DNA of 64,000 nt from Kutzneria kofuensis (GTDB lineage Bacteria; Actinomycetota; Actinomycetes; Mycobacteriales; Pseudonocardiaceae): the NCBI RefSeq assembly GCF_014203355.1, contig NZ_JACHIR010000001.1:682001-746000 (forward strand). The letters run 5' to 3'. The stretch's first letter is position 1; every line of letters begins with the position of its first letter. The notes below the pieces were generated by a model that saw only the letters and a program-made list of their open reading frames with translations, did no database searches and was not told the DNA's origin. Positions 1-64,000 of the stretch are shown here, piece by piece. The position numbers were made by a program, and so were the translations under genes.

Positions 1-872
1 GCCACCGCCTCCGGGCCGAGGTGCGCGGCGACGATGTCGGTCAGCTGCTGCCGGTTCGGCGTGCGGATGTCCACCCGCAGGCAGCGGCGCAAGAACGCCG
101 GCGGGAAGTCGCGCTCGCCGTTGCTGGTCAGCACCACCACCGGGAAGGCGTTGCACCGCACGCGGCCGCGCTGGATCGGCACGGTGTCGGTGCCGTCGGC
201 GATCATCACCTCGACCGTGGCCTGGTCGTCGGGCAGGCGGGTGAGCTCGGGGATCTCGAACTCCCCTTCCTCGAACACGTTGAGCAGGTCGTTCGGGAGA
301 TCCACGTCGCTCTTGTCGATCTCGTCGATGAGCAGCACGCGAGGCCGGGCCTGCGGCAGCAGTGCGGTGCCGAGCTTGCCGAGACGGATGTAGCGGCCGA
401 TGCTCGGCGGTGCGGCGGGTTCCCCACCACTCGTGCGCAGCAACGGGCGGGCGCTGCCCTGGCGCAGGCTCGCGTCCTGGAGGCGGCCCACGGCGTCGTA
501 GCGGTAGAGACCGTGTTCCAGCGTGGACCGGCTGGTGATCGGCCAGCGCAGCACCGGCCCCAGCTTCAACTCGTGCGCGATGCTGTACGCCAGCGTGGAC
601 TTGCCGGTGCCGGGCTTGCCCGTGACCAACAACGGCCGGCGCAGGTACAACGCGGCGTTGACGATCTCCGTGACCTCGCGGTCCGCGCGGTAGGTGGTGG
701 CCCGCTCCTGCTCGCCCAGCTTGCGGCCGCCCGAGCCGTCCATGCCCAGCCGCGGGTCCACGAGGGGCAGGCCGCCGAACTCGCGCCACCGCGGTGGCGG
801 CGGGAGGCGGTCGATGCCGTCGTGCGGCTCGCCTGCGCCCCGGTAGATCAGCCAGTCCTCGTCCCCGGTCAT
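1..872 (-). CDS. MoxR-type AAA+ ATPase (3' part outside window)
   Basis: The protein reads off the left edge, so its C-terminus is missing. It is a MoxR-family AAA+ ATPase: Walker A (GKPGTGKST), Walker B ([11 protein letters not shown]), a sensor-1-like [15 protein letters not shown] segment and downstream arginines are all visible. MoxR ATPases work with a vWA-domain partner to remodel or activate client complexes. The ATG lies in an ATGA overlap with the stop of the upstream VMAP gene, so the two are translationally coupled. This pairing is the signature of vWA-MoxR-VMAP ternary systems, in which the ATPase is thought to act as an NTP-dependent switch; a vWA gene is expected just left of the window. 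Family assignment is firm. The conflict-system role rests on the neighbour. Confidence 0.88.
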
Positions 873-2386
873 GGTGGGGATCCTCCCGTTGAGCTCGGCG
901 CGGACAGCCCGAACCTCGGCTCGGGCAGGCGGGACGGGTCGTCCCAGAGCAGGCTGAGGTGGTTGCCGCAGTGGTCGTCGACCGCGCCGGGAGCGTCGGC
1001 CTCCTTGCGGGCGCGCAGCGCGTGGTCGGGCAGCCGCGGCAGCGGGCCGTTGGTGAGCATTTCGGTCAGCTGGAGGTGACCGCCCTCGCCGTGGTGCTCA
1101 CGGCACCACAGCGCCACCGGCGTGCCGGCCCACACCGCGGCACCCAGCACGGAGTCGACGGCTTGGTGTTCCGGGGGCGGCGGGCCGTGCCACGCGACCG
1201 CTACGGGCTGGTCGCCGGTCAGTTCGCGGTACAGCCGCTGCGGATCGTGGCCGTCCTCGTCGGCGAGCCACCGCACCGCCGACTCGGGGTGCAGTCCGCT
1301 GTGCTCCTGCAGCCAGCGCCACTTCGCGCGCCACTGTTGGCGCAGCGGCAGCGATGTGGTGCGCAGGCGGTCCAGGCTGCGCACCACCACCGGGTAGTAG
1401 ACGCCGAGGCGGCTGCGGAACGGGCCGCCCTGCGTGATCAGCCACTTGTCCACCGGCATGACCAGCAGCCGGTGCGGCAGGATGAACTCGACCATCGGCT
1501 CCACGGCGTCCGTGACCAGCAGGCTGCCGCAGTCCAGCAGCGCGCGGTCGATGACGTCCGGGATCTCCTCCAGCGTGTACGAATGGTCGTCGCGGGCGAG
1601 CGTCTGGCTGTCGGTGTCCAACCACAGCCACACCGACACCTGGAACCGGTTGTGGTCGAGACCGTCCTCCTCGATCTGGACCAGCAGCGAGGCGCGGCCG
1701 CCCGGCTTCGTGGTGTGGAAGTGCGCGCTTTCCCGTGCGGCGGCCAGCAACTGCGGCGGCAGTTCGCAGCGCCGCACCACGTCCGCGTTCCAGTGCCGCA
1801 ACGCCTGCGCCGTCTGGCCACGACCGTCCACAGAGGCCGCCAGGTACTCCAGGAACACCAGCAGCGGCGGCAGTTGTCCCGGCGGCGTCATCATGTTGAC
1901 GAGTTCGTCGGCCACGCCGAGCAGGTCGCTCGGGGCCGACTCCAGCGGCGGCGCCAGCGGGCCCGCCGACGCCCGGTACAGGCTGTACGCGTCCACCTCG
2001 GACGTCAGCGCCGTCAGCAGTTTGCGCAGGTCCGCCCGCTCCGCGGGGAGCAGGATCTCCAGCGGGATGTGCGCGGCCACCAGGTCCGCCGCCTCTTCCA
2101 CGCGGTAGTGGCCCTGGCAGAACAGGCGCAGCGCGTCCACCAGCTTGCGCAGGCCGCCGTAGTGCCGCTGGCATTCCTCGACCAGCGCGATCGTGTACAG
2201 CCGGTCGCTCTTCTGCATCGGCACGTCGAAACCGGGGCCCAGCCGGTTGCGCAACTCCGTCATGATCAGGCCGCGGGTGGTCGGGTCCTGCAGCTCGTCC
2301 ACCTCGAGCAGCAGCGCCACCAGCCGGTTGCGCACGGGTTCCGGCAGCTGCGGCCGGCCAGCAGACACCACGCGCGCCTCCCCCAT
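869..2386 (-). CDS. vWA-MoxR-associated protein (VMAP) with N-terminal effector-associated domain
   Basis: A 505-residue soluble protein without signal peptide or membrane segments. Residues about 12-95 (motifs [17 protein letters not shown] and [14 protein letters not shown]) look like an effector-associated (EAD2-like) helical adaptor domain. The remaining roughly 350 residues resemble the VMAP C-terminal domain, with conserved [24 protein letters not shown] and WHGPPPP segments. VMAPs are the third component of vWA-MoxR-VMAP conflict systems, and EADs are thought to recruit effectors by homotypic contact. The gene ends in an ATGA overlap with the MoxR gene. The ATG at 2386 has no ribosome site; a GTG at codon 6 or 7, preceded by GGGGGAGG, may be the true start. 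The assignment comes from sequence memory, without a profile search. Confidence 0.78.
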
Positions 2387-2999
2387 CGCTCACGATCTTC
2401 GCGGGCCATCGTAGGTCGCCGCCGGTCGTCCGGCCCCGTCGCGGGCAAGGCTAATCAGGGTTGGGACGTTCGTCTGCGTCAAATGGCACGTAAGCGCACC
2501 GCCACTGGGCACTTCGGGTGACAGAACGCCCCAGGGGTATCCGAGCCACGCTACGTTGCCTCTTCGTAGCGGAGAGCAGCCTCCGGCCCCGCCCGACGAG
2601 CCGGCGTGCGGACCACTTGGTGAAGGGGAAGCGGTGGCCCGCACGCCAACCACGTCAGCGCGGCGCTCCCAGCTGAACCGGTCGGCGCGGGTACGGAATC
2701 GGCAGATCCGGCGCCGGCATGTCGGGCCGCGGCTCGTGCTTCGACCTGCTCATGGTCGCCTCCCTCGTGGATGGCGATGGGCTCCCTGACAAGGTTGTCG
2801 GCGCGTCAACGCGCGACCTTGCGCCGTTCGACGCGAAGGGAGCAGTCCAATCACCGAATTGGCCCAAACGGCCCACCCCGGCGAGTCCCGCTCACAGACA
2901 CACCGAATGTCGACTTCCGTCACAATCGAAATGCCACATCCGCGTCGTTGTTGCCTCCCAGCGCCCCATGCGGACCGCATGTGGCATTCGGGGGCCGAG
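2387..2999. other. 613-bp intergenic region upstream of VMAP
   Basis: The stretch between the VMAP gene and the ABC permease gene contains only one credible small ORF (2655-2753, minus strand). A weak minus-strand promoter for VMAP may be formed by TTGACG (2482-2477) and TGATTA (2457-2452), but the 19-nt spacer is long. A short inverted repeat CCAAT/ATTGG lies at 2847-2862. No terminator hairpin with a T-run is evident. Confidence 0.4.
2655..2753 (-). CDS. Proline-rich 32-residue small ORF
   Basis: An ATG with a good ribosome site (GGGAGG, 7 nt upstream) opens 32 codons ending in TGA. The peptide is rich in proline and arginine, with a core DLPIPYPRRPV and no hydrophobic or Cys/Ser-rich segment, so it does not look like a lanthipeptide or signal peptide. 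It is oriented towards the VMAP gene, whose start lies about 270 bp further on, and could be co-transcribed with it. I do not recognise a family. It could also be a chance ORF in GC-rich DNA; the strong ribosome site is the main support. Confidence 0.4.
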   Translation of the reverse strand: MSRSKHEPRPDMPAPDLPIPYPRRPVQLGAPR

Positions 3000-3644
3000 C
3001 TAGAAGCGGCGTCGTCCCACGCGGTAGGCAACGCCGACGCATGACGCGCCGACGGCAACCGCCACCGCGACCTGCACAACCACCGCCGTCACCGACACGG
3101 GCGCGTTGTCGAAGAGCAGGTGGGCCATGGCTCCGACGGGCGGGAGGCGGTTGGCCACGGCGAGAACCACCAGCGACACGCCCACGACGGCGACCAGGGA
3201 CCAGCCGGTGGTGGGGATCATCGGGCGCGAACACAGCACCCCGAGGCCGATGCCGGTGACGGCGCTGATCACGTGCGCGGTGAAGCCGAGGGCCACATCG
3301 GACAGTGCGTAAGGGTGGTGATGGATCAGGGCGGGCACGAAGGTGGCCAGCAGCACGAGCACGCCGTTGAGGACGAAGGCGGCGCCGACGAGGCCGCCGA
3401 GCAGACGACGCCAACCGCCGACAGCGGCGATGGTGACGTACCGCTGCACGGGATCCTCGTTGTTGACGAGCACGACGGTCAGCCACGCGGCCAGCGGGAA
3501 CAGCACCATCTCGGACACGCCGTAGGGCGGCCGGGGCGTGCCGGGGTCGCCGCCGTAGAGGATGCCGGTCATCGCGAGGTACACGAACACCGGCGGCAGC
3601 CACCGCTGCGACTTGAACAGGTCGGCGAGCAGGTAGCGGATCAC
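3000..3644 (-). CDS. ABC transporter permease-like integral membrane protein
   Basis: A 214-residue protein with about six hydrophobic segments (for example GLVGAAFVLNGVLVLLATFV and WSLVAVVGVSLVVLAVA) and an Arg-rich C-terminus. It has no ATPase or substrate-binding domain. The GTG start has GGAGGA 5 nt upstream and overlaps the stop of the ABC ATPase gene by GTGA, so the two form a coupled two-gene exporter of the ABC-2-like type. The substrate cannot be inferred. A longer reading into the ATPase gene is possible but is not supported by a ribosome site. Confidence 0.75.
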   Translation of the reverse strand: MIRYLLADLFKSQRWLPPVFVYLAMTGILYGGDPGTPRPPYGVSEMVLFPLAAWLTVVLVNNEDPVQRYVTIAAVGGWRRLLGGLVGAAFVLNGVLVLLATFVPALIHHHPYALSDVALGFTAHVISAVTGIGLGVLCSRPMIPTTGWSLVAVVGVSLVVLAVANRLPPVGAMAHLLFDNAPVSVTAVVVQVAVAVAVGASCVGVAYRVGRRRF

Positions 3645-4333
3645 GCTGTCCTCCGCACCGACTGCACGCCGGGCAGCTTCGCCACCTGGTCGACGGCCTC
3701 GGACGTGCAGGTCACGACGACCTCGACGAACCCGAGGTCCTCGACGGGCCGCAGCACCCCGTCGGCCATCCGGAACACGGTCGCGCCGGGCAGCTTCGCG
3801 GCGGCGCCGGTGTGATCGGTCACGAGCACGGTGGCGCCGGCGTCGGCCGCCTCCCGGACGAGGTCGCTGAGCACGGCCCGGGCGGCGACGTCGAGACCCG
3901 CCCACGGCTCGTCCAGCACGAGGAAGCCATCGACGGAGCCGAACGTCTGGGTGAGGCCGACCTTCTGCGCGTTGCCCTTGGACAGCTCCGACATCGGCTG
4001 GTCCAGGTCGCCGGCGAAGCCGAGCCGGTCGAGCAGTTCGACCCGGGTGGGCAGTCGCCGGATCCGCGCGAAGTGCCGCAGGTACGCCCGCGCCGACAGC
4101 CGCAGTTGGTCGGGGAACCGCTCCGGCAGGTACGACACCGCCGACGGCCGGCCGCGTACGGAGCCGGCGGTGGGGACGGTGCAGCCGGCGGCGATGCGCA
4201 GCAGCGTGGACTTGCCGCAGCCGTTCTCGCCGAGCACCACCGTCACGGAGCCGGGTGACAACGCCACGTCGATTCCCGTGAGCACGTCAGGCCCACGGCC
4301 GTAGCGCATCCACACCCCGTCGACAGTGATCAA
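3641..4333 (-). CDS. ABC transporter ATP-binding protein
   Basis: A compact 230-residue ABC ATPase that would drive the membrane protein encoded just downstream. Visible motifs are Walker A (GENGCGKST), the signature LSKGNAQKV, Walker B with D-loop (FLVLDEPWAGLD) and the switch His in TDHTG. The short length fits single-domain ATPases of ABC-2 drug or peptide exporters. I chose the TTG at 4333 because GGGAGG lies 7 nt upstream; a GTG at 4366 is in frame but lacks a ribosome site. It is divergent from aconitase, so its promoter shares the 4334-4529 interval. The exported substrate is unknown. Confidence 0.85.
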   Translation of the reverse strand: MITVDGVWMRYGRGPDVLTGIDVALSPGSVTVVLGENGCGKSTLLRIAAGCTVPTAGSVRGRPSAVSYLPERFPDQLRLSARAYLRHFARIRRLPTRVELLDRLGFAGDLDQPMSELSKGNAQKVGLTQTFGSVDGFLVLDEPWAGLDVAARAVLSDLVREAADAGATVLVTDHTGAAAKLPGATVFRMADGVLRPVEDLGFVEVVVTCTSEAVDQVAKLPGVQSVRRTA

Positions 4334-4411
4334 GGCCACCCCTCCCGGCGGGAGATCCTGGCACACGCGATGAGAGATTCACGTGAGCAAGACCCCACTT
4401 GAAGGCCAATA

Positions 4412-4427
4412 CAGGACAAGCGTACTG
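4412..4427 (+). promoter_or_regulatory. Putative AcnR operator upstream of aconitase
   Basis: The 16-bp sequence CAGGACAAGCGTACTG fits the AcnR-binding consensus CAGNACnnncGTACTG described for corynebacterial and mycobacterial acn promoters (recalled, not looked up). It lies 102 bp before the aconitase start. An AcnR-like regulator is encoded at 20792-21391, which supports the assignment. Confidence 0.7.
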
Positions 4428-4529
4428 TTAAAGCCGAGCAGGGTCCGGCGGCGCACCCCACCAAGGTGCGCGACACTGGCGTCCCTACGCTCCCGAACTG
4501 ACCAGCGCCGTCGCACGATGGAGTTTGAC

Positions 4530-7286
<2,757 letters not shown>

Positions 7287-7604
7287 CCTTCGGCACACGA
7301 GGGGCCGCCGCCGGGAACTCCCGGCGGCGGCCCTTTTTCGTCGCCGCCGTGCTCGTACACGAGAACCTTCCGCCGACGAGTGCCGCACGTCCCGCCTCGC
7401 GCAGGCTTGACCTACTCCATTCCGGGTATTGCGCGGGAGTTCCGTTCAGCCGGTGCCGGCAACGTCGGTAAATCTCTTCGACAAACCATGCACGGACCGT
7501 AGCTATGGGCGGCACCCGCCGATAGGATCCGAAACGGTCCTTGGGCGGTGAGCATGTGACGCGCGTGGATCCACTATTCCGCCACATGCAGCAGGGAGTG
7601 GAAC
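7287..7604. other. Intergenic region between acnA and the XRE regulator
   Basis: About 320 bp holding the acnA terminator at its start and, near its end, a GGGAG ribosome site for the next gene. A TAGGAT hexamer at 7524-7529 could be a -10 element for that gene. I see no further coding potential. Confidence 0.5.
7302..7338 (+). terminator. Rho-independent terminator of acnA
   Basis: A perfect 14-bp GC stem (GGGCCGCCGCCGGG with its complement) around an AACT loop is followed by TTTTT. It lies 16 bp after the aconitase stop codon. Confidence 0.93.
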
Positions 7605-7907
7605 GTGGCCGGCGGCACTGGAATGCGGACGCAACTCTCCATCGGCGAGTTGATAATTCACCTACGGGGGCAGCACGGGCTGACCCAGTACGAGTTGGCC
7701 GACCAGCTGGCGGGGGTGTCCGGCAACGACGCGGTGACCCGGGAGGAGGTGTCCCGCTGGGAGCGCGGCAAGCGCATCCCGGGACCGTACTGGCGCACCT
7801 GGCTCAGCGAGGTGCTGGGCTGCCCGTCCGAGCGCTGGGAGAGCGCGGCGCTGGCGGCCCGCAGGTCCCGGCGGATCCCGGTGCAGCGGCGGCAGAACGC
7901 GGGCTGA
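7605..7907 (+). CDS. XRE-type helix-turn-helix regulator, small
   Basis: A 100-residue DNA-binding protein. Residues about 12-70 form an XRE/Cro helix-turn-helix (LRGQHGLTQYELADQL, then TREEVSRWERGKRIPG), the usual pattern of single-domain actinomycete regulators. The C-terminus is Arg-rich (ARRSRRIPVQRRQ) and there is no sensor domain. The GTG start has GGGAG about 6 nt upstream; an in-frame ATG at 7623 is the alternative. It stands alone, followed by a 220-bp AT-richer gap before the galactosidase, so it may regulate itself or a distant target. Its target is not evident. Confidence 0.82.
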   Translation: MAGGTGMRTQLSIGELIIHLRGQHGLTQYELADQLAGVSGNDAVTREEVSRWERGKRIPGPYWRTWLSEVLGCPSERWESAALAARRSRRIPVQRRQNAG

Positions 7908-8128
7908 CCGCCGACCGGCGCGGCCGGGCATCGTCGGGTCCGCCATCTCGACGACACCGGTCGGCCGTGGAATCAATTGATACAACGGGCAACTACTCAC
8001 GTTTTGATGCGGTAACACCGATAAAACCGCTGATTCACATTGTCGAACCAAACGGCGTCTTGACCGAGGCCGGCGTGTATGACAACGTGCTCGTCGTCCC
8101 GCCGCCCCGGACCCTGTGAGGGTGGGCG

Positions 8129-10273
8129 TTGTCCTTCAGACGGTTGACATATTCACTTTTCTGCGCGGCCCTGCTGTGCGTGCTGCCCCTGCCAGCCGCA
8201 CACGCCCGGACCCAGACCGCGTCGGGCGGCCTGGCTCCGACGCAGAGCAACGGCGTCGCCGCCACACCGCAGCTCGGCTGGAGCAGCTGGAGCTTCGTGC
8301 GGAACAATCCGACCGAGGCCGACATCGAGGCGCAGGCCCGCGCCATGCATGACAGCGGACTGGTCGCGCACGGCTACACGTACCTCAACATCGACGACTT
8401 CTACTACCTCAACCCCGCGACCACAGTGGACTCCGGCGGCCGCTGGGCGATCGACCCGAACCGCTTCCCGCACGGCATGGCGGCGGTCGCCGACTACGTG
8501 CACGGTCTCGGCGAGAAGTTCGGCATGTACCTGACGCCCGGCATCCCCGTCGCCGCGTACCAGCAGAACACACCGATCACCGGCACCGGCTGGCACGCCC
8601 GCGACATCGTGTCCTACACCAGCCGGTACGAGACCAACTACAACTTCGGCAACGGCTCGATGTACTACATCGACTACGCCAAGAACCCGGCCGCCGCGCA
8701 GGCGTTCCTGAACTCCTGGGCGAACCAGCTGGCGTCGTGGGGTGTCGACTACGTCAAGCTGGACGGAGTCGGCGACTGGGACATCCCGGACGTGCAGCAC
8801 TGGTCGCAGGCGCTCAACCAGGCCGGGCGGCCGATCCACTTCGAGCTGTCCAACTCGCTGGCGCTGTCCGACGCCGCGATCTGGAAGCAGTACGCCAACG
8901 GGTGGCGGATCGAGGGCGACGTCGAGTGCTACTGCAGCACCCTGACCAACTGGAACAACGTCGCTCAGCGCTTCGGCGACCTGCCGAACTGGACGGACTG
9001 GGCGGGCGCCGGCGGCTGGAACGACCCTGACTCGCTGGAGATCGGCGGTTCCAACACCGGGCTCACCGCGGACGAGCGGCGTACCGCGATGACGCTGTGG
9101 GCCGTCACCGCGTCGCCGATCACCCTGGGCACCGACCTGACCGCGCTCACCGCCGACGACCTGTCGCTGCTCACCAACGACGAGGTGCTCGCCGTCGACC
9201 AGCGTGGCAACGCCGCCCGGCCGGTCGACCGGCTGACCCAGTTGCAGACCTGGGCCACCGGCAACGCCGACGGCAGCTACACCGTGGCGCTGTTCAACCT
9301 CACCGGTTCGACCGCGACCGTCACCGCACGCTGGAGCGACCTCGGCTTCGGCGGCAGCGCCTCCGTGCGTGACCTGTGGTCGCACACCGATCTCGGCACC
9401 GCCGCCACCACGTTCAGCGCCTCGCTCGCGCCGCACGCCTCGCGGCTGCTGCGGGTCGTGCCGACCGCCGGGTTCCACTACACCGGCATGTACTACACGG
9501 TCTCCAACGCCAACGGCGCCCTGGACGTGACGTCCTCGTCCGTCGTGCAGCGTCCCTTGAGCGGCGCTGCCACCCAGACGTGGCAGGCCGTCCCGTCCGG
9601 CGCCGGCACCGTCAAACTGGTCAACCGCAGCACCGGTCTTCTGCTCACCGTGCCCAACTCCACGCCCGGCGCGTCGCTCGTGCAGTCCCGTGACAGCGGG
9701 GCTGCCTCGCAGTGGCGGGTTGCTGGCTCTGCCATCACCAGCGCCCAGAACGGTCTCGTTGTCGGCGCCGGTTCGAGCACCGTCGTTCAGGCCGTCGGCA
9801 CCGGCGCTGCCGACCAGCAGTGGCAGCTGACGCCCGTCATCGACGCCGGCACGCGGTACAAGCTCGTCAACCTCAACAGCGGTGGGCGGATGGACGTCGA
9901 CAACGACTCCACCGCCGACGGCGCCAAGGTGCTGCAGTGGGAGGACAACGAGCAGGCCGACCAGCTGTGGACGCTGTCCCCCGCCGGCAACGGGCTGTAC
10001 ACCATCACCAACGTCAACAGCGGCAAGCTGCTCAACGTGCCCGGGGCATCGACCACTCAGGGCACCCAGCTCATCCAGTACCACGACGACGGCAATTCCA
10101 ACTCGCGCTGGCGGCTCGTCGACGCCGGCCCCAACCGCCTCGGCATCGTCAGCGCCTCCAGCGGCCTGCAGCTGGACGCGTACAACAACTCCCTCTCCGA
10201 CGGCGCCGCGATCATCCAGTGGTCCGGCAACAACGGCGCCAACCAGAAGTGGACGCTCGTGCCGGCGTCCTGA
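8129..10273 (+). CDS. Secreted GH27 alpha-galactosidase with ricin-type lectin modules
   Basis: A 714-residue exported enzyme. Residues 1-27 are a signal peptide ending in AHA. The GH27 barrel follows, with LGWSSWSF, NIDDFYYL (about residue 87), YVKLDG carrying the likely nucleophile Asp212, and IEGDVE carrying the candidate acid/base Asp264. A beta-sandwich follows the barrel. From about residue 450 to the end are two ricin-B-like carbohydrate-binding modules with repeated YKLVNLNSG / QWED..DQLW motifs. It would release alpha-galactose from plant galactomannan or oligosaccharides outside the cell. The start is TTG after GAGGGTGG. It is monocistronic, ending at a hairpin shared with the convergent gene. 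Confidence 0.92.
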   Translation: MSFRRLTYSLFCAALLCVLPLPAAHARTQTASGGLAPTQSNGVAATPQLGWSSWSFVRNNPTEADIEAQARAMHDSGLVAHGYTYLNIDDFYYLNPATTVDSGGRWAIDPNRFPHGMAAVADYVHGLGEKFGMYLTPGIPVAAYQQNTPITGTGWHARDIVSYTSRYETNYNFGNGSMYYIDYAKNPAAAQAFLNSWANQLASWGVDYVKLDGVGDWDIPDVQHWSQALNQAGRPIHFELSNSLALSDAAIWKQYANGWRIEGDVECYCSTLTNWNNVAQRFGDLPNWTDWAGAGGWNDPDSLEIGGSNTGLTADERRTAMTLWAVTASPITLGTDLTALTADDLSLLTNDEVLAVDQRGNAARPVDRLTQLQTWATGNADGSYTVALFNLTGSTATVTARWSDLGFGGSASVRDLWSHTDLGTAATTFSASLAPHASRLLRVVPTAGFHYTGMYYTVSNANGALDVTSSSVVQRPLSGAATQTWQAVPSGAGTVKLVNRSTGLLLTVPNSTPGASLVQSRDSGAASQWRVAGSAITSAQNGLVVGAGSSTVVQAVGTGAADQQWQLTPVIDAGTRYKLVNLNSGGRMDVDNDSTADGAKVLQWEDNEQADQLWTLSPAGNGLYTITNVNSGKLLNVPGASTTQGTQLIQYHDDGNSNSRWRLVDAGPNRLGIVSASSGLQLDAYNNSLSDGAAIIQWSGNNGANQKWTLVPAS

Positions 10274-10278
10274 CCGGC

Positions 10279-10306
10279 GGGTGGGTGGGCTCCGGCCCAC
10301 CCACCC
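10279..10306. terminator. Bidirectional hairpin between convergent genes
   Basis: A 12-bp stem (GGGTGGGTGGGC type repeats pairing with GCCCACCCACC) around TCCG lies between the ends of the galactosidase and acetyltransferase genes. No T-run follows, as is common in actinomycetes. Confidence 0.6.
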
Positions 10307-10308
10307 CG

Positions 10309-11256
10309 CTACTTCGCGGTCTTGATCAGCGGCGCGTCCCGGGACAGCTCCCGGAACCCGACGCCGTAGTACAGCTCGCGCGCCCTGACATGCGCGGGCG
10401 CCCCCAGGCACGCGACCGTGGCGTGGTTGGCCCCGGCCTCCCGGGCCAGCTGCATTCCGTGCAACAGCATCGCCCTGCCCAAGCCGAGACGCCGGTAGCC
10501 CGGATGCGTCCCGACCGGCTCGAACTCGACGGTCTTGTTCACCTCGTCGAGCCACATGATCGTTGACGACGCCATCGTCCCGTCCGGCGCCTCCACCAGG
10601 ACGTGCAGGTCGCCGCGATACGCCGCCGTCTGCCGGACGCCGTCGTAGCTCTCCGCCGTGTACGCCGTCGGCGCCCAGGCGTCCACGTGGGCCTGGACGG
10701 CCGCCTCCGGGCCGGCCTCGTCCGCCGTGCGGAACCGGAAGCCGTCCGGCAGCACCGGCTTTTCCACGTCGGTCAGGTCCCGCTCGTTGAGCTGCGTCCA
10801 GGACCCCGCGTCGCCCAGCGCCTCCGTGTCCGTCTCGTAGCCGTGCGCCGCCCACCGCTTCAGGCCGTACTCATCGGCGGCCCCCGGCAACACCGTTCGC
10901 TCCAGGCCCGCCGCCGTCGCGTCGTACCAGTCGATCACCGCGTCGACCAGGCCGGCATGGTCGGGATGGACCTGGTACGCCAGGTAGGCGCCCTTGACGT
11001 CCCGCACCGACCCGTCGTTCCTCCTCACCTGGTGCGGCAGCTGGGCCCAGCCCCATGCCACCAGGTCCCCGCCGTCGAACCACAGCCGACGCCGCCAGCT
11101 CCCGCCGATGCTCGCGTAGCCCTTGCCCCAGTTCCAGGCCAGCTCCCCATACGACGCGTCGCTGTTCACCAGGTCCGGGCGGGTGGCCGTGACCCGCTGC
11201 GCCAGCTCCTGCATGAGCTGCAGGTCCTCGGCGGTCACCAGCTCGACGTTCGCCAT
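10309..11256 (-). CDS. GNAT-family N-acetyltransferase
   Basis: A 315-residue cytosolic protein. The C-terminal third is a GNAT fold with the acetyl-CoA-binding motif A (VGTHPGYRRLGLGRAMLLHG) near residue 245 and a closing ARELYYGVGF segment. The N-terminal half is a weaker, GNAT-like domain (FDGGDLVAWGWAQLP), so it may be a tandem-GNAT protein. The acceptor is unknown. I chose the ATG giving MANVELVTAED; an upstream in-frame ATG at 11316 adds 20 non-conserved residues. It lies 67 bp downstream of the ethylene-forming-enzyme-like gene on the same strand and could be co-transcribed with it. Confidence 0.8.
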   Translation of the reverse strand: MANVELVTAEDLQLMQELAQRVTATRPDLVNSDASYGELAWNWGKGYASIGGSWRRRLWFDGGDLVAWGWAQLPHQVRRNDGSVRDVKGAYLAYQVHPDHAGLVDAVIDWYDATAAGLERTVLPGAADEYGLKRWAAHGYETDTEALGDAGSWTQLNERDLTDVEKPVLPDGFRFRTADEAGPEAAVQAHVDAWAPTAYTAESYDGVRQTAAYRGDLHVLVEAPDGTMASSTIMWLDEVNKTVEFEPVGTHPGYRRLGLGRAMLLHGMQLAREAGANHATVACLGAPAHVRARELYYGVGFRELSRDAPLIKTAK

Positions 11257-11323
11257 AGTGCGCCACTGTGTCAGGGCTCCCCACGGCCGTCGAACCGTTT
11301 TCGGGCGACACCCCACACCACCG

Positions 11324-12376
11324 CTAAGCCCGACTCGCCGGCACCGACTCCCGCATCCGCGCCAGGATTTCCAGCCGGTCCTCCGCGAGAATCCGCCGCG
11401 TCGTCACCCGCTCCGGATAGCACCGCATGAACATGCTGGTGAAATGCGAGCCGTAGTGGATGACCTCCTCGGGCTCCCCGCCGGCGAGGGGACGAAGGGC
11501 GGCGGGGAAGTCGGGCTCGTGGAAGTAGGCGACGGAGTAGCGCTCACGGTCGGCCAGCTTCACCTTGTGCGGCGTGGAAAGCAGCTCGCCGGAGGTGAGG
11601 AACTGGAGGATGTCGCCCGGAAACACGGTGAACGTGCCGGGCACGGGGTCGACGAGGCGCCAGGGCTCCTCGTTCTCGAACGCGCCGGCGGAGCTCTCGT
11701 GGTCGAGCCAGTTGCGGGGGCGCTTCTCACCGGGAACGGGCGGCCGGACGAACAGGCCGTTGCCGACCTCGTCCTGGGTGGCGATGACGAGCATGCCGTA
11801 GTCGGTGTGAGCGCCGATGCCCCGGGTGGAAGCCTCGGACCGGGCGGGAAAGCGCAGCACACGCATGTGGTGCCAGCCGTCGGTGGCGAGGGTGGTGAGG
11901 GCGTTCATGTCGGCCAGCCCCAGGCCCAGGGCGGTGAGCTTGAGGATCTTGTCGCCGATGAGGCCGAACTGGGACATCAGGGCGGTCATGACGTCCCGGT
12001 AGACGGGGTCGGGCCAGGGCACGGGCCCGTGGCAGGGCCAGCCGGCGCGGACGCGGGGATCGGTGACCGGCACGTCCTTGCAGACGGTGAAGATCTCGGA
12101 GAAGTCCTGCTCCCCGGCGGTGACCTCCTCGCCGGAGGCGACATAGCCGGCATAGGTGAGATCGCTGACGAGGGCGGCCTTGTCGGGCAGCGGCCGGGCG
12201 AAGAAGCGGCGGCTCTCCCGCAGCGCCGCGGCGCTGACGGCGTTGGCGACGCTGCCGGTGGCGACCTGCAGGATGCCGTCGGACTGCCAGGTGCGGACGA
12301 GTTCGACGCCCAGCGCGATGTCCCAGATCGAACCGGTGACCTCGGCGGGCAGCTGGAAGGTTCGAAGTGTCGTCAT
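11324..12376 (-). CDS. efe: Ethylene-forming-enzyme-like 2-oxoglutarate/Fe(II) oxygenase
   Basis: A 350-residue protein, the same length as Pseudomonas syringae EFE and similar end to end as I recall that sequence. Shared blocks include SDLTY.GYVASGEEVTAG, AGWPCHGPVPWP, DGWHHMRVLRFP, RGIGAHTDYG, FPGDILQF, LLSTPHKVKL, AYFHEP and MFMRCYP. The iron ligands are His190, Asp192 and His270. Arg172 and Arg279 match EFE Arg171 and Arg277, and Glu84 and Cys319 are also kept. EFE turns 2-oxoglutarate into ethylene and CO2, and separately hydroxylates L-arginine. I chose the second ATG (MTTLRTF), which matches the EFE start. It lies downstream of egtD behind a hairpin. An isopenicillin-N-synthase-like oxygenase without ethylene activity is the alternative. 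Confidence 0.85.
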   Translation of the reverse strand: MTTLRTFQLPAEVTGSIWDIALGVELVRTWQSDGILQVATGSVANAVSAAALRESRRFFARPLPDKAALVSDLTYAGYVASGEEVTAGEQDFSEIFTVCKDVPVTDPRVRAGWPCHGPVPWPDPVYRDVMTALMSQFGLIGDKILKLTALGLGLADMNALTTLATDGWHHMRVLRFPARSEASTRGIGAHTDYGMLVIATQDEVGNGLFVRPPVPGEKRPRNWLDHESSAGAFENEEPWRLVDPVPGTFTVFPGDILQFLTSGELLSTPHKVKLADRERYSVAYFHEPDFPAALRPLAGGEPEEVIHYGSHFTSMFMRCYPERVTTRRILAEDRLEILARMRESVPASRA

Positions 12377-12439
12377 GGCGTGCACACGGTCGTGCGGGCA
12401 CGAACGGTTCTACGGGACGCCGAAGCAGGCCTAAAGATA

Positions 12440-12471
12440 CATCGGCGGCGCCCCGGAGAACGCCGCCGATG
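12440..12471. terminator. Hairpin between egtD and the EFE-like gene
   Basis: An 11-bp stem (CATCGGCGGCG and its complement) with a 10-nt loop lies 14 bp past the egtD stop. It lacks a T-run. It probably ends or attenuates egt transcription before the EFE-like gene. Confidence 0.6.
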
Positions 12472-12484
12472 ATCGGGCATTACG

Positions 12485-13456
12485 TCACTCCGCGCGGGAC
12501 AGCGATACCGCGAAGCGCCGCGCGCTGTCGGTCCACCAGTGCGACAGGGCGAAGCCGGCGTCGGCGAGCTCGGCGGTGACGCGCTCGTGGCGGAACTTGG
12601 CGGAGATCTCGGTGCGCATCTCCTCCCCCTCGGCGAAGTCGATCTCGATGCCGGCGCCGGGCAGCTTCACGTGCATGGGCCGCAGCGCCCGTAGCCGCAT
12701 CTCGATCCACTCGTCGACGTCGTCCCACAGCGCCACGTGCTGGAAGGCGTCGGCGTCGAAGTCGGCGTCGAGTTCACGGTTGACGACACGGAGCACGTTG
12801 AGGTTGAACTCGGCGGTCACGCCCTGCGCGTCGTCGTACGCCGGGACCAGCACGCCGGGGTCCTTCACGAGGTCGGTGCCGAGCAGCAGCCACTCCCCCG
12901 GCTCCAGCACCGCACGGATGGAGCCGAAGAACTTGGCCCGCTCCGCCGGCAGCAGGTTGCCGATGGTGCCGCCGAGGAACGCCACCATCCGCGGCCCCTC
13001 GCCGGGCAGCAGCGCCAGGTGCTCGGTGAAGTCTCCGACCACGGCGTGCACGGACAGGCCCGGGTACTCGCCGACGATCGTCTCGGCGGCCGCGCGCAGG
13101 GCGCTCTCCGAGACGTCCATCGGCACGAACTGACGCAGCGATCCGTTGTCCCGCAATGCATCCAACAGCGTCCGGGTCTTGTCGGACGAGCCGGAGCCGA
13201 GTTCGATCAGTGTCCGCGCCTGGGTCACCGAGGCGATCTCGGCGGCCCGGGCCCGCAGCACCTCCCGCTCGGCCCGGGTCGGGTAGTACTCGGGCAGCTC
13301 GGTGATCCGCTCGAACAGGTCGCTGCCGACCGCGTCGTAGAACCACTTGGGCGGCAACGACTTCAGCGGACCGGCCAGCCCGGCGCGCACGTCGTTGCGC
13401 AGCGCGCGGGCCATGTGGTCGGCGGTGAGGTGGTTTTCCACTACCGGGTTAGTCAT
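12485..13456 (-). CDS. egtD: L-histidine N-alpha-methyltransferase (ergothioneine biosynthesis)
   Basis: A 323-residue SAM-dependent methyltransferase that trimethylates L-histidine to hercynine, the first step of ergothioneine synthesis. It shows the EgtD N-terminal PPKWFYDAVGSDLFERIT motif, the SAM-binding IELGSGSSDKT loop, the FLGGTIGNL segment and a C-terminal FRHERV...GF.L..WWTD block. Its ATG overlaps the egtC stop by ATGA. It is the last gene of the coupled egtA-B-C-D operon. Confidence 0.96.
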   Translation of the reverse strand: MTNPVVENHLTADHMARALRNDVRAGLAGPLKSLPPKWFYDAVGSDLFERITELPEYYPTRAEREVLRARAAEIASVTQARTLIELGSGSSDKTRTLLDALRDNGSLRQFVPMDVSESALRAAAETIVGEYPGLSVHAVVGDFTEHLALLPGEGPRMVAFLGGTIGNLLPAERAKFFGSIRAVLEPGEWLLLGTDLVKDPGVLVPAYDDAQGVTAEFNLNVLRVVNRELDADFDADAFQHVALWDDVDEWIEMRLRALRPMHVKLPGAGIEIDFAEGEEMRTEISAKFRHERVTAELADAGFALSHWWTDSARRFAVSLSRAE

Positions 13457-14214
13457 GGTTCCTGCCGTCCTGGATCCAGGGGTCGGATGTCCACAGTGGT
13501 CTTGGAGGCGAACACGATGCTGCGGTCGGGCACGGCGACCCACGCCGGGTCGTCGTCGATGGGCTCGGACGCGACGGTCACCGCGCCCGGCCCGGGCCGC
13601 ACCCACAGCGAGTGCCACCACGCGGTGGCGACGAGCAGTTCGTCGTTGCCCAGCAACAGGTTCAGTCTCGAGTCGGGCGCGGCGGCGGCCACCTCCAGCA
13701 TGACCGCCTCGATCGCGTCCACCGGCTCCTGCCCGGCCCGCAGCCGGTGCCGGACCAGCGCCCACAGCAGCGCCGCGTCGGTCGGGGCGTCCAACGTGAG
13801 CAGGTCGGTGACGGGCAACCGCTGGGCCAGCAGCGAAACGCTGTCCGGCCAGCCGCGTACGACCCCGTTGTGGCTGAACAGCCAGCTCCCCTCGGCGAAG
13901 GGGGCGCTGGCCGTCTCCACCACGGGCATGCCGACGGTCGCGGACCGCGCGGCCGCGACCACGGCCGTCGCCGTGGTCGCGGTGGCCAGCGAGGCGAACG
14001 CGGTGTCGGTCCACATCGGCACCGCACGCCGGTAGCGCACCGGCGACTTCTCGCCGGGCGCGAACCAGCCCGCGCCGAACCCGTCGGCGTTGATGGTCCC
14101 GCCGTGCCGCATGTCCCGCGGCGCGTACGACTGGTGCAGCAGCGAGTGCGGCGGCGCCAGCAGCAGGTCGGCCAGCGGCACGGCGGGGCCCAGGTAACCC
14201 AGATGGCGGCACAC
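13453..14214 (-). CDS. egtC: Gamma-glutamyl-hercynylcysteine sulfoxide hydrolase
   Basis: A 253-residue Ntn-hydrolase of the class-II glutamine amidotransferase type. It removes the gamma-glutamyl group from the EgtB product. The protein begins MCRHLGYLG, placing the catalytic Cys2 next to the start, which fixes the GTG at 14214. GWFAPGEKSPVRYRR and LFSHNGVV are further family blocks. It starts 5 bp after the egtB stop and overlaps egtD by ATGA. Confidence 0.95.
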   Translation of the reverse strand: MCRHLGYLGPAVPLADLLLAPPHSLLHQSYAPRDMRHGGTINADGFGAGWFAPGEKSPVRYRRAVPMWTDTAFASLATATTATAVVAAARSATVGMPVVETASAPFAEGSWLFSHNGVVRGWPDSVSLLAQRLPVTDLLTLDAPTDAALLWALVRHRLRAGQEPVDAIEAVMLEVAAAAPDSRLNLLLGNDELLVATAWWHSLWVRPGPGAVTVASEPIDDDPAWVAVPDRSIVFASKTTVDIRPLDPGRQEP

Positions 14215-14219
14215 CGGCG

Positions 14220-15524
14220 TCAGTCCCGCCGGTGGTCGCGGGCGCACCGGAAGCCGGCGAAGATCTGCCGCCGGATCGGGTGGTCCCAGTTGCGGAAGGT
14301 GCCGCGCACGGCCGCCTTGTCGGTGCCGAACGAGCCGCCCCGCAGCATCTTGTAGTCCCCGCCGAAGAACACCTCGGAGTACTCCCGGTACGGGAACGCC
14401 TTGAAGCCCGGATACGGCTGGAAGCCGGAGTCGAGCCACTCCCACACGTCGCCGATCAGCTGCCGCACGCCCAGCGGCGACTGCCCGAGCGGGTACGCGC
14501 CGACCGGGGCCGGCCGCAGGTGCAGCTGGCCGAGGTTGGCGTGCTCCGGCGTCGGATCCTCGTCGCCCCAGGGATACCGGCGGGACCGTCCCGTCTCCGG
14601 GTCGAAGCGGGCCGCCTTCTCCCACTCCGGCTCGGTGGGCAGCCGCTTGCCGGCCCACGCCGCGTACGCCTCCGCCTCGAAGTAGCAGACGTGCACGACC
14701 GGCTCGTCCGGCGGAATCGGTTCGACCACGCCGAATCTGGTGCGCAGCCAGCCGTCGCCGTCCCGCTGCCAGAACCGAGGGGCGGTCAGCTTGGCCTCGT
14801 TGCGGTACGCCCAGCCACGCTCGCTCCACCAGCGCGGGTCGTCGTAGCCGCCGGCGTCCATGAACGCCAGGTACTGCCCGTTGCTCACGGGCGTGGTGTC
14901 GATCCAGTACGAGTCGACGTGCACCTGGTGCGCGGGCCGCTCGTTGTCCAGCGCCCACGGCTCCAGCGAGGTGCCCATCTCGAACGGGCCGCCGGGCACG
15001 AACACCTCGGCCGGCAGCCGCTCGGCCGGCGCCGCCGGCGGGTTGGGCGCGTGCAGCACGGGCGCGCCCTTGCGGAGCTGGTGGGTGGCCAGCATGGTCT
15101 CGTCGTGCTGCTGCTCGTGCTGCACGATCATGCCGAAGGCGAAGCCGTTCTCGACCAGCCGGCGGCCTTCCAACGGCGTGCGGTCGAGCACGTCGAACAC
15201 CTTGTCCCGCACCTCACGCACGTAGGTGCGGGCCTCCACCGGGTTGAGCAGCGGCAGCGCCGGCCGTTCGGCCCGCGGGTGCTGGAACGCGTCGTACAGC
15301 TCGTCGATGTCCTGGCGAACCGGGTCCCGGCCGCCGACGTCGCGCACCAGCCACAGCTCCTCCTGGTTGCCGATGTGGGCGAGGTCCCACACCAGCGGCG
15401 ACATCAGCTTGGAGTGCTGGCGGACCAGGTCGTCGTCGTCCACGGCGTCGGTGAGCAGGGTACTGCGGTTCCGCGAGCGCTCGAGCGCCTCGGCGATGGC
15501 AGAACGGAGATCGAGAGTGGTCAC
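14220..15524 (-). CDS. egtB: Hercynine oxygenase (iron-dependent sulfoxide synthase)
   Basis: A 434-residue EgtB that joins gamma-glutamylcysteine to hercynine using O2 and non-haem iron. The N-terminal DinB-like half carries His50 and the HEQQHDE motif (His136, His140), matching the three-histidine iron site known from EgtB. The C-terminal half is an FGE-sulfatase fold with FEMGTS, RLPTEPEWEKAAR, GDVWEW and LRGGSFGT. The GTG start overlaps the egtA stop by GTGA with GAGG upstream. Confidence 0.96.
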   Translation of the reverse strand: MTTLDLRSAIAEALERSRNRSTLLTDAVDDDDLVRQHSKLMSPLVWDLAHIGNQEELWLVRDVGGRDPVRQDIDELYDAFQHPRAERPALPLLNPVEARTYVREVRDKVFDVLDRTPLEGRRLVENGFAFGMIVQHEQQHDETMLATHQLRKGAPVLHAPNPPAAPAERLPAEVFVPGGPFEMGTSLEPWALDNERPAHQVHVDSYWIDTTPVSNGQYLAFMDAGGYDDPRWWSERGWAYRNEAKLTAPRFWQRDGDGWLRTRFGVVEPIPPDEPVVHVCYFEAEAYAAWAGKRLPTEPEWEKAARFDPETGRSRRYPWGDEDPTPEHANLGQLHLRPAPVGAYPLGQSPLGVRQLIGDVWEWLDSGFQPYPGFKAFPYREYSEVFFGGDYKMLRGGSFGTDKAAVRGTFRNWDHPIRRQIFAGFRCARDHRRD

Positions 15525-16843
15525 AGACCCTCCTCGCTAGCGCTCGGCGCGTCTGCGACGCAGGTCCCGGTGTTGAATGGTTCGCTCGCAAGCTCGCTCA
15601 CGGTGTTGCCTCCAAGCTTCGCGGTGGCCGTCGCGAGCCGGCGATCGAGGCTGTCGATCACCGGTGCGGACAGCTCCGTCGGCAGGCCGAGCCGGTGCAT
15701 GTTGCGCAGGCCCAGCTCGAGTGCGGCGGCCGCGGCCCGGGCGACCAACGGGTCGTCCAGGCCGTGCCGGGCCGCCGGCAGCCAGCGCCCCGCGGCGGGC
15801 GCGGCCGCATCCAGCGCGGCGTCGACCACGTCGTCCGCGCTGAACAGCGCGATGAGCAGCGCGACCGCCGGGCTCCAGTCACCGGGCGGCTGCGAGTCCA
15901 GGTACCGCACCTCGAAGTAGCCGCGCGGCCGGACCGGGGTGAACATCGTGCTCAGGTGGTAGTCGAGGTCCTCGGTGGTGGGCACGCCGGGCAGCGCGCC
16001 GGCGATCCAGTCGGCGAAGGTGACGTCGCCGGGCACGTCCCAGCTGTCGCCGCCGTGCCGGAAGCAGATCATCGGCGTGTCCAGCACCCGACGGGCCCAG
16101 CTCGCCGCCGGGTCGTCGCCGGTGTCGCCCGGGCCGCTGCGGGCGGGCTCGGCGCCCAGCACCACGCGGGTGCGGGCGGAGGCCCACCCGGTCGGTCGGC
16201 CGGCCAGTCCCGGCGAGTTGGCGAACACCGCCAGCAGCGCCGGACCCAGCGCGTGCAGCGCGTTCCAGCGGGTGGCGACCTGTCCCGCCTCGCCCGTGTC
16301 CAGGCACACCTGCAGGCCCGCGGTGCTGCACATCATGACCACACCGTCGGGTCCGTGCCGGTCGAAGCGGGAGTTCATCGCCGCGTAGCGCGGGGTGTTC
16401 AGAATCCGGCGCGGTGGGCGATAGGGATCGGTTCCGGCCGTGCCCAGTTCCAGTCCTTCGGCCGCCAGCAGCTGCTGCAGCTGCGCGATGTCGGCGGAGA
16501 CGGTGGTGAGCAGGTCGGCGGTTGTCGTCTTCGGTGGAGTGCTGATCTCCACCTGGCCACCGGGCTCGACGGTGACAGGGGAACCACCGCGAAGCGGCAG
16601 GTTCGGGCTGTCGGGCCGGAGCGTGGCGGGGGCGTGCGGCCCCAGGGCTTTCGCCAGGACGTGTTGGTCGAGCGGCTGACATCGGTCCTGCGCGTGGTGC
16701 ACCGTCCACTCGATCTCAGCCCCGACGTACCTCGGTGGCCCGTGCTTGAAGCAGACCGAGGCCACGTACGCCTCGGCCCGCTCACGGTCCCGAAGTAAGT
16801 CGGGCGCCGGATCGGTGGCGGGAGTAACACTGACGGTAGTCAC
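15521..16843 (-). CDS. egtA: Glutamate-cysteine ligase, ergothioneine type
   Basis: A 440-residue GCS2-family ligase supplying gamma-glutamylcysteine for EgtB. Recognisable blocks are YVGAEIEWTVHH, a GG...VEPGGQVEISTPP substrate loop, the PRYAAMNSRFD segment, MCSTAGLQVCLD and GYFEVRYLDSQP. I chose the GTG giving MTTVSVTPATDP because AGGGTGG lies just upstream; the open frame continues 23 codons further. It opens the egtA-B-C-D operon. No egtE (C-S lyase) is found in the cluster, so that step must be encoded elsewhere. Confidence 0.94.
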   Translation of the reverse strand: MTTVSVTPATDPAPDLLRDRERAEAYVASVCFKHGPPRYVGAEIEWTVHHAQDRCQPLDQHVLAKALGPHAPATLRPDSPNLPLRGGSPVTVEPGGQVEISTPPKTTTADLLTTVSADIAQLQQLLAAEGLELGTAGTDPYRPPRRILNTPRYAAMNSRFDRHGPDGVVMMCSTAGLQVCLDTGEAGQVATRWNALHALGPALLAVFANSPGLAGRPTGWASARTRVVLGAEPARSGPGDTGDDPAASWARRVLDTPMICFRHGGDSWDVPGDVTFADWIAGALPGVPTTEDLDYHLSTMFTPVRPRGYFEVRYLDSQPPGDWSPAVALLIALFSADDVVDAALDAAAPAAGRWLPAARHGLDDPLVARAAAAALELGLRNMHRLGLPTELSAPVIDSLDRRLATATAKLGGNTVSELASEPFNTGTCVADAPSASEEGL

Positions 16844-16995
16844 CGTTACCACCCTTCGTGATCGTCGTCGTTCCGACGCTACACGGAGGGTCTGACAATC
16901 GCACGGGCTCACAGGTCAGGCTGGCGGTCGTTCACCTGTTGGTAAGGACTGCCGGACAACCGGTCGCCCGACCGCTGCCCGTCCGGTCACCGGGT

Positions 16996-17024
16996 GGTCC
17001 CGCCGCACCCTCCACGGCGGGACC
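16996..17024. terminator. Hairpin downstream of the P450 gene
   Basis: A 10-bp stem (GGTCCCGCCG and its complement) with a 9-nt loop lies 8 bp past the P450 stop, between that gene and the egtA promoter region. Confidence 0.65.
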
Positions 17025-17031
17025 GCCGGCG

Positions 17032-18354
17032 TCACCGCCGGCTCAGCACGAAGTGGGAGTGCCGGGGGCGGTACGTCGTGCTGGCCAGCGGCTCGGGGTC
17101 CACGTGCACCGGCGTCAGGTTCCACGAGCCGAAGAACGTCGCCACCATGATCATCATCTCGGTGAAGGCGAAGGACTCGCCGATGCACTTGCGCACGCCG
17201 GCGCCGAACGGGAGGAAGGCCTGGCGGTGCATGGACCGGGCCCGCTCCGGCAGCCAGCGGTCCGGGTCGAACCGGCGGGGGTCGTCGAAGTTGCGGGGAT
17301 CCATGTGCAGCGCGTACGGGCTGAACATGACGTCGGCGCCGGCCGGGATGTGCACCCCGTCCAGCTCCACGTCGGTGGTGGCGTAGCGGGTGAGCAGCCA
17401 CGCCACCGGGTACATGCGCAGCGCCTCCTGCACCACCCGGCCGGTGTACTCCAGCTTGGGCATGTCCTCGTAGTCGATGCGCCGCCCGGCCAGCACCAGG
17501 TCGAGCTCCTCGTGCATGCGGTCGCGGATGTCGGGATGCTGGTGCAGGGCGTAGGCCATCCACAGCAGCATCGTCGCGGACGTCTCGGTGCCGGCGACCA
17601 TCATGCTGCGCACCTCGTCGTGCAGCTGGGTGTCGGTCATGCCGGTGCCGGTGTCGTCCTGAGCCATCATCATCATCGACATCAGGTCGCCGTGGTCGAC
17701 GCCGCCGCGCCGGTACTCGGCGATGACGTTGTCCACCACCCGGTGCAGCTCCCGCATGGCGGCGTCCTCGCGCAGCTTGGGCGGCAGCGGCAGCTTGTGC
17801 ACGAACGAGATCGGGATGAACGCCCGCCGGCCCACGCCGTTGACGATCACCTGCATCACGGCGCGCACCTCGGCGGCGGTGTCGGTGTCCTTGACGCCGG
17901 CGAACAGGCACCGGGTCAGCGCGTCCATCGTCGCCACGTTCATCAGGGCGTCGAAGTCCACGGTGGAGCCGTCGACCCACTCGTCGGCGATCTCCTGCGA
18001 CACCTGGGCCATCACCTCGGTGTAGCGGGCCAGCCGGCTGTGGTGGAACGCCGGCTGCATGAGCGGCCGCGCGCGGCGGGCCTGCTCGCGGTCGCAGCCG
18101 ACCAGACCGTTGCCCAGCAACGGCTTCGACTGCTTGAACAGCGGCCCGCCCTTGTCGAAGCAGTGCGACTTGGTGATCAGCAGCTCCTTCATCAGGTCGG
18201 GGGTGCTGATCAGGTACGCGGGCCGCGGCCCCAGGTTGAACCGGACGACGCTGCCGGTGTCGCGCAGCTGCTCGACGAACTCCAGCGGCCGGCGTAGAAG
18301 ATCCACTGCGTGTCCGAGCAGCGGCAGGCCGCCCGGCAAGACGTTGATCGTCAT
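17032..18354 (-). CDS. Cytochrome P450
   Basis: A 440-residue soluble P450 mono-oxygenase. Visible motifs are the I-helix AGTETSA, the ExxR motif in EALRMYP, the PERF-like FDPDRWLPER and the haem loop FLPFGAGVRKCIGE with the thiolate Cys. The sequence is closest in style to actinomycete P450s that oxidise terpenes (CYP170/183-like), with the opening LPGGLPLLGHAVDLLRRPLEF. There is no terpene synthase or ferredoxin gene next to it, so the substrate is open. It is a single-gene unit between the egt operon and a terminator. Confidence 0.92.
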   Translation of the reverse strand: MTINVLPGGLPLLGHAVDLLRRPLEFVEQLRDTGSVVRFNLGPRPAYLISTPDLMKELLITKSHCFDKGGPLFKQSKPLLGNGLVGCDREQARRARPLMQPAFHHSRLARYTEVMAQVSQEIADEWVDGSTVDFDALMNVATMDALTRCLFAGVKDTDTAAEVRAVMQVIVNGVGRRAFIPISFVHKLPLPPKLREDAAMRELHRVVDNVIAEYRRGGVDHGDLMSMMMMAQDDTGTGMTDTQLHDEVRSMMVAGTETSATMLLWMAYALHQHPDIRDRMHEELDLVLAGRRIDYEDMPKLEYTGRVVQEALRMYPVAWLLTRYATTDVELDGVHIPAGADVMFSPYALHMDPRNFDDPRRFDPDRWLPERARSMHRQAFLPFGAGVRKCIGESFAFTEMMIMVATFFGSWNLTPVHVDPEPLASTTYRPRHSHFVLSRR

Positions 18355-18437
18355 CTGCTGTCCTGTCCACTAGACGGCCGGACACCGATGTGATAGCACC
18401 GGGCCGCCGCCGGGACAGCCGTCCGGGGGCAATGGCT

Positions 18438-18474
18438 ACACAAAACCCCCGTGTTTGACCACGGGGGCTTGTGT
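18438..18474 (-). terminator. Rho-independent terminator of the sugar dehydrogenase gene
   Basis: On the minus strand, GCCCCCGTG pairs across a 6-nt loop with CACGGGGG and is followed by TTTTGTGT. An outer ACACAA/TTGTGT pairing extends the stem. It lies 33 bp after the stop codon of the 18507-20573 gene. Confidence 0.82.
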
Positions 18475-18506
18475 TCTCGGTCAACCTGTACTAGCTGGGG
18501 AAATCA

Positions 18507-20573
18507 CTAGGGGAACTTCAACCGCACGATGACGTTGTCCTTGGAGCTCGGCGTGCCGCCGTTCTTGTCGTCGTTGGTCGACGTCACCCACAGGCCGCCG
18601 TCGGGCGTCTTGACGACGGTGCGCAGCCGGCCCCACCGCCCGGCGAAGATCGCCTGCGGGGTGCTGGTGCCGTTGCCGGCGGAGTTGATCTGCGCCACGT
18701 ACATCCGCTCGCCGGTGACCGCGGCGATGTAGATCCAGTCGTTGACGATCTCGATCCCGCTCGGCCCGCCCTGCGCGGTCGGCCAGGTGCGCTTCGGCGC
18801 GATGTAGCCACCACAGTTGCCCTGCGTGCCCTCGCACGACGGCCAGCCGTAGTTGCCGCCCTTCTGGATCAGGTTCAGCTCGTCCTGGCTGTTCTCGCCG
18901 AACTCGGTCTCCCACAGCTGCCCGCGCGAGTCCCAGGCGATGCCCTGCGGGTTGCGGTGACCCATGCTGTAGACGTACCGCGCGTTGCCGCCCGAGGAGT
19001 AGAACGGGTTGTCGGTCGGCGCGCTGCCGTCCGCGTTGAGCCGCAGCACCTTGCCGTTGAGCGAGTTCTTGTTCTGCGCGTTGGCGCCGTTCTTGGCGTC
19101 GCCGGCGGTGGCGTACAGCTTGCCGTCCGGGCCGAAGCGCAGCCGGCCGCCGTTGTGGTACCGGTTCTTCTCGATGCCGGTCAGGATCGGCGTCGACGTG
19201 GTCGACAACTTCCCGTCCTGGTAGGTCATCCGCACGATCCGGTTGTCGTTGGCCGCGGTGTGGTCGATGTAGATGTAGTGGTCGTTGGCGAAGTTCGGCG
19301 ACACGGCCAGGCCCAGCACGCCACCCTCGCCGTTGGTCGTCATGGCGCCGGGCACCTTGCCCAGCACGGTCACCTGGCCGTCCAGGGTGACCCGGTCGAT
19401 CTCGAACCGGTCGCGCTCGGCGACGAGTGCGGAGCCGTCCGGCAGCCAGTCGATGCCCCACGGCAGGTCGAGCTTGGCGACGTCCTTGTCGTAGACGGGA
19501 ATGCCGCCCTTGCCGCCCGGCGCGGAGGTCGTCACGGAGATCGCGTTGCTCGCCGCCGACGTGTTGCCGTCGGGGTCGCGCGCGGTGACCGTGAACGTGT
19601 ACTTGGTGCTGGGGCTGAGATCCGTGACCGTGGTGCTGGTCGAGTTGGTGCTGGCGACCTTGGCGCTGCCCTGGTAGACGTCGTAGCCCGCGATCACGCC
19701 GCCGTTGTCGGTGGAGGCGTTCCAGGCCAACGCGACGCTGTCCGCGGTGACGCCGGTGGAGCGCAGGTTGCCCGGCGCGCTCGGCGGCGTGTGGTCATCG
19801 CTCGGCGGCGTGGTGAACGTGACGACGTTGCTCTGCTGCGAGGCGTTGCCCGCGGCGTCGAACGCGCCGACCGAGATGTCGTAGGCCGTGTTCGGGGTCA
19901 GAGTGTCCACAGTGGCCGACAGCGTCTTGCCGTCGACGGTCTTGAGCACGTTGCCGCCGCGGTTGACCTCGTAGCGGACGACGCTCGTGTCATCGGTGGC
20001 CGCGGCCCAGGTGAAGTGCGCGGTGGTCGGCGTGATGTCGCTGACCACGAGGTTGCTCGGCGCCGTCGGCGGGGTGGTGTCGACGTTGTTCGGCGTCACC
20101 GTGACGTTGTCCAGGTTCGGGCCGCCGTTGGCGGTGGTCGCCGTGGCCCGGACCTTGTTGCTGCCCGCCTTCAGGTTGACGGTGGTGGTGGCCACCTTCC
20201 ACGTGGTCCAGCTGCCGGTGGTCGGGAAGGCGAGGTTGCTGACCGCCGTGGTGCCGTTGACGGTCACGTTCATCGGCCGGTTGTCGGCGGCGTCGAAGGC
20301 GTAGCGGAAGTCCAGGCGGGCGCTGCCGGCCGACGGCGCGTTCACCGTGAACTCGACATAGCCGCCGACGGTGTTTGTGTAGTCGACAAAACCGGTTCCG
20401 GTGTAACCGGTGTGATTGTTCGCCACGGTCCCTTGCGAGATCGTCGCGTTCTCTGCTTCATAGACCGTGCCGGCCTGGGGAGCGGCCAGCGCGTTCGGAA
20501 TCGCGATCGCCAGCGCGACGACCGCGGACAGGCCACCGGCGAGCGCCAGCCTCAGGCGGGATGGGGGTGCCAC
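18507..20573 (-). CDS. Secreted glucose/sorbosone-dehydrogenase-like protein with CBM and FN3 domains
   Basis: A 688-residue exported protein. Order of parts: signal peptide (ending in ALAAP); a CBM35/CBM6-type module (YEAENATISQGT to about residue 155); two fibronectin type III domains (TPPTAPSNLVVSD and TPPSAPGNLRSTG); and a GSDH six-bladed propeller from about 350 (LPWGIDWLPDGSALVAERD, GGRLRFGPDGKLYATAGDA, GHRNPQG, WETEFGENSQDELN). GSDH enzymes oxidise aldose sugars with PQQ. The modules suggest attachment to polysaccharide. I chose the GTG (VAPPSRLRLALAG) 4 nt after GGGAGG. A LacI-type operator lies upstream. PQQ dependence is inferred. Confidence 0.9.
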   Translation of the reverse strand: MAPPSRLRLALAGGLSAVVALAIAIPNALAAPQAGTVYEAENATISQGTVANNHTGYTGTGFVDYTNTVGGYVEFTVNAPSAGSARLDFRYAFDAADNRPMNVTVNGTTAVSNLAFPTTGSWTTWKVATTTVNLKAGSNKVRATATTANGGPNLDNVTVTPNNVDTTPPTAPSNLVVSDITPTTAHFTWAAATDDTSVVRYEVNRGGNVLKTVDGKTLSATVDTLTPNTAYDISVGAFDAAGNASQQSNVVTFTTPPSDDHTPPSAPGNLRSTGVTADSVALAWNASTDNGGVIAGYDVYQGSAKVASTNSTSTTVTDLSPSTKYTFTVTARDPDGNTSAASNAISVTTSAPGGKGGIPVYDKDVAKLDLPWGIDWLPDGSALVAERDRFEIDRVTLDGQVTVLGKVPGAMTTNGEGGVLGLAVSPNFANDHYIYIDHTAANDNRIVRMTYQDGKLSTTSTPILTGIEKNRYHNGGRLRFGPDGKLYATAGDAKNGANAQNKNSLNGKVLRLNADGSAPTDNPFYSSGGNARYVYSMGHRNPQGIAWDSRGQLWETEFGENSQDELNLIQKGGNYGWPSCEGTQGNCGGYIAPKRTWPTAQGGPSGIEIVNDWIYIAAVTGERMYVAQINSAGNGTSTPQAIFAGRWGRLRTVVKTPDGGLWVTSTNDDKNGGTPSSKDNVIVRLKFP

Positions 20574-20675
20574 GATGCCTCCCACAGCAGGGGTACGGGG
20601 TGGCGGCGGAACGGGCAGGAAACTTTCTTGTCCGTAAGGTGGATCACACCATTTGTCCGTGCGGGTGTCAATACA

Positions 20676-20689
20676 TGAAAGCGCTTGCC
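20676..20689 (-). promoter_or_regulatory. LacI-type operator upstream of the sugar dehydrogenase
   Basis: TGAAAGCGCTTGCC has the AAGCGCTT core typical of LacI/CcpA-family sites. It lies about 105 bp before the secreted dehydrogenase start, consistent with carbohydrate control. The regulator is not identified. Confidence 0.45.
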
Positions 20690-20737
20690 TTCATTTGGCA
20701 CTGAAGCCATAGGATGTTTCATCGGTTACGTTCTGTA

Positions 20738-20761
20738 TGCAATCCGTACGTACGGATTGCA
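20738..20761 (+). promoter_or_regulatory. acnR: 24-bp perfect palindrome before acnR
   Basis: The half-site TGCAATCCGTAC is followed by its exact complement. It lies 30 bp before the acnR start, in the divergent interval. TetR-family regulators bind such sites, so this is a candidate autoregulatory operator. It shares only the GTAC core with the box before acnA. Confidence 0.6.
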
Positions 20762-20791
20762 ATTGCCCGGCGTTCGCTGGACGATGGTCGA

Positions 20792-21391
20792 ATGCCCCGC
20801 GTCAGCCAGGACCATCTTGAGGCCCGCCGCCGTCAGATCCTCGACGGCGCGCGTGCCTGCTTCGCCCGCCATGGCTACGAGGGGGCGACGGTACGGCGGC
20901 TGGAAGAGGCTACCGGACTGTCCCGCGGCGCGATCTTCCATCACTTCCGCGACAAGGAGTCGCTGTTCCTCGCGCTGGCCGAGGACGACGCGCTGCGGAT
21001 GGCCGAGGTCGTCGCCGAGCAGGGCCTCGTGCAGGTGATGCGCGACCTGCTCGCCGGCCGCAAGGACGACAACGACGACGAGCACCCGGCCGACTGGCTC
21101 GGCACCCGGCTGGAAGTGTCCCGCCGGCTGCGCACCGACCCGGACTTCCGGGCCCGCTGGGCCGAGCGGTCCGAGCAGCTGACCAAGGCCACCCAGGACC
21201 GCCTGCGCCGCCAGCGCGAGGCCGGCAACCTGCGCGACGACGTCTCCGTCGAGGTGCTGTCCGACTTTCTGGAGCTGGTGCTGGAGGGCCTGGTCTCGCA
21301 CCTCGCGATGGGCCTGCCCGCCGACGACCTCGGCCCGGTGCTGGACCTCGTCGAGGAGACCGTCCGGAGGCACCGCCGCAACGAGTGCTGA
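20792..21391 (+). CDS. acnR: TetR-family repressor AcnR
   Basis: A 199-residue TetR regulator. The N-terminus (MPRVSQDHLEARRRQILDGA, then YEGATVRRLEEATGLSRGAI and FHHFRDKESLF) and the effector part (WLGTRLEVSRRLRTDPDF, RWAERSEQL) match the mycobacterial AcnR (Rv1474c type) as I recall it. AcnR represses aconitase in corynebacteria. Here it is 13.5 kb from acnA, not adjacent. The ATG at 20792 gives the conserved start; the frame is open 26 codons further upstream, across the palindrome. Confidence 0.85.
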   Translation: MPRVSQDHLEARRRQILDGARACFARHGYEGATVRRLEEATGLSRGAIFHHFRDKESLFLALAEDDALRMAEVVAEQGLVQVMRDLLAGRKDDNDDEHPADWLGTRLEVSRRLRTDPDFRARWAERSEQLTKATQDRLRRQREAGNLRDDVSVEVLSDFLELVLEGLVSHLAMGLPADDLGPVLDLVEETVRRHRRNEC

Positions 21392-21627
21392 TCACCCTCG
21401 GCGACAGTGCCCATGTCGCGCGGCGCTCGCGCTCGGTAACCGGCGGCGGTTCGGAAATACTCCAGCGGCGGCGTGGGCGAGGGTGTGACCGTCCGCGCCG
21501 CGATGGCCGCTGACAATCGTTTCAACACGCCAAATCGAGTACGCCGATCGCGCCATAGAACTGAACGGCCAACCGGGACGCGCTCCCTGGGTCGCCGAGG
21601 TCGCCGGAGAGATCAGCACCGCCGGGC

Positions 21628-22185
21628 TCAGACCCTGAACACCTTGAGGTTGCCCAGTTTCACCGTGCCGGTGAGCCGGATACGCGGGCCGTTGGGGCCT
21701 TCCTGCTCGCCGTAGATCGCGCGCTTGCCCATGATGGCGGCGCCGTCGTCGATGACGGTCGCGTCGTCGGCGACCATCAGCTGCACCTTGCCGCAGAAGG
21801 CGTCCACCTGGACCTCGATCTCCGCGCCGGCCGGCACGGACACGAGGTTGAGCACCACCGCGCCGAAGAGCGACCGGGCGTGGATGCGGCGGCTGGTGTC
21901 CGGCACACGGACGATCTTGCTGAGCACGGCGGCGACCTCGGTGGTGCCGTCCGACAGCGGAGCCACATCGGTGCCGCCCAGGTCCGACAGCAGCGGCCGC
22001 AGGTCGCCGGTCACCCGCGCGGCGTAGACGGCCTCCACCCGTTCGGCGTGCTCCGGCCAGGTCAGGCGGCCGTCCGCGACGGCCCGGTTGAGCAGTTCGA
22101 CCGCGCGCTCGCGGTCGTCGTTGGACAGCCGCAGCGGCACGGCGGCCCGCGGCGCCTCGAATCGCGCCGGCTCGGGCAGCGACAT
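21628..22185 (-). CDS. DUF1707 domain protein
   Basis: A 185-residue cytosolic protein. Residues about 20-75 form the short actinobacterial DUF1707 domain (LRLSNDDRERAVELLNRAVADGRLTWPEHAERVEAVYAA pattern). The C-terminal half (LFGAVVLNLVSVPAGAEIEV, FCGKVQLMV, DDGAAIMG) resembles the beta-helical cell-wall-stress (LiaF-like) domain. It has no membrane segment. DUF1707 proteins are common in actinomycetes but lack a defined reaction. The chosen ATG lies about 10 nt after GGAGG. It is divergent from the P450 at 22289, and an inverted repeat AATCTC/GAGATT (22203-22223) lies between them. Confidence 0.82.
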   Translation of the reverse strand: MSLPEPARFEAPRAAVPLRLSNDDRERAVELLNRAVADGRLTWPEHAERVEAVYAARVTGDLRPLLSDLGGTDVAPLSDGTTEVAAVLSKIVRVPDTSRRIHARSLFGAVVLNLVSVPAGAEIEVQVDAFCGKVQLMVADDATVIDDGAAIMGKRAIYGEQEGPNGPRIRLTGTVKLGNLKVFRV

Positions 22186-22288
22186 GATGCCCACCCCCTC
22201 CAAATCTCTTAGTTTCCGAGATTCTCACTTTACGGACGGCGCGGTCAAGTCGGTGGTAGAAAGGCGGCGACGGGGTGAGGAGAACACC

Positions 22289-23560
<1,272 letters not shown>

Positions 23561-23675
23561 CCACTAACGGTCAAAGAGACCGGCATCACCCACCCGTTCG
23601 GGTCATGACATTCCGCATTTCCCAGTTTTTCAGGCACTCTGGACGCAGCGCCTCTCGATCCGCCACCCCGCCGCC

Positions 23676-23935
23676 GTGACGGATCGAGGGGTTGCTTTTC
23701 AGTCGGCCCGTGCCGGCAGGAAAGTGCCGGCCGTCGGCCACGCGGTGCACCTGATCGACGTCGTCTCCACGCACGTGGCGACCGCCAACGGGCTGCCCGG
23801 TGTCACCGCGCCCGTCGGCGACGCCCGACAACTGTCCACTCCGGACTCCAGCGTGGACGTCGTGCCGCTGCCCGGGCCGACGCACCACCTCGTCGACGCC
23901 GACCGCATCGACGATTTCGACGCCCGTTCGCCCCG
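23676..23935 (+). pseudogene. Remnant of a SAM-dependent methyltransferase
   Basis: An open stretch from a GTG reads GHAVHLIDVVSTHV, then GVTAPVGDARQL, PDSSVDVVPLPGPTHHL. This matches the middle of class-I methyltransferases (normally GYRVHLVDPVPLHVE... VGDARALPFPDASFDVVLLLGPLYHL). The N-terminal SAM-binding glycine loop and the whole C-terminal half are missing, and the frame runs into the palindrome. It is most likely a decayed fragment. Confidence 0.55.
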
Positions 23936-23941
23936 CCCTGA

Positions 23942-23996
23942 CGTTCGGAAGGGGGCATTCCTGGCGTTGAACGCCAGGAATGCCCCCTTCCGAACG
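23942..23996. repeat. Perfect 55-bp palindrome
   Basis: Two exactly complementary 27-nt arms flank a single central G at 23969; the left arm begins CGTTCGGAAGGGGGCATTC. The transcript would fold into a long hairpin 13 bp past the POT transporter stop (minus strand), so it can serve as its terminator. Its length and perfection suggest a dispersed palindromic repeat. Confidence 0.85.
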
Positions 23997-24009
23997 CTTT
24001 CCGGACGGG

Positions 24010-25491
24010 TCAGTCGACGCCCTGCATCTTGCGGGAGATGGCCGGGGCCAGGAAGAGCAGGCCGATCGCCAGCACGACGGTGACGCCGCCGACGATGCCG
24101 AAGTACGGGATCTCCGTCTGCGGCGTCGCGAACGGCACGATCTGGGCGCTGATGCCCTGGGCGGCGGCGTCGGACAGGAACCAGAGGCTCATCATCTGGG
24201 CGCCGAAGGCCTTGGGGGCCAACCGAGTCGTCGCCGACAGACCGACCGGGGACAGGCACAGCTCGCCGAGGATGACGATGAAGAAGCTGCCGACCAGCCA
24301 GAACGGGCTGACCTTGGCGTCCGGCCCGTACAGCGCGGCCGGCAGGATCATCAGCAGGTAGGACAGGCCGGCCAGGCCGAGGCCGAGGGAGAACTTCACC
24401 GGGGTGGACGGCTGGCGGCTGCCGAGCTTGGTCCACAGCAGGGCGAACAGCGGCGCGAACACGACGATGAAGCCGGGGTTGAGCGTCTGGAACCACGACG
24501 CCAGCAGCGGCAGGCTGCCGATGTGCAGGTCGGTGCGGTTGTCGGCGTAGTCGGCCAGCACGACCGAGCCCTGTTCCTCGATCATCCAGAAGAACAGCGA
24601 CGCGATGAACAGCGGGATGTAGGCGACCACCCGGGACCGCTCCACCGAGCTGACCCGCTTGCTGCGGATCATGGTGATGAAGTACAGAGCGGGCAGGAGG
24701 ATGCCCAACGCGCTGATCACGTTGATCACGAGCTTGACGGTGAACAGGCCGGCCAGCACGACGATCACGAACAGCACGACGACGACCGCGGCGCCGATGG
24801 CGATGCGGCCGAGGACCTTGCCGCGCTCCTCGGCGGTGAGCGGGTTGCTGGGCGCGTCGCCGACGGCGGCCAGGCGCTTGCGGCCGAAGATGTAGATCAC
24901 CAGGGCCAGGAACATGCCGATGGCGGCCACGGAGAAGCCGAGGTGGTAGCTGACCTGCTGGCCGAGCGTGCCGACCAGCAGCGGCGCCACCACCGCGCCG
25001 AGGTTGGTGCTCATGTAGAAGATCGAGAAGCCGGCGTCGCGGCGGCGGTCCTTCTCGTCGTAGAGGCCGCCGACCATGTTGGAGATGTTGGGCTTGAGCA
25101 GGCCGGTGCCGATGGTGATCAGCAGCATCGACACGTACAGCGCGGCCACCCCGGACGGGAACGACAGCGCGATGTGCCCGAACATGATCAGCACGCCGCC
25201 GTAGAGCACGGCCCGCCGCGAGCCGAGGATCCGGTCGGCCAGCCAGCCGCCGAGCACGCCCGACATGAACACGCTCGCGCCGTAGATCGACATCAGGCTC
25301 TTGGCCAGCGTCGGATCGAGGCCCAGGCCGCCCTCGCTGAGCTTGCTGTACATGAAGAACAGCAGGATCGCGCGCATCCCGTAGTAGGAGACGCGCTCCC
25401 AGAACTCGGTGAAGAACAGCGGCCCGAGAGCGGCAGGATGCCCGAAGAATCCCTTTTGGGGAGGCTTCGCGCTCTCAACGGTGGCGCTCAA
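24010..25491 (-). CDS. POT-family proton-dependent oligopeptide transporter
   Basis: A 493-residue membrane protein with about 14 hydrophobic segments. The N-terminal EFWERVSYYGMRAIL is the POT signature ExxERxxYY. GGLYDEKDRRRDAGFSIFYMSTNLGA and the C-terminal GELCLSPVGLSATTRLAP are family blocks. It would import di- and tripeptides with protons. I chose the TTG (MSATVESAKPP) with AGGAGG 7 nt upstream rather than the GTG at 25512, which would overlap that site. It is monocistronic; the 55-bp palindrome follows it. Confidence 0.93.
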   Translation of the reverse strand: MSATVESAKPPQKGFFGHPAALGPLFFTEFWERVSYYGMRAILLFFMYSKLSEGGLGLDPTLAKSLMSIYGASVFMSGVLGGWLADRILGSRRAVLYGGVLIMFGHIALSFPSGVAALYVSMLLITIGTGLLKPNISNMVGGLYDEKDRRRDAGFSIFYMSTNLGAVVAPLLVGTLGQQVSYHLGFSVAAIGMFLALVIYIFGRKRLAAVGDAPSNPLTAEERGKVLGRIAIGAAVVVVLFVIVVLAGLFTVKLVINVISALGILLPALYFITMIRSKRVSSVERSRVVAYIPLFIASLFFWMIEEQGSVVLADYADNRTDLHIGSLPLLASWFQTLNPGFIVVFAPLFALLWTKLGSRQPSTPVKFSLGLGLAGLSYLLMILPAALYGPDAKVSPFWLVGSFFIVILGELCLSPVGLSATTRLAPKAFGAQMMSLWFLSDAAAQGISAQIVPFATPQTEIPYFGIVGGVTVVLAIGLLFLAPAISRKMQGVD

Positions 25492-25530
25492 CCGACTACC
25501 TCCTGTGTGCACTCACAGTCAACTCGACGT

Positions 25531-26448
25531 TCACCGAACGTCGTGAGGCGCACCATAGCGCGAGTCGCGCCGAGCCCGTTGCCACCCCGTCAGCTTCTGG
25601 CCGAACGCCGAGGTCAGAGCGACGCCGACGATGACGAGGCCGGCCGCCGCGATCGCCAGTCCGGACATTTTCTCGTGCAGAACCAGAGCCGACGATGACA
25701 TTCCGAACACGGGCACAAGCAAGGAGTAAGGAGCAATGGCCGTTGCGCCGTAACGGCGAATGAGCATGCCCCACAGGCCGTAACCGACGAGGGTGGACAG
25801 CCACGCGACGTAGCCCAGGGAGACCAGCGCCGAGGCGTCCAGGTGGGACAGGGCATCGAGGTCCGTGTCGACGCCCTCGACCAGCGCGGACAGCACGAGC
25901 ATCGGCACCGGCGGCACGACGCTGACCCACACCATGAACCGGAACGCGTCCGGCGGCGCGGCCTTGCGGGTGGCGATGTTGCCGAGCGCCCAGCTCGCGG
26001 CGGCGGCGAGCACCAGCACGAAGGCCAGCACCGGACTGGCCTGCCCGTAGTCCAGCGCCACCAAGCCGATGCCGGCGAGGGCGATGACCATGCCGACGAC
26101 CTGCCGCCGCCCCGGCCGCTCCCCCAGCAGCAGCGCGGCGAACACCATGGTGAACACCGCCTGCGCCTGGATCACCAGCGACGACAGGCCGGCCGGCATG
26201 CCGAGGTGGATGCCCAGGAACAGCAACCCGAACTGGCACGCGCCGATCGTCGTGCCGACCGCGAGCACCCAGCGCCACGGGACCTGCGGCCGTCCGATGA
26301 AGAACACCGCCGGCACGGCGGCGACGGCGAACCGGATGGCGGTGAACAGCAGCGGCGGGAAGGACTCCAGGCCGATGTCGATGGCGACGAAGTTGATGCC
26401 CCAGACGAGGGCGACGAACACCGCCGCGAGCAGGTGACGAGGTTGCAT
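25531..26448 (-). CDS. EamA (DMT) family exporter
   Basis: A 305-residue protein with ten hydrophobic segments forming two EamA repeats (first with LVWGINFVAIDIGL, second from about residue 145 with AAASWALGNIATRKA). It resembles amino-acid or metabolite exporters such as EamA/YdcZ-type pumps. It is divergent from a LysR regulator gene 73 bp away, the usual arrangement for an exporter controlled by its own regulator. The substrate is unknown. Confidence 0.88.
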   Translation of the reverse strand: MQPRHLLAAVFVALVWGINFVAIDIGLESFPPLLFTAIRFAVAAVPAVFFIGRPQVPWRWVLAVGTTIGACQFGLLFLGIHLGMPAGLSSLVIQAQAVFTMVFAALLLGERPGRRQVVGMVIALAGIGLVALDYGQASPVLAFVLVLAAAASWALGNIATRKAAPPDAFRFMVWVSVVPPVPMLVLSALVEGVDTDLDALSHLDASALVSLGYVAWLSTLVGYGLWGMLIRRYGATAIAPYSLLVPVFGMSSSALVLHEKMSGLAIAAAGLVIVGVALTSAFGQKLTGWQRARRDSRYGAPHDVR

Positions 26449-26521
26449 GGGGCCCAGCCTCGGCGGCCGCTCAGTTAAGCACCAGCAAATTGTCCTTCAT
26501 GGTTAACGGTAGCATCGCTAC

Positions 26522-27445
26522 ATGATTGACCTGGGTCGGCTCCGCGCCCTGCATGCCATCTCCGTATACGGGTCGGTGAACGGCGCGGCGGCCGCGCTCG
26601 GCTACACGCCGTCGGCGATCTCCCAGCAGCTCAACAAGCTGGAGCGGGAGACCCGGACTACGCTGCTGGAGCGGCGCGGCCGCGGCGTCGTGCTGACCGA
26701 CGCCGCGCAGGCGCTCGCCGACACCGCGGCCGAGGTGCTCAAGCTCGTCGAGCAGGCGGAGATCCAACTGGAGGAACAGCGCGGCCAACCCGTCGGCAAG
26801 GTCGCCCTCGGCGCGTTCCCGACGGCCTGCCGCGGCCTGCTGCCGCCCGTCGTCGCCGAACTGGCGGCCGAGCACCCGGCGCTGGACGTCACCGTCGTGG
26901 AGGTCGACCCGCCGGGCGCGGTGACGGCGGTGCAGCGCGGGGACATCGACATGGCGGTGGTGCACGACTGGCAGATCGCGCCGCTGGCGATGCCGGACGA
27001 CCTGGCGCGCGAGTCGATCGGCGAGGACGTGGCGGACCTGTTGGTGCCGGCGGGCCACCGGCTCGCCGGCCGCGAATCGGTGACGGCGGCGGACCTCGTG
27101 CACGAGCGCTGGCTGTGCCAGCCGCCCGGGTCGATCTGCCACGACTGGCTGGTGCAAACGGTGCGCACGACCGGGCACGAGCCGGTGGTGTCCTATCTGG
27201 TTTCCGAGTACCAGACCCAGCTGGAGTTCCTGCGCGCCGGCATCGGCGTCGCGCTGATGCCCCGCCTCGGCCGCGCACCGCTGCCGGACGACGTGGTCGC
27301 GGTGACGCTGGAGCCCGTGCCGACCCGCAGGTTGTTCACGGTGTGGCGGGAGCGCACGAGTCGTCGGCCGGCGATCAAGGCGACCGCCGACGCGCTCAGG
27401 CGCGTGACAACCCGTGTCGTGGATGCGACAAGCCGGGGCCGGTGA
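26522..27445 (+). CDS. LysR-family transcriptional regulator
   Basis: A 307-residue LysR regulator. The N-terminal winged helix-turn-helix is clear (LGRLRALHAISVYGSVNGAA, then YTPSAISQQLNKLE), followed by a periplasmic-binding-like effector domain (GKVALGAFPTACRGLLPPVV onward). The ATG lies only a few nucleotides after a TAGCAT hexamer, so a short-leader transcript is possible. It most likely controls the divergent EamA exporter, through the short intergenic stretch bounded by TTAAGC and GGTTAAC. Confidence 0.9.
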   Translation: MIDLGRLRALHAISVYGSVNGAAAALGYTPSAISQQLNKLERETRTTLLERRGRGVVLTDAAQALADTAAEVLKLVEQAEIQLEEQRGQPVGKVALGAFPTACRGLLPPVVAELAAEHPALDVTVVEVDPPGAVTAVQRGDIDMAVVHDWQIAPLAMPDDLARESIGEDVADLLVPAGHRLAGRESVTAADLVHERWLCQPPGSICHDWLVQTVRTTGHEPVVSYLVSEYQTQLEFLRAGIGVALMPRLGRAPLPDDVVAVTLEPVPTRRLFTVWRERTSRRPAIKATADALRRVTTRVVDATSRGR

Positions 27446-27506
27446 CACGCTCGCCGCACAGGCCACCGGTACTGTCCTGTTCAGTTGGCGAAGGGAAGGT
27501 GGGTCA

Positions 27507-28532
27507 GTGCCCGGACGGCAGATCACGCTCGCCGAGGTGGCCCAGCACGCCGGGGTGTCGCTCGCGACGGCGTCACGGGTGATCAACGGCAGCACCCGCC
27601 AGGTCAGCGACCCGCTGCGGGACCGCGTGCTCGCCAGCGCCGACTCGCTGGGCTACCTGCCCAACGCCTCCGCGCAGGCGTTGGCGCGCAACAGCAGCTC
27701 GCTGGTCGGGCTCGTGGTGCACGACATCGCCGACCCGTACTTCTCCAGCATCGCCGCGGGTGTCACCCGGGTCGCCGAGGACGCGGGCCTGGTCGTGGTG
27801 CTGGGCACCACCGCGCGCAAGTCGGAACGGGAGCGGGAGCTGCTGTCCACGCTCCGCGCGCACCGCGCCAAGGCGGTGGTGATGATCGGCAGCCGGTCCA
27901 CGCAGCGTTCCGCCACGGCCAAGCTGGCCGACGAGATCATGGCCTTCACCGAGCAGGGTGGCCGGGTGGCGTGCGTGTCACAGGCGAAGCTGCCGGTGGA
28001 CACCGTCGTGCCGGCGAACCGGGCCGGCGCCAAGGCGCTCGCGATGGCGCTGGCCAAGCTGGGGCACCGGCGTTTTGTCGTGCTGGGCGGCCCGGAGGAG
28101 CTGCTGACGAGCCGGGACCGGGTGTCGGGTTTCCGGGCAGGGCTGGCCGAATCCGGCGTGGAGCTGCCGGAGAAGTCCATTCGGTACGGTGAGTTCACCC
28201 GCGACGGCGGCTACGACACGGTGACCGAGTTGCTGGCCGAGAGCACCGATGCGACCTGCGTGTTCGCCGTGAACGACGTGATGGCGCTGGGCGCGATGGC
28301 GGCCATGCGGGCGGCCGGGGTGCGGGTGCCGGAGGACATCTCCGTCGCCGGTTTCGACGACATCCCGACGCTGCGGGACGTCTCCCCCACGCTGACCACG
28401 GTTCGGTTGCCGCTGGAGGAGATGGGCGCGCGGGCGGCGCACATGGCCCTGTCCGATCACCCCACCGACGAGCCCCGCACGGTGCGGATCGCGGCCGAGG
28501 TCGTGCTGCGGGAAAGCACCCGACGCCTTTGA
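27507..28532 (+). CDS. LacI-family transcriptional regulator
   Basis: A 341-residue regulator with a LacI helix-turn-helix (ITLAEVAQHAGVSLATASRVI, hinge QALARNSSSLVGLVV) and a sugar-binding-like core ending in FDDIPTLRDVSPTLTTVRLP. The GTG start has GAAGGTGG upstream; the open frame extends 31 codons further into the LysR gene. Its stop overlaps the TTG start of the amidohydrolase by TTGA, so the two are co-translated. The ligand may relate to that enzyme's substrate. Confidence 0.88.
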   Translation: MPGRQITLAEVAQHAGVSLATASRVINGSTRQVSDPLRDRVLASADSLGYLPNASAQALARNSSSLVGLVVHDIADPYFSSIAAGVTRVAEDAGLVVVLGTTARKSERERELLSTLRAHRAKAVVMIGSRSTQRSATAKLADEIMAFTEQGGRVACVSQAKLPVDTVVPANRAGAKALAMALAKLGHRRFVVLGGPEELLTSRDRVSGFRAGLAESGVELPEKSIRYGEFTRDGGYDTVTELLAESTDATCVFAVNDVMALGAMAAMRAAGVRVPEDISVAGFDDIPTLRDVSPTLTTVRLPLEEMGARAAHMALSDHPTDEPRTVRIAAEVVLRESTRRL

Positions 28533-30103
28533 TCCTGTTACGGACCGCCACGCAGTCGGTCGCGATCGCCGACAACCGGATCGTCGCGCTGGGGCCGGAG
28601 GCCGAGGCGCTGGGCGTCGCCGAGGTGGTGGACCTGGGCGACGGTGTGCTGCTGCCGGCGTTCGGGGACGGGCACGCGCATCCCGTGCTGGGCGGGCTGG
28701 AGCGGCAGGGCCCGCCGATCACCGACAAGTCCACTGTGGACGACATCGTGGCCGAAGTCGGCCGGTGGGCGCGGGAACAACCCGGCGACGGCTGGATCGT
28801 GGCCGCGAGCTACGACCCGACACTGGCGCCGGACGGCGCCTTCGACGCGCGGTGGCTGGACGCCGTGGCGCCGGACCGCCCGGTCGCGCTGCGGTCCCGC
28901 GACTACCACGCCGTGTGGTGCAACAGTTCCGCTCTGGCCGCAGCGGGAATCACCGCTGACACACCGGATCCCCGGCTGGGCCGGATCCTCCGGCGTTCCG
29001 ACGGCAGCCCGCTGGGCACGCTGCTGGAGTGGCACGCCTGCGATCTCGTGCTGGACCTGATTCCTCGACGGTCGACCGAGGATCTCGTTGCGGCGCTTGA
29101 GGAAGCCGGGCGGGTGTACGCGGCGGCGGGCGTCACCTGGGTGCAGGACGCGTGGGTCGAGCCGGAACTGGTGGACGCGTATCTGCTCGCCGTGGAACAG
29201 GAACGGCTGTCGTTCCGGGCCGATCTGGCCCAGCGGGTCGACCCCGACCGCTGGCGTGCGCAGCTTCCGTCCTTCGCGGCACAACGAGAACGGTGCAAGC
29301 GCTTCGGCCGCGACCTGGTGACCGCGCGAACCGTGAAGTTCTTCGCCGACGGGGTGATCGAGACCGGGACCGCGTCGATGCTCGACCCGTACACGGATGT
29401 GCCGCATTCACACGGGATGCCGGTGTGGTCGCCGGAAGAGTTGGCCGACGCCGTCACGACGTTCGACGCGGAGCGGTTCCAGATCCACGTGCACGCCATC
29501 GGCGACGCCGCGATCCGGGCGGCCCTGGATGCCATCGAACGGGCGCGAGCCGTCAATCCGGACTGGGACCGCCGGCCGGTGATCGCCCACGTGCAGGTGG
29601 TGGATCCCGCCGACCTGCCGAGGTTCGCGGAGCTGGGCGTGATCGCGACCGTGCAGCCGCAGTGGGCGCAGACCGACGCCGTGATGACCGAGCTGACCAT
29701 CCCCCGGCTCGGCCCGGCCCGCGCCGACCGGCAGTACCCGTTCGCGACGCTGGCCCGGCTGGGCACGCGGTTGGCGTTCGGCAGCGACTGGCCGGTCAGC
29801 CCGGCCGACCCGCTCATCGGACTGGGCGTCGCGACGAGCCGGGACTGGTTGCCGGGCGAACGACTGGACGTGACTCAAGCCGTGCAGGCGCAGACCGCGG
29901 GTGTGGCGTGGCAGGCGCAGGCCGAGCACGAGTGGGGCGAGCTCGCGGTGGGCCGCCGTGCTGACCTTGTGTGCCTGAGTGGTGACCCGGCGCACACGCC
30001 GCTCGGTGACGTCGTCGTGACAGGAACGTGGTTGTCCGGCCGCCCCACATACGCAGCCCTTACACTGGACGTCGACGTGCCACGTTCACCATCTGAGGAG
30101 TGA
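28529..30103 (+). CDS. YtcJ-like amidohydrolase
   Basis: A 524-residue metal-dependent hydrolase of the amidohydrolase superfamily. The first metal motif is GDGHAHP, with later ligands in KFFADGVIE (the usual Lys), IHVHAIGD, IAHVQ and FGSDWPV. It closely follows the YtcJ/exoenzyme-regulatory (AepA-like) layout, with an N- and C-terminal beta-sandwich. Its substrate is unknown. The TTG start overlaps the LacI regulator stop, so expression is tied to that regulator. Confidence 0.88.
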   Translation: MILLRTATQSVAIADNRIVALGPEAEALGVAEVVDLGDGVLLPAFGDGHAHPVLGGLERQGPPITDKSTVDDIVAEVGRWAREQPGDGWIVAASYDPTLAPDGAFDARWLDAVAPDRPVALRSRDYHAVWCNSSALAAAGITADTPDPRLGRILRRSDGSPLGTLLEWHACDLVLDLIPRRSTEDLVAALEEAGRVYAAAGVTWVQDAWVEPELVDAYLLAVEQERLSFRADLAQRVDPDRWRAQLPSFAAQRERCKRFGRDLVTARTVKFFADGVIETGTASMLDPYTDVPHSHGMPVWSPEELADAVTTFDAERFQIHVHAIGDAAIRAALDAIERARAVNPDWDRRPVIAHVQVVDPADLPRFAELGVIATVQPQWAQTDAVMTELTIPRLGPARADRQYPFATLARLGTRLAFGSDWPVSPADPLIGLGVATSRDWLPGERLDVTQAVQAQTAGVAWQAQAEHEWGELAVGRRADLVCLSGDPAHTPLGDVVVTGTWLSGRPTYAALTLDVDVPRSPSEE

Positions 30104-30111
30104 CTGTTTCC

Positions 30112-30204
30112 GTGCCTGACGCGCGGTCACCTGGCCACAGTAGTGGGCCGGGGGAAAGCCCCGGCTGCGATACCAATCCGGTCCCGAGCGTGAGTTCGCG
30201 ATGA
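30112..30204 (+). CDS. Possible 30-residue leader ORF before the CNNM pair
   Basis: A GTG 13 nt after GAGGAG opens 30 codons ending in a TGA that overlaps the ATG of the next gene by ATGA. The peptide is rich in Ser, Gly and Pro, without a recognised family. A strong stem-loop (30147-30165) lies inside it. It may couple translation to the transporter gene; it may also be fortuitous. Confidence 0.3.
   Translation: MPDARSPGHSSGPGESPGCDTNPVPSVSSR
30147..30165 (+). promoter_or_regulatory. Stem-loop in the leader of the CNNM gene
   Basis: GCCGGGG pairs with CCCCGGC around GAAAG, about 35 nt before the CNNM start. It matches no riboswitch I can recognise. It has no T-run and could affect translation of the downstream gene. 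Confidence 0.4.
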
Positions 30205-31580
30205 CCGGCTACCTGTTCGACGTCCTCTGCCTGCTCGCCGTGCTGCTGCTGACGCTGGCGAACGCGGTCTTCGTGACGGCGGAGTTCTCCCTGACCACGC
30301 TGGAACGCAGCCAGGTCGACACCAACGTCGCCCTGGTCGGCGACAGCCGCTCGCGCGCCGTGCAGAAGGCGCACCGCACGCTGTCGTTCCAGCTCTCCGG
30401 CGCCCAGCTGGGCATCACCCTGGCCACCCTGGTCACCGGTGCGCTGGCCGAGCCGGCGCTGGCCGACCTGATCAAGTCGCCGCTGACCGCTCTGGGCATG
30501 CCCGACGGCGGCGCCGAGGCGGTCGGTGCGGCCCTGGCCCTGCTGCTGGCCTCCGCGCTGTCGGTGGTGCTCGGCGAGTTGGTGCCGAAGAACCTGGCGA
30601 TCGCCCGGCCGCTGCAGACCGCACGCGCCGTCGCCGGCTTCCAGTACGCGTTCTCCCGCGCGTGCAAGGCGCCGATCACCGTGCTCAACGGCACCGCGAA
30701 CTGGATCGTGCGGCGCTTCGGCGTGGAACCGGCCGAGGAGCTGCGGTCCGCGCGGTCGCCGCAGGAGCTGGGCTCGCTGGTCCGCTCCAGCGCCGCGCAC
30801 GGCACCCTCGACCAGGGCACCGCGACGCTGCTGGACCGGTCGCTGCGGTTCGGCGACCGCACCGCCGACGAGCTCATGACGCCCCGGGTGCGGGTGGAGG
30901 CGCTGCGCGGTGACGCCACCGTGCTGGACCTGATCGCCGCCGCCCTCCGTACCGGCTTCTCCCGCTTCCTCGTGCACGACGGCGACCTCGACGACGTTCG
31001 CGGCGTCGTGCACGTGAAGCAGGTGTTCGGCGTGCCGGCCGCACAGCGCGCCACCACGCCCGTGTCCGCGCTGATCCGGCCGGTGCCGACCGTGCCGGAG
31101 AGCCTGGAGGCCGACGCCCTGCTGGAGCGGCTCGGCTCGGGGCTGCAGATCGCCATCGTCGTCGACGAGTACGGCGGCACCGCCGGCATCGTGACGATGG
31201 AGGACCTCGTCGAGGAGATCATCGGCGACGTCCGCGACGAGCACGACCGCCGCGAGGTGGCGCCGGTGCGGCCGCTGGGCCGGGCCAGCTGGATGGTGTC
31301 CGGGTTGTTGCGGGCCGACGAGGTCGCCGAGGCCACCGGCTTCCGGATGCCCGACGGCGACTACGAGACCCTCGCCGGCCTGGTGCTCACCCGGCTCGGC
31401 GAGATCCCGACGGTGGGAGACGAACTGCGCGTGGACGGGTGGCGGATCACCGTGATGGCGATGGACCGGCACCGGATCGCGGAGCTGCGGGTGGCCAAGG
31501 TCGGCGAGGCGGCCAGCACGAGCGGCGATCGTCCACCGGCGGAGGCGCCGGTGTCGGGCGCGAGCGGGGTGACGGCGTGA
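30201..31580 (+). CDS. CNNM/CBS-domain ion transport protein with CorC-type C-domain
   Basis: A 459-residue membrane protein. Residues 1-~190 are the CNNM (DUF21) membrane domain ([46 protein letters not shown]). Two CBS motifs follow (ELMTPRV, and [19 protein letters not shown]), then a C-terminal CorC/HlyC domain ([26 protein letters not shown]). CNNM proteins handle Mg2+ or related divalent cations. Its stop overlaps the next CNNM gene by GTGA, and the two products may form a heteromer. Confidence 0.92.
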
Positions 31581-32623
31581 ACGACGGCCTCGCACTTCTC
31601 ATCACCGTGTTGTTGCTGCTGGGCAACGGCTTTTTCGTCGGCGCCGAGTTCGCCATCATCACCGCCCGCCGGGACCGGCTGGAGGAGCTGGCCCGGCAGG
31701 GGCAGCAGCGGGCCCGCACCGTGATCCGGGCCGGGCACCAGCTGCCGCTGCTGATCGCCGGCGCGCAGCTGGGCGTGACGGTGTGCTCGCTGGCGCTGGG
31801 CGCGCTGGCCGAGCCGACCGTCGCGGGCCTGCTGGAGGAGCCGCTGGCGCCGCTGGGCGTGCCGGCGACGCTGGTGCACGGCATCGCGTTCGTGGTGGCG
31901 CTGATCCTGGTGTCGTTCTGCCACACCGTGATCGGCGAGATGGTGCCGAAGAACCTGACCATCGCCGGCCCGGAGCGGGCGGCGCTGTGGCTGGTGCCGG
32001 TGCACTTCGCGTTCTGCCGGCTGACCCGCCCGCTGCTGACGGCGTTCACGGTGATCTCGCAGGCGCTGCTGCGGCTGATCAAGGTGGAGCCGAAGGACGA
32101 GCTGGAGGGCGCGTACACGCCGGACGAGCTGGCCTCGCTGCTGGGCGAGTCCCGCCAGGAGGGCCTGCTGGACGAGCCGGAACACCGGCGGCTGGCCAAG
32201 ACGCTGTCCTCGGCGGCCCGGACCGTGAAGGACGTGCTGGTGCCGCTGGACCGGCTGACCACCGTGCCGGCCGAGCCGACCGTCGGCGACGTCGAGGCGG
32301 CGGTGGCGGCCACCGGCTTCTCCCGATTCCCGCTGCTCGGGGCGGACCGCCGGCTGGCCGGCTACCTGCACGTGAAGGACGTGCTGGACCTGGCCGACCA
32401 GCCGCCGTCGACGCCGGTGCCGCGCAACCGGGTCCGGGGCCTGCCGGAGCTGCCGGCCGATGCCCGGCTGGACGACGCGCTGGCGGCGCTGCGGCGGGCC
32501 CAGAGCCACCTGGCCCGGGCGGTCGACGCCGACGGCCAGCAGCTGGGCGTGGTGGCGCTGGAGGACCTGGTCGAGGAGTATGTCGGTACGGTCCGGGACG
32601 GCACCCACGTAGGCGGGCGGTGA
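31577..32623 (+). CDS. CNNM/CBS-domain ion transport protein, short form
   Basis: A 348-residue paralogue of the preceding protein. It has the CNNM domain (LLGNGFFVGAEFAIITARRD, IAGAQLGVTVCSLAL, GEMVPKNLT) and a CBS pair (DVLVPLDRL, VVALEDLVEEYVG) but ends there, without the CorC/HlyC domain. The GTG start overlaps the upstream stop. Tandem long/short CNNM pairs of this kind are common in actinobacteria, and joint function in divalent-cation transport is inferred. Confidence 0.9.
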   Translation: MNDGLALLITVLLLLGNGFFVGAEFAIITARRDRLEELARQGQQRARTVIRAGHQLPLLIAGAQLGVTVCSLALGALAEPTVAGLLEEPLAPLGVPATLVHGIAFVVALILVSFCHTVIGEMVPKNLTIAGPERAALWLVPVHFAFCRLTRPLLTAFTVISQALLRLIKVEPKDELEGAYTPDELASLLGESRQEGLLDEPEHRRLAKTLSSAARTVKDVLVPLDRLTTVPAEPTVGDVEAAVAATGFSRFPLLGADRRLAGYLHVKDVLDLADQPPSTPVPRNRVRGLPELPADARLDDALAALRRAQSHLARAVDADGQQLGVVALEDLVEEYVGTVRDGTHVGGR

Positions 32624-32786
32624 CGCTCGGTGGCCCCGTGGCCACGAGTTCCTCGGTTAGGGCACCGTGTTCTCGGCGGGTAGGGCAGAATCTGCCCGAT
32701 CATGACGCTGACATAACACGCTGACTGTGACATTCCCTGTGGGCAGCTTGACCCGTGAGACACACCTGGGCTCGGAGAGGGACGTG

Positions 32787-34556
32787 ATGGCTCGACACCG
32801 CGCACTGGTGACGAGGGTCCGGCGCCGCATGGCCAAATGGCCCGTCGCGATCACCGGCCTGGTCGTGCTGGTCCTGCTCGGCTGGCTGGCCTGGACCTGG
32901 CTGGGCGGCGTGCTGGAGCGGCGGGCCGCCGCCGAGGCCAACGGCTGCACCAACGGCGACGTGGTGCTGCGCGTCGCCGTGACGCCGAGCATCGCCCAGC
33001 CGGTGCGCGACGCCGCGCAGCGCTGGACCGACACCCACCCGGTCATCGACGACTCGTGCATCCGGCTGCAGGTGCAGTCGGTGGAGTCGCAGACCGTGCT
33101 CACCGGGCTGACCACCAAGTGGGACACCGACAAGCTCGGCGACCAGCCGGCGGCCTGGCTGCCCGACTCGATGCTGTGGGCGAACCGGTTGACGGCGCAG
33201 AACAACGCCATCGTCGGCACGGCGCCGCAGTCCGTCGCCACCAGCCCGGTGGTGCTGGCCACGCAGCAGCCCGGCGCGGACGCGCTCGCCAGCGGCAACC
33301 TGGTGCAGTGGACGGACCTGCCGGGCCTGACGTCCGCGCCGAACGGCTGGGCCGGCTACGGCAAGCCGCAGTGGGGCAAGTTCCGGCTCGCGGTGCCCGA
33401 CCCGGCGACCAACCCGGCGAGCGCGCTGGCCATCCAGTCGGCGCTGGCCGGCGCGACCGCGCAGGGCGCGGGCCCGGTGACCACGGACATGCTGGCGCAG
33501 CAGGGCGTCAAGGACCTCATCACGAAGCTGGCCAACTCCCGGGCCGCCGGCGCGCCGGCCGACACCCTGGACGCGCTGGACGGCCTGGCCAAGGCCGCCG
33601 ACATCGGCACCGCCAGCTACAGCGCGGTGCCGGTCACCGAGGTCGACCTGTACCGCCGCAACCTCGGCAAGGACGGCGCGCCGAAGCCGGCGACACCGCT
33701 GTACGAGGTGGCGATGGGCGGCGCGAGCCCGGCCGCCGACTTCCCGTTCGTCACGCTGTCGGGCAGCTGGGTCGGACAGACGCAGAACAAGGCGGCGCAA
33801 CAGTTCCGCGACTTCGTGCGGCAGCCGGCGCAGCAGAAGCTGTTCGCCGCGGCCGGACTGCGGGTCGCGGCGACGCCGGACCACCCGACCGACGCCGTCG
33901 GCATGCGCTGGCCGGCGCTCACCCAGACCCTGGTTCCGGCCGACGCCACCACCGCACAGGAGATCTCCGCCAGCTGGACCGCGGCGGCGCTGGGCAACGA
34001 GGTGCTGTCGGTGCTGGTGGACACCTCGCCGGCGATGGGGGACGACGGCGTGAAGGCCGTCCGCGACGCCCTCACCGGCGAGGTGAACCGGACGGTGTCC
34101 GGGTCGATGGGGCTGTGGGCGTACGCGGCGGGGCTGGACGGCGGCAAGCCGTACAAGCAGCTCGTGCCGGTGGTGCGGATCGACCAGAGCATCGACCAGT
34201 TGCACGCCGGCATCGCCAAGCTGACCCCGGCCAACGGCAGCCAGCTCTACGCCAGCATTCTCGCCGTGTACCAGTCCGTGCTGGCCGACTACCAGAACGG
34301 CAAGCACAACCGGGTCGTCGTCGTGGTGGCCGGCAAGAACGACGGCGGGCTCACGTTCGACCAGCTGCGGACCCAGCTGGGCCAGGCCAAGGACGCCAAG
34401 CGCCCGGTGTCGGTCAACATCATCGCCGTGGGCTCGAACGTGGACCACGACCAGCTCAGCGCCATCGCGCAGGACACCGGCGGCAGCCTGGCCTCGGTGC
34501 AGAACGGCAACGGCGTGGACGCCGCCCTCGGCCAGTTGCTCTCGACCAGCAGTTGA
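32787..34556 (+). CDS. Membrane-anchored solute-binding and vWA-domain protein
   Basis: A 589-residue protein with an N-terminal anchor (VAITGLVVLVLLGWLAWTWLG, after a basic RVRRRMAKW stretch). Residues about 55-370 resemble an extracellular solute-binding domain (VVLRVAVTPSIAQPVRDAAQRW). From about 385 there is a vWA domain (VLSVLVDTSPAMGDDGVK, with the metal-site DTS). This two-part layout is known in actinobacteria but has no assigned function. Exposure outside the membrane is inferred from the anchor. The ATG has a GAGAGGGACGTG purine-rich site upstream. It lies 163 bp after the CNNM pair. Confidence 0.85.
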   Translation: MARHRALVTRVRRRMAKWPVAITGLVVLVLLGWLAWTWLGGVLERRAAAEANGCTNGDVVLRVAVTPSIAQPVRDAAQRWTDTHPVIDDSCIRLQVQSVESQTVLTGLTTKWDTDKLGDQPAAWLPDSMLWANRLTAQNNAIVGTAPQSVATSPVVLATQQPGADALASGNLVQWTDLPGLTSAPNGWAGYGKPQWGKFRLAVPDPATNPASALAIQSALAGATAQGAGPVTTDMLAQQGVKDLITKLANSRAAGAPADTLDALDGLAKAADIGTASYSAVPVTEVDLYRRNLGKDGAPKPATPLYEVAMGGASPAADFPFVTLSGSWVGQTQNKAAQQFRDFVRQPAQQKLFAAAGLRVAATPDHPTDAVGMRWPALTQTLVPADATTAQEISASWTAAALGNEVLSVLVDTSPAMGDDGVKAVRDALTGEVNRTVSGSMGLWAYAAGLDGGKPYKQLVPVVRIDQSIDQLHAGIAKLTPANGSQLYASILAVYQSVLADYQNGKHNRVVVVVAGKNDGGLTFDQLRTQLGQAKDAKRPVSVNIIAVGSNVDHDQLSAIAQDTGGSLASVQNGNGVDAALGQLLSTSS

Positions 34557-34640
34557 GTTCTGCCAATGCGGCCCCGAACGGGCCGCGTTGGCCCTAAGCT
34601 GAGTGCCGCCGCCGCCAATCCCCCCTGGTGGTGGGCGACA

Positions 34641-34680
34641 GCTGGAGCCCTTGCCTACCCCCCGGACAGGGGCTCCAGCC
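34641..34680. terminator. Hairpin between convergent genes
   Basis: A 10-bp stem (GCTGGAGCCC and its complement) with a 19-nt loop is followed by CCTTT. It lies 84 bp after the vWA-protein stop and 18 bp before the end of the convergent phosphodiesterase gene. Confidence 0.6.
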
Positions 34681-34698
34681 CTTTACCGTCGTGGTTCC

Positions 34699-35835
34699 TC
34701 AGTGCGTGCCCTGCAGGAACTCGTCCCGGGCCACGATGCCGATGTCGGCCGTGTCGGTGAAGAAGCCGTCGATACCGGCCCGCAGGTACGTCTCGATCTC
34801 GCCGAACAGGTTGCCGTAGGCGGCCGGGTCGGCCGAGGAGCGGAAGTCCGCCGGCAGGAACGTGTTCTCCGGTCGGAACGTGTACGGGTGCACCTTGAGG
34901 TGCGCCGCGTGCGCGTCGGACACCAGCGAGGTCGGCTTGGCCAGGTGGTCGGTGGCGTCGCGCGGGATGATCTGGTTCTTGTCCGGGCCGACACCCTGCG
35001 CGTAGGTCGCGACTTCACGCAGCCCCGCCGCCGAGGTTATGTCGGCGTAGGTGCGCTTGTCGCCGGTCGCCGTGAAGTCGAACGGCTGGCCGGTCGCCTC
35101 GGTCAGCTGGATCAGCGGCACCCGCAGCTGGCGGTGCAGCTGCTTGAGGTTGGACACCTCGAACGACTGCACGAAAACCTTGGCGCCCGGGCGGTTCAGG
35201 CCGTTGCGGTTGAGCGCGTCCACCAGCTTCGGCTCGATCTGGAGACCGGCGTCGCGGAAGAAGGTGGGGTGCTTGGTCTCCGGGTAGATGCCGATGTCCC
35301 GGTGCAGTTCCTTGTCCAGCCGCCGCACCAGGTCGATGACCTCCTGGAAGGTCGGGATCTGGTAGCGCCCGTCGTAGACCGTGTTGCGCTGGCGCACCTG
35401 GGGCAGCCGCTCCACCGCCCGCAGCGTCTTCAGCTCGGCCAGCGTGAAGTCCGTCGTGAACCAGCCCGTCACCGGCACGCCGTCGAGCAGCTTGGTCGTC
35501 TTGCGGTTCGCGAACTCCTTGTGCTGCGCCACATCGGTGGTGCCGCCGATCTCCGGCTCGTGCCGGGCGACCAGCACGCCGTCCTTAGTGGACACGAGAT
35601 CGGGCTCGACGTAGTCCGCGCCCATCCGCGCCGCCAGCTCGTAGGACGCCAGCGTGTGCTCGGGGCGATAGCCCGAGGCGCCGCGGTGGCCGATCACGGT
35701 CGGTCCGTGCGACGCGGTGTGATCCGCCGATTGTGCCGACACTTCCGGGGAAACCGCGTTCGCGGCGGGAACGGCCGTGATGGCGACGGCCGCGGCCGCG
35801 GCCAGCACGATCCCGGCGATCCGGGTTCTGCTCAT
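34699..35835 (-). CDS. glpQ: Secreted glycerophosphodiester phosphodiesterase
   Basis: A 378-residue exported GDPD. Residues 1-28 are a signal peptide (IVLAAAAAVAITAVPAANA). The catalytic set is in VIGHRGASGYRPEHT, YVEPDLVSTKDGVLVARHE and the PETKHP segment, as in periplasmic GlpQ. It hydrolyses glycerophosphodiesters from lipid turnover or teichoic acids to glycerol-3-phosphate. The chosen ATG (MSRTRIAG) has AGGAG 9 nt upstream and is followed by the basic signal-peptide start; an upstream in-frame GTG would add 24 residues. It is monocistronic. Confidence 0.93.
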   Translation of the reverse strand: MSRTRIAGIVLAAAAAVAITAVPAANAVSPEVSAQSADHTASHGPTVIGHRGASGYRPEHTLASYELAARMGADYVEPDLVSTKDGVLVARHEPEIGGTTDVAQHKEFANRKTTKLLDGVPVTGWFTTDFTLAELKTLRAVERLPQVRQRNTVYDGRYQIPTFQEVIDLVRRLDKELHRDIGIYPETKHPTFFRDAGLQIEPKLVDALNRNGLNRPGAKVFVQSFEVSNLKQLHRQLRVPLIQLTEATGQPFDFTATGDKRTYADITSAAGLREVATYAQGVGPDKNQIIPRDATDHLAKPTSLVSDAHAAHLKVHPYTFRPENTFLPADFRSSADPAAYGNLFGEIETYLRAGIDGFFTDTADIGIVARDEFLQGTH

Positions 35836-36079
35836 GGTGGAGGCTCCTGACATCGTGGACCAATCGGGCAGCGACACCCAAGTCCCTCGGCCCGAAATCG
35901 GCGCCAACGTACCGACAAGCCCCGATCAACGGTAGGTAAAGCGCCCGTGTCCGGGTTCCCGGTGCAGCGAATCGCCGCCGAGCAGCCCGACCCCGCCGAC
36001 GGGAGCCTGGTCGCCGATACGCCCGAAAGATCCGTAGGCTGGCGGCCACACGCACCACTTCCTGGGGAGACGCACCGCC

Positions 36080-38020
36080 TTGGCCACGACAGTGACCCCT
36101 AACGCCAGCAAGCGGCTCGGCCGGTGGCTGCTCGAGGGGCAGCCGCCGCAGTCGCACAAGCCGTCCGCATCGGAGTCGGAGCACCACAGCCAGCCGTGGT
36201 GGAAGGTGATGTGCCTGACCGGTGTCGACTACTACTCGACGCTGGGCTACCAGCCGGGCATCGCGGCGCTGGCGGCCGGCGTGCTCTCCCCCGTCGCCAC
36301 GCTGGTGCTGGTCGTGCTGACACTGGCCGGCGCCCTGCCGATCTACCGCCGGGTCGCCCGGGAGAGCCCGCACGGCCAGGGCTCGATCGCCATGCTGGAG
36401 AAGCTGCTGCCGCAGTGGAAGGGCAAGCTGCTCGTCCTGGTGCTGCTGGGCTTCGTGGCCACCGACTTCGTCATCACCATGACGCTGTCGGCCGCGGACG
36501 CCTCGGCGCACGCCATCGAGAACCCGTTCTTCCCGAGCTTCCTGCACGGCCAGCAGGTGCTGGTGACACTGGTGCTGCTGGCGGCGCTGGGCGCGGTGTT
36601 CCTCAAGGGCTTCACCGAGGCGATCGGCATCGCCGTCACGCTGGTCGGCGCCTACCTGGCGCTGAACGTGGTGGTCGTGGTCGTCGCGCTGGTGCACGTG
36701 GCGCAGGCGCCGAAGCTGGTGCTGGACTGGCAGAGCCTGCTGGTCGGGCAGTACCACAACCCGTGGCTGATGATCGGCGTCGCGCTGTTGGTGTTCCCCA
36801 AGCTGGCGCTGGGCCTGTCCGGCTTCGAGACCGGCGTGGCCGTCATGCCGCAGGTGCGCGGCGTGGCCGGCGACACCCCGGGCCGGCCGGAGGGGCGGAT
36901 CCGCAACACCCGCAAGCTGCTCACCACCGCCGCCGTGACGATGAGCGTGTTCCTGATCACGACCTCGTTCATCACCTCGGTGCTGATCCCGCAGCAGGAG
37001 TTCCGGTCCGGCGGCGAGGCCAACGGCCGGGCGCTGGCCTATCTCGCGCACGAGTACCTGGGCAGCGCCTTCGGCACCGTCTACGACCTCAGCACCATCG
37101 GCATCCTGTGGTTCGCCGGCGCGTCCGCGATGGCCGGCCTGCTCAACATCGTGCCCCGGTACCTGCCCCGCTACGGCATGGCGCCGGACTGGGTGCGGTC
37201 GAACCGGCCGCTGGTGCTGGTGTTCCTGGTGATCTCCTTCGGTATCACGGTGATCTTCCAGGCCGATGTGGACGCTCAGGGCGGCGCCTACGCCACCGGC
37301 GTGCTGGTCCTCATCTCCTCCGCCGCCCTGGCGGTGATGCTGTCCGCGCTCCGCAAACGCCAGCGCGCCGCCACCATCGGCTTCGCCGTCATCACGGCGG
37401 TGTTCGTCTACACCACCGTCGCCAACATCATCGAACGCCCCGACGGCGTGAAGATCGCCTCCTTCTTCATCGTCGCCATCATCGTGACGTCCTTCGTGTC
37501 CCGGGCGACGCGTTCCCTGGAACTCCGCTTCACCGAGGTCGACTTCGACGACACCGCCCGGCGGCTGATCGACGGGCAGGCCGCCAGCGGCCGGATCCAG
37601 CTCATCGCCAACGAGCCGGACGCCCGCGACGAGCAGGAGTACGTCGACAAGGAGCGGGAGCAGCGGGAGGACAACCACATCCCCGCCGGCGATCCCGTGA
37701 TGTTCCTGGAGATCACCATCGGCGACGCCTCCGACTTCACCACCGAGCTGACCGTGCAGGGCGAGGAACGCTTCGGCTACAAGATCCTCAAGGTCGACAG
37801 CCCCACGGTCGCCAACGCCATCGCCGCCATCCTGCTCAAGATCCGCGACGACACCGGCGTGGTCCCGCACGTCTACTTCGCCTGGGCCGAGGGCAACCCG
37901 TTCCTGTTCCTCTTCCACTACCTGTTCTCCGGCGCCGGCGACGTGCCGCCGGTGACCCGGGAGGTGCTGCGCCGGGCGGAGCCCGACCCGGAGCGGCGGC
38001 CCGCGGTGCACGTGGGCTGA
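36080..38020 (+). CDS. APC-superfamily permease with cytosolic C-domain
   Basis: A 646-residue membrane protein with about 12 hydrophobic segments up to residue ~475, then a soluble tail ([18 protein letters not shown] onward, including [19 protein letters not shown]). The N-terminal [20 protein letters not shown] and [18 protein letters not shown] blocks are of the APC amino-acid permease type. The ligand is unknown; K+ or amino acids are both possible. The TTG start has GGGGAG about 11 nt upstream, so the exact start is uncertain; a GTG at 36092 is the alternative. Confidence 0.85.
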
Positions 38021-38043
38021 CCCGAACCACCACCGTCTCCACC

Positions 38044-38070
38044 GGCCGGTCGCGCACTGCGCGGCCGGCC
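38044..38070 (+). terminator. Hairpin downstream of the APC permease
   Basis: A 12-bp stem with one G-U pair (GGCCGGTCGCGC with GCGCGGCCGGCC) and a 3-nt loop, 24 bp past the permease stop. No T-run follows. Confidence 0.55.
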
Positions 38071-38126
38071 GTTCCGCATGGCGGCCACACCCGACGGTCG
38101 TGACCGCCGTCACATCCGAAGATATG

Positions 38127-38137
38127 GACACAGTGTC
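38127..38137 (+). promoter_or_regulatory. Palindromic operator candidate before the SDR gene
   Basis: GACAC-A-GTGTC is a perfect odd palindrome 52 bp before the SDR start, in an AT-richer stretch. TetR or MarR repressors often use such sites at SDR genes. The regulator is not in the immediate neighbourhood. Confidence 0.35.
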
Positions 38138-38188
38138 TTCAAGGTGTTTATATGTACACAACGTCCACAAATGAACGGAGCAAGGGTC

Positions 38189-39088
38189 ATGAGCAGCCAG
38201 ATCATCGTCGTCACCGGCGCGTCGAGCGGCTTCGGCTGGATGAGCGCGCACCGCCTGGCCGACGCGGGCCACACCGTGTACGCCGGCATGCGGGCCACCG
38301 CCGGCCGCAACGCCGACAAGGTCACCCAGATCCAGCAGTACGCCGACGAGCACAAGGTGAACCTGCGGGCGATCGAGATGGACGTCGCCGACCAGGACTC
38401 GGTCGACGCCGCGGTGGCCCGGATCATCTCCGAGCACAGCCGCATCGACGTGCTGTTCCACAACGTCGGCCACATGACGCTCGGCCCGGCCGAGGCCTTC
38501 ACCCCCGAGCAGCTGGCCCAGATCTACGACTCCAACGTGCTCGGCTCGCAGCGGGTCAACCGCGCGGTGCTGCCGCACATGCGGGCCGCCCGCCGCGGCC
38601 TCGTCGTCTGGAACAGCAGCAGCAGCTCGGCCCGCGCCGGCACACCGCCCTACCTCGCGCCGTACTTCGCCGCCAAGGCCGCGATGGACTCGCTGGCCCT
38701 GAGCTACGCCGTGGAGCTGGCCCGGTTCGGCATCGAGACGTCGCTGATCGTGCCCGGCGCCTTCACCGGCGGCACCAACCACTTCGCCAACGCCGGCAAG
38801 CCCGCGGACACCGCGACCGCCGAGGCGTACGAGGAGTTCTACGCCGGCCTCACCGACCAGGTCACCGCCAAGCTGACCGAACTGGAGCCGGCCGACGCCG
38901 ACCCGTCCGAGGTGGCCCGCGCGGTGGTCCGCGTGGTCGACGCCCCGTACGGCAAGCGCCCGCTGCGCACCCACATCGACCCGTCGCAGGACGGCGCCGA
39001 GGTCGTCAACGCGGTCGCCGACCGGCTGCGCTCGGACTTCTACGAGCGGATCGGCCTGGCCGACCTGCTGCACCCGCAGACGGTGTAA
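38189..39088 (+). CDS. Short-chain dehydrogenase/reductase
   Basis: A 299-residue NAD(P)-dependent SDR. It has the nucleotide-binding TGASSGFG at the N-terminus, NVG in the VLFHNVGH segment, the catalytic Ser in WNSSSSSARAG and YFAAK as the Tyr-x3-Lys pair. The C-terminal part (RTHIDPSQDGAEVVN) is typical of the classical SDR group with longer tails. The ATG is preceded by GGAGCAAGG. The open frame extends 37 codons upstream, but not with conserved residues. It appears monocistronic and the substrate is unknown. Confidence 0.9.
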   Translation: MSSQIIVVTGASSGFGWMSAHRLADAGHTVYAGMRATAGRNADKVTQIQQYADEHKVNLRAIEMDVADQDSVDAAVARIISEHSRIDVLFHNVGHMTLGPAEAFTPEQLAQIYDSNVLGSQRVNRAVLPHMRAARRGLVVWNSSSSSARAGTPPYLAPYFAAKAAMDSLALSYAVELARFGIETSLIVPGAFTGGTNHFANAGKPADTATAEAYEEFYAGLTDQVTAKLTELEPADADPSEVARAVVRVVDAPYGKRPLRTHIDPSQDGAEVVNAVADRLRSDFYERIGLADLLHPQTV

Positions 39089-39109
39089 TCCCCGCCACTC
39101 CACTGGCGA

Positions 39110-39123
39110 TGACAACGTTGTCA
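39110..39123 (+). promoter_or_regulatory. 14-bp perfect palindrome before the esterase gene
   Basis: TGACAACGTTGTCA lies 21 bp after the SDR stop and 128 bp before the lipoprotein esterase start. Its AACGTT centre is like LacI-family operators of carbohydrate genes. Confidence 0.5.
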
Positions 39124-39197
39124 GATGAAACACCTGCAACCCCACCGGCGGATAACACGTCTACAGGGAAAATTCACGAACTTCTTAACGTAGATTT

Positions 39198-39228
39198 GGG
39201 GCCGACCGTCGACGACGCCGTCGGCCCC
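39198..39228 (+). other. 5' leader stem-loop of the esterase gene
   Basis: GGGGCCGAC pairs with GTCGGCCCC across a 13-nt loop, ending 23 nt before the esterase ATG. It could be an SDR-side terminator or a translation-control hairpin. Confidence 0.4.
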
Positions 39229-39250
39229 ACCGCCGCCAGAGGAACCGCCG

Positions 39251-40279
39251 ATGAGTACCGCCGCCGCGCGTCGCCGAACCGTGCTCGCCACGGGCACGCT
39301 CCTGGTCGCGCTGACCGCTTCCGCGTGCGCGGCCGGCGTAGTCGAGGGTTCCTCGATCAAGCCCTCCCCGCAGGCCGCCGTCACCGCCGCGAGCGGCGGC
39401 GCCACCTGCGCCAAGCCCGACGTGCCGGCCGGTCTGAGCACCCAGCACGTGATGTCCAACGGGCTGCGGCGCACGGTTGTCGTCTACTACCCGCACGGGC
39501 ACAAGCCGGGCAAGCCCATCCCGATGGTGCTGGACCTGCACGGCAGCGGCAGCACCCCGCTGGGCCAGCTGTCCGGTTCGGACATCGCGGCCACCGCCGA
39601 CAAGCACGGCTTCGTGGTCGTCGCGCCCCAGGGCGGCATTCCGTTCATCGCCGGCAAGTCGCACGGCTTCGCCTGGAACGTGCCGGGCGTGCCGCTGATG
39701 AGCGGCCGGCCGGTGCCCAAGGGAGCGCCGAACGACGTGCAGTTCATCCGGGACACGATCGCCGCCATGAACAAGGCGCTGTGCGTGGACCCGAAGCGGA
39801 TCTACGTCACCGGTTTCTCCGGCGGCGCCCGGATGGCCTCGCAGATCGGCTGCGAGCTGTCGGGGCAGATCGCCGCCATCGCGCCGATGTCCGGGCTGCG
39901 CATGCCGGGCAACTGCAAGCTGAGCCGGCCGCAGTCGGTGTTGTCGTTCCACGGGACCTCGGACGGCACCAACCCGTACAACGGGAGCAAGCAGGTCTAC
40001 TGGTCCTACAGCGTGCCGGTCGCGGCGCAGCGGTGGGCCGCCGCCGACCACTGCGGCAAGGGCGTGCAGCAGCAGGTTGTCAACGGTGTCATCAGCACCA
40101 CGTACAACAACTGCCAGAACGGCCGCCAGGTGGTGCTGTACACGGTGACCGGGCAGCGCCACTCGTGGCCGGGCGTGGCCGGCTCGATGGCCAAGGGCTA
40201 CGCCCTGCCCAAGATCGACCCGAACGAGATCATGTGGACGTTCTTCGAGTCCCACCCCCTCGACACCGCCGTCGCCTAG
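39251..40279 (+). CDS. LpqC-like lipoprotein esterase (PHB-depolymerase fold)
   Basis: A 342-residue exported lipoprotein. The lipobox is LTASAC within the first 30 residues. The alpha/beta-hydrolase core has the oxyanion LDLHGSGS, nucleophile GFSGGARM, Asp in GTSDGTNPYNG and His in GQRHSWPG. It resembles the LpqC/feruloyl-esterase/polyhydroxybutyrate-depolymerase family, acting on extracellular esters. Its last four bases CTAG are shared with the stop of the convergent crotonase gene. Confidence 0.88.
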   Translation: MSTAAARRRTVLATGTLLVALTASACAAGVVEGSSIKPSPQAAVTAASGGATCAKPDVPAGLSTQHVMSNGLRRTVVVYYPHGHKPGKPIPMVLDLHGSGSTPLGQLSGSDIAATADKHGFVVVAPQGGIPFIAGKSHGFAWNVPGVPLMSGRPVPKGAPNDVQFIRDTIAAMNKALCVDPKRIYVTGFSGGARMASQIGCELSGQIAAIAPMSGLRMPGNCKLSRPQSVLSFHGTSDGTNPYNGSKQVYWSYSVPVAAQRWAAADHCGKGVQQQVVNGVISTTYNNCQNGRQVVLYTVTGQRHSWPGVAGSMAKGYALPKIDPNEIMWTFFESHPLDTAVA

Positions 40280-41100
40280 GCCGGCGCGCCGTCCTCGTCC
40301 AGCTTGGGCCACGGGATCGCGGTGAAGTCGGGCTGCCGCTTCTCGACGAACGCGCTGACGCCCTCGGCGTAGTCGCGGCTGGCGTAGGAGGCGCGGTACC
40401 AGCGGTGCGCCCACTCGTCGTCGGCCGCCTCGCCGTTGGCCGCACGGGCGATGAGCTGCTTGGCGCCGGCCAGCGTGATCGGGGCTCGCTTGGCCAGCGT
40501 GCCGGCCAGTTCGTACGCCTTGGCCGCCGCCTGGTCGACCGGGTGCACCTCGTGCACGAGGCCGATGCGTAGCGCCACGTCGGCGTCGAGCAGTTCGCCC
40601 GTGAACAGGATGTAGCGGGCCCAGGCCGGGCCGACCGTCTCCACCACCCGTGCCGTGGACATCTGGTGGTAGACCACTCCCAGCTTCGACGGAGTGATGC
40701 CGAACCTGGCCGTGTTGTCGGCAATTCGGATGTCACACGCCAGCGCCAACTCGCAACCGCCGCCCACGCACCAGCCCTGAATCAGCGCCACCGACGGCTT
40801 TGACATCGTTGCCAATGCCCGCTCCGCCTCGTGCACGACTTCGGAGTACGCCGCCGCGGCTTCCTCCCCCTTGCGCACGGTCTGGAACTCCGCGATGTCC
40901 GCCCCCGCCGAGAACGGTCCGTCGCCCGCGCCCCGGATCACCAGCACCCGCAGGTTGTCGTCGTCCTCGACCGCGCGCACCACCGCCGGGATCGCCTGCC
41001 ACATCCGCAACGCGAAGGCGTTCCGCTTGGCGGGGCGGTCGATCGCCAGCGTGGCGATCGGTCCGTCGAAGCTGAGCGACAGTTCCTCGGGCAGGTTCAT
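40276..41100 (-). CDS. Crotonase-family (enoyl-CoA hydratase-like) protein
   Basis: A 274-residue crotonase-fold protein. The CoA-binding loop RPAKRNAFALRMW, the oxyanion-hole segment FSAGADIAEF and GWCVGGGCELALACDIRIA are present. The first catalytic Glu (in GGGCEL) is kept. The second, normally in FGxPE, is replaced in FGITPSKLGVVY, as in methylmalonyl-CoA decarboxylase-like members. A hydratase activity is therefore doubtful. The ATG gives MNLPEELSL; the frame runs on upstream across the protease gene as a shadow. It converges on the esterase gene. Confidence 0.88.
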   Translation of the reverse strand: MNLPEELSLSFDGPIATLAIDRPAKRNAFALRMWQAIPAVVRAVEDDDNLRVLVIRGAGDGPFSAGADIAEFQTVRKGEEAAAAYSEVVHEAERALATMSKPSVALIQGWCVGGGCELALACDIRIADNTARFGITPSKLGVVYHQMSTARVVETVGPAWARYILFTGELLDADVALRIGLVHEVHPVDQAAAKAYELAGTLAKRAPITLAGAKQLIARAANGEAADDEWAHRWYRASYASRDYAEGVSAFVEKRQPDFTAIPWPKLDEDGAPA

Positions 41101-41211
41101 GGTCAGCAAGTTACCCGGGTCAACCGTGAACGCGCCCCGACGAACGCAGGTGGTTGCGTCACGTTTCGCACTGCGACGCTGGCCGCACGTCTTCGCCAGA
41201 GGAGTGACGAG

Positions 41212-41733
41212 ATGCTTCGACGTTTGTCCCTCGGCCTCGCCGCCACCCTGCTCCCGTTGGCCGGCATCGGTTTCGCCGCGCCCGCGGACGCGGCGCCGAC
41301 CGTGGTCACCCTGCACTACAACGCGAGCGGGATCACGCACTACTCGGCCCAGGTGGTGCAGGCCGTCAAGAACTGGGACACCAGGCTCAAGAACGTGCAG
41401 CTGGTGTCCGGCGGCAGCGCCACGATCAGGTTGCACGAGATCAACGGCGGCGGTTCCTACACCAACACCGACGGGCACGGCCACGGCGACATCTACATCG
41501 ACCGCCAGCAGGTCGCGCAGGGCTTCGACCCGACCCGGATCATCACCCACGAGTTCGGCCACAACCTCGGCCTGCCCGACGACTACAGCGGCCCCTGCTC
41601 CGAGGTGATGTCCGGCCACGGTCCCGGCACCGCCTGCAAGAACGCCATCCCCTCGGCGGCCGAGGTCGCCCAGGTCGACGCCAACTTCGCCAACGGCTTC
41701 GCACCCGCGACCGCCGTCCACACGGTTCACTGA
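41212..41733 (+). CDS. Snapalysin-type secreted zinc metalloprotease
   Basis: A 173-residue protease of the M7 family. A signal peptide (about 1-28) leads directly into the mature-like domain. The zinc site is THEFGHNLGLPDD: His113, His117 and Asp123, with Glu114 as catalytic base, the HExxHxxGxxD pattern of snapalysins. PCSEVMSG supplies the Met-turn. It is shorter than the usual precursor and seems to lack the pro-region. The ATG has AGGAG 8 nt upstream. A strong terminator follows. Confidence 0.93.
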   Translation: MLRRLSLGLAATLLPLAGIGFAAPADAAPTVVTLHYNASGITHYSAQVVQAVKNWDTRLKNVQLVSGGSATIRLHEINGGGSYTNTDGHGHGDIYIDRQQVAQGFDPTRIITHEFGHNLGLPDDYSGPCSEVMSGHGPGTACKNAIPSAAEVAQVDANFANGFAPATAVHTVH

Positions 41734-41747
41734 CGTCGGATTTGCCT

Positions 41748-41782
41748 GGGGCGCACCCGCTTTGTCGGGTGCGCCCCTTTTT
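41748..41782 (+). terminator. Rho-independent terminator after the protease gene
   Basis: A perfect 12-bp stem (GGGGCGCACCCG with its complement), loop CTTTGT, then TTTTT. It lies 14 bp past the protease stop and just beside the end of the convergent FUSC gene. Confidence 0.95.
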
Positions 41783-41784
41783 GC

Positions 41785-44076
41785 CTACGCAGTGGAGGGC
41801 TGGGTGGTCGACGGGTCGCGACGGCAGGCGCAGCCGAGGGTGACGTCAAGGCGGGCGACCTGGCTGGTGCGGAGGCGGATGCGGTGGGCGGTCGGCGGGT
41901 AGGCGGTGGCGACGACGGTGAGGGACCCGGGCGGTAGGCCGGTGATGTGGTAGCGGCCGTGGGCGTCGGCGGTGGTGGCGGCGACCATGCGGCCGTCGCC
42001 GTCGAGGACGCTGAGGACGGCGTGGGGACGCGTGGCGCCGGCGACGGCGCCGCCGCCGAGGGGGATGCCGCTGAGTTCCCGAAGCACGTGCCGAAGGTGG
42101 ATGAGCGGACGGGAGGCGGGAACACCGGGGGCGAACAGGGCGGCGTCGGCGGCGGCGAGGGGGCCTTCGGCGGCGGGCTGGACGGCGCCCACGGGCGAGG
42201 CGATGAGTTGGCGGACGGCGTCGGCGAGGGAGCGGCAGGCAGGGGCGAGCTGCGGGTCGGGGCGGCGCAGGGCACGGGCGTGCATGCCCAGGGAGGCGTA
42301 GAGGGCGAGCCGGTGCCGGGTCTGCGGGGACATGGTGCCGCCGAGCACGGGCCGGGTGAGCGGCCGGGCGACGAGGGCGAGTTGCCAGAGCCGGGTGTCC
42401 AACACCCGGCTGACCGCGTCGAGATCGCGGCGCTCGGCGGCGGCGTCGAGAAGCTCGGCGAGGGCGGTGAGCACGGCGTCGCGAGCGCTGCGCACAGTGT
42501 CCTTTGTGGACAGCGGCGTGACGACGAGGGCCACCAGGAAGCCGATGACGGCGCCGACGGCGGTCTCCTCCAGGCGCAGCAGCAACAGGTCCGTGGAGAA
42601 CTCGTGCAGCACGCTGTAGAGCTGCCCGACCATCACCGTGACAAAGAAGATCATGTACAGGTAGGAGACCCGGAGCAGGTAGAAGCCCAGGAACATGCTG
42701 CCGATGATCACCGCCAGCACACCGGCGGTGCTGCCGGCGGTGAGCTCGGCGAACAGCACGGAGGCGACCAGCCCGAGCATGGTGCCGGCGACCCGGTTGA
42801 AGCCCTTGACGAAGGTCTCGGTCCGGGTGGCGGTGCCGGCGAACATGACAAACGCGGCGATCACGGCCCAGTAGTAGCGCGCGGGCGACAGCGCCTCGCC
42901 GGCGATGATCGCCAGCGCCCCCGCGACGGCGACCTGGATGGCCTGCCGGGTGGTCATGTCCAGGCGGGCCAACGGGTTCCAGTGCCCGCCGCGCGCCGGC
43001 ACGTCCTTGGCGACGGCCGGCGAGCCGGGCAGGGCGCCGAAGGCCAGCGAGATGGACGGCTCGAACTCGTCGAGCACGTCATCGGTGGTGTCGTCGGAAC
43101 CGGACGCCACCGCGACGAATTCCGTTACGGCGACGGCAAAGTGCTCATCCGGCAGCGCTCGGGCCAGCTGGACGGCCCGCTCGTCGTCGCGGCGGGCCAA
43201 CCGGTCGGCGACCCACGCGGCGGCCCTGGCCTTGTCGGTGCCGACGAGCGCCTCGGCGGAGGTGACGAGTTGGTCGAGGGCGTGCTGGGCGTCGATCAGC
43301 TTGCGGCGTAAGCGAGACGGCGACGCGTCGGCCGGCAACGCGCCCGGTTCCGCCGACCAGCCCTCGACCATCAGCGCCGCCTCGGTGACGCCGGCGAGCC
43401 GTGCGTGCAGCCGTCGGCGTAGCCGGTCGATGCGACGGGAATCTGTGCAGGACAACAGGTCCGCGGTCGCACGGGCGACGGCACGGGCCCGGGCGTCGAA
43501 GGCGCGGACGACCCGGGCGAGGGTCTTGGCGGAGTTCACCCGCAGGACGGTGATCGACAGCAGCAGCACCCACGCCGTCGCCACGATCACCGTGACGAGC
43601 AGGCCGGGCAGCATCGCCAGGGTGGTGTGCAGGAAGGCCGCGAAGAAGTAGCCCATCCAGCCCATGAAGCCGTAGAAGAAGTAGTCGACGCCGAACCGGC
43701 GCACGTACACGGCGGCGAACATCACCGCGACGAACACGGCCAGCATCAGGTCGGTGTTGTCGCCGACCAGCGCGCCGGCCACCATGCCGACGCCGAACGC
43801 CACCGGGAACAGCGCCGCGGTGCGGGTCTTCGCCCAGGCGCTGCCGGACCCCAGCGCCATCGCGCCCATCATCGCCACCACCGCGCCGAGCAGCATCGCG
43901 ATCAGCGTCCCCATCGCGTCCGCGCCGGTGACCAGCGCGAACCCGTACTCCACGGCCAGCCCGCTGGCCATCGCGAACGTCGCCGACGCCGCCGACCACA
44001 GCCGGCTCAGCCCCGGGTCGGACCCCACCACCCGATCCCGCACCTCGCTCAACGCGAGCGTCATCCAGGCCCCCAT
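41785..44076 (-). CDS. FUSC-family membrane protein with C-terminal beta-sandwich
   Basis: A 763-residue protein with two membrane blocks: residues about 20-175 (FAMASGLAVEYGFALVTGADA onward) and about 380-525 (DMTTRQAIQVAVAGALAIIAG onward). A soluble, charged linker separates them. This is the FUSC/aromatic-acid-exporter layout. The last ~85 residues (AVLSVLDGDGRMVAATTADAHG, YHITGLPPGSLTVVA) form a carboxypeptidase-regulatory-like domain, which is unusual. It is divergent from a MarR regulator with twin operators. The start is ATG at 44076 or 44064; ribosome sites are equivocal. Confidence 0.85.
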   Translation of the reverse strand: MGAWMTLALSEVRDRVVGSDPGLSRLWSAASATFAMASGLAVEYGFALVTGADAMGTLIAMLLGAVVAMMGAMALGSGSAWAKTRTAALFPVAFGVGMVAGALVGDNTDLMLAVFVAVMFAAVYVRRFGVDYFFYGFMGWMGYFFAAFLHTTLAMLPGLLVTVIVATAWVLLLSITVLRVNSAKTLARVVRAFDARARAVARATADLLSCTDSRRIDRLRRRLHARLAGVTEAALMVEGWSAEPGALPADASPSRLRRKLIDAQHALDQLVTSAEALVGTDKARAAAWVADRLARRDDERAVQLARALPDEHFAVAVTEFVAVASGSDDTTDDVLDEFEPSISLAFGALPGSPAVAKDVPARGGHWNPLARLDMTTRQAIQVAVAGALAIIAGEALSPARYYWAVIAAFVMFAGTATRTETFVKGFNRVAGTMLGLVASVLFAELTAGSTAGVLAVIIGSMFLGFYLLRVSYLYMIFFVTVMVGQLYSVLHEFSTDLLLLRLEETAVGAVIGFLVALVVTPLSTKDTVRSARDAVLTALAELLDAAAERRDLDAVSRVLDTRLWQLALVARPLTRPVLGGTMSPQTRHRLALYASLGMHARALRRPDPQLAPACRSLADAVRQLIASPVGAVQPAAEGPLAAADAALFAPGVPASRPLIHLRHVLRELSGIPLGGGAVAGATRPHAVLSVLDGDGRMVAATTADAHGRYHITGLPPGSLTVVATAYPPTAHRIRLRTSQVARLDVTLGCACRRDPSTTQPSTA

Positions 44077-44086
44077 TCCTCGATGT

Positions 44087-44120
44087 CGGTACCATACCGC
44101 TAATTACCGGTGTCATACCG
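44087..44120 (+). promoter_or_regulatory. Twin MarR operator candidates
   Basis: Two copies of CGGTRnnnTACCG (CGGTA-CCA-TACCG at 44087-44099 and CGGTG-TCA-TACCG at 44108-44120) are spaced 21 bp apart, two helical turns. They lie between the FUSC gene and the divergent MarR gene, and would fit a dimeric regulator controlling both. Confidence 0.6.
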
Positions 44121-44139
44121 CCATATTTCGGAGGCACGC

Positions 44140-44619
44140 ATGACGGACACGGCGGCGGCGCTGGACGTGCTCGAACTCGCCACGGCGGTGCTCGCGCGCA
44201 ACTTCGAGCTGCTGCGGCGGCGCAGCGACGTGTACAAGGAGCTCGACAAGTCCGAGTACCTGCTGCTGCGCACGCTCGACCAGCTCGGCCCCATCGACGT
44301 CAGCACGCTGGCCAGCGCCGTCGGCCTCGACCCGTCGACCGCCGGCCGGCAGGTCACCGTGATGCGGGGCCGCGAGCTGGTGACGAAGATCCACGACACC
44401 GCCGACCGCCGGCGCTGGATCATCGCGCCGACCGAGCAGGGCCTGGAGCTGATGGCCCTCACCCGGCAGCGCCGGCTGGCGGTGTCGGCGGAGCTGCTCG
44501 GCGACTGGACGCCGGACGAGCTACGCACCTTCGCCGAGCTGCTGACCCGCCACAACAACGCCGTAGCAACCCGCTACCTGAACCCCGGCGAGTCACGCTC
44601 TCAGGCACCCCGAATGTAA
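44140..44619 (+). CDS. MarR-family transcriptional regulator
   Basis: A 159-residue MarR protein with a winged helix (LDKSEYLLLRTLDQLGPIDV, LASAVGLDPSTAGRQVTVMR, DRRRWIIAPTEQG). The ATG has GGAGG 5 nt upstream. It is divergent from the FUSC gene, and paired operators lie between them, so control of that exporter is likely. The last residues (SRSQAPRM) are encoded inside the large palindrome that follows, which suggests the original C-terminus was altered by it. Confidence 0.9.
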   Translation: MTDTAAALDVLELATAVLARNFELLRRRSDVYKELDKSEYLLLRTLDQLGPIDVSTLASAVGLDPSTAGRQVTVMRGRELVTKIHDTADRRRWIIAPTEQGLELMALTRQRRLAVSAELLGDWTPDELRTFAELLTRHNNAVATRYLNPGESRSQAPRM

Positions 44620-44695
44620 GAATCGTGCAGAACTGAGCCTCGCGGCTCAGTTCTGCCGGAAACCTACATTCGGGGTGCCCCAGAGCGTGACTCGC
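44588..44695. repeat. Three-tier nested palindrome
   Basis: Three complementary pairs nest within 108 bp: GCGAGTCACGCTCT (44588-44601) with 44682-44695; GGCACCCCGAATGTA (44604-44618) with 44665-44679; GCAGAACTGAGCC (44627-44639) with 44644-44656, around TCGC. Internal loops separate the tiers. It spans the MarR stop codon and ends just before the convergent esterase stop; it may terminate both. Confidence 0.88.
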
Positions 44696-44700
44696 GGGGG

Positions 44701-46092
44701 TCAGAACCAGGTGCCGGAGGGCCAGGTGTCGGGCCAGGCCTGGCGGCGGGCGGAGTCGGGGTCGTCCTCCATACGGGGCGGGGTCGCCATGATCATGGTG
44801 GGACGCCGGGTCGGCTCGTACGGGGTCCAGTCGACCTTGCCGTCACGGACGAAGGAACCCCAGGCGGCGTGCATCACCCGGGACAGCTCGTCGGCGGCCG
44901 GGTCGCCGAAGTCGCCGACGGCCCAGGCGAACGCGACGTCGGTGCCGTGGCCGGCCCGAACGGCGCCGGGCAGCGTGCCGTCGAAGCGGTACCGCCAGGT
45001 CGGCGCGTGCCGGGACTGGCCGTCCACCAGCCGCAGCGTGGGAATGCCGTACCGCTCGTCGGTCATCACGGCGGCGAGGTCGTCGCCGTAGACGTCGAGG
45101 ATCCGCCGAGCCCGCTCGGCCCCGAACGCCTCGGTCAGGACACGGGGCGCCGGCCGGGCGGCGCGGGGATCCAGGCCGACGAAGGTGCCGGCCTCGTTCG
45201 CGGCGCTGGACGCGAGCAAGGCGACCTTGGCGGCGGAGCCGGCGGCGATCCGACGCGCCGGCACGTCCGGCAGCACCGTCCCGTCGACCACCGGACGCCA
45301 CGTCCACACCCCGTACAGCGGCGGCGACACCGTCTGCTGCGCGGCGAGCAACTCCCTCGCCGGCACGGAGGGAATGTGCCGGCGGTCGATCCCCAGCCGG
45401 TCGACGGTGGCCCGAGCGACCTCGACGGTCGTCACGTGGTCGCCGCCGCCGCTCTGCGAGATCGCCCGCTGGAACAGCCCGGACGCCGACGGCGCGGCCA
45501 TCAGCGTCGCCACGCTCTTCGCCCCGGCGGACACCCCGCCGAGGGTGACCTGCCGCGGATCGCCGCCGAACGCCGCGATGTTGTCCCGCACCCAGCGCAG
45601 CGCGGCGATCTGGTCCAGCACACCGCAGTTGGTGTCGTCGAAGAAACCGAACGCCCCCAGGCGGTAGTTGAACGTCACCACGACGACGTCGTGGTTGCGC
45701 ACGAACATCTCGCCGTCGCCGATCCCGTCCGGCCCGGCGCCGGTCAGGTAGCCGCCGCCGTGGATCCACACGAACACCGGCCGCGGCGTCGGGGACGGCC
45801 GGTCGGGAGCGCACACGTTGACGTAGAGGCAGTCCTCGCTCATCCGCTGTGGATCGTCCACAGCGGCCGGTTGCGGACCGAGAATCACCCGGCCCGGCAA
45901 CACGGTCTGCATCGCCCGGGCGCCGAACCGGGACGCGTCCCGCACGCCGATCCACGAGTCCGCGGGCAGCGGCGGCCGGTGCCGCAGCGCGCCGACCGGC
46001 GGCTGCGCGTACGGGATGCCGCGCCACGCCACCGCCCCACCGAGATCGACGCCGCGAACCTGTCCGATGGTGGTGGCGACGATCGCCGTCAT
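44701..46092 (-). CDS. Type-B carboxylesterase
   Basis: A 463-residue cytosolic alpha/beta-hydrolase of the carboxylesterase type-B family. Characteristic blocks are VAWRGIPYAQPPVG, SEDCLYVNVCAP, IHGGGYLTGAG and the nucleophile GGVSAGAKS. A Glu (SSAANEAGTF) and the His in AGHGTDVAFAW complete the triad. The ATG starts one base after the stop of the mini-catalase gene (TGAGATG), so the two are coupled. Its physiological substrate is unknown. Confidence 0.92.
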   Translation of the reverse strand: MTAIVATTIGQVRGVDLGGAVAWRGIPYAQPPVGALRHRPPLPADSWIGVRDASRFGARAMQTVLPGRVILGPQPAAVDDPQRMSEDCLYVNVCAPDRPSPTPRPVFVWIHGGGYLTGAGPDGIGDGEMFVRNHDVVVVTFNYRLGAFGFFDDTNCGVLDQIAALRWVRDNIAAFGGDPRQVTLGGVSAGAKSVATLMAAPSASGLFQRAISQSGGGDHVTTVEVARATVDRLGIDRRHIPSVPARELLAAQQTVSPPLYGVWTWRPVVDGTVLPDVPARRIAAGSAAKVALLASSAANEAGTFVGLDPRAARPAPRVLTEAFGAERARRILDVYGDDLAAVMTDERYGIPTLRLVDGQSRHAPTWRYRFDGTLPGAVRAGHGTDVAFAWAVGDFGDPAADELSRVMHAAWGSFVRDGKVDWTPYEPTRRPTMIMATPPRMEDDPDSARRQAWPDTWPSGTWF

Positions 46093-46093
46093 C

Positions 46094-47041
46094 TCACTTC
46101 CCCTGGGTACGTCTTCCGTGCGACACCGCGTACACCTGGCTGCGGAACCGCAGCACCGGGTCGTCGGACAACTCGATGCCGGGCACCAGCCTGGTCGGGT
46201 CGAACATACGCCGGTCCCACTTGGCCTGGTCCTCGACCGGCCCGGTCACCAGCAGCCGCCCCACGGTGAGCTCCGTGCGGTCGTTCGGCCACAGCACCGT
46301 GCAGTCGTCGGTCGGGTCGCCCGGCTCGGCGATCTGCACCTTGAGCTGGAACGCCACCGTCGTCGACGCCAGTCTCTCGGCCAGCTCGTCGGCGAGATAC
46401 GTGGGAGACTTCTCCGAGGCACGCTCGTCCGACAGCTGCTGCACGCCGGCTTCGGGTTCCCAGCGGTAGCGCACGGCCGTGCGTCGGCGCATCTTGTCCA
46501 GCCAGATGAAGGCGTGCACCGCCCAGTAGCGGATGGTCGCGTAGCTCACGGGGATCGGCGTGTTCTTGACGGCACGCAGGCCACGCATCGCCTCGCTGTG
46601 CTCGGTGGCGTACTTGCGCACCACCTCCGGGTCGGGCGAGCCGGTGAACATGTTCGGCTCGGCCGCCTCGAGGAAGTTGCGGAACGCCTGCGGCGTCGCC
46701 GCCACGAACACCGGCTGGCTCACCGACACCAGGTCGGTGGCCACGCCGCCGGGCAGGTGGAACGCCACCGACAGGCCGCGCGCCGACCTCGTGCGGTCCC
46801 AGATGTAGGGATTTCCCGAGAAGTTGGAGAAACGCACCGTCGCCGGCACCGGGTCGCCCTGCAGGTGGGCCGCGGTCGTGTACTCGGCGGCGGCCCCCGT
46901 CGGCAGGAACACCGCTCGGTAGCAGGAACCCTTCGCGTGCGCCCGGCGGTAGCCGGGGTACAGACCGGAGACCCATTCCAGCCGGTCGACGATGTCGACG
47001 GCCAACTGCGGATGGGCACCGTCGGGTGGCTGAACGGACAT
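46094..47041 (-). CDS. Mini-catalase / catalase-related haem protein
   Basis: A 315-residue member of the small, catalase-fold family (SrpA-like). The essential distal His35 sits in RRAHAKGS, the distal Asn in RFSNFSGNP and the proximal haem Tyr304 in FRSQVYAVS. It lacks the C-terminal extension of full catalases, so it may be a haem peroxidase rather than a catalase. It has no signal peptide. The ATG overlaps no other gene; its stop is 1 bp before the esterase start. Confidence 0.88.
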   Translation of the reverse strand: MSVQPPDGAHPQLAVDIVDRLEWVSGLYPGYRRAHAKGSCYRAVFLPTGAAAEYTTAAHLQGDPVPATVRFSNFSGNPYIWDRTRSARGLSVAFHLPGGVATDLVSVSQPVFVAATPQAFRNFLEAAEPNMFTGSPDPEVVRKYATEHSEAMRGLRAVKNTPIPVSYATIRYWAVHAFIWLDKMRRRTAVRYRWEPEAGVQQLSDERASEKSPTYLADELAERLASTTVAFQLKVQIAEPGDPTDDCTVLWPNDRTELTVGRLLVTGPVEDQAKWDRRMFDPTRLVPGIELSDDPVLRFRSQVYAVSHGRRTQGK

Positions 47042-47124
47042 GTGCGCGATCCTGTTCGGCTCTGCGTCGGGTCGCCAGCCTAAGGCGCGACCGTCTTGGT
47101 GCCAAGCTGAGTACGGTGTCGGGT

Positions 47125-47424
47125 ATGGACGGGCACCAGCCGCCGGGCCCCCAGGACCGCTTCGAGAACGACCTGATCGGGTTGGATCCGAACGATCCCG
47201 AGGCCAAGGCCTTCGCCGAGCATCTGGACCGGATGGAACGGGTCCGCAACGGCTACACCGTGGAGGGCTATCTGGCCGGTGTCACCGATTTCGCCGAGTC
47301 GGCCAACCGGTCCAGGGGACACCGCCGGTTGATGGTGAGCCTCGTCGTGCTGCTCATCCTGCTGGGGCTGGCCTTCGCCACATGGAATCTACTCACAGTG
47401 GTTTTCGGCGTCATCATCCCCTGA
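47125..47424 (+). CDS. Small conserved membrane protein
   Basis: A 99-residue protein. The first 65 residues are acidic and soluble (FENDLIGLDPNDPEAKAFAE, RNGYTVEGYLAGVTDFA), followed by one C-terminal membrane helix (LVVLLILLGLAFATWNLLTV). It looks like a conserved actinobacterial hypothetical protein of unknown function. The ATG at 47125 is the first conserved start; the open frame extends 33 codons further upstream. It is divergent from the mini-catalase gene. Confidence 0.75.
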   Translation: MDGHQPPGPQDRFENDLIGLDPNDPEAKAFAEHLDRMERVRNGYTVEGYLAGVTDFAESANRSRGHRRLMVSLVVLLILLGLAFATWNLLTVVFGVIIP

Positions 47425-47464
47425 TCCGTTGCCCGATCGGGCGCGATGGCTTGCCGCACCGGCA

Positions 47465-49072
47465 TTACAGGGAGCCGTCGAGGTAGCGGCGGCGGATGGC
47501 GGCGCGGGTGGGGTGGCCGGACCAGCCGGCGGGCATCCGGCCCGACTCGACGAGCACGACGTCGCGGACGCGGACGTTGAAGCGCCTGGCGACGGCGGCG
47601 CGGACGGCGTCGACGACGGCGGACAGGTCGAGGTCGTCCGGCGGGACGTGCTGGGAGCGTTCGGCGACGACGACAACGGCCTCGCCGAAGGAGAGGGCGA
47701 CCACCCGGTCGGGGCGGACGGCGGGGTGCGCGGCGCGGGCGACCAGTTCGACCTCGTGCGGGTCGAGCCGGCGGCCGTCGACGGTGAGCAGGTCCTCCTG
47801 CCGTCCCAGCACGAACAGCTCCCCCTCGTGCAGGAAGCCGAGATCGCCGGTGCGAAGCCAGTCCCGACCGTCCAAAGAGACCAGTTCCTGCCGGACGGCC
47901 ACGGCCCCGCCGGAGAGCCAGATCTCGCCGACCATGCCGTCGGGCAGCGGCCAGCTGGCGCCGGGATCGACCACCAGCACCAAGCCGTCGACGGGCACAC
48001 CGCTGGACACGAGCAGCGAAGACCGGCCGTCGGTGCGCAGGACGGCCTTGCCGGCGGCCAACTGCTCCCGGTCGACGGTGATCCGCCGCGGCGGCGCGGC
48101 CGGGGCTGTCATCGTCACGGGGCCGACGGCGCCGACGGCGCTGTAGCAGGTGCGGAACGCCTGCGGCGGCAGCCCGCACTGGCCGAACACGTCGATGGCC
48201 ACCCGCACGGTGCTGGCGTTGATCGACTCGCCACCGTCCAGCATGGTGCTGACCTGCGACAACCGCAGCCAGGACCGGTCCTGCTCGGTGGTGCGGGACG
48301 CGCAGTAGGCCAGCGCGAAGTCCGGTGCGGCGGTGATCACGTCCTGGCCGGAGGCCAGCGCCTGCAGCCACCGGCGGGGCTGCTCCAGTACCGAGGACTG
48401 CTCAAGCAGCACGGCCCGCAGCCGGCCGGCCAGCGGCGCGGCGACGCCGAGCACGAAGCCGAGGTCGTAGCACAAGGGCAGCCAGTTCACGGTGACCGAG
48501 CGTCCGGTGACAGCCCGGAACGCGGAGATCGCGCGGCTGCCGGCGGCGGCCAGGTCGCCGTGGCTCAACGCGGTCCCGAACGGGTCGGTGCCGGGGTCGA
48601 CCGGGTAGCGCAGCATGGCGATGTCGCTCGCGGTGGCCGGGTACCGCGCCAGCTCGTCGTCGGGCATGGCGTCCACGAGCACCACCGGCGCGTCGAAGAA
48701 CGCCTGCACGCGGGGCTTGGCGGCGCTGGTGGTGAGCACGGCCGTCGCCAGGCAGTCGTTCAGCACCGCGCTCACGTGCTCGGGGTGATCGTCGAGGTCG
48801 CCGAGGTCGAGCGGCACGGCGATCACACCCGCCCAGAACGCCGCCAGCAGCGCCACGACGTCGTCGACCCCCTGCGGCGCGAGCACGACGGCCCGGCTGC
48901 CCGGTCCGGCGACCCGCCGCAGCGCGGCGGCGGTGGATGCGACCCTGCGGTGCAGCGAACCCCAGGTCGCGGTGACCGACAGCCCGTCGAGGCTGGTGCT
49001 GTGGTCGACGTAGGTCACGGCTGCGTCGTCGGCGTTGGTGGCGGCCCATGCGGCGAGGTGGTCGGTGAGCAC
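47465..49072 (-). CDS. Fatty-acyl-AMP-ligase homologue with altered catalytic motifs
   Basis: A 535-residue ANL-superfamily protein closest to fatty-acyl-AMP ligases (FadD32 group). LGDLDDHPEHVSAVL, NWLPLCYDLGFVLG, RTGDLGFLHEGELFVLGR and QEDLLTVDGRRLDPHEVE are well kept. The P-loop (normally YTSGST..P.G) is YPVDPGTDPFG, the core YG.AE motif is YSAVGAV, and the C-terminal catalytic Lys is replaced (SGHPTRAAIRRRYL). Adenylation activity is therefore doubtful. The GTG start has GGAGG upstream. There is no acyl carrier protein or polyketide synthase gene nearby. Confidence 0.85.
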   Translation of the reverse strand: MLTDHLAAWAATNADDAAVTYVDHSTSLDGLSVTATWGSLHRRVASTAAALRRVAGPGSRAVVLAPQGVDDVVALLAAFWAGVIAVPLDLGDLDDHPEHVSAVLNDCLATAVLTTSAAKPRVQAFFDAPVVLVDAMPDDELARYPATASDIAMLRYPVDPGTDPFGTALSHGDLAAAGSRAISAFRAVTGRSVTVNWLPLCYDLGFVLGVAAPLAGRLRAVLLEQSSVLEQPRRWLQALASGQDVITAAPDFALAYCASRTTEQDRSWLRLSQVSTMLDGGESINASTVRVAIDVFGQCGLPPQAFRTCYSAVGAVGPVTMTAPAAPPRRITVDREQLAAGKAVLRTDGRSSLLVSSGVPVDGLVLVVDPGASWPLPDGMVGEIWLSGGAVAVRQELVSLDGRDWLRTGDLGFLHEGELFVLGRQEDLLTVDGRRLDPHEVELVARAAHPAVRPDRVVALSFGEAVVVVAERSQHVPPDDLDLSAVVDAVRAAVARRFNVRVRDVVLVESGRMPAGWSGHPTRAAIRRRYLDGSL

Positions 49073-49089
49073 GGTTCCTCCAAACGAGA

Positions 49090-49128
49090 GGGGACCCCGT
49101 CGGACATCCAGTGTCCGACGGGGTCCCC
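49090..49128. terminator. Strong terminator hairpin between subtilase and FAAL-like genes
   Basis: A perfect 17-bp stem (GGGGACCCCGTCGGACA with its complement) around TCCAG lies 14 bp past the subtilase stop on the minus strand and about 20 bp before the FAAL-like start. No T-run follows. Confidence 0.8.
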
Positions 49129-49142
49129 GAACCGCAACAGGC

Positions 49143-52100
49143 TTAACCGATCGTGTAGCTGTACGGAACGCCGGCCAGCTCGTCGCCGCTGAGCAGCACG
49201 CCGTTGAAGTTGTCCACGTACAGCACGCCGCTCACCTTCGTGCCCTTCGCCCCGGTCGGGGTGATGGTCACGGTGATGGTCGCCGTCTGACCGGGGGCCA
49301 GCTGCACCGGCGCGAAGTCCGGCGCTCCCGCGTCCACGCTGTACCGCCACAGGTCACCGGTGGTGCTGGTGGCCGAGGTGTCGAACGCCTGGGCGTGGAC
49401 CTGCGCGGCCAGCGTCGCCGAGCCGGTGACCTCGCCGTCCTCCGGGCCGACCGGGGTGGCCACGGCCAGCCACTGGCCCTGGGTGACCTCCGGCGCGGCC
49501 GTGCTGCCGGTGGCCGAGTTGCCGCGCGGCGAGCCGTAGATCTCGGCCACGCCGCTGAACCCGGACGCGTCGAAGTCGGCCGGCAGCGTCGCGTTCTGCT
49601 GGATGGTGAGCGACCGGGTCTCGGTCGGCACCAGCCAGGCGGTCCCGGTCGCCGTCGCCGGCTGCGGGATGGACTGGTCGGCCGAGGTCCCCGGCAGCAC
49701 CGCCAGCGCCTGGTCGACCTCCGTGGTCAGGCGTGGGTCGACGAACACCGCCTCCGGGGCGACGCCGTTGTTGCGCACCTTCACCTGCACGGTGATCGGC
49801 TTGCCGGCCACGACCGTGCCGCTGGGCAGGCCGGTGACCGTCGCGTCGACCACGTTGAACTTCAGGTGCCCGGTAAACGGCTGGGACAGCGCCGTGCCGC
49901 TGACGCCCTGGTTGACGTTGATCACCAGTTCCCAGCGGCCCTTCTCCGGCGCCCGCACGTACGACTGCAGCGTCTTGGTCCGGACATTGCCGTTCGCTCC
50001 GGGCTGCTGGTTGGTCGACAGCGACACGATCTGGCCGCTGGGCGACTGCAGCGCGGCGTAGACGGTCTGGTTCGGGTCACCGCCGAGGCTGACGTCCAGG
50101 CCGAAGTCCTTCTTGCCGGCCGGCACGTCGAACCAGTACGTCTGGGTCTGCGCCGGCGCGAAGTCGCGGCCGTTGCCGCCGACGATCGTGCCGCTGAACG
50201 CGCCGCCGTTGGCGGTCGTGATCAGGCTGCGCAGCGTGAACGGCACCGAGGTGACCGCGCCCAGCTGGGTGTCCAGCTCGACCGCGGCCGACAGGTCGCC
50301 GGGCTGGTCCGGCGTCTTGGCGGTGACGTGGAAGGTGCCGGACTGGCCGGGCTTGAGGGTCAGCGTCTTCGGGCTCACCGAACCGAAGTCGGTGTACTTG
50401 GTGCTGGTGAACTCGTAGGCCACGTTGCCCTTGAAGCCGGTCGCGCCCTTGGTCGCGTAGAACACCGCGGTCCAGGCGCCCGGCGCCGGGTTCCGCACGT
50501 CGACCCGGCCGTGGTTGGCCTGGCTGCTGCTGTTCTGCGGCCGGGAGTCGACCTGGTACACGCCGTTCGGGTCGATCAGCGCCATCCGGATCGTCGCGCT
50601 CTGCGAGGAGTTGCCCGGCCAGGCCAGGTCGCCCTGCAGGTGGTCGGCGCCGAACGGGACCTGGAACTTGGTCGTGGCGTACGCCCGGGTCGCGCTGGTG
50701 CCGTCGACGAAGGTCGGCGTCGAGGGCGAGGTGACGTCCAGCGCGATGCTGCTGGTGGTGTCGGCCAGCGTCTTGCCCAGCACGCGGCCGTGCGCGGACA
50801 CCGTCTGCGTGTTCGGGCTGGTGTTGGTGATCGTCAGCGGCTCGCTGACGGTCGAACCGGGCTTGCCGACCGCCGTCAGCTGGGTGTCGCCGCCGGTGGT
50901 GGTGGCCAGCAGGCCGGCGCCCTGCGCCGCCGGCTTGCCGTTGCCGTCCTGGATGGACATGGCGGCCCGGACCGCGGCGTAGGTGTTCATCTCGCCGGCG
51001 CCCTGCTCGTAGGCGGGGTGGCCGAGGTCGGTGGCGGTGCTGGTGAGGATCTGCTTGACCAGCTGCGGGCTCGGCTTGGCGCCGTGGTGGGTGTTCTTGT
51101 ACGCCTCGATGACCAGCGCGGCGCCGCCGGCGATGAACGGCGCGGCCTCGCTGGTGCCGCCGAAGGTGCGGATGTTGGACGGCCGGCCCTGCTCGTCGGT
51201 GCAGCCGGCGAACCGCGGGTCGGCGTCGCACACCGACCAGCCGGACTCGCCCGGCGCGACCAGGTCCGGCACCCGGCCGAGGTCGTCGATGCCGCCGGAG
51301 GACAGCGAGGACATGTTGTCGTTCGCCCAGGTCTTGGCGAAGGTGCGGGCGCCCCGCTCGCCGGTCTGCGCGTACAGCCGGTAGTTGGTGACCGAGCCGG
51401 CGGAGATCACGTGCGGGTCGACCGCCGGGGTGCCCATGGTGCCGCTCGGGCCGGCGTCGCCGCTGGAGGCGACGACGGTGACGCCCGCGGCGACCGCGGC
51501 GTCGTTGGCCAGCGCGACCGGGTCGACGCCGTCGGCCGGGAACGGGTTGCCGCCCAGCGACTCGTTGATCACGTCGACGTTGTCGTTGTTCACGGCGTAG
51601 TCGATGGCCTGCAGGATGATCGAGTTGGTGACCAGCTCGGCGCTGCCGAAGATGTTCAGGCCGACCAGGCTCGCGCCCGGCGCGATGCCCCGCACGGTCA
51701 CGTTGCAGCCCTTGGGCAGCGGGTGCGCGGCGGCGACCACAGTGGACAGGTCGTAGGTCACGCGGCCCTGTGCCGCGATGGAACTGGCGTCGCCGAAGGC
51801 TTCCTCGCCGGACTGCGGCCCGTTCGGGTCGGTCCCGGAGAAGTCCTGGTAGTCGCTGAAGACGGGGGTGCCGTCGGCGCGGATGAAGTCGGGGTTGTGC
51901 GGGTCCATGCCGTCCGCGATCCACGCGACCGTCACGCCCTTGCCGTCCACGATGTTCTGCGCCTGGGGCAGGTTCGGGTTGGTGTAGGCGGTGTGCGTGG
52001 TCTGCAGCGCCTCCGGCTCCAACAGCGGCTTGCTCGGGTCGGTCGGGCACGTGCCCGGCGCCAGCGGCTGGTCGGCCGCGGCCTTGAGCTGCTGCTTCTG

Positions 52101-52502
52101 CGCGGCGTCCAGCTGCTTGACCGACCGGGTGCGGTCCGGCACGACGGCCGCCACGTTCGGGTCAGCGGCGAGCTTGCCGGCCTCCGCGTCGGTGACCTTG
52201 GCCGAGAAGCCGTTGAGCACGTCGAACGCCTTCACGTTCTGCGCGCCGACCTGCTTGGCCTGGTTCACCAGCGGGGCCTGCTCCTGGCCGACGGTCTGCT
52301 TGCGCTGGGTGCGCTGGGCCTTGGGTGATAACTCGGGATGCTGGTTCTTCAGCACCACGATCACCGACTGCTTGCTCCCCTGGGCCAGCGCCTGGTCGGC
52401 GGCGGCCGCGCCGGCGGCCATCGCGTTCGGGCCGGTCGCGGCGAGCACGCCGGTGACCGTGGCCACGACGAGCACCAGTCTTCGGCGTTGTTGGCGGAAC
52501 AT
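49143..52502 (-). CDS. Large secreted subtilisin-family (S8) protein
   Basis: A 1119-residue exported protein: signal peptide (VLVVATVTGVLAATGPNAMA), inhibitor_I9-like propeptide (VIVVLKNQHPELSP, LNGFSAKVTDAEAG), S8 domain (~150-560), then several beta-sandwich repeats to the C-terminus. The catalytic Asp is in VAWIADGMDP and the Ser in FGGTSEAAPF, with SLGG for the oxyanion Asn region. No canonical HGTHVAG box is present; its place is taken by EEAFGDASSIAAQGR. Catalysis may therefore be altered. The ATG (MFRQQRRR) follows GAGG at about 9 nt. Confidence 0.88.
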   Translation of the reverse strand: MFRQQRRRLVLVVATVTGVLAATGPNAMAAGAAAADQALAQGSKQSVIVVLKNQHPELSPKAQRTQRKQTVGQEQAPLVNQAKQVGAQNVKAFDVLNGFSAKVTDAEAGKLAADPNVAAVVPDRTRSVKQLDAAQKQQLKAAADQPLAPGTCPTDPSKPLLEPEALQTTHTAYTNPNLPQAQNIVDGKGVTVAWIADGMDPHNPDFIRADGTPVFSDYQDFSGTDPNGPQSGEEAFGDASSIAAQGRVTYDLSTVVAAAHPLPKGCNVTVRGIAPGASLVGLNIFGSAELVTNSIILQAIDYAVNNDNVDVINESLGGNPFPADGVDPVALANDAAVAAGVTVVASSGDAGPSGTMGTPAVDPHVISAGSVTNYRLYAQTGERGARTFAKTWANDNMSSLSSGGIDDLGRVPDLVAPGESGWSVCDADPRFAGCTDEQGRPSNIRTFGGTSEAAPFIAGGAALVIEAYKNTHHGAKPSPQLVKQILTSTATDLGHPAYEQGAGEMNTYAAVRAAMSIQDGNGKPAAQGAGLLATTTGGDTQLTAVGKPGSTVSEPLTITNTSPNTQTVSAHGRVLGKTLADTTSSIALDVTSPSTPTFVDGTSATRAYATTKFQVPFGADHLQGDLAWPGNSSQSATIRMALIDPNGVYQVDSRPQNSSSQANHGRVDVRNPAPGAWTAVFYATKGATGFKGNVAYEFTSTKYTDFGSVSPKTLTLKPGQSGTFHVTAKTPDQPGDLSAAVELDTQLGAVTSVPFTLRSLITTANGGAFSGTIVGGNGRDFAPAQTQTYWFDVPAGKKDFGLDVSLGGDPNQTVYAALQSPSGQIVSLSTNQQPGANGNVRTKTLQSYVRAPEKGRWELVINVNQGVSGTALSQPFTGHLKFNVVDATVTGLPSGTVVAGKPITVQVKVRNNGVAPEAVFVDPRLTTEVDQALAVLPGTSADQSIPQPATATGTAWLVPTETRSLTIQQNATLPADFDASGFSGVAEIYGSPRGNSATGSTAAPEVTQGQWLAVATPVGPEDGEVTGSATLAAQVHAQAFDTSATSTTGDLWRYSVDAGAPDFAPVQLAPGQTATITVTITPTGAKGTKVSGVLYVDNFNGVLLSGDELAGVPYSYTIG

Positions 52503-52804
52503 CCGCGCACACCTCATTCCGGGTGACTTCACATCGGACCGCCGGAGCCTATGCGCGCTCCCGGCCGGAAAGTCACGGGCAATGGTGGCCAGTTCCGGCC
52601 GAACGAGAACTAACGGACAGAACGCCACTGTAACTGTTAACAGGAATAAGGAAATACGCCCGGTTGGCGACTGGCGGATTTGTTGCCGGCGGCGTAAAAG
52701 CGCCGTGAACTGGTGACGATCACCAAGGGGAACCGACCAGATGCGTACCGTAGCACGCCCTTGCGCCGGCCGCCGTAAGAGATCGGTAACGTGGCCGAGC
52801 GTGT
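52503..52804. other. Divergent promoter region between subtilase and dipZ
   Basis: Just over 300 bp. It holds the promoters of both divergent genes and a palindrome CTGTTAACAG at 52634-52643 in a relatively AT-rich stretch. No small ORF with a good ribosome site was found. Confidence 0.4.
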
Positions 52805-54505
52805 ATGGGCAGTAGCCTTGCCCGCATGGTCACGTTGGTCGTCGTCGGGTTTCTGGCCGGGGTGATCACCAGTCTCTCCCCCTGCGTGCTGCCGGTGCTG
52901 CCGATCGTGCTCACCTCGGGCGGGCCGCAGCACCGCAAGTGGCGGCCGTACCTGGTCATCGCCGGCCTCGTGTTGAGTTTCGCGCTGTCCACGCTGTTCG
53001 GCTCGCTGGTGCTGACCGCGCTCGGGCTGCCCCAGACGCTGCTGCGCGACGCCGGCATCGCCGTGCTGGCGCTGATCGGCGTCGGGCTGGTCTGGCCGCG
53101 GTTCGGGGACCTGTTGGAACGGCCGTTCGCTCGGTTGGGCGGCCGTCCGGTGAATCCCGACGGCAACGGAATCGTGCTCGGTCTCGGCCTCGGGCTCCTT
53201 TTCGTGCCGTGTGCCGGTCCCGTGCTCGCCACCATCGCCGTCATCGGCGCCAATCACACGTTCAGCGCCGGCGCGCTGGCGCTCACCGCCGCTTTCGCCA
53301 TCGGCTGCGGCGTGCCGTTGCTCGTTCTCGCCGTCGCCGGTGACGCCCTCTCCCGCCGGTTGTCCGCCATTCGCACCCGGGCCCGCGGATTCCGCGTCAC
53401 CAGCGGCGTCGTGATGCTCGTGGTCGCCGCCGCGATCGCTTTGAACCTCACCGACGGATTGCAGTCGGCCGTGCCCGGATATACGAGTGCGTTGCAGCAA
53501 TCCGTGGAGAGCAATTCCGAGGCGCAGGGCGAGTTGCACGGGCTGTCCGGCTCCGGCGACGCCGCCCCCTCCTCCCCCGGCGTCTCGTGCCAACCCGGCG
53601 GCGCGACGCTGCGGGACTGCGGCAAGGCCCCCGAGTTCACCGGCATCACCGACTGGATCAACTCGTCGCCACTCACCCTGGCCGGGCTGCGCGGCAAGGT
53701 CGTGCTGATCGACTTCTGGACGTACAGCTGCATCAACTGCCAGCGCACCCTGCCGCACGTCGAGTCCTGGTACCAGGCCTACCACCAGGCCGGGCTGGAG
53801 ATCATCGGCGTGCACACGCCCGAGTTCGCCTTCGAGCACGACGTCGCCAACATCAGGGCACAGGCCCAGTCGCTCGGCGTGCGCTACCCCGTCGCCGTCG
53901 ACAACGGCTATTCGACCTGGAACGCCTACAGCAACCAGTACTGGCCCGCCGAGTACCTCATCGACGCCGCCGGCAACCTCCGGCACGTCAACTTCGGCGA
54001 GGGCGACTACAGCGGCACCGAGCAGCTCATCCGTCAGCTCCTCACCAGCGCCTCGTCCACTGTGGACCTTCCCGCCGCCACCGACGTCGCCGACACCACC
54101 CCCGCCGAGCAGCAGACCCCCGAGACCTACCTCGGTTCCCAGTACGCCCCGCTCCACGTCACCGGCAAGACGCCCAGTGGCAGCAACAACCAGCTGTTCC
54201 AGTTCCCCTCGGCCCTGCAACCGGACACCTTCGCCCTGGCCGGCGCCTGGCAGGGACAGGCCGAGTCGCTGACGTCCGGTCCCGGCGCCCAGTTGGAACT
54301 CAGCTACCAGGCGCGGGACGTCTACCTCGTGCTGGGCGGTTCCGGCACCGTCACCGTGCAGGTGGACGGCAAGGCCACCCAGACCGTCGCCGTGTCCGGC
54401 GTCCCCAAGCTCTACACCCTGGTGGACAACGGCCCCTACCAGCGCTCGACGCTGACGCTGGGCTTCACCCCCGGCATCGACGCCTACGACTTCACTTTTG
54501 GCTGA
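52805..54505 (+). CDS. dipZ: DipZ: CcdA-type membrane domain fused to a thioredoxin-like domain
   Basis: A 566-residue fusion protein. Residues 1-~220 are a CcdA/DsbD-type membrane domain, with the reactive cysteines in SPCVLPVLPIV and VPCAGPVLA. A thioredoxin-like domain (about 275-430) carries the redox pair Cys309-x-x-Cys312 in YSCINCQ. A C-terminal DipZ domain (NQLFQFPSALQPDTFALAG onward) follows, as in the Mycobacterium tuberculosis protein. It passes reducing power across the membrane to extracytoplasmic proteins. Start ATG 52805 or 52826; neither has a clear ribosome site. It overlaps the end of rhaB on the other strand by 22 bp. Confidence 0.94.
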   Translation: MGSSLARMVTLVVVGFLAGVITSLSPCVLPVLPIVLTSGGPQHRKWRPYLVIAGLVLSFALSTLFGSLVLTALGLPQTLLRDAGIAVLALIGVGLVWPRFGDLLERPFARLGGRPVNPDGNGIVLGLGLGLLFVPCAGPVLATIAVIGANHTFSAGALALTAAFAIGCGVPLLVLAVAGDALSRRLSAIRTRARGFRVTSGVVMLVVAAAIALNLTDGLQSAVPGYTSALQQSVESNSEAQGELHGLSGSGDAAPSSPGVSCQPGGATLRDCGKAPEFTGITDWINSSPLTLAGLRGKVVLIDFWTYSCINCQRTLPHVESWYQAYHQAGLEIIGVHTPEFAFEHDVANIRAQAQSLGVRYPVAVDNGYSTWNAYSNQYWPAEYLIDAAGNLRHVNFGEGDYSGTEQLIRQLLTSASSTVDLPAATDVADTTPAEQQTPETYLGSQYAPLHVTGKTPSGSNNQLFQFPSALQPDTFALAGAWQGQAESLTSGPGAQLELSYQARDVYLVLGGSGTVTVQVDGKATQTVAVSGVPKLYTLVDNGPYQRSTLTLGFTPGIDAYDFTFG

Positions 54506-55818
54506 CCCGGCGACGGGTCGTAGCGGCGGACCTCCTGGGTGGCGGCGACGAGCTGGCGCGGGTCGGGGATGCCGGCCTGTACCAGCAGGTTGCCGAGGGC
54601 GGTGGCCTCGACGGGGCCGGCGAGGACGGGCAGGCGGCAGGCGTCGGCGGTGAGTTGGCAGAGAAGCTCGTTCTGCGAACCGCCGCCGACGATGTGCACG
54701 ACGTCGATCTCCTTGCCGGACAGGCGTTGCGCGTCGAGCAGGGTGTCGCGGTAGGCCTGGGCGAGGCTGTCGAGGATGCAGCGGACGATCTCGGGCGGAT
54801 CGGCGGGAACGGGTTGGCCGGTGCGGCGGCAGGCGTCGACGATCCGGGCGGGCATGTCGCCGGGGGGCAGGAACTCGGGGGCATTGGGGTCGATGACGGC
54901 CCGGCGGGGCAGACCGGCGGCGGTCTTGAGCAGGTCGTCGCGGCCGAGATCCCACACCCGAAGGGATTCCTCCAGCAGCCAGAGGCCCATGACGTTCCGC
55001 AGGTACCGGACGGTGCCGCCGACGCCGGCCTCGTTGGTGAAGTTGGCGGCGAGGCTCTCGGTGGAGAGAACGGGGCGATCGAGCTCGACGCCGACCAACG
55101 ACCAGGTGCCGCAGGAGATGTAGCCGAAGCGGTCGGTCCGAGCGGGGACGGCGTAGACGGCGGAGGCGGTGTCGTGCGAACCGACGCTGACGACGTTCCG
55201 GCCGAGGGAAGAACCAGGCCGGCGGATCGGAGGGAACAGGGCCGAGGGAATGCCCAGGCGGGACATCAGACCGGTGGCCCACTGTCCAGTTCGGACGTCG
55301 AGCAGCTGCGTGGTGGAGGCGTTGGTGTGCTCGGCGCCGATCTCGCCGGTGAGCCAGTACGCGACGAGATCGGGGATGAGCAGCAGGTGCGAAGCCTGCT
55401 GCGCCAACGGATCGGCCACGAGCTGGAACAGGGTGTTGATGGGCAGGATCTGGATGCCGGTGACGTCGTACAGCTCGGCGGCCGGCACCTTCGAGAGGAC
55501 CTGCTCGACGACGCCGTCGGTGCGGGAATCCCGGTAGCACACCGGATCGGCCAGCAACTCGCCGGAAGCATCGAGCAGACCGTAGTCCACGGCCCACGAG
55601 TCGATACCGATGCTACGGACGTCCAAGCCCCGTAAGCCTTCCTCCACGGAGCGACGGAGGAAGGCGGCGTCCCAGCGCAGCGCACCGTCCCGAACGGCCG
55701 GACGGTACGAGAACCGGGACACCTCCCGCAGCGACAGCCGGTCGGCCTCGACGCGCCCGAGCATCACCCGCCCGCTGGACGCGCCGAGGTCGACGGCTGC
55801 GTAGGAACCGCTGGTCAT
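54484..55818 (-). CDS. rhaB: L-rhamnulokinase
   Basis: A 444-residue FGGY-family kinase. It phosphorylates L-rhamnulose at C1, the second catabolic step. Signatures are AAVDLGASSGRVMLG at the N-terminus, IGIDSWAVDYGLLD, NTLFQL, the catalytic-region SVGSHDTASAV and the C-terminal HIVGGGSQN ATP-binding loop. The ATG overlaps the rhaEW stop by ATGA. It is the last gene of the rhamnose operon and runs 22 bp into the end of dipZ on the opposite strand. Confidence 0.94.
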   Translation of the reverse strand: MTSGSYAAVDLGASSGRVMLGRVEADRLSLREVSRFSYRPAVRDGALRWDAAFLRRSVEEGLRGLDVRSIGIDSWAVDYGLLDASGELLADPVCYRDSRTDGVVEQVLSKVPAAELYDVTGIQILPINTLFQLVADPLAQQASHLLLIPDLVAYWLTGEIGAEHTNASTTQLLDVRTGQWATGLMSRLGIPSALFPPIRRPGSSLGRNVVSVGSHDTASAVYAVPARTDRFGYISCGTWSLVGVELDRPVLSTESLAANFTNEAGVGGTVRYLRNVMGLWLLEESLRVWDLGRDDLLKTAAGLPRRAVIDPNAPEFLPPGDMPARIVDACRRTGQPVPADPPEIVRCILDSLAQAYRDTLLDAQRLSGKEIDVVHIVGGGSQNELLCQLTADACRLPVLAGPVEATALGNLLVQAGIPDPRQLVAATQEVRRYDPSPGQPKVKS

Positions 55819-57842
55819 CGCAGGAAGGCCGCGGCGACGCCGGCATCGACCGGCACGTGCAGGCCGGTGGTGCGGGACAGCTCGCCGCCGGTGAGCACGA
55901 AGATCGCGGCGGCGACGTGCTCGGGCAGCACCTCCTCCTTCAACAGGGTGCGCTGCGCGTAGTACTCGCCCAGCTTCTCCTCTGGCACCCCGTACACGGC
56001 GGCCCGCTGCGCGCCCCAACCGGACGAGAAGATGCCGGAACCCCGAACCACCGCATCGGGATTGACGCCGTTGACCCGGATGCCGTGGGCGGCGAGTTCG
56101 GCGGCGAGCAGCCGGACCTGGTGCGCCTGGTCGGCCTTGGCGGACCCGTAGGCGACATTGTTGGGGCCGGCGAAAACGGCGTTCTTGCTGACCACGTAGA
56201 CGATGTCGCCGCCGATGCCCTGCGCGATCATCGTCCGGGCGGCGGCCCGCGACACCAGGAACGAGCCCCGAGCCATGACGCCGTGCTGGCGGTCCCAGTC
56301 CTCGTCGGTGGTGTCCACCAACGGCTTCGACACCGACAGCCCGGCATTGTTGACGACGAGGTCGATGCCGCCGAACGCCAGGCAGGCAGCGGAAATCGCC
56401 TCGTCGACGGCGTCCGAAGAGGACACGTCGACGTGCACGGCCACCGCGGTGGAGCCGATCTCCTTGGCCACCGCCTCGGCGGCGGCCAGATCACGGTCGG
56501 CGACGACGACACAAGCGCCCTCGGCGGCCAGCCGCAGAGCCGTGGCCCGGCCGATGCCGGAGCCGCCGCCGGTGACGAAGGCGACCCGTGCCGTCAACGG
56601 CTTCGGCTTGGGGCGGCGACGCAGCTTCGCCTCCTCCAGCTCCCAGTACTCGATCCGGAACTTCTCGCTCTCCGGGATCGGCGCGTACCGGGACACGGAC
56701 TCGGCCCCGCGCATGACGTTGATGGCGTTGACGTAGAACTCCCCGGCCACCCGGGCGGTCTGCTCGTCGGCGCCGAAGGAGAACATGCCGATGCCCGGCA
56801 CCAGCACGATCGCCGGATCGGCCCCGCGCATCGCCGGCGAGTCCGGCGATGCGTGCCGCTCGTAGTAGGCCCGGTAGTCCTCGCGGTACTCGTGGTGCAG
56901 CACCCGCAGCCGCTCCACCACGGTCTCGAACGGCGCGTCGGCCGGCGTGTCCAGGATCAGCGGCCGAACCTTGGTGCGCAGGAAGTGATCCGGGCACGAG
57001 GTCCCCAGCGCCGCCAGCTCCGGGGCCTTCGAGCCGGCCAGGAACTCCAGCACCTCCGCGGAGTCCGTGAAGTGCCCGACCTGACGGTTGTCCGTCGACG
57101 CCAGCCCGCGGACCACCGGCGCCAGCGCGGCCGCGCGAGCACGCCGAGCCTCGGGCGCAAGCGCTTGCCGTTCGGGAACGACGGCGCCGAAGGGATCGGC
57201 CGAACCGCGAGAGTCCAGGAATTCCTGCGCCCGCCGGATGATCTCCAACGAGTTTGCCTGGCACTCCTGCGAAGTAGCGCCCCACGCGGTGATCCCGTGC
57301 CCGCCGAGGATCACGCCGATGGCCGCCGGATTGGCCCGCTTGATCTCGGCGATGTCCAGCCCCAGCTGGAAACCCGGCCGCCGCCAGTCCACCCACGCCA
57401 CCCGGTCGCCGAAGCACTCCCGGGTCAGCGCCGGCCCGTCCGCCGCCGTCGCCAGCGCGATGCCGGCATCCGGGTGCAGGTGGTCGACGTGCGCGGCGTC
57501 GACCAGGCCGTGCATGGCCGTGTCGATGGACGGCGCGGCGCCGCCCTTGCCGTGCAGGCAGAAGTCGAACGCGGCGACCATCTCGTCCTCGCGCTCCACC
57601 CCCGGATACACGTCCACCATGGCCCGCAACCGGTCCAGCCGCAGCACGGCCAGCCCGGCCTCGGTCAGGGTGCCGAGATCACCGCCGGATCCCTTGACCC
57701 ACATCAGTTCCACGTCGCCGCCGGTGACCGGGTCCCGGTCCACCGCCTTGCACGACGCGTTGCCGCCGGCGTAGTTGGTGTTGCGCCGGTCCGCGCCGAT
57801 CGTGTGCGCACGATCCAACAACAAGGAGACTTCCGGGTTCAC
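55815..57842 (-). CDS. rhaEW: Bifunctional rhamnulose-1-phosphate aldolase / short-chain dehydrogenase
   Basis: A 675-residue two-domain enzyme of the RhaEW/YuxG type. Residues about 1-400 form a class-II aldolase ([24 protein letters not shown] and [11 protein letters not shown] with the metal ligands). From about 420 there is an SDR domain ([24 protein letters not shown]). It cleaves L-rhamnulose-1-phosphate to DHAP and lactaldehyde and oxidises the latter. I chose the GTG that overlaps the rhaI stop by GTGA and gives MNPEVSLLL; an ATG 9 nt upstream is the alternative. Confidence 0.93.
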
Positions 57843-58996
57843 GCGCCCCATCCCATCGCCGAGCCGCCGACCCGCTCGGCCTCGATCTTCTGCTGGTAGC
57901 CGGACCGGTGGTAAGCCCCGATCGGGTCCGGGTCGAGCCCGTCCTCGGCGCGCAGCTCCGCGAGCAGCGGCCGGACGTCGGTGTTGTAGGCGTCCATCAG
58001 CGCCGCGTTCGCGCCGAGCACGTCGCCTTCCGCCTGCGCCTTGGCCAGCGCCTCGCGGTCCACGAGCAGCGCCTTGGCGGTGGCCTCCTGCACGTTGAGC
58101 ACGGACCGGATCATGGCCGGCACCTTGGGCTCGATGTTGTGGCACTGGTCGAGCATGAACGCCACGTCCGCCTCGGGCGCCAGCGCGTCCGCGGCCACGA
58201 TCTCGTGCATGATCCGGAACAGCTGGAACGGGTCGGCGGCGCCGACCATCAGGTCGTCGTCGGCGTAGAACCGGCTGTTGAAGTGGAAGCCGCCGAGCTT
58301 GCCGGCCCGCAGCAGCAGCGCCACGATGAACTCGATGTTGGTACCCGGCGCGTGGTGCCCGGTGTCCACCAGCACCTGCGCCTTCGGCCCGAGGTTCACG
58401 CAGTGCGCGAACGAGGTGCCCCAGTCCGGCAGGTCCATGGTGTAGAAGCTGGGCTCGAACAGCTTGTACTCCACCAGCATCCGCATGCCGTCGGGCAGCT
58501 GACCGTACACTTCGGACAGTGCGTCGGCCAGCCGGTCCTGCCGGGCCCGGATCGAGTCCTGGCCCGGATAGTTGGTGCCGTCGGCGAACCACAGCGACAG
58601 GATCGTCGAGCCCGTCTGCACCCCGACCTCGATGCACTCCAGCAGGTGGTCGGTCGCCTTGCGGCGGATCTTCGGGTCGGGGTTGCAGACGCTGCCGAGC
58701 CGGTAGTCGTCCTCCTGGAACACGTTGGGGTTGATGGCCCCGATGGCGATGCCGTGGTCGCTGGCGAACCGGGCCAGCGCGGGATAGTCGTCGACCTTGT
58801 CCCACGGGATGTGCAGGGCGATGCTCGGCGCGACGCCGGTCAGCTCGTGCACCTTGGCCGCGTCCGCGATCTTCTCCTGCGGCGTGCGCGGCACGCCCGC
58901 CTGGGCGTAGACCTTGAACCTGGTGCCCGAGTTGCCGTACGCCCACGACGGCGTCTCGATCCGGTGCCTGCGCAGCTGCGCCTTCACGCCTTCCAC
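57839..58996 (-). CDS. rhaI: L-rhamnose isomerase
   Basis: A 385-residue xylose-isomerase-like TIM-barrel enzyme that converts L-rhamnose to L-rhamnulose. It starts with GTG ([21 protein letters not shown]), has GGAG 8 nt upstream, and shows family blocks [57 protein letters not shown] and [15 protein letters not shown]. It is the RhaI type of actinobacteria and Pseudomonas, not the E. coli RhaA type. It lies 27 bp after rhaS and overlaps rhaEW. Confidence 0.95.
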
Positions 58997-59023
58997 GGCG
59001 GCTCTCCTTCGCCAGCGAGGGGG

Positions 59024-60094
59024 TCAGAAGTTGTACTTGTCGACGTTGTCCTTGGTGAACGTGAGCGGCGGGCCGAGCACCACCTCGCCCTTGTCGCCGA
59101 TGGTGTACTCGCCGAGCTCACCCGCCTTGAACTTCTCCCCCTGCTTGCCGGTGATCTGCCCGGACGCCAGCGCGACCGCGGCGTAGGTGGCCAACTCCCC
59201 CAACTGGGCCGGGTCCCACAGCGCGACCGAGCCGACCGTGCCGTCCTGGATGAACTTGCGCATCTGGTTGGGGGTCCCCAGCCCGGTCAGCGCGACCTTT
59301 CCCTTGTACGACGAGGAGTCCAGGTAGCGCGCGGCCGCGGCGACGCCGACCGTGGTGGGCGAGATGATGCCCTTGAGGTTGGGGTGCGCCTGCAGCAGGC
59401 CCTGCGTCTTCTGGAACGACGTCTCGTCGTCGTCGTTGCCGTACGCGATCTCGTCCAGCTTGATCTTCGCGTACTCCGGCTTGGCCAGTTCCTTCTTCAT
59501 GATGTCGATCCAGGTGTTCTGGTTGGTCGCGTTGGCCGTCGCCGACAGGATGGCGATCTCCCCGGAACCGCCGATCGCGTCCGAGATCAGCTTCACCTGA
59601 CCGGCGGCGATCTCCTGGGACGAGGCCTGGTTGATGAACACGTCCCGGGCGTCGGCGGCGGCGTCCGAGTCGAACGTCACGACCTTCATGCCCTGCTTGC
59701 GGGCCGCCTTCAGCGCCGGTGCGACCGCGTTGCTGTCGTTGGCCGCCAGCAGCAGCGCGTTCTGGCCCTGCTGCGCGGCGGTGTTGATGTAGGTGACCTG
59801 CGACGAAGCGTCCGCGTCCGACGGACCGGTGGCCTTGAGCTGCTCGCCCAGCGCGGTCGCGGCCTTCTCGGCCCCGCCCTGCGCGACCGTGAAGTACGGG
59901 TTGTTGACCTGCTTGGGCAGGAACGTGATCTTCAGGTCCTTGGCGGTGGCCGCGTTCGGGTTGGCGGTGGTCTGCGTCTGCCCGCCGCCGGAGTCGCCGC
60001 CCGAGTTGTTCTTGGTGGTGCCGCCGCAGCCGGCCAGCAGCAGTGCCGTGGACAGAAGGACGACCATTCTCCTCATGGGCGCTGTCCGCTTCAT
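59024..60094 (-). CDS. rhaS: Rhamnose-binding lipoprotein of ABC importer
   Basis: A 356-residue sugar-binding lipoprotein. A lipobox (STALLLAGC) ends the signal peptide at about residue 23, followed by a Gly/Asn/Thr-rich tether. The ribose-binding-like domain starts at ITFLPKQVNNPYFTVAQGGAE and ends with GPPLTFTKDNVDKYNF. It captures L-rhamnose for RhaPQT. The ATG overlaps the rhaQ stop by ATGA. Ligand identity is inferred from the operon. Confidence 0.93.
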   Translation of the reverse strand: MKRTAPMRRMVVLLSTALLLAGCGGTTKNNSGGDSGGGQTQTTANPNAATAKDLKITFLPKQVNNPYFTVAQGGAEKAATALGEQLKATGPSDADASSQVTYINTAAQQGQNALLLAANDSNAVAPALKAARKQGMKVVTFDSDAAADARDVFINQASSQEIAAGQVKLISDAIGGSGEIAILSATANATNQNTWIDIMKKELAKPEYAKIKLDEIAYGNDDDETSFQKTQGLLQAHPNLKGIISPTTVGVAAAARYLDSSSYKGKVALTGLGTPNQMRKFIQDGTVGSVALWDPAQLGELATYAAVALASGQITGKQGEKFKAGELGEYTIGDKGEVVLGPPLTFTKDNVDKYNF

Positions 60095-61041
60095 GGTGTG
60101 CCTCTCGTCAGACGCTTGGTGACGGCCGGCGCGAAGACGCTGGCCAACAGCAGGATTCCGGTGACGAGCTTCACCACCTCGGTGGCGATGTCGTCGAGGA
60201 TGAGCGCGTCGGTCAGGCCGCCGAGCACGAGCGCGGCGAGGATCACGCCGCCGATCGTGCCGCGGCCGCCGAAGATGGACACGCCGCCGAGCAGCACGGC
60301 GGTCACCACCTCGAGCTCCAGCCCGGTGCCGTTGTCGGCGCGGGCGCTGGCGAACCGCAGGGTGTAGACGATGCCGGCGAGCGCGGCGACCGCGCCGGTC
60401 AGCACGAACAGGATGAACTTGATCCGCTTGACCCGGATGCCGGAGAACCGGGCCGCCTCCTCGTTGGCGCCGATGGCGAACACCGCCCGGCCGAACGTCG
60501 TGGCGTGCAGCAGCAGCCCGAACACGACCGCCAGCACCGCGAAAAGCAGGATGGGGTACGGAATCCAGGTCCCCGGCACCGGATTCGTGCCGAACTGCGT
60601 GTAGCTCTCCGGGAAGTCGGCGACGGCCTGATCGCCCAGCACCACGAACGCCAGCCCGCGGTACAGCGCCAGCGAGCCGATCGTCACGGCCAGCGACGGC
60701 AGTCCCAGCTTCGTCACCAGGAACCCGTTGATCGCCCCGCACACCGCGCCGACGACGATCACGAACGGCAGGATCGCCTCCAGCGGCCAGCCCGCGTTCC
60801 ACAGCGCGCCGATCAATGCGCTGGACAGTCCCAGCACCGAGGCCACCGACAGGTCGATCTCGGCGGCCACGATCACCAGCGTCAGCGGCATCGCGATCAG
60901 CGCCATCACGGCGAGGTCGCTGCCCACGTTGAACGCGCCCCGGCCGGTGAGGAAACTGCCGCCGGTGGCCGCCGAACCGACGACCGCGACCAGCGCCAGC
61001 AGCACGAACAGCACGCTTTCCCAGCGCAGCAAGCCTTTCAC
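60091..61041 (-). CDS. rhaQ: Rhamnose ABC importer permease RhaQ
   Basis: A 316-residue ribose-type ABC permease with about nine membrane segments (SVLFVLLALVAVVGSAATGG at the start, IDLSVASVLGLSSALIGAL, GGVSIFGGRGTIGG as the family signature near the C-terminus). The GTG start overlaps the rhaP stop by GTGA, and its stop overlaps rhaS by ATGA. The P/Q naming follows the operon and similarity to known rhaSTPQ systems. Confidence 0.92.
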   Translation of the reverse strand: MKGLLRWESVLFVLLALVAVVGSAATGGSFLTGRGAFNVGSDLAVMALIAMPLTLVIVAAEIDLSVASVLGLSSALIGALWNAGWPLEAILPFVIVVGAVCGAINGFLVTKLGLPSLAVTIGSLALYRGLAFVVLGDQAVADFPESYTQFGTNPVPGTWIPYPILLFAVLAVVFGLLLHATTFGRAVFAIGANEEAARFSGIRVKRIKFILFVLTGAVAALAGIVYTLRFASARADNGTGLELEVVTAVLLGGVSIFGGRGTIGGVILAALVLGGLTDALILDDIATEVVKLVTGILLLASVFAPAVTKRLTRGTP

Positions 61042-62000
61042 GCGCTGACTCCCCTCGACTGGCGGCGCAGCCGGGCCGCCACCCGCAGCGCGACGGACCG
61101 GTCCAGCGCGATCGCCGCGATCAGCAGCGCGCCGGTGATCGCCTGCTGCCAGAACTGCGCGATGTGCACGACCTCCAGTGCGCTGCCGATGGTGGACAGC
61201 AACAGCGCGCCGAGCGCCGCGCCGGCCACGGTTCCGCTGCCGCCGAAGATCGCCACGCCACCGACGACGACGGCGGAGATCACCTGGAGTTCCAGGCCGG
61301 TGCCGACGGTCGCGTCCACCGTGCCGTAGCGGGCGACCGCGAGCACGCCGGCGAGGCCGGCGACCGTGCCGGACAGCAGGAACGTGGTGAAGACCCGCCG
61401 CCCCACGGGAATGCCGGCGAGCACCGCCGCCTCCGGGTTGGAGCCGATCGCGTACAGCTCGCGGCCGCTGCGGTAGCTGCCCAGGTGCAGTGCGGCGACC
61501 GCCAGCACGACCAGCGTGATGATCACCAGGTACGGGATGCCGAACACGCTGCCGCTGCCCAGGGCCAGAAAGCCGTCGGGCAGGTTGGCGGCGTTGATCT
61601 GCCGGCCGTGCGCCCACATGAAGTCCAGGCCGCGGAACACGCTGAGCGTGCCCAGCGTGACGACCAGGCTCGGCACCTTGCCCAGCCCGACCAGGGCCCC
61701 GTTGACCAGCCCGCACAGCGCGCCGACCACGATGCCGACGACGATCGCCAGCACCGGGTTGACGGCGAACGTGTCGGCGGTGACGAACGCCGACAGGCCG
61801 AGCACCGAGCCGACCGACAGGTCCACGTTGCGGGTGATCACGACCATCGTCTGGCCGACCGTCAGCAGCGCGACCAGGCAGGCGTTCAGCAGCAGGTCCC
61901 GGATCCCCTGCCCGCTCAGGAAAAGCGGGTTCACGACGGCCGTCACCACGACGACGACGGCCAGGGCGATGAGGATGCCCAGCTCCCGGACGGCGGTCAT
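61038..62000 (-). CDS. rhaP: Rhamnose ABC importer permease RhaP
   Basis: A 320-residue ribose-type ABC permease, a paralogue of the neighbouring RhaQ ([20 protein letters not shown] start, [33 protein letters not shown] signature). Two different permeases are normal for rhamnose importers. The ATG overlaps the stop of a 17-codon ORF that bridges from rhaT. Confidence 0.92.
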
Positions 62001-62050
62001 CGGACGACCACCGGCCCCCGGCTCGCGGCCGGTTCTCGGATCTCGCTCAT
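61997..62050 (-). CDS. 17-residue bridging ORF between rhaT and rhaP
   Basis: An ATG overlapping the rhaT stop by ATGA opens 17 codons ([17 protein letters not shown]) ending in a TGA that overlaps the rhaP ATG by ATGA. GGGAG lies about 10 nt upstream. It may only carry ribosomes from rhaT to rhaP; the peptide has no known family. Confidence 0.35.
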
Positions 62051-63534
62051 CCGGCCGCCACTCCCGTCGCCGCCAACACGATCCGCTCCTCGTCCGCCTC
62101 GTCCCGGCCGAACTCCCCGACCAGCCGCCCCTCCCGGACGACCAGCACCCGGTCGGCCATGCCGAGCACCTCCGGCAGCTCGGAGGAGATCATCAGGATC
62201 GCCACGCCCTGCGCCGCCAGCTCGGACAGCAGCCGGTGCACCTCGGCCTTGGTGCCGACGTCGATGCCGCGCGTCGGCTCGTCCACGATGAGCACCGTCG
62301 GCTGCCGGGACAGCCACTTGGCCAGCACGACCTTCTGCTGGTTGCCGCCGGACAGCACGCCGACGGGGTCGGTGAGCCGGGCGAACTTCAGCTGGAGCTT
62401 GACGGCCCAGTCCCTCGCCAGCGACCGCTCGTCGGCGCTGCGCAGGAAGCCGAAGCGGGACAACCGGTTCAGCGATGCCAGCGCGGCGTTGCGTTCGATC
62501 GACGCCTCCAGCACCAGCCCCTGCTGCCGCCGGTCCTCCGGCACGAAGCCGATGCCGGCGCCCATCGCCGCGCCGGGCGAGCCGGGACGGATCCGCTTGC
62601 CCCGCACCAGAACCTCGCCGCCGTCCGGCTTGTCGACGCCGAACACCGCCCGCGCGATCTCGCTGCGGCCGGCCCCGACCAGCCCGGCCAGCGCCAGGAT
62701 CTCACCCGCGCGAACGTCGAAGGAGACGTCCGTGAACACGCCTTCCCGAGTGAGTCGGCGCACCGACAGCACGGTGTCGCCGGCCTCGACGTCCTGCTTG
62801 GGGAACAAGGCATCCAGCTCGCGGCCGACCATCAGCCGCACAATGCCGTCCGGCGTCTGCTCGGACAGCGGGCCGGACCAGACGAAGCCGCCGTCGCGCA
62901 GCACGGTCGCGTCCTGGCACAGCTCGAAGACCTCGTCGATGCGGTGCGACACGAACAGCACCGCCGCGCCGTGCTCCCGCAGCGCCCCGACCACGCCGAA
63001 CAGCCGGGCCACCTCGGTCCCGGACAGCGCCGCCGTCGGCTCGTCCATGATGATCACGCGGGCGTCCGAGCCCAGCGCCTTGGCGATCTCCACCAGCTGC
63101 TGGTCGGCGATGGACAGGCCGCGGGCCGGCCGCTTCGGGTCGATGTCCACGCCGAGCCGCTCGAACAGCAGCTCGGCCTGCTCGCGCATGGCGGCGGTGT
63201 CGACCATGCCGCCGCGGCGGGTCGGATGCCGGCCCATCGCCACGTTCTCGGCCACGGACAGGTCGCCGAACAGGGTCGGCTCCTGGTAGATCACGGCCAC
63301 GCCGGCCGCCTTGGCGTCGGCGGGCGAGGCGAACCGGGCCGGCGCGCCGTCCAGCAGCAGCTGCCCGGAGTCCGGCCGGTGCACGCCGGCCAGGACCTTG
63401 ATCAGTGTGGACTTGCCGGCGCCGTTCTCCCCCAGCAGCGCGTGCGCCCGGCCCGGAGTCAGCGTCAGCGAGACCCCGCGCAGCGCCTGCACCGCGCCGA
63501 AGGACAAGCTGGCGTCCGCCAGGGCGACCTCCAC
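62047..63534 (-). CDS. rhaT: Rhamnose ABC importer ATPase RhaT (two ATPase domains)
   Basis: A 495-residue double ATPase of sugar importers (MglA/RbsA type). The first half has Walker [10 protein letters not shown], a [16 protein letters not shown] signature and [11 protein letters not shown]. The second half has a degenerate P-loop (GLVGAGRSE), the signature LSGGNQQKV and [13 protein letters not shown]. The GTG at 63534 has GGGGAGG 6 nt upstream; another GTG is 6 nt earlier. It is the first gene of the rhamnose operon. Confidence 0.94.
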
Positions 63535-63546
63535 CCGCACCCTCCC

Positions 63547-63560
63547 CTAAATCGTTTCAA
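63547..63560 (-). promoter_or_regulatory. Rhamnose operator, operon side
   Basis: CTAAATCGTTTCAA, 13 bp before the rhaT start, is the exact inverse of the site at 63636-63649. The form TTGAAACGATTTAG is a LacI-family type pseudo-palindrome, so it is a probable operator for the adjacent regulator. Confidence 0.7.
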
Positions 63561-63635
63561 TCCCGCACCGCCCGAAGCGTGCCCGCAGCACCCGAAAGTG
63601 TCAAGTGTCACATGGTTGACCAGGGGCTATCATTT

Positions 63636-63649
63636 TTGAAACGATTTAG
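63636..63649 (+). promoter_or_regulatory. Rhamnose operator, regulator side
   Basis: TTGAAACGATTTAG lies 38 bp before the regulator start. With its inverted twin at 63547-63560, centres about 89 bp apart, it would allow repression of both divergent transcripts. Confidence 0.7.
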
Positions 63650-63687
63650 TCCGCGTAGCATCCCCCAGCCCACCCGAAGAGGCGAAG

Positions 63688-64000
63688 TTGCCGGTCAGCA
63701 TCAAGGACGTCGCCGCGCTGGCCGGCGTGTCCGTGGGCACGGTCTCCAACGTGCTGAACCGTCCGGACGTGGTTGCCGACGATACCCGGCGCAAGGTGCT
63801 GTCCGCGATCGAGGAGCTCGGCTTCGTCCGCAACGAGTCGGCGCGGCAGCTGCGCACCGGCACCGCCCGGGCGATCGGGCTCATCGTGCCGGACGTGTCC
63901 AACCCGTTCTTCACCGACGTCGCCCGCGGCGCCGAGGACGCCGCCAGCGATGCCGGGCACGTGGTGATCCTGTGCAACAGCGACGAGTCCGAGCAGCGCC
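63688..64000 (+). CDS. rhaR: LacI-family regulator of rhamnose operon (3' part outside window)
   Basis: The N-terminal 104 residues of a LacI regulator. The helix-turn-helix is clear (SIKDVAALAGVSVGTVSNVLN), followed by the hinge RQLRTGTARAIGLIVPDVSNPFF. The TTG start has GAGGCGAAG upstream. It is divergent from rhaT with twin operators between them, so it very likely represses the operon and itself, and releases on rhamnose or a derivative. Confidence 0.9.
   Translation, partial: MPVSIKDVAALAGVSVGTVSNVLNRPDVVADDTRRKVLSAIEELGFVRNESARQLRTGTARAIGLIVPDVSNPFFTDVARGAEDAASDAGHVVILCNSDESEQR

What the first reader, a model, noticed from the sequence alone, without database searches (positions are those of the whole stretch)
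11324..12376. Actinomycete homologue of the ethylene-forming enzyme
The protein aligns end to end with P. syringae EFE from memory and keeps the iron triad (His190/Asp192/His270), both 2-oxoglutarate or arginine-contacting Arg residues, Glu84 and Cys319. Known EFEs are mainly from plant-associated Pseudomonas and Ralstonia and from Penicillium. One in an actinomycete next to the ergothioneine genes would be of note, for ethylene or for arginine-derived products.
Basis: partly seen in the sequence, partly recalled or inferred. Interest (0 to 1): 0.8.

Follow-up and report, generated by a model that had tools for sequence, protein, structure and literature searches.

The report
Ethylene-forming enzyme homologue in Kutzneria
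This soil actinomycete carries a well-preserved relative of the bacterial enzyme that makes ethylene gas and guanidine from common metabolites; such relatives turn out to be frequent in actinomycetes, so the gene is a likely but untested ethylene or guanidine maker rather than a surprise.

Summary
On the minus strand, 11324-12376 encodes an intact 350-residue Fe(II)/2OG oxygenase, 208 of 339 aligned residues identical to P. savastanoi PK2 EFE, with the Fe triad, R277 and all 14 compared L-Arg-site positions unchanged. That actinomycete EFEs are exceptional is not supported: 58 of 80 kept loci are Actinomycetota, and an S. scabiei homologue is in print. The genus is Kutzneria by kinship. Adjacency to egtD holds in 5 of 5 EFE-bearing Kutzneria and 0 of 77 other loci; a strong hairpin and a conserved leader between egtD and efe suggest separate transcription. 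Only Kutzneria has a one-residue insertion (206) and A199T together with A279S. A199G lowers ethylene in PK2 EFE, so product partitioning may differ. Five of five EFE-bearing Kutzneria, and neither of two without EFE, have an over-threshold guanidine-I riboswitch before guanidine-catabolism-type genes, but no such link exists across the family. Best reading: a true EFE making ethylene and guanidine; activity was not tested.

The parts
11324..12376 (-). efe homologue, 350 aa Fe(II)/2OG oxygenase (P0002)
12377..12414 (-). Leader just upstream of efe (CGTAGAACCGTTCG...GCC), well conserved in four Kutzneria species; likely promoter/leader region (inference; the sigma-70 scan found no site)
12440..12471 (-). 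14-bp stem, 4-nt loop hairpin between egtD and efe; strong hairpins of other sequence also lie in this gap in three other Kutzneria; likely terminator (inference)
12485..13456 (-). egtD, L-histidine N-alpha-methyltransferase (TIGR03438 366 bits, over cut-off)
13453..14214 (-). egtC (TIGR03442 286 bits, over cut-off); start approximate
14220..15524 (-). egtB (TIGR03440 451 bits, over cut-off)
15521..16912 (-). egtA (TIGR03444 371.0 bits, cut-off 370.8); start may be nearer 16765
10309..11316 (-). GNAT acetyltransferase downstream of efe, 7 bp after its stop on the GTG start; not called next to efe in the other four Kutzneria, so not a conserved partner

Best explanation
The gene encodes a genuine ethylene-forming enzyme of Kutzneria. 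With Fe(II), O2, 2-oxoglutarate and L-Arg it is expected to run the two EFE reactions: 2OG to ethylene plus CO2, and 2OG-driven C5-hydroxylation of L-Arg, whose product falls apart to P5C and guanidine. Shown: intact ORF, close end-to-end homology, preserved catalytic and arginine sites, purifying selection, confident predicted fold. Inferred: activity, products, and their ratio, which may lean less to ethylene than in PK2 because of A199T and A279S. It is probably transcribed from its own promoter, not as part of the egt operon (inference).
For: End-to-end match to PK2 EFE, E = 2.2e-141, 208/339 identical. All 14 arginine-site positions compared identical, 16 of 19 pocket or metal positions identical. 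E84, R171, F175, H189, D191, Y192, R277, E215, F283, E285, R316 invariant in 84 of 84 aligned rows. M. stipitatus EFE, 63% identical to PK2, makes ethylene in yeast, though at low amounts (PMC4202696, section 6), so a homologue at this distance can be active. dN/dS 0.16-0.31 among four Kutzneria copies. Guanidine-I riboswitch over the cut-off before guanidine-catabolism-type genes in 5 of 5 EFE-bearing Kutzneria and 0 of 2 without.
Against: PK2 A199 is T here; A199G clearly lowers ethylene in PK2. PK2 A279 is S, a change also found, together with others, in nearly inactive reconstructed ancestors (PMC12329707, section 19). The window keeps 6 of the 10 ethylene-correlated positions of PMC4202696; it differs at A199, E213, F278 and I322, and of these A199 and E213 (the latter tested only together with V212) mattered there, F278 and I322 did not. 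The Kutzneria clade has a unique insertion and a long stem (0.40 in the quick tree). The riboswitch link is absent family-wide (5 of 32 against 35 of 358, p = 0.35); the two genomes of the genus without EFE do have sub-threshold guanidine-I matches; and none of 21 sampled EFE loci holds a guanidine riboswitch at gathering score, nor does the window.
Confidence: 0.74

Rival explanations
1. Same enzyme, shifted purpose: mainly an arginine C5-hydroxylase / guanidine former (or a 2OG burner) with little ethylene, because the Kutzneria 2OG pocket and oxygen-tunnel edge have changed.
For: A199T plus A279S together only in the four Kutzneria of 84 rows; unique insertion at residue 206, 0 of 79 other rows; V246T in 4 of 4 Kutzneria (5 of 79 others have T), at a position named as an oxygen-tunnel gatekeeper in PK2 (PMC12060275, passages); guanidine-I riboswitch operons in the same genomes.
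Against: A279 is T or S in 51 of 84 rows, so it may be neutral; A198, whose V variant essentially loses ethylene, is kept; the reconstructed ancestors that kept activity made both products, one (Node 384) with a high ethylene share.
Confidence: 0.17
2. An ergothioneine-pathway oxygenase (for example acting on hercynine or ergothioneine) recruited from EFE.
For: Sits directly after egtD in 5 of 5 EFE-bearing Kutzneria, where egtE stands in the textbook order (recalled); no egtE over the family cut-off in 7 of 7 genomes, although unlinked matches of 292-319 bits exist in four.
Against: Arginine site unchanged at 14 of 14 positions; no egt gene in 77 of 77 other EFE loci; hairpin and own leader between egtD and efe.
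Confidence: 0.05
3. Decaying or inactive EFE.
For: Long stem of the Kutzneria clade; pocket changes; likely inactive relatives exist (Kibdelosporangium paralogue without metal ligands).
Against: Intact frame, dN/dS 0.16-0.31, complete metal, 2OG-carboxylate and arginine sites.
Confidence: 0.04

Closest known systems
EFE of Pseudomonas savastanoi/syringae PK2 (UniProt P32021; PDB 5v2t group)
   Same: End-to-end alignment, Fe triad, R171, R277, R316, E84-T86 lid, beta11 loop with E215, C317; 61% identical.
   Different: A199T, A279S, C280V, F278Y, P93S, V246T; one-residue insertions at window 155 (shared with 42 of 79 others) and 206 (Kutzneria only); on an 8.7 Mb contig, next to egtABCD.
Myxococcus stipitatus EFE (PMC4202696)
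   Same: Non-plant-pathogen EFE at about the same distance from PK2; four other Myxococcus relatives seen here keep the same arginine site but for V85L, and C317S in one.
   Different: Keeps all ten ethylene-correlated residues according to the paper; the window keeps six.
EFE-like genes of Streptomyces (including S. scabiei), Amycolatopsis, Lentzea, Frankia and others (loci)
   Same: Same family and, in nearly all rows, the same catalytic residues; actinomycete hosts.
   Different: No egt neighbours; no insertion at 206; A199 is A or V in all but two of the actinomycete rows outside Kutzneria.
Penicillium digitatum Pd1 EFE (9eir by inference)
   Same: Same family; 381 bits against the window protein.
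   Different: Lower similarity; N for C317, I for V85, F for C280 (PMC12329707, section 19).

Membership tests
Ethylene-forming enzyme (EFE) | End-to-end homology closer to EFE than to other 2OG oxygenases | tested here: met
   Ten best PDB sequences are EFEs, E = 2e-141 to 4e-113; the next are 3e-28 (also named EFE, perhaps a reconstructed ancestor) and 2e-23
Ethylene-forming enzyme (EFE) | Fe triad H189/D191/H268 | tested here: met
   H190/D192/H270
Ethylene-forming enzyme (EFE) | 2OG carboxylate arginine R277 and R171 | tested here: met
   R279 and R172; 84 of 84 rows
Ethylene-forming enzyme (EFE) | L-Arg site (E84, V85, T86, H116, R171, Y192, F283, H284, E285, F310, M313, F314, R316, C317; my list, from the papers read and recall) | tested here: met
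   14 of 14 identical to PK2
Ethylene-forming enzyme (EFE) | Lid 80-93 and long beta11 loop with E215 | tested here: met
   Both present; E217 in window
Ethylene-forming enzyme (EFE) | Hydrophobic 2OG pocket apart from carboxylate contacts | tested here: inconclusive
   L173, F175, V196, A198, A281 kept; P93S (79 of 84 rows have S), A199T, A279S
Ethylene-forming enzyme (EFE) | Ethylene from 2OG | not testable with these tools
   needs enzyme assay
Ethylene-forming enzyme (EFE) | L-Arg hydroxylation to P5C and guanidine | not testable with these tools
   needs enzyme assay
Ergothioneine biosynthesis gene | Homology to EgtA-E | tested here: not met
   no NCBIfam match for P0002 at E <= 0.001, Egt models included
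Ergothioneine biosynthesis gene | Linkage to egt genes across taxa | tested here: not met
   Kutzneria only; 0 of 77 other EFE loci; of all 80 loci 72 hold over 13 kb and 65 over 20 kb

The most novel reading that the evidence does not exclude
Kutzneria has turned EFE into a guanidine and P5C source tied to its own guanidine-I-riboswitch catabolic operon: a natural circuit of production, sensing and reuse of guanidine in a soil saprophyte, with the enzyme's 2OG pocket and oxygen-tunnel edge retuned away from ethylene (A199T, A279S, V246T, insertion 206).
Probability: 0.13. Interest if true: 0.6.

Novelty: new member of a known kind. Interest (0 to 1): 0.36.

Why it matters
The physiological role of EFE outside plant pathogens is open. 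A large actinomycete branch of the family, with natural variants at pocket positions known to matter for ethylene, gives ready material to test what sets the ethylene to guanidine ratio, and the co-occurring guanidine riboswitch operons in Kutzneria offer a test of whether guanidine is the useful product.

Tried and rejected
Rarity of actinomycete EFE: rejected. Co-transcription with egt as the default reading: weakened by hairpin and leader; the sigma-70 scan found no site, and the terminator count was not above shuffles (2 against a mean of 1.7), so the case for the hairpin rests on strong folds in this gap in four species. GNAT as partner: rejected, window only of five. Guanidine-III riboswitch: none at E <= 0.001 in 7 genomes. 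Guanidine-I linked to EFE across Pseudonocardiaceae: no, 0 of 27 EFE-bearing genomes outside Kutzneria have one over the cut-off, p = 0.35 family-wide; that search used stricter filters. The Kutzneria-only contrast, 5 of 5 against 0 of 2, has p = 0.048 and is confounded by kinship. Ethylene receptor domain PF25487: none in 7 genomes, but the control rang nowhere, so uninformative. Broken EFE in Kutzneria sp. 744: its missing first part is an assembly gap, a run of 100 N. Conserved neighbour genes across genera: ten cluster representatives were scanned and are common families (regulators, histidine kinases, ABC, SDR, P450, helicase, sigma factor, GGDEF) with no shared pathway; the rough gene caller missed the EFE in 4 of the 80 loci (L045, L052, L053, L077), so those were not in that clustering, but they were in the tblastn test. 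Structure comparison was unavailable, so the fold rests on sequence and the confident model. Penicillium EFE letters were not obtained, so its place on the tree is unknown. Rows: 109 EFE proteins were extracted; after removal of near-duplicates, with window and PK2 added, 88 rows; 84 kept, four left out because the gene is incomplete or interrupted in the record. L107 (several catalytic residues lost) was left out of the Kutzneria-specific counts.

Full report
What is there. The ORF at 11324-12376 is on the minus strand and encodes 350 aa. Against all PDB sequences its ten best matches are EFEs, the best being P. savastanoi PK2 EFE (E = 2.2e-141, residues 1-341). In my alignment 208 of 339 paired residues are identical. 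Pfam finds only the general 2OG-oxygenase domains and NCBIfam nothing at E <= 0.001. The AlphaFold2 model is confident (pLDDT 92.9, pTM 0.92, 38 sequences); it could not be compared with solved structures.

Active site. Metal ligands, R171, R277, E215, the lid and all 14 arginine-site positions compared equal PK2. Of 19 positions around 2OG and the metal 16 are equal; the differences are P93S (79 of 84 rows have S), A199T and A279S. A279 is A in 33, T in 44 and S in 7 of 84 rows; A199 is A in 69, V in 7, T in 7, S in 1. T199 with S279 together occurs only in the four Kutzneria rows. All four also carry a one-residue insertion at window residue 206, absent from 79 of 79 other rows (L107 dropped). 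PMC4202696 (section 6 and passages read) reports that A199G, I304N and V212Y/E213S clearly lower ethylene while F278Y and I322V do not; the window has T199, P213, Y278 and V322 and keeps I304 and V212. PMC12329707 (abstract, sections 7, 16, 18 and part 1 of 2 of section 19) argues that the 2OG pocket must be hydrophobic for ethylene, and lists A279S, with other changes, in nearly inactive ancestors. So the site is complete, but the product ratio cannot be read off.

Kin. Matches at E <= 1e-140 occur in 32 of 390 genomes of the family, in four of its genera (counted). A scan of one genome per GTDB species found 90 relatives, of which 80 were kept: 58 Actinomycetota, 9 Pseudomonadota, 7 Cyanobacteriota, 6 Myxococcota; it used two peptide patterns, so this is a lower bound. 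The Kutzneria EFEs form one clade (100/100; 100) on a long stem. The PK2 enzyme groups with Pseudomonas sequences. Bootstrap had not fully settled, so deeper branching is not claimed. Selection among Kutzneria copies is purifying (dN/dS 0.16-0.31).

Neighbourhood. The minus strand reads egtA-egtB-egtC-egtD-efe-GNAT. egtD is directly before efe in 5 of 5 EFE-bearing Kutzneria. The one other genome of the genus with egtD (G226) has the egt genes and no EFE-grade match; G225 has neither. tblastn of the four Egt proteins against the 80 EFE loci hit only the three Kutzneria ones (65 of the 80 loci are over 20 kb). Between egtD and efe there is a 14-bp hairpin (12440-12471). The same gap folds strongly in three other Kutzneria with different sequence (z -3.7 to -5.9 for the four; in K. 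buriramensis the gap is longer and the fold more complex), and a leader before efe is conserved in four species. I infer a terminator and a separate promoter. No egtE passes its cut-off in the genus; unlinked weaker matches exist.

Guanidine. EFE's second reaction yields guanidine, whose build-up harmed an engineered EFE-bearing cyanobacterium; co-expressing a guanidinase helped (PMC8390497, abstract). In Kutzneria a guanidine-I riboswitch over the gathering score is found in 5 of 5 EFE-bearing genomes and 0 of 2 others, which have only sub-threshold matches. In four it precedes a urea-carboxylase-system-type permease, UAAP1, UAAP2, a carboxyltransferase protein and, in three of the four in the same direction, an allophanate hydrolase; in sp. 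744 an arginase-family hydrolase and the permease (families scanned in G000 and sp. 744 only, the others judged by similar sequence and order). The carboxyltransferase protein lacks the biotin-carboxylase part (it covers 452-1107 of 1201 of TIGR02712), so the pathway is not shown to be complete. That UAAP1/2 form carboxyguanidine deiminase is recalled. Against a general link: outside Kutzneria 0 of 27 EFE-bearing genomes have such a riboswitch, and 21 sampled of the 80 EFE loci, two of them Kutzneria, hold none at gathering score.

In print. Actinomycete EFE homologues are described for S. scabiei and S. acidiscabies (PMC8369830, passages); a study of two Rhodococcus strains found no EFE (PMC7002392, passages). 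A review gives the EFE route to guanidine for Pseudomonas (PMC12186494, passages). Searches for EFE with Kutzneria, with Amycolatopsis and with ergothioneine listed 1, 4 and 4 papers, none evidently on this subject (titles and abstract starts only, of one also passages; most subscription journals are not held).

Verdict. A real EFE family member, most likely active, in a genus for which the papers I could search do not note it; a known kind. The pocket variants and the Kutzneria riboswitch coincidence make it testable and moderately interesting. The EFE-derived protein without metal ligands in Kibdelosporangium, noticed in passing, is stranger than the finding itself.

Noticed in passing
L157-L162 and L071 (9003-9926); L133-L136: In 7 of 8 genomes of the Kibdelosporangium group (g23) an EFE paralogue (254-305 aa depending on the start chosen, 34-40% identical to the window protein) has lost the Fe triad, R171, R277, the lid and the beta11 loop, yet keeps an open frame and pairwise dN/dS of 0.15-0.63, mostly under 0.45: an EFE-derived likely pseudoenzyme (residue table for five of the seven, the other two read from the alignment).
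   Followed up: partly
L157-L162 and L071: That paralogue sits in the same gene order in 7 of 7: methylmalonyl-CoA-mutase-like, Ehu-type ABC transporter genes, paralogue, enoyl-CoA hydratase (families scanned in L161 only); in K. banguiense (L071) a full-length EFE gene lies directly after it.
   Followed up: partly
L041: The record titled Rhodococcus rhodnii NRRL B-16535 has its closest EFE relative in Kibdelosporangium aridum (path 0.07), and its coordinates match G218, a 12.4 Mb genome placed in the window's family: probably a mislabelled record.
   Followed up: no
L107 (10001-10999): Nonomuraea typhae EFE homologue has A198T, H268N, A281T and C317R: probably a degenerate or repurposed EFE.
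   Followed up: no
L058, L074: In Lentzea terrae and S. scabiei, histidine-kinase genes (scanned) and a response-regulator-like gene (by look, not scanned) lie shortly upstream of EFE: possible two-component control.
   Followed up: no
L064 (9359-9762), L082 (9383-9786): In two Pseudomonas loci the EFE gene begins about 215-240 bp after the CrcZ small RNA gene, with PrrF further downstream.
   Followed up: no
window 17032-18354: Cytochrome P450 upstream of egtA (pentalenene-oxygenase-like, 398 bits, under the NCBIfam cut-off of 800), also called near efe in some of the other Kutzneria loci.
   Followed up: no
window 8129-10273 (+): Alpha-galactosidase (melibiase) with ricin-type lectin repeats, beyond the GNAT gene and convergent with efe; a homologue lies near efe in the five Kutzneria loci.
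   Followed up: no
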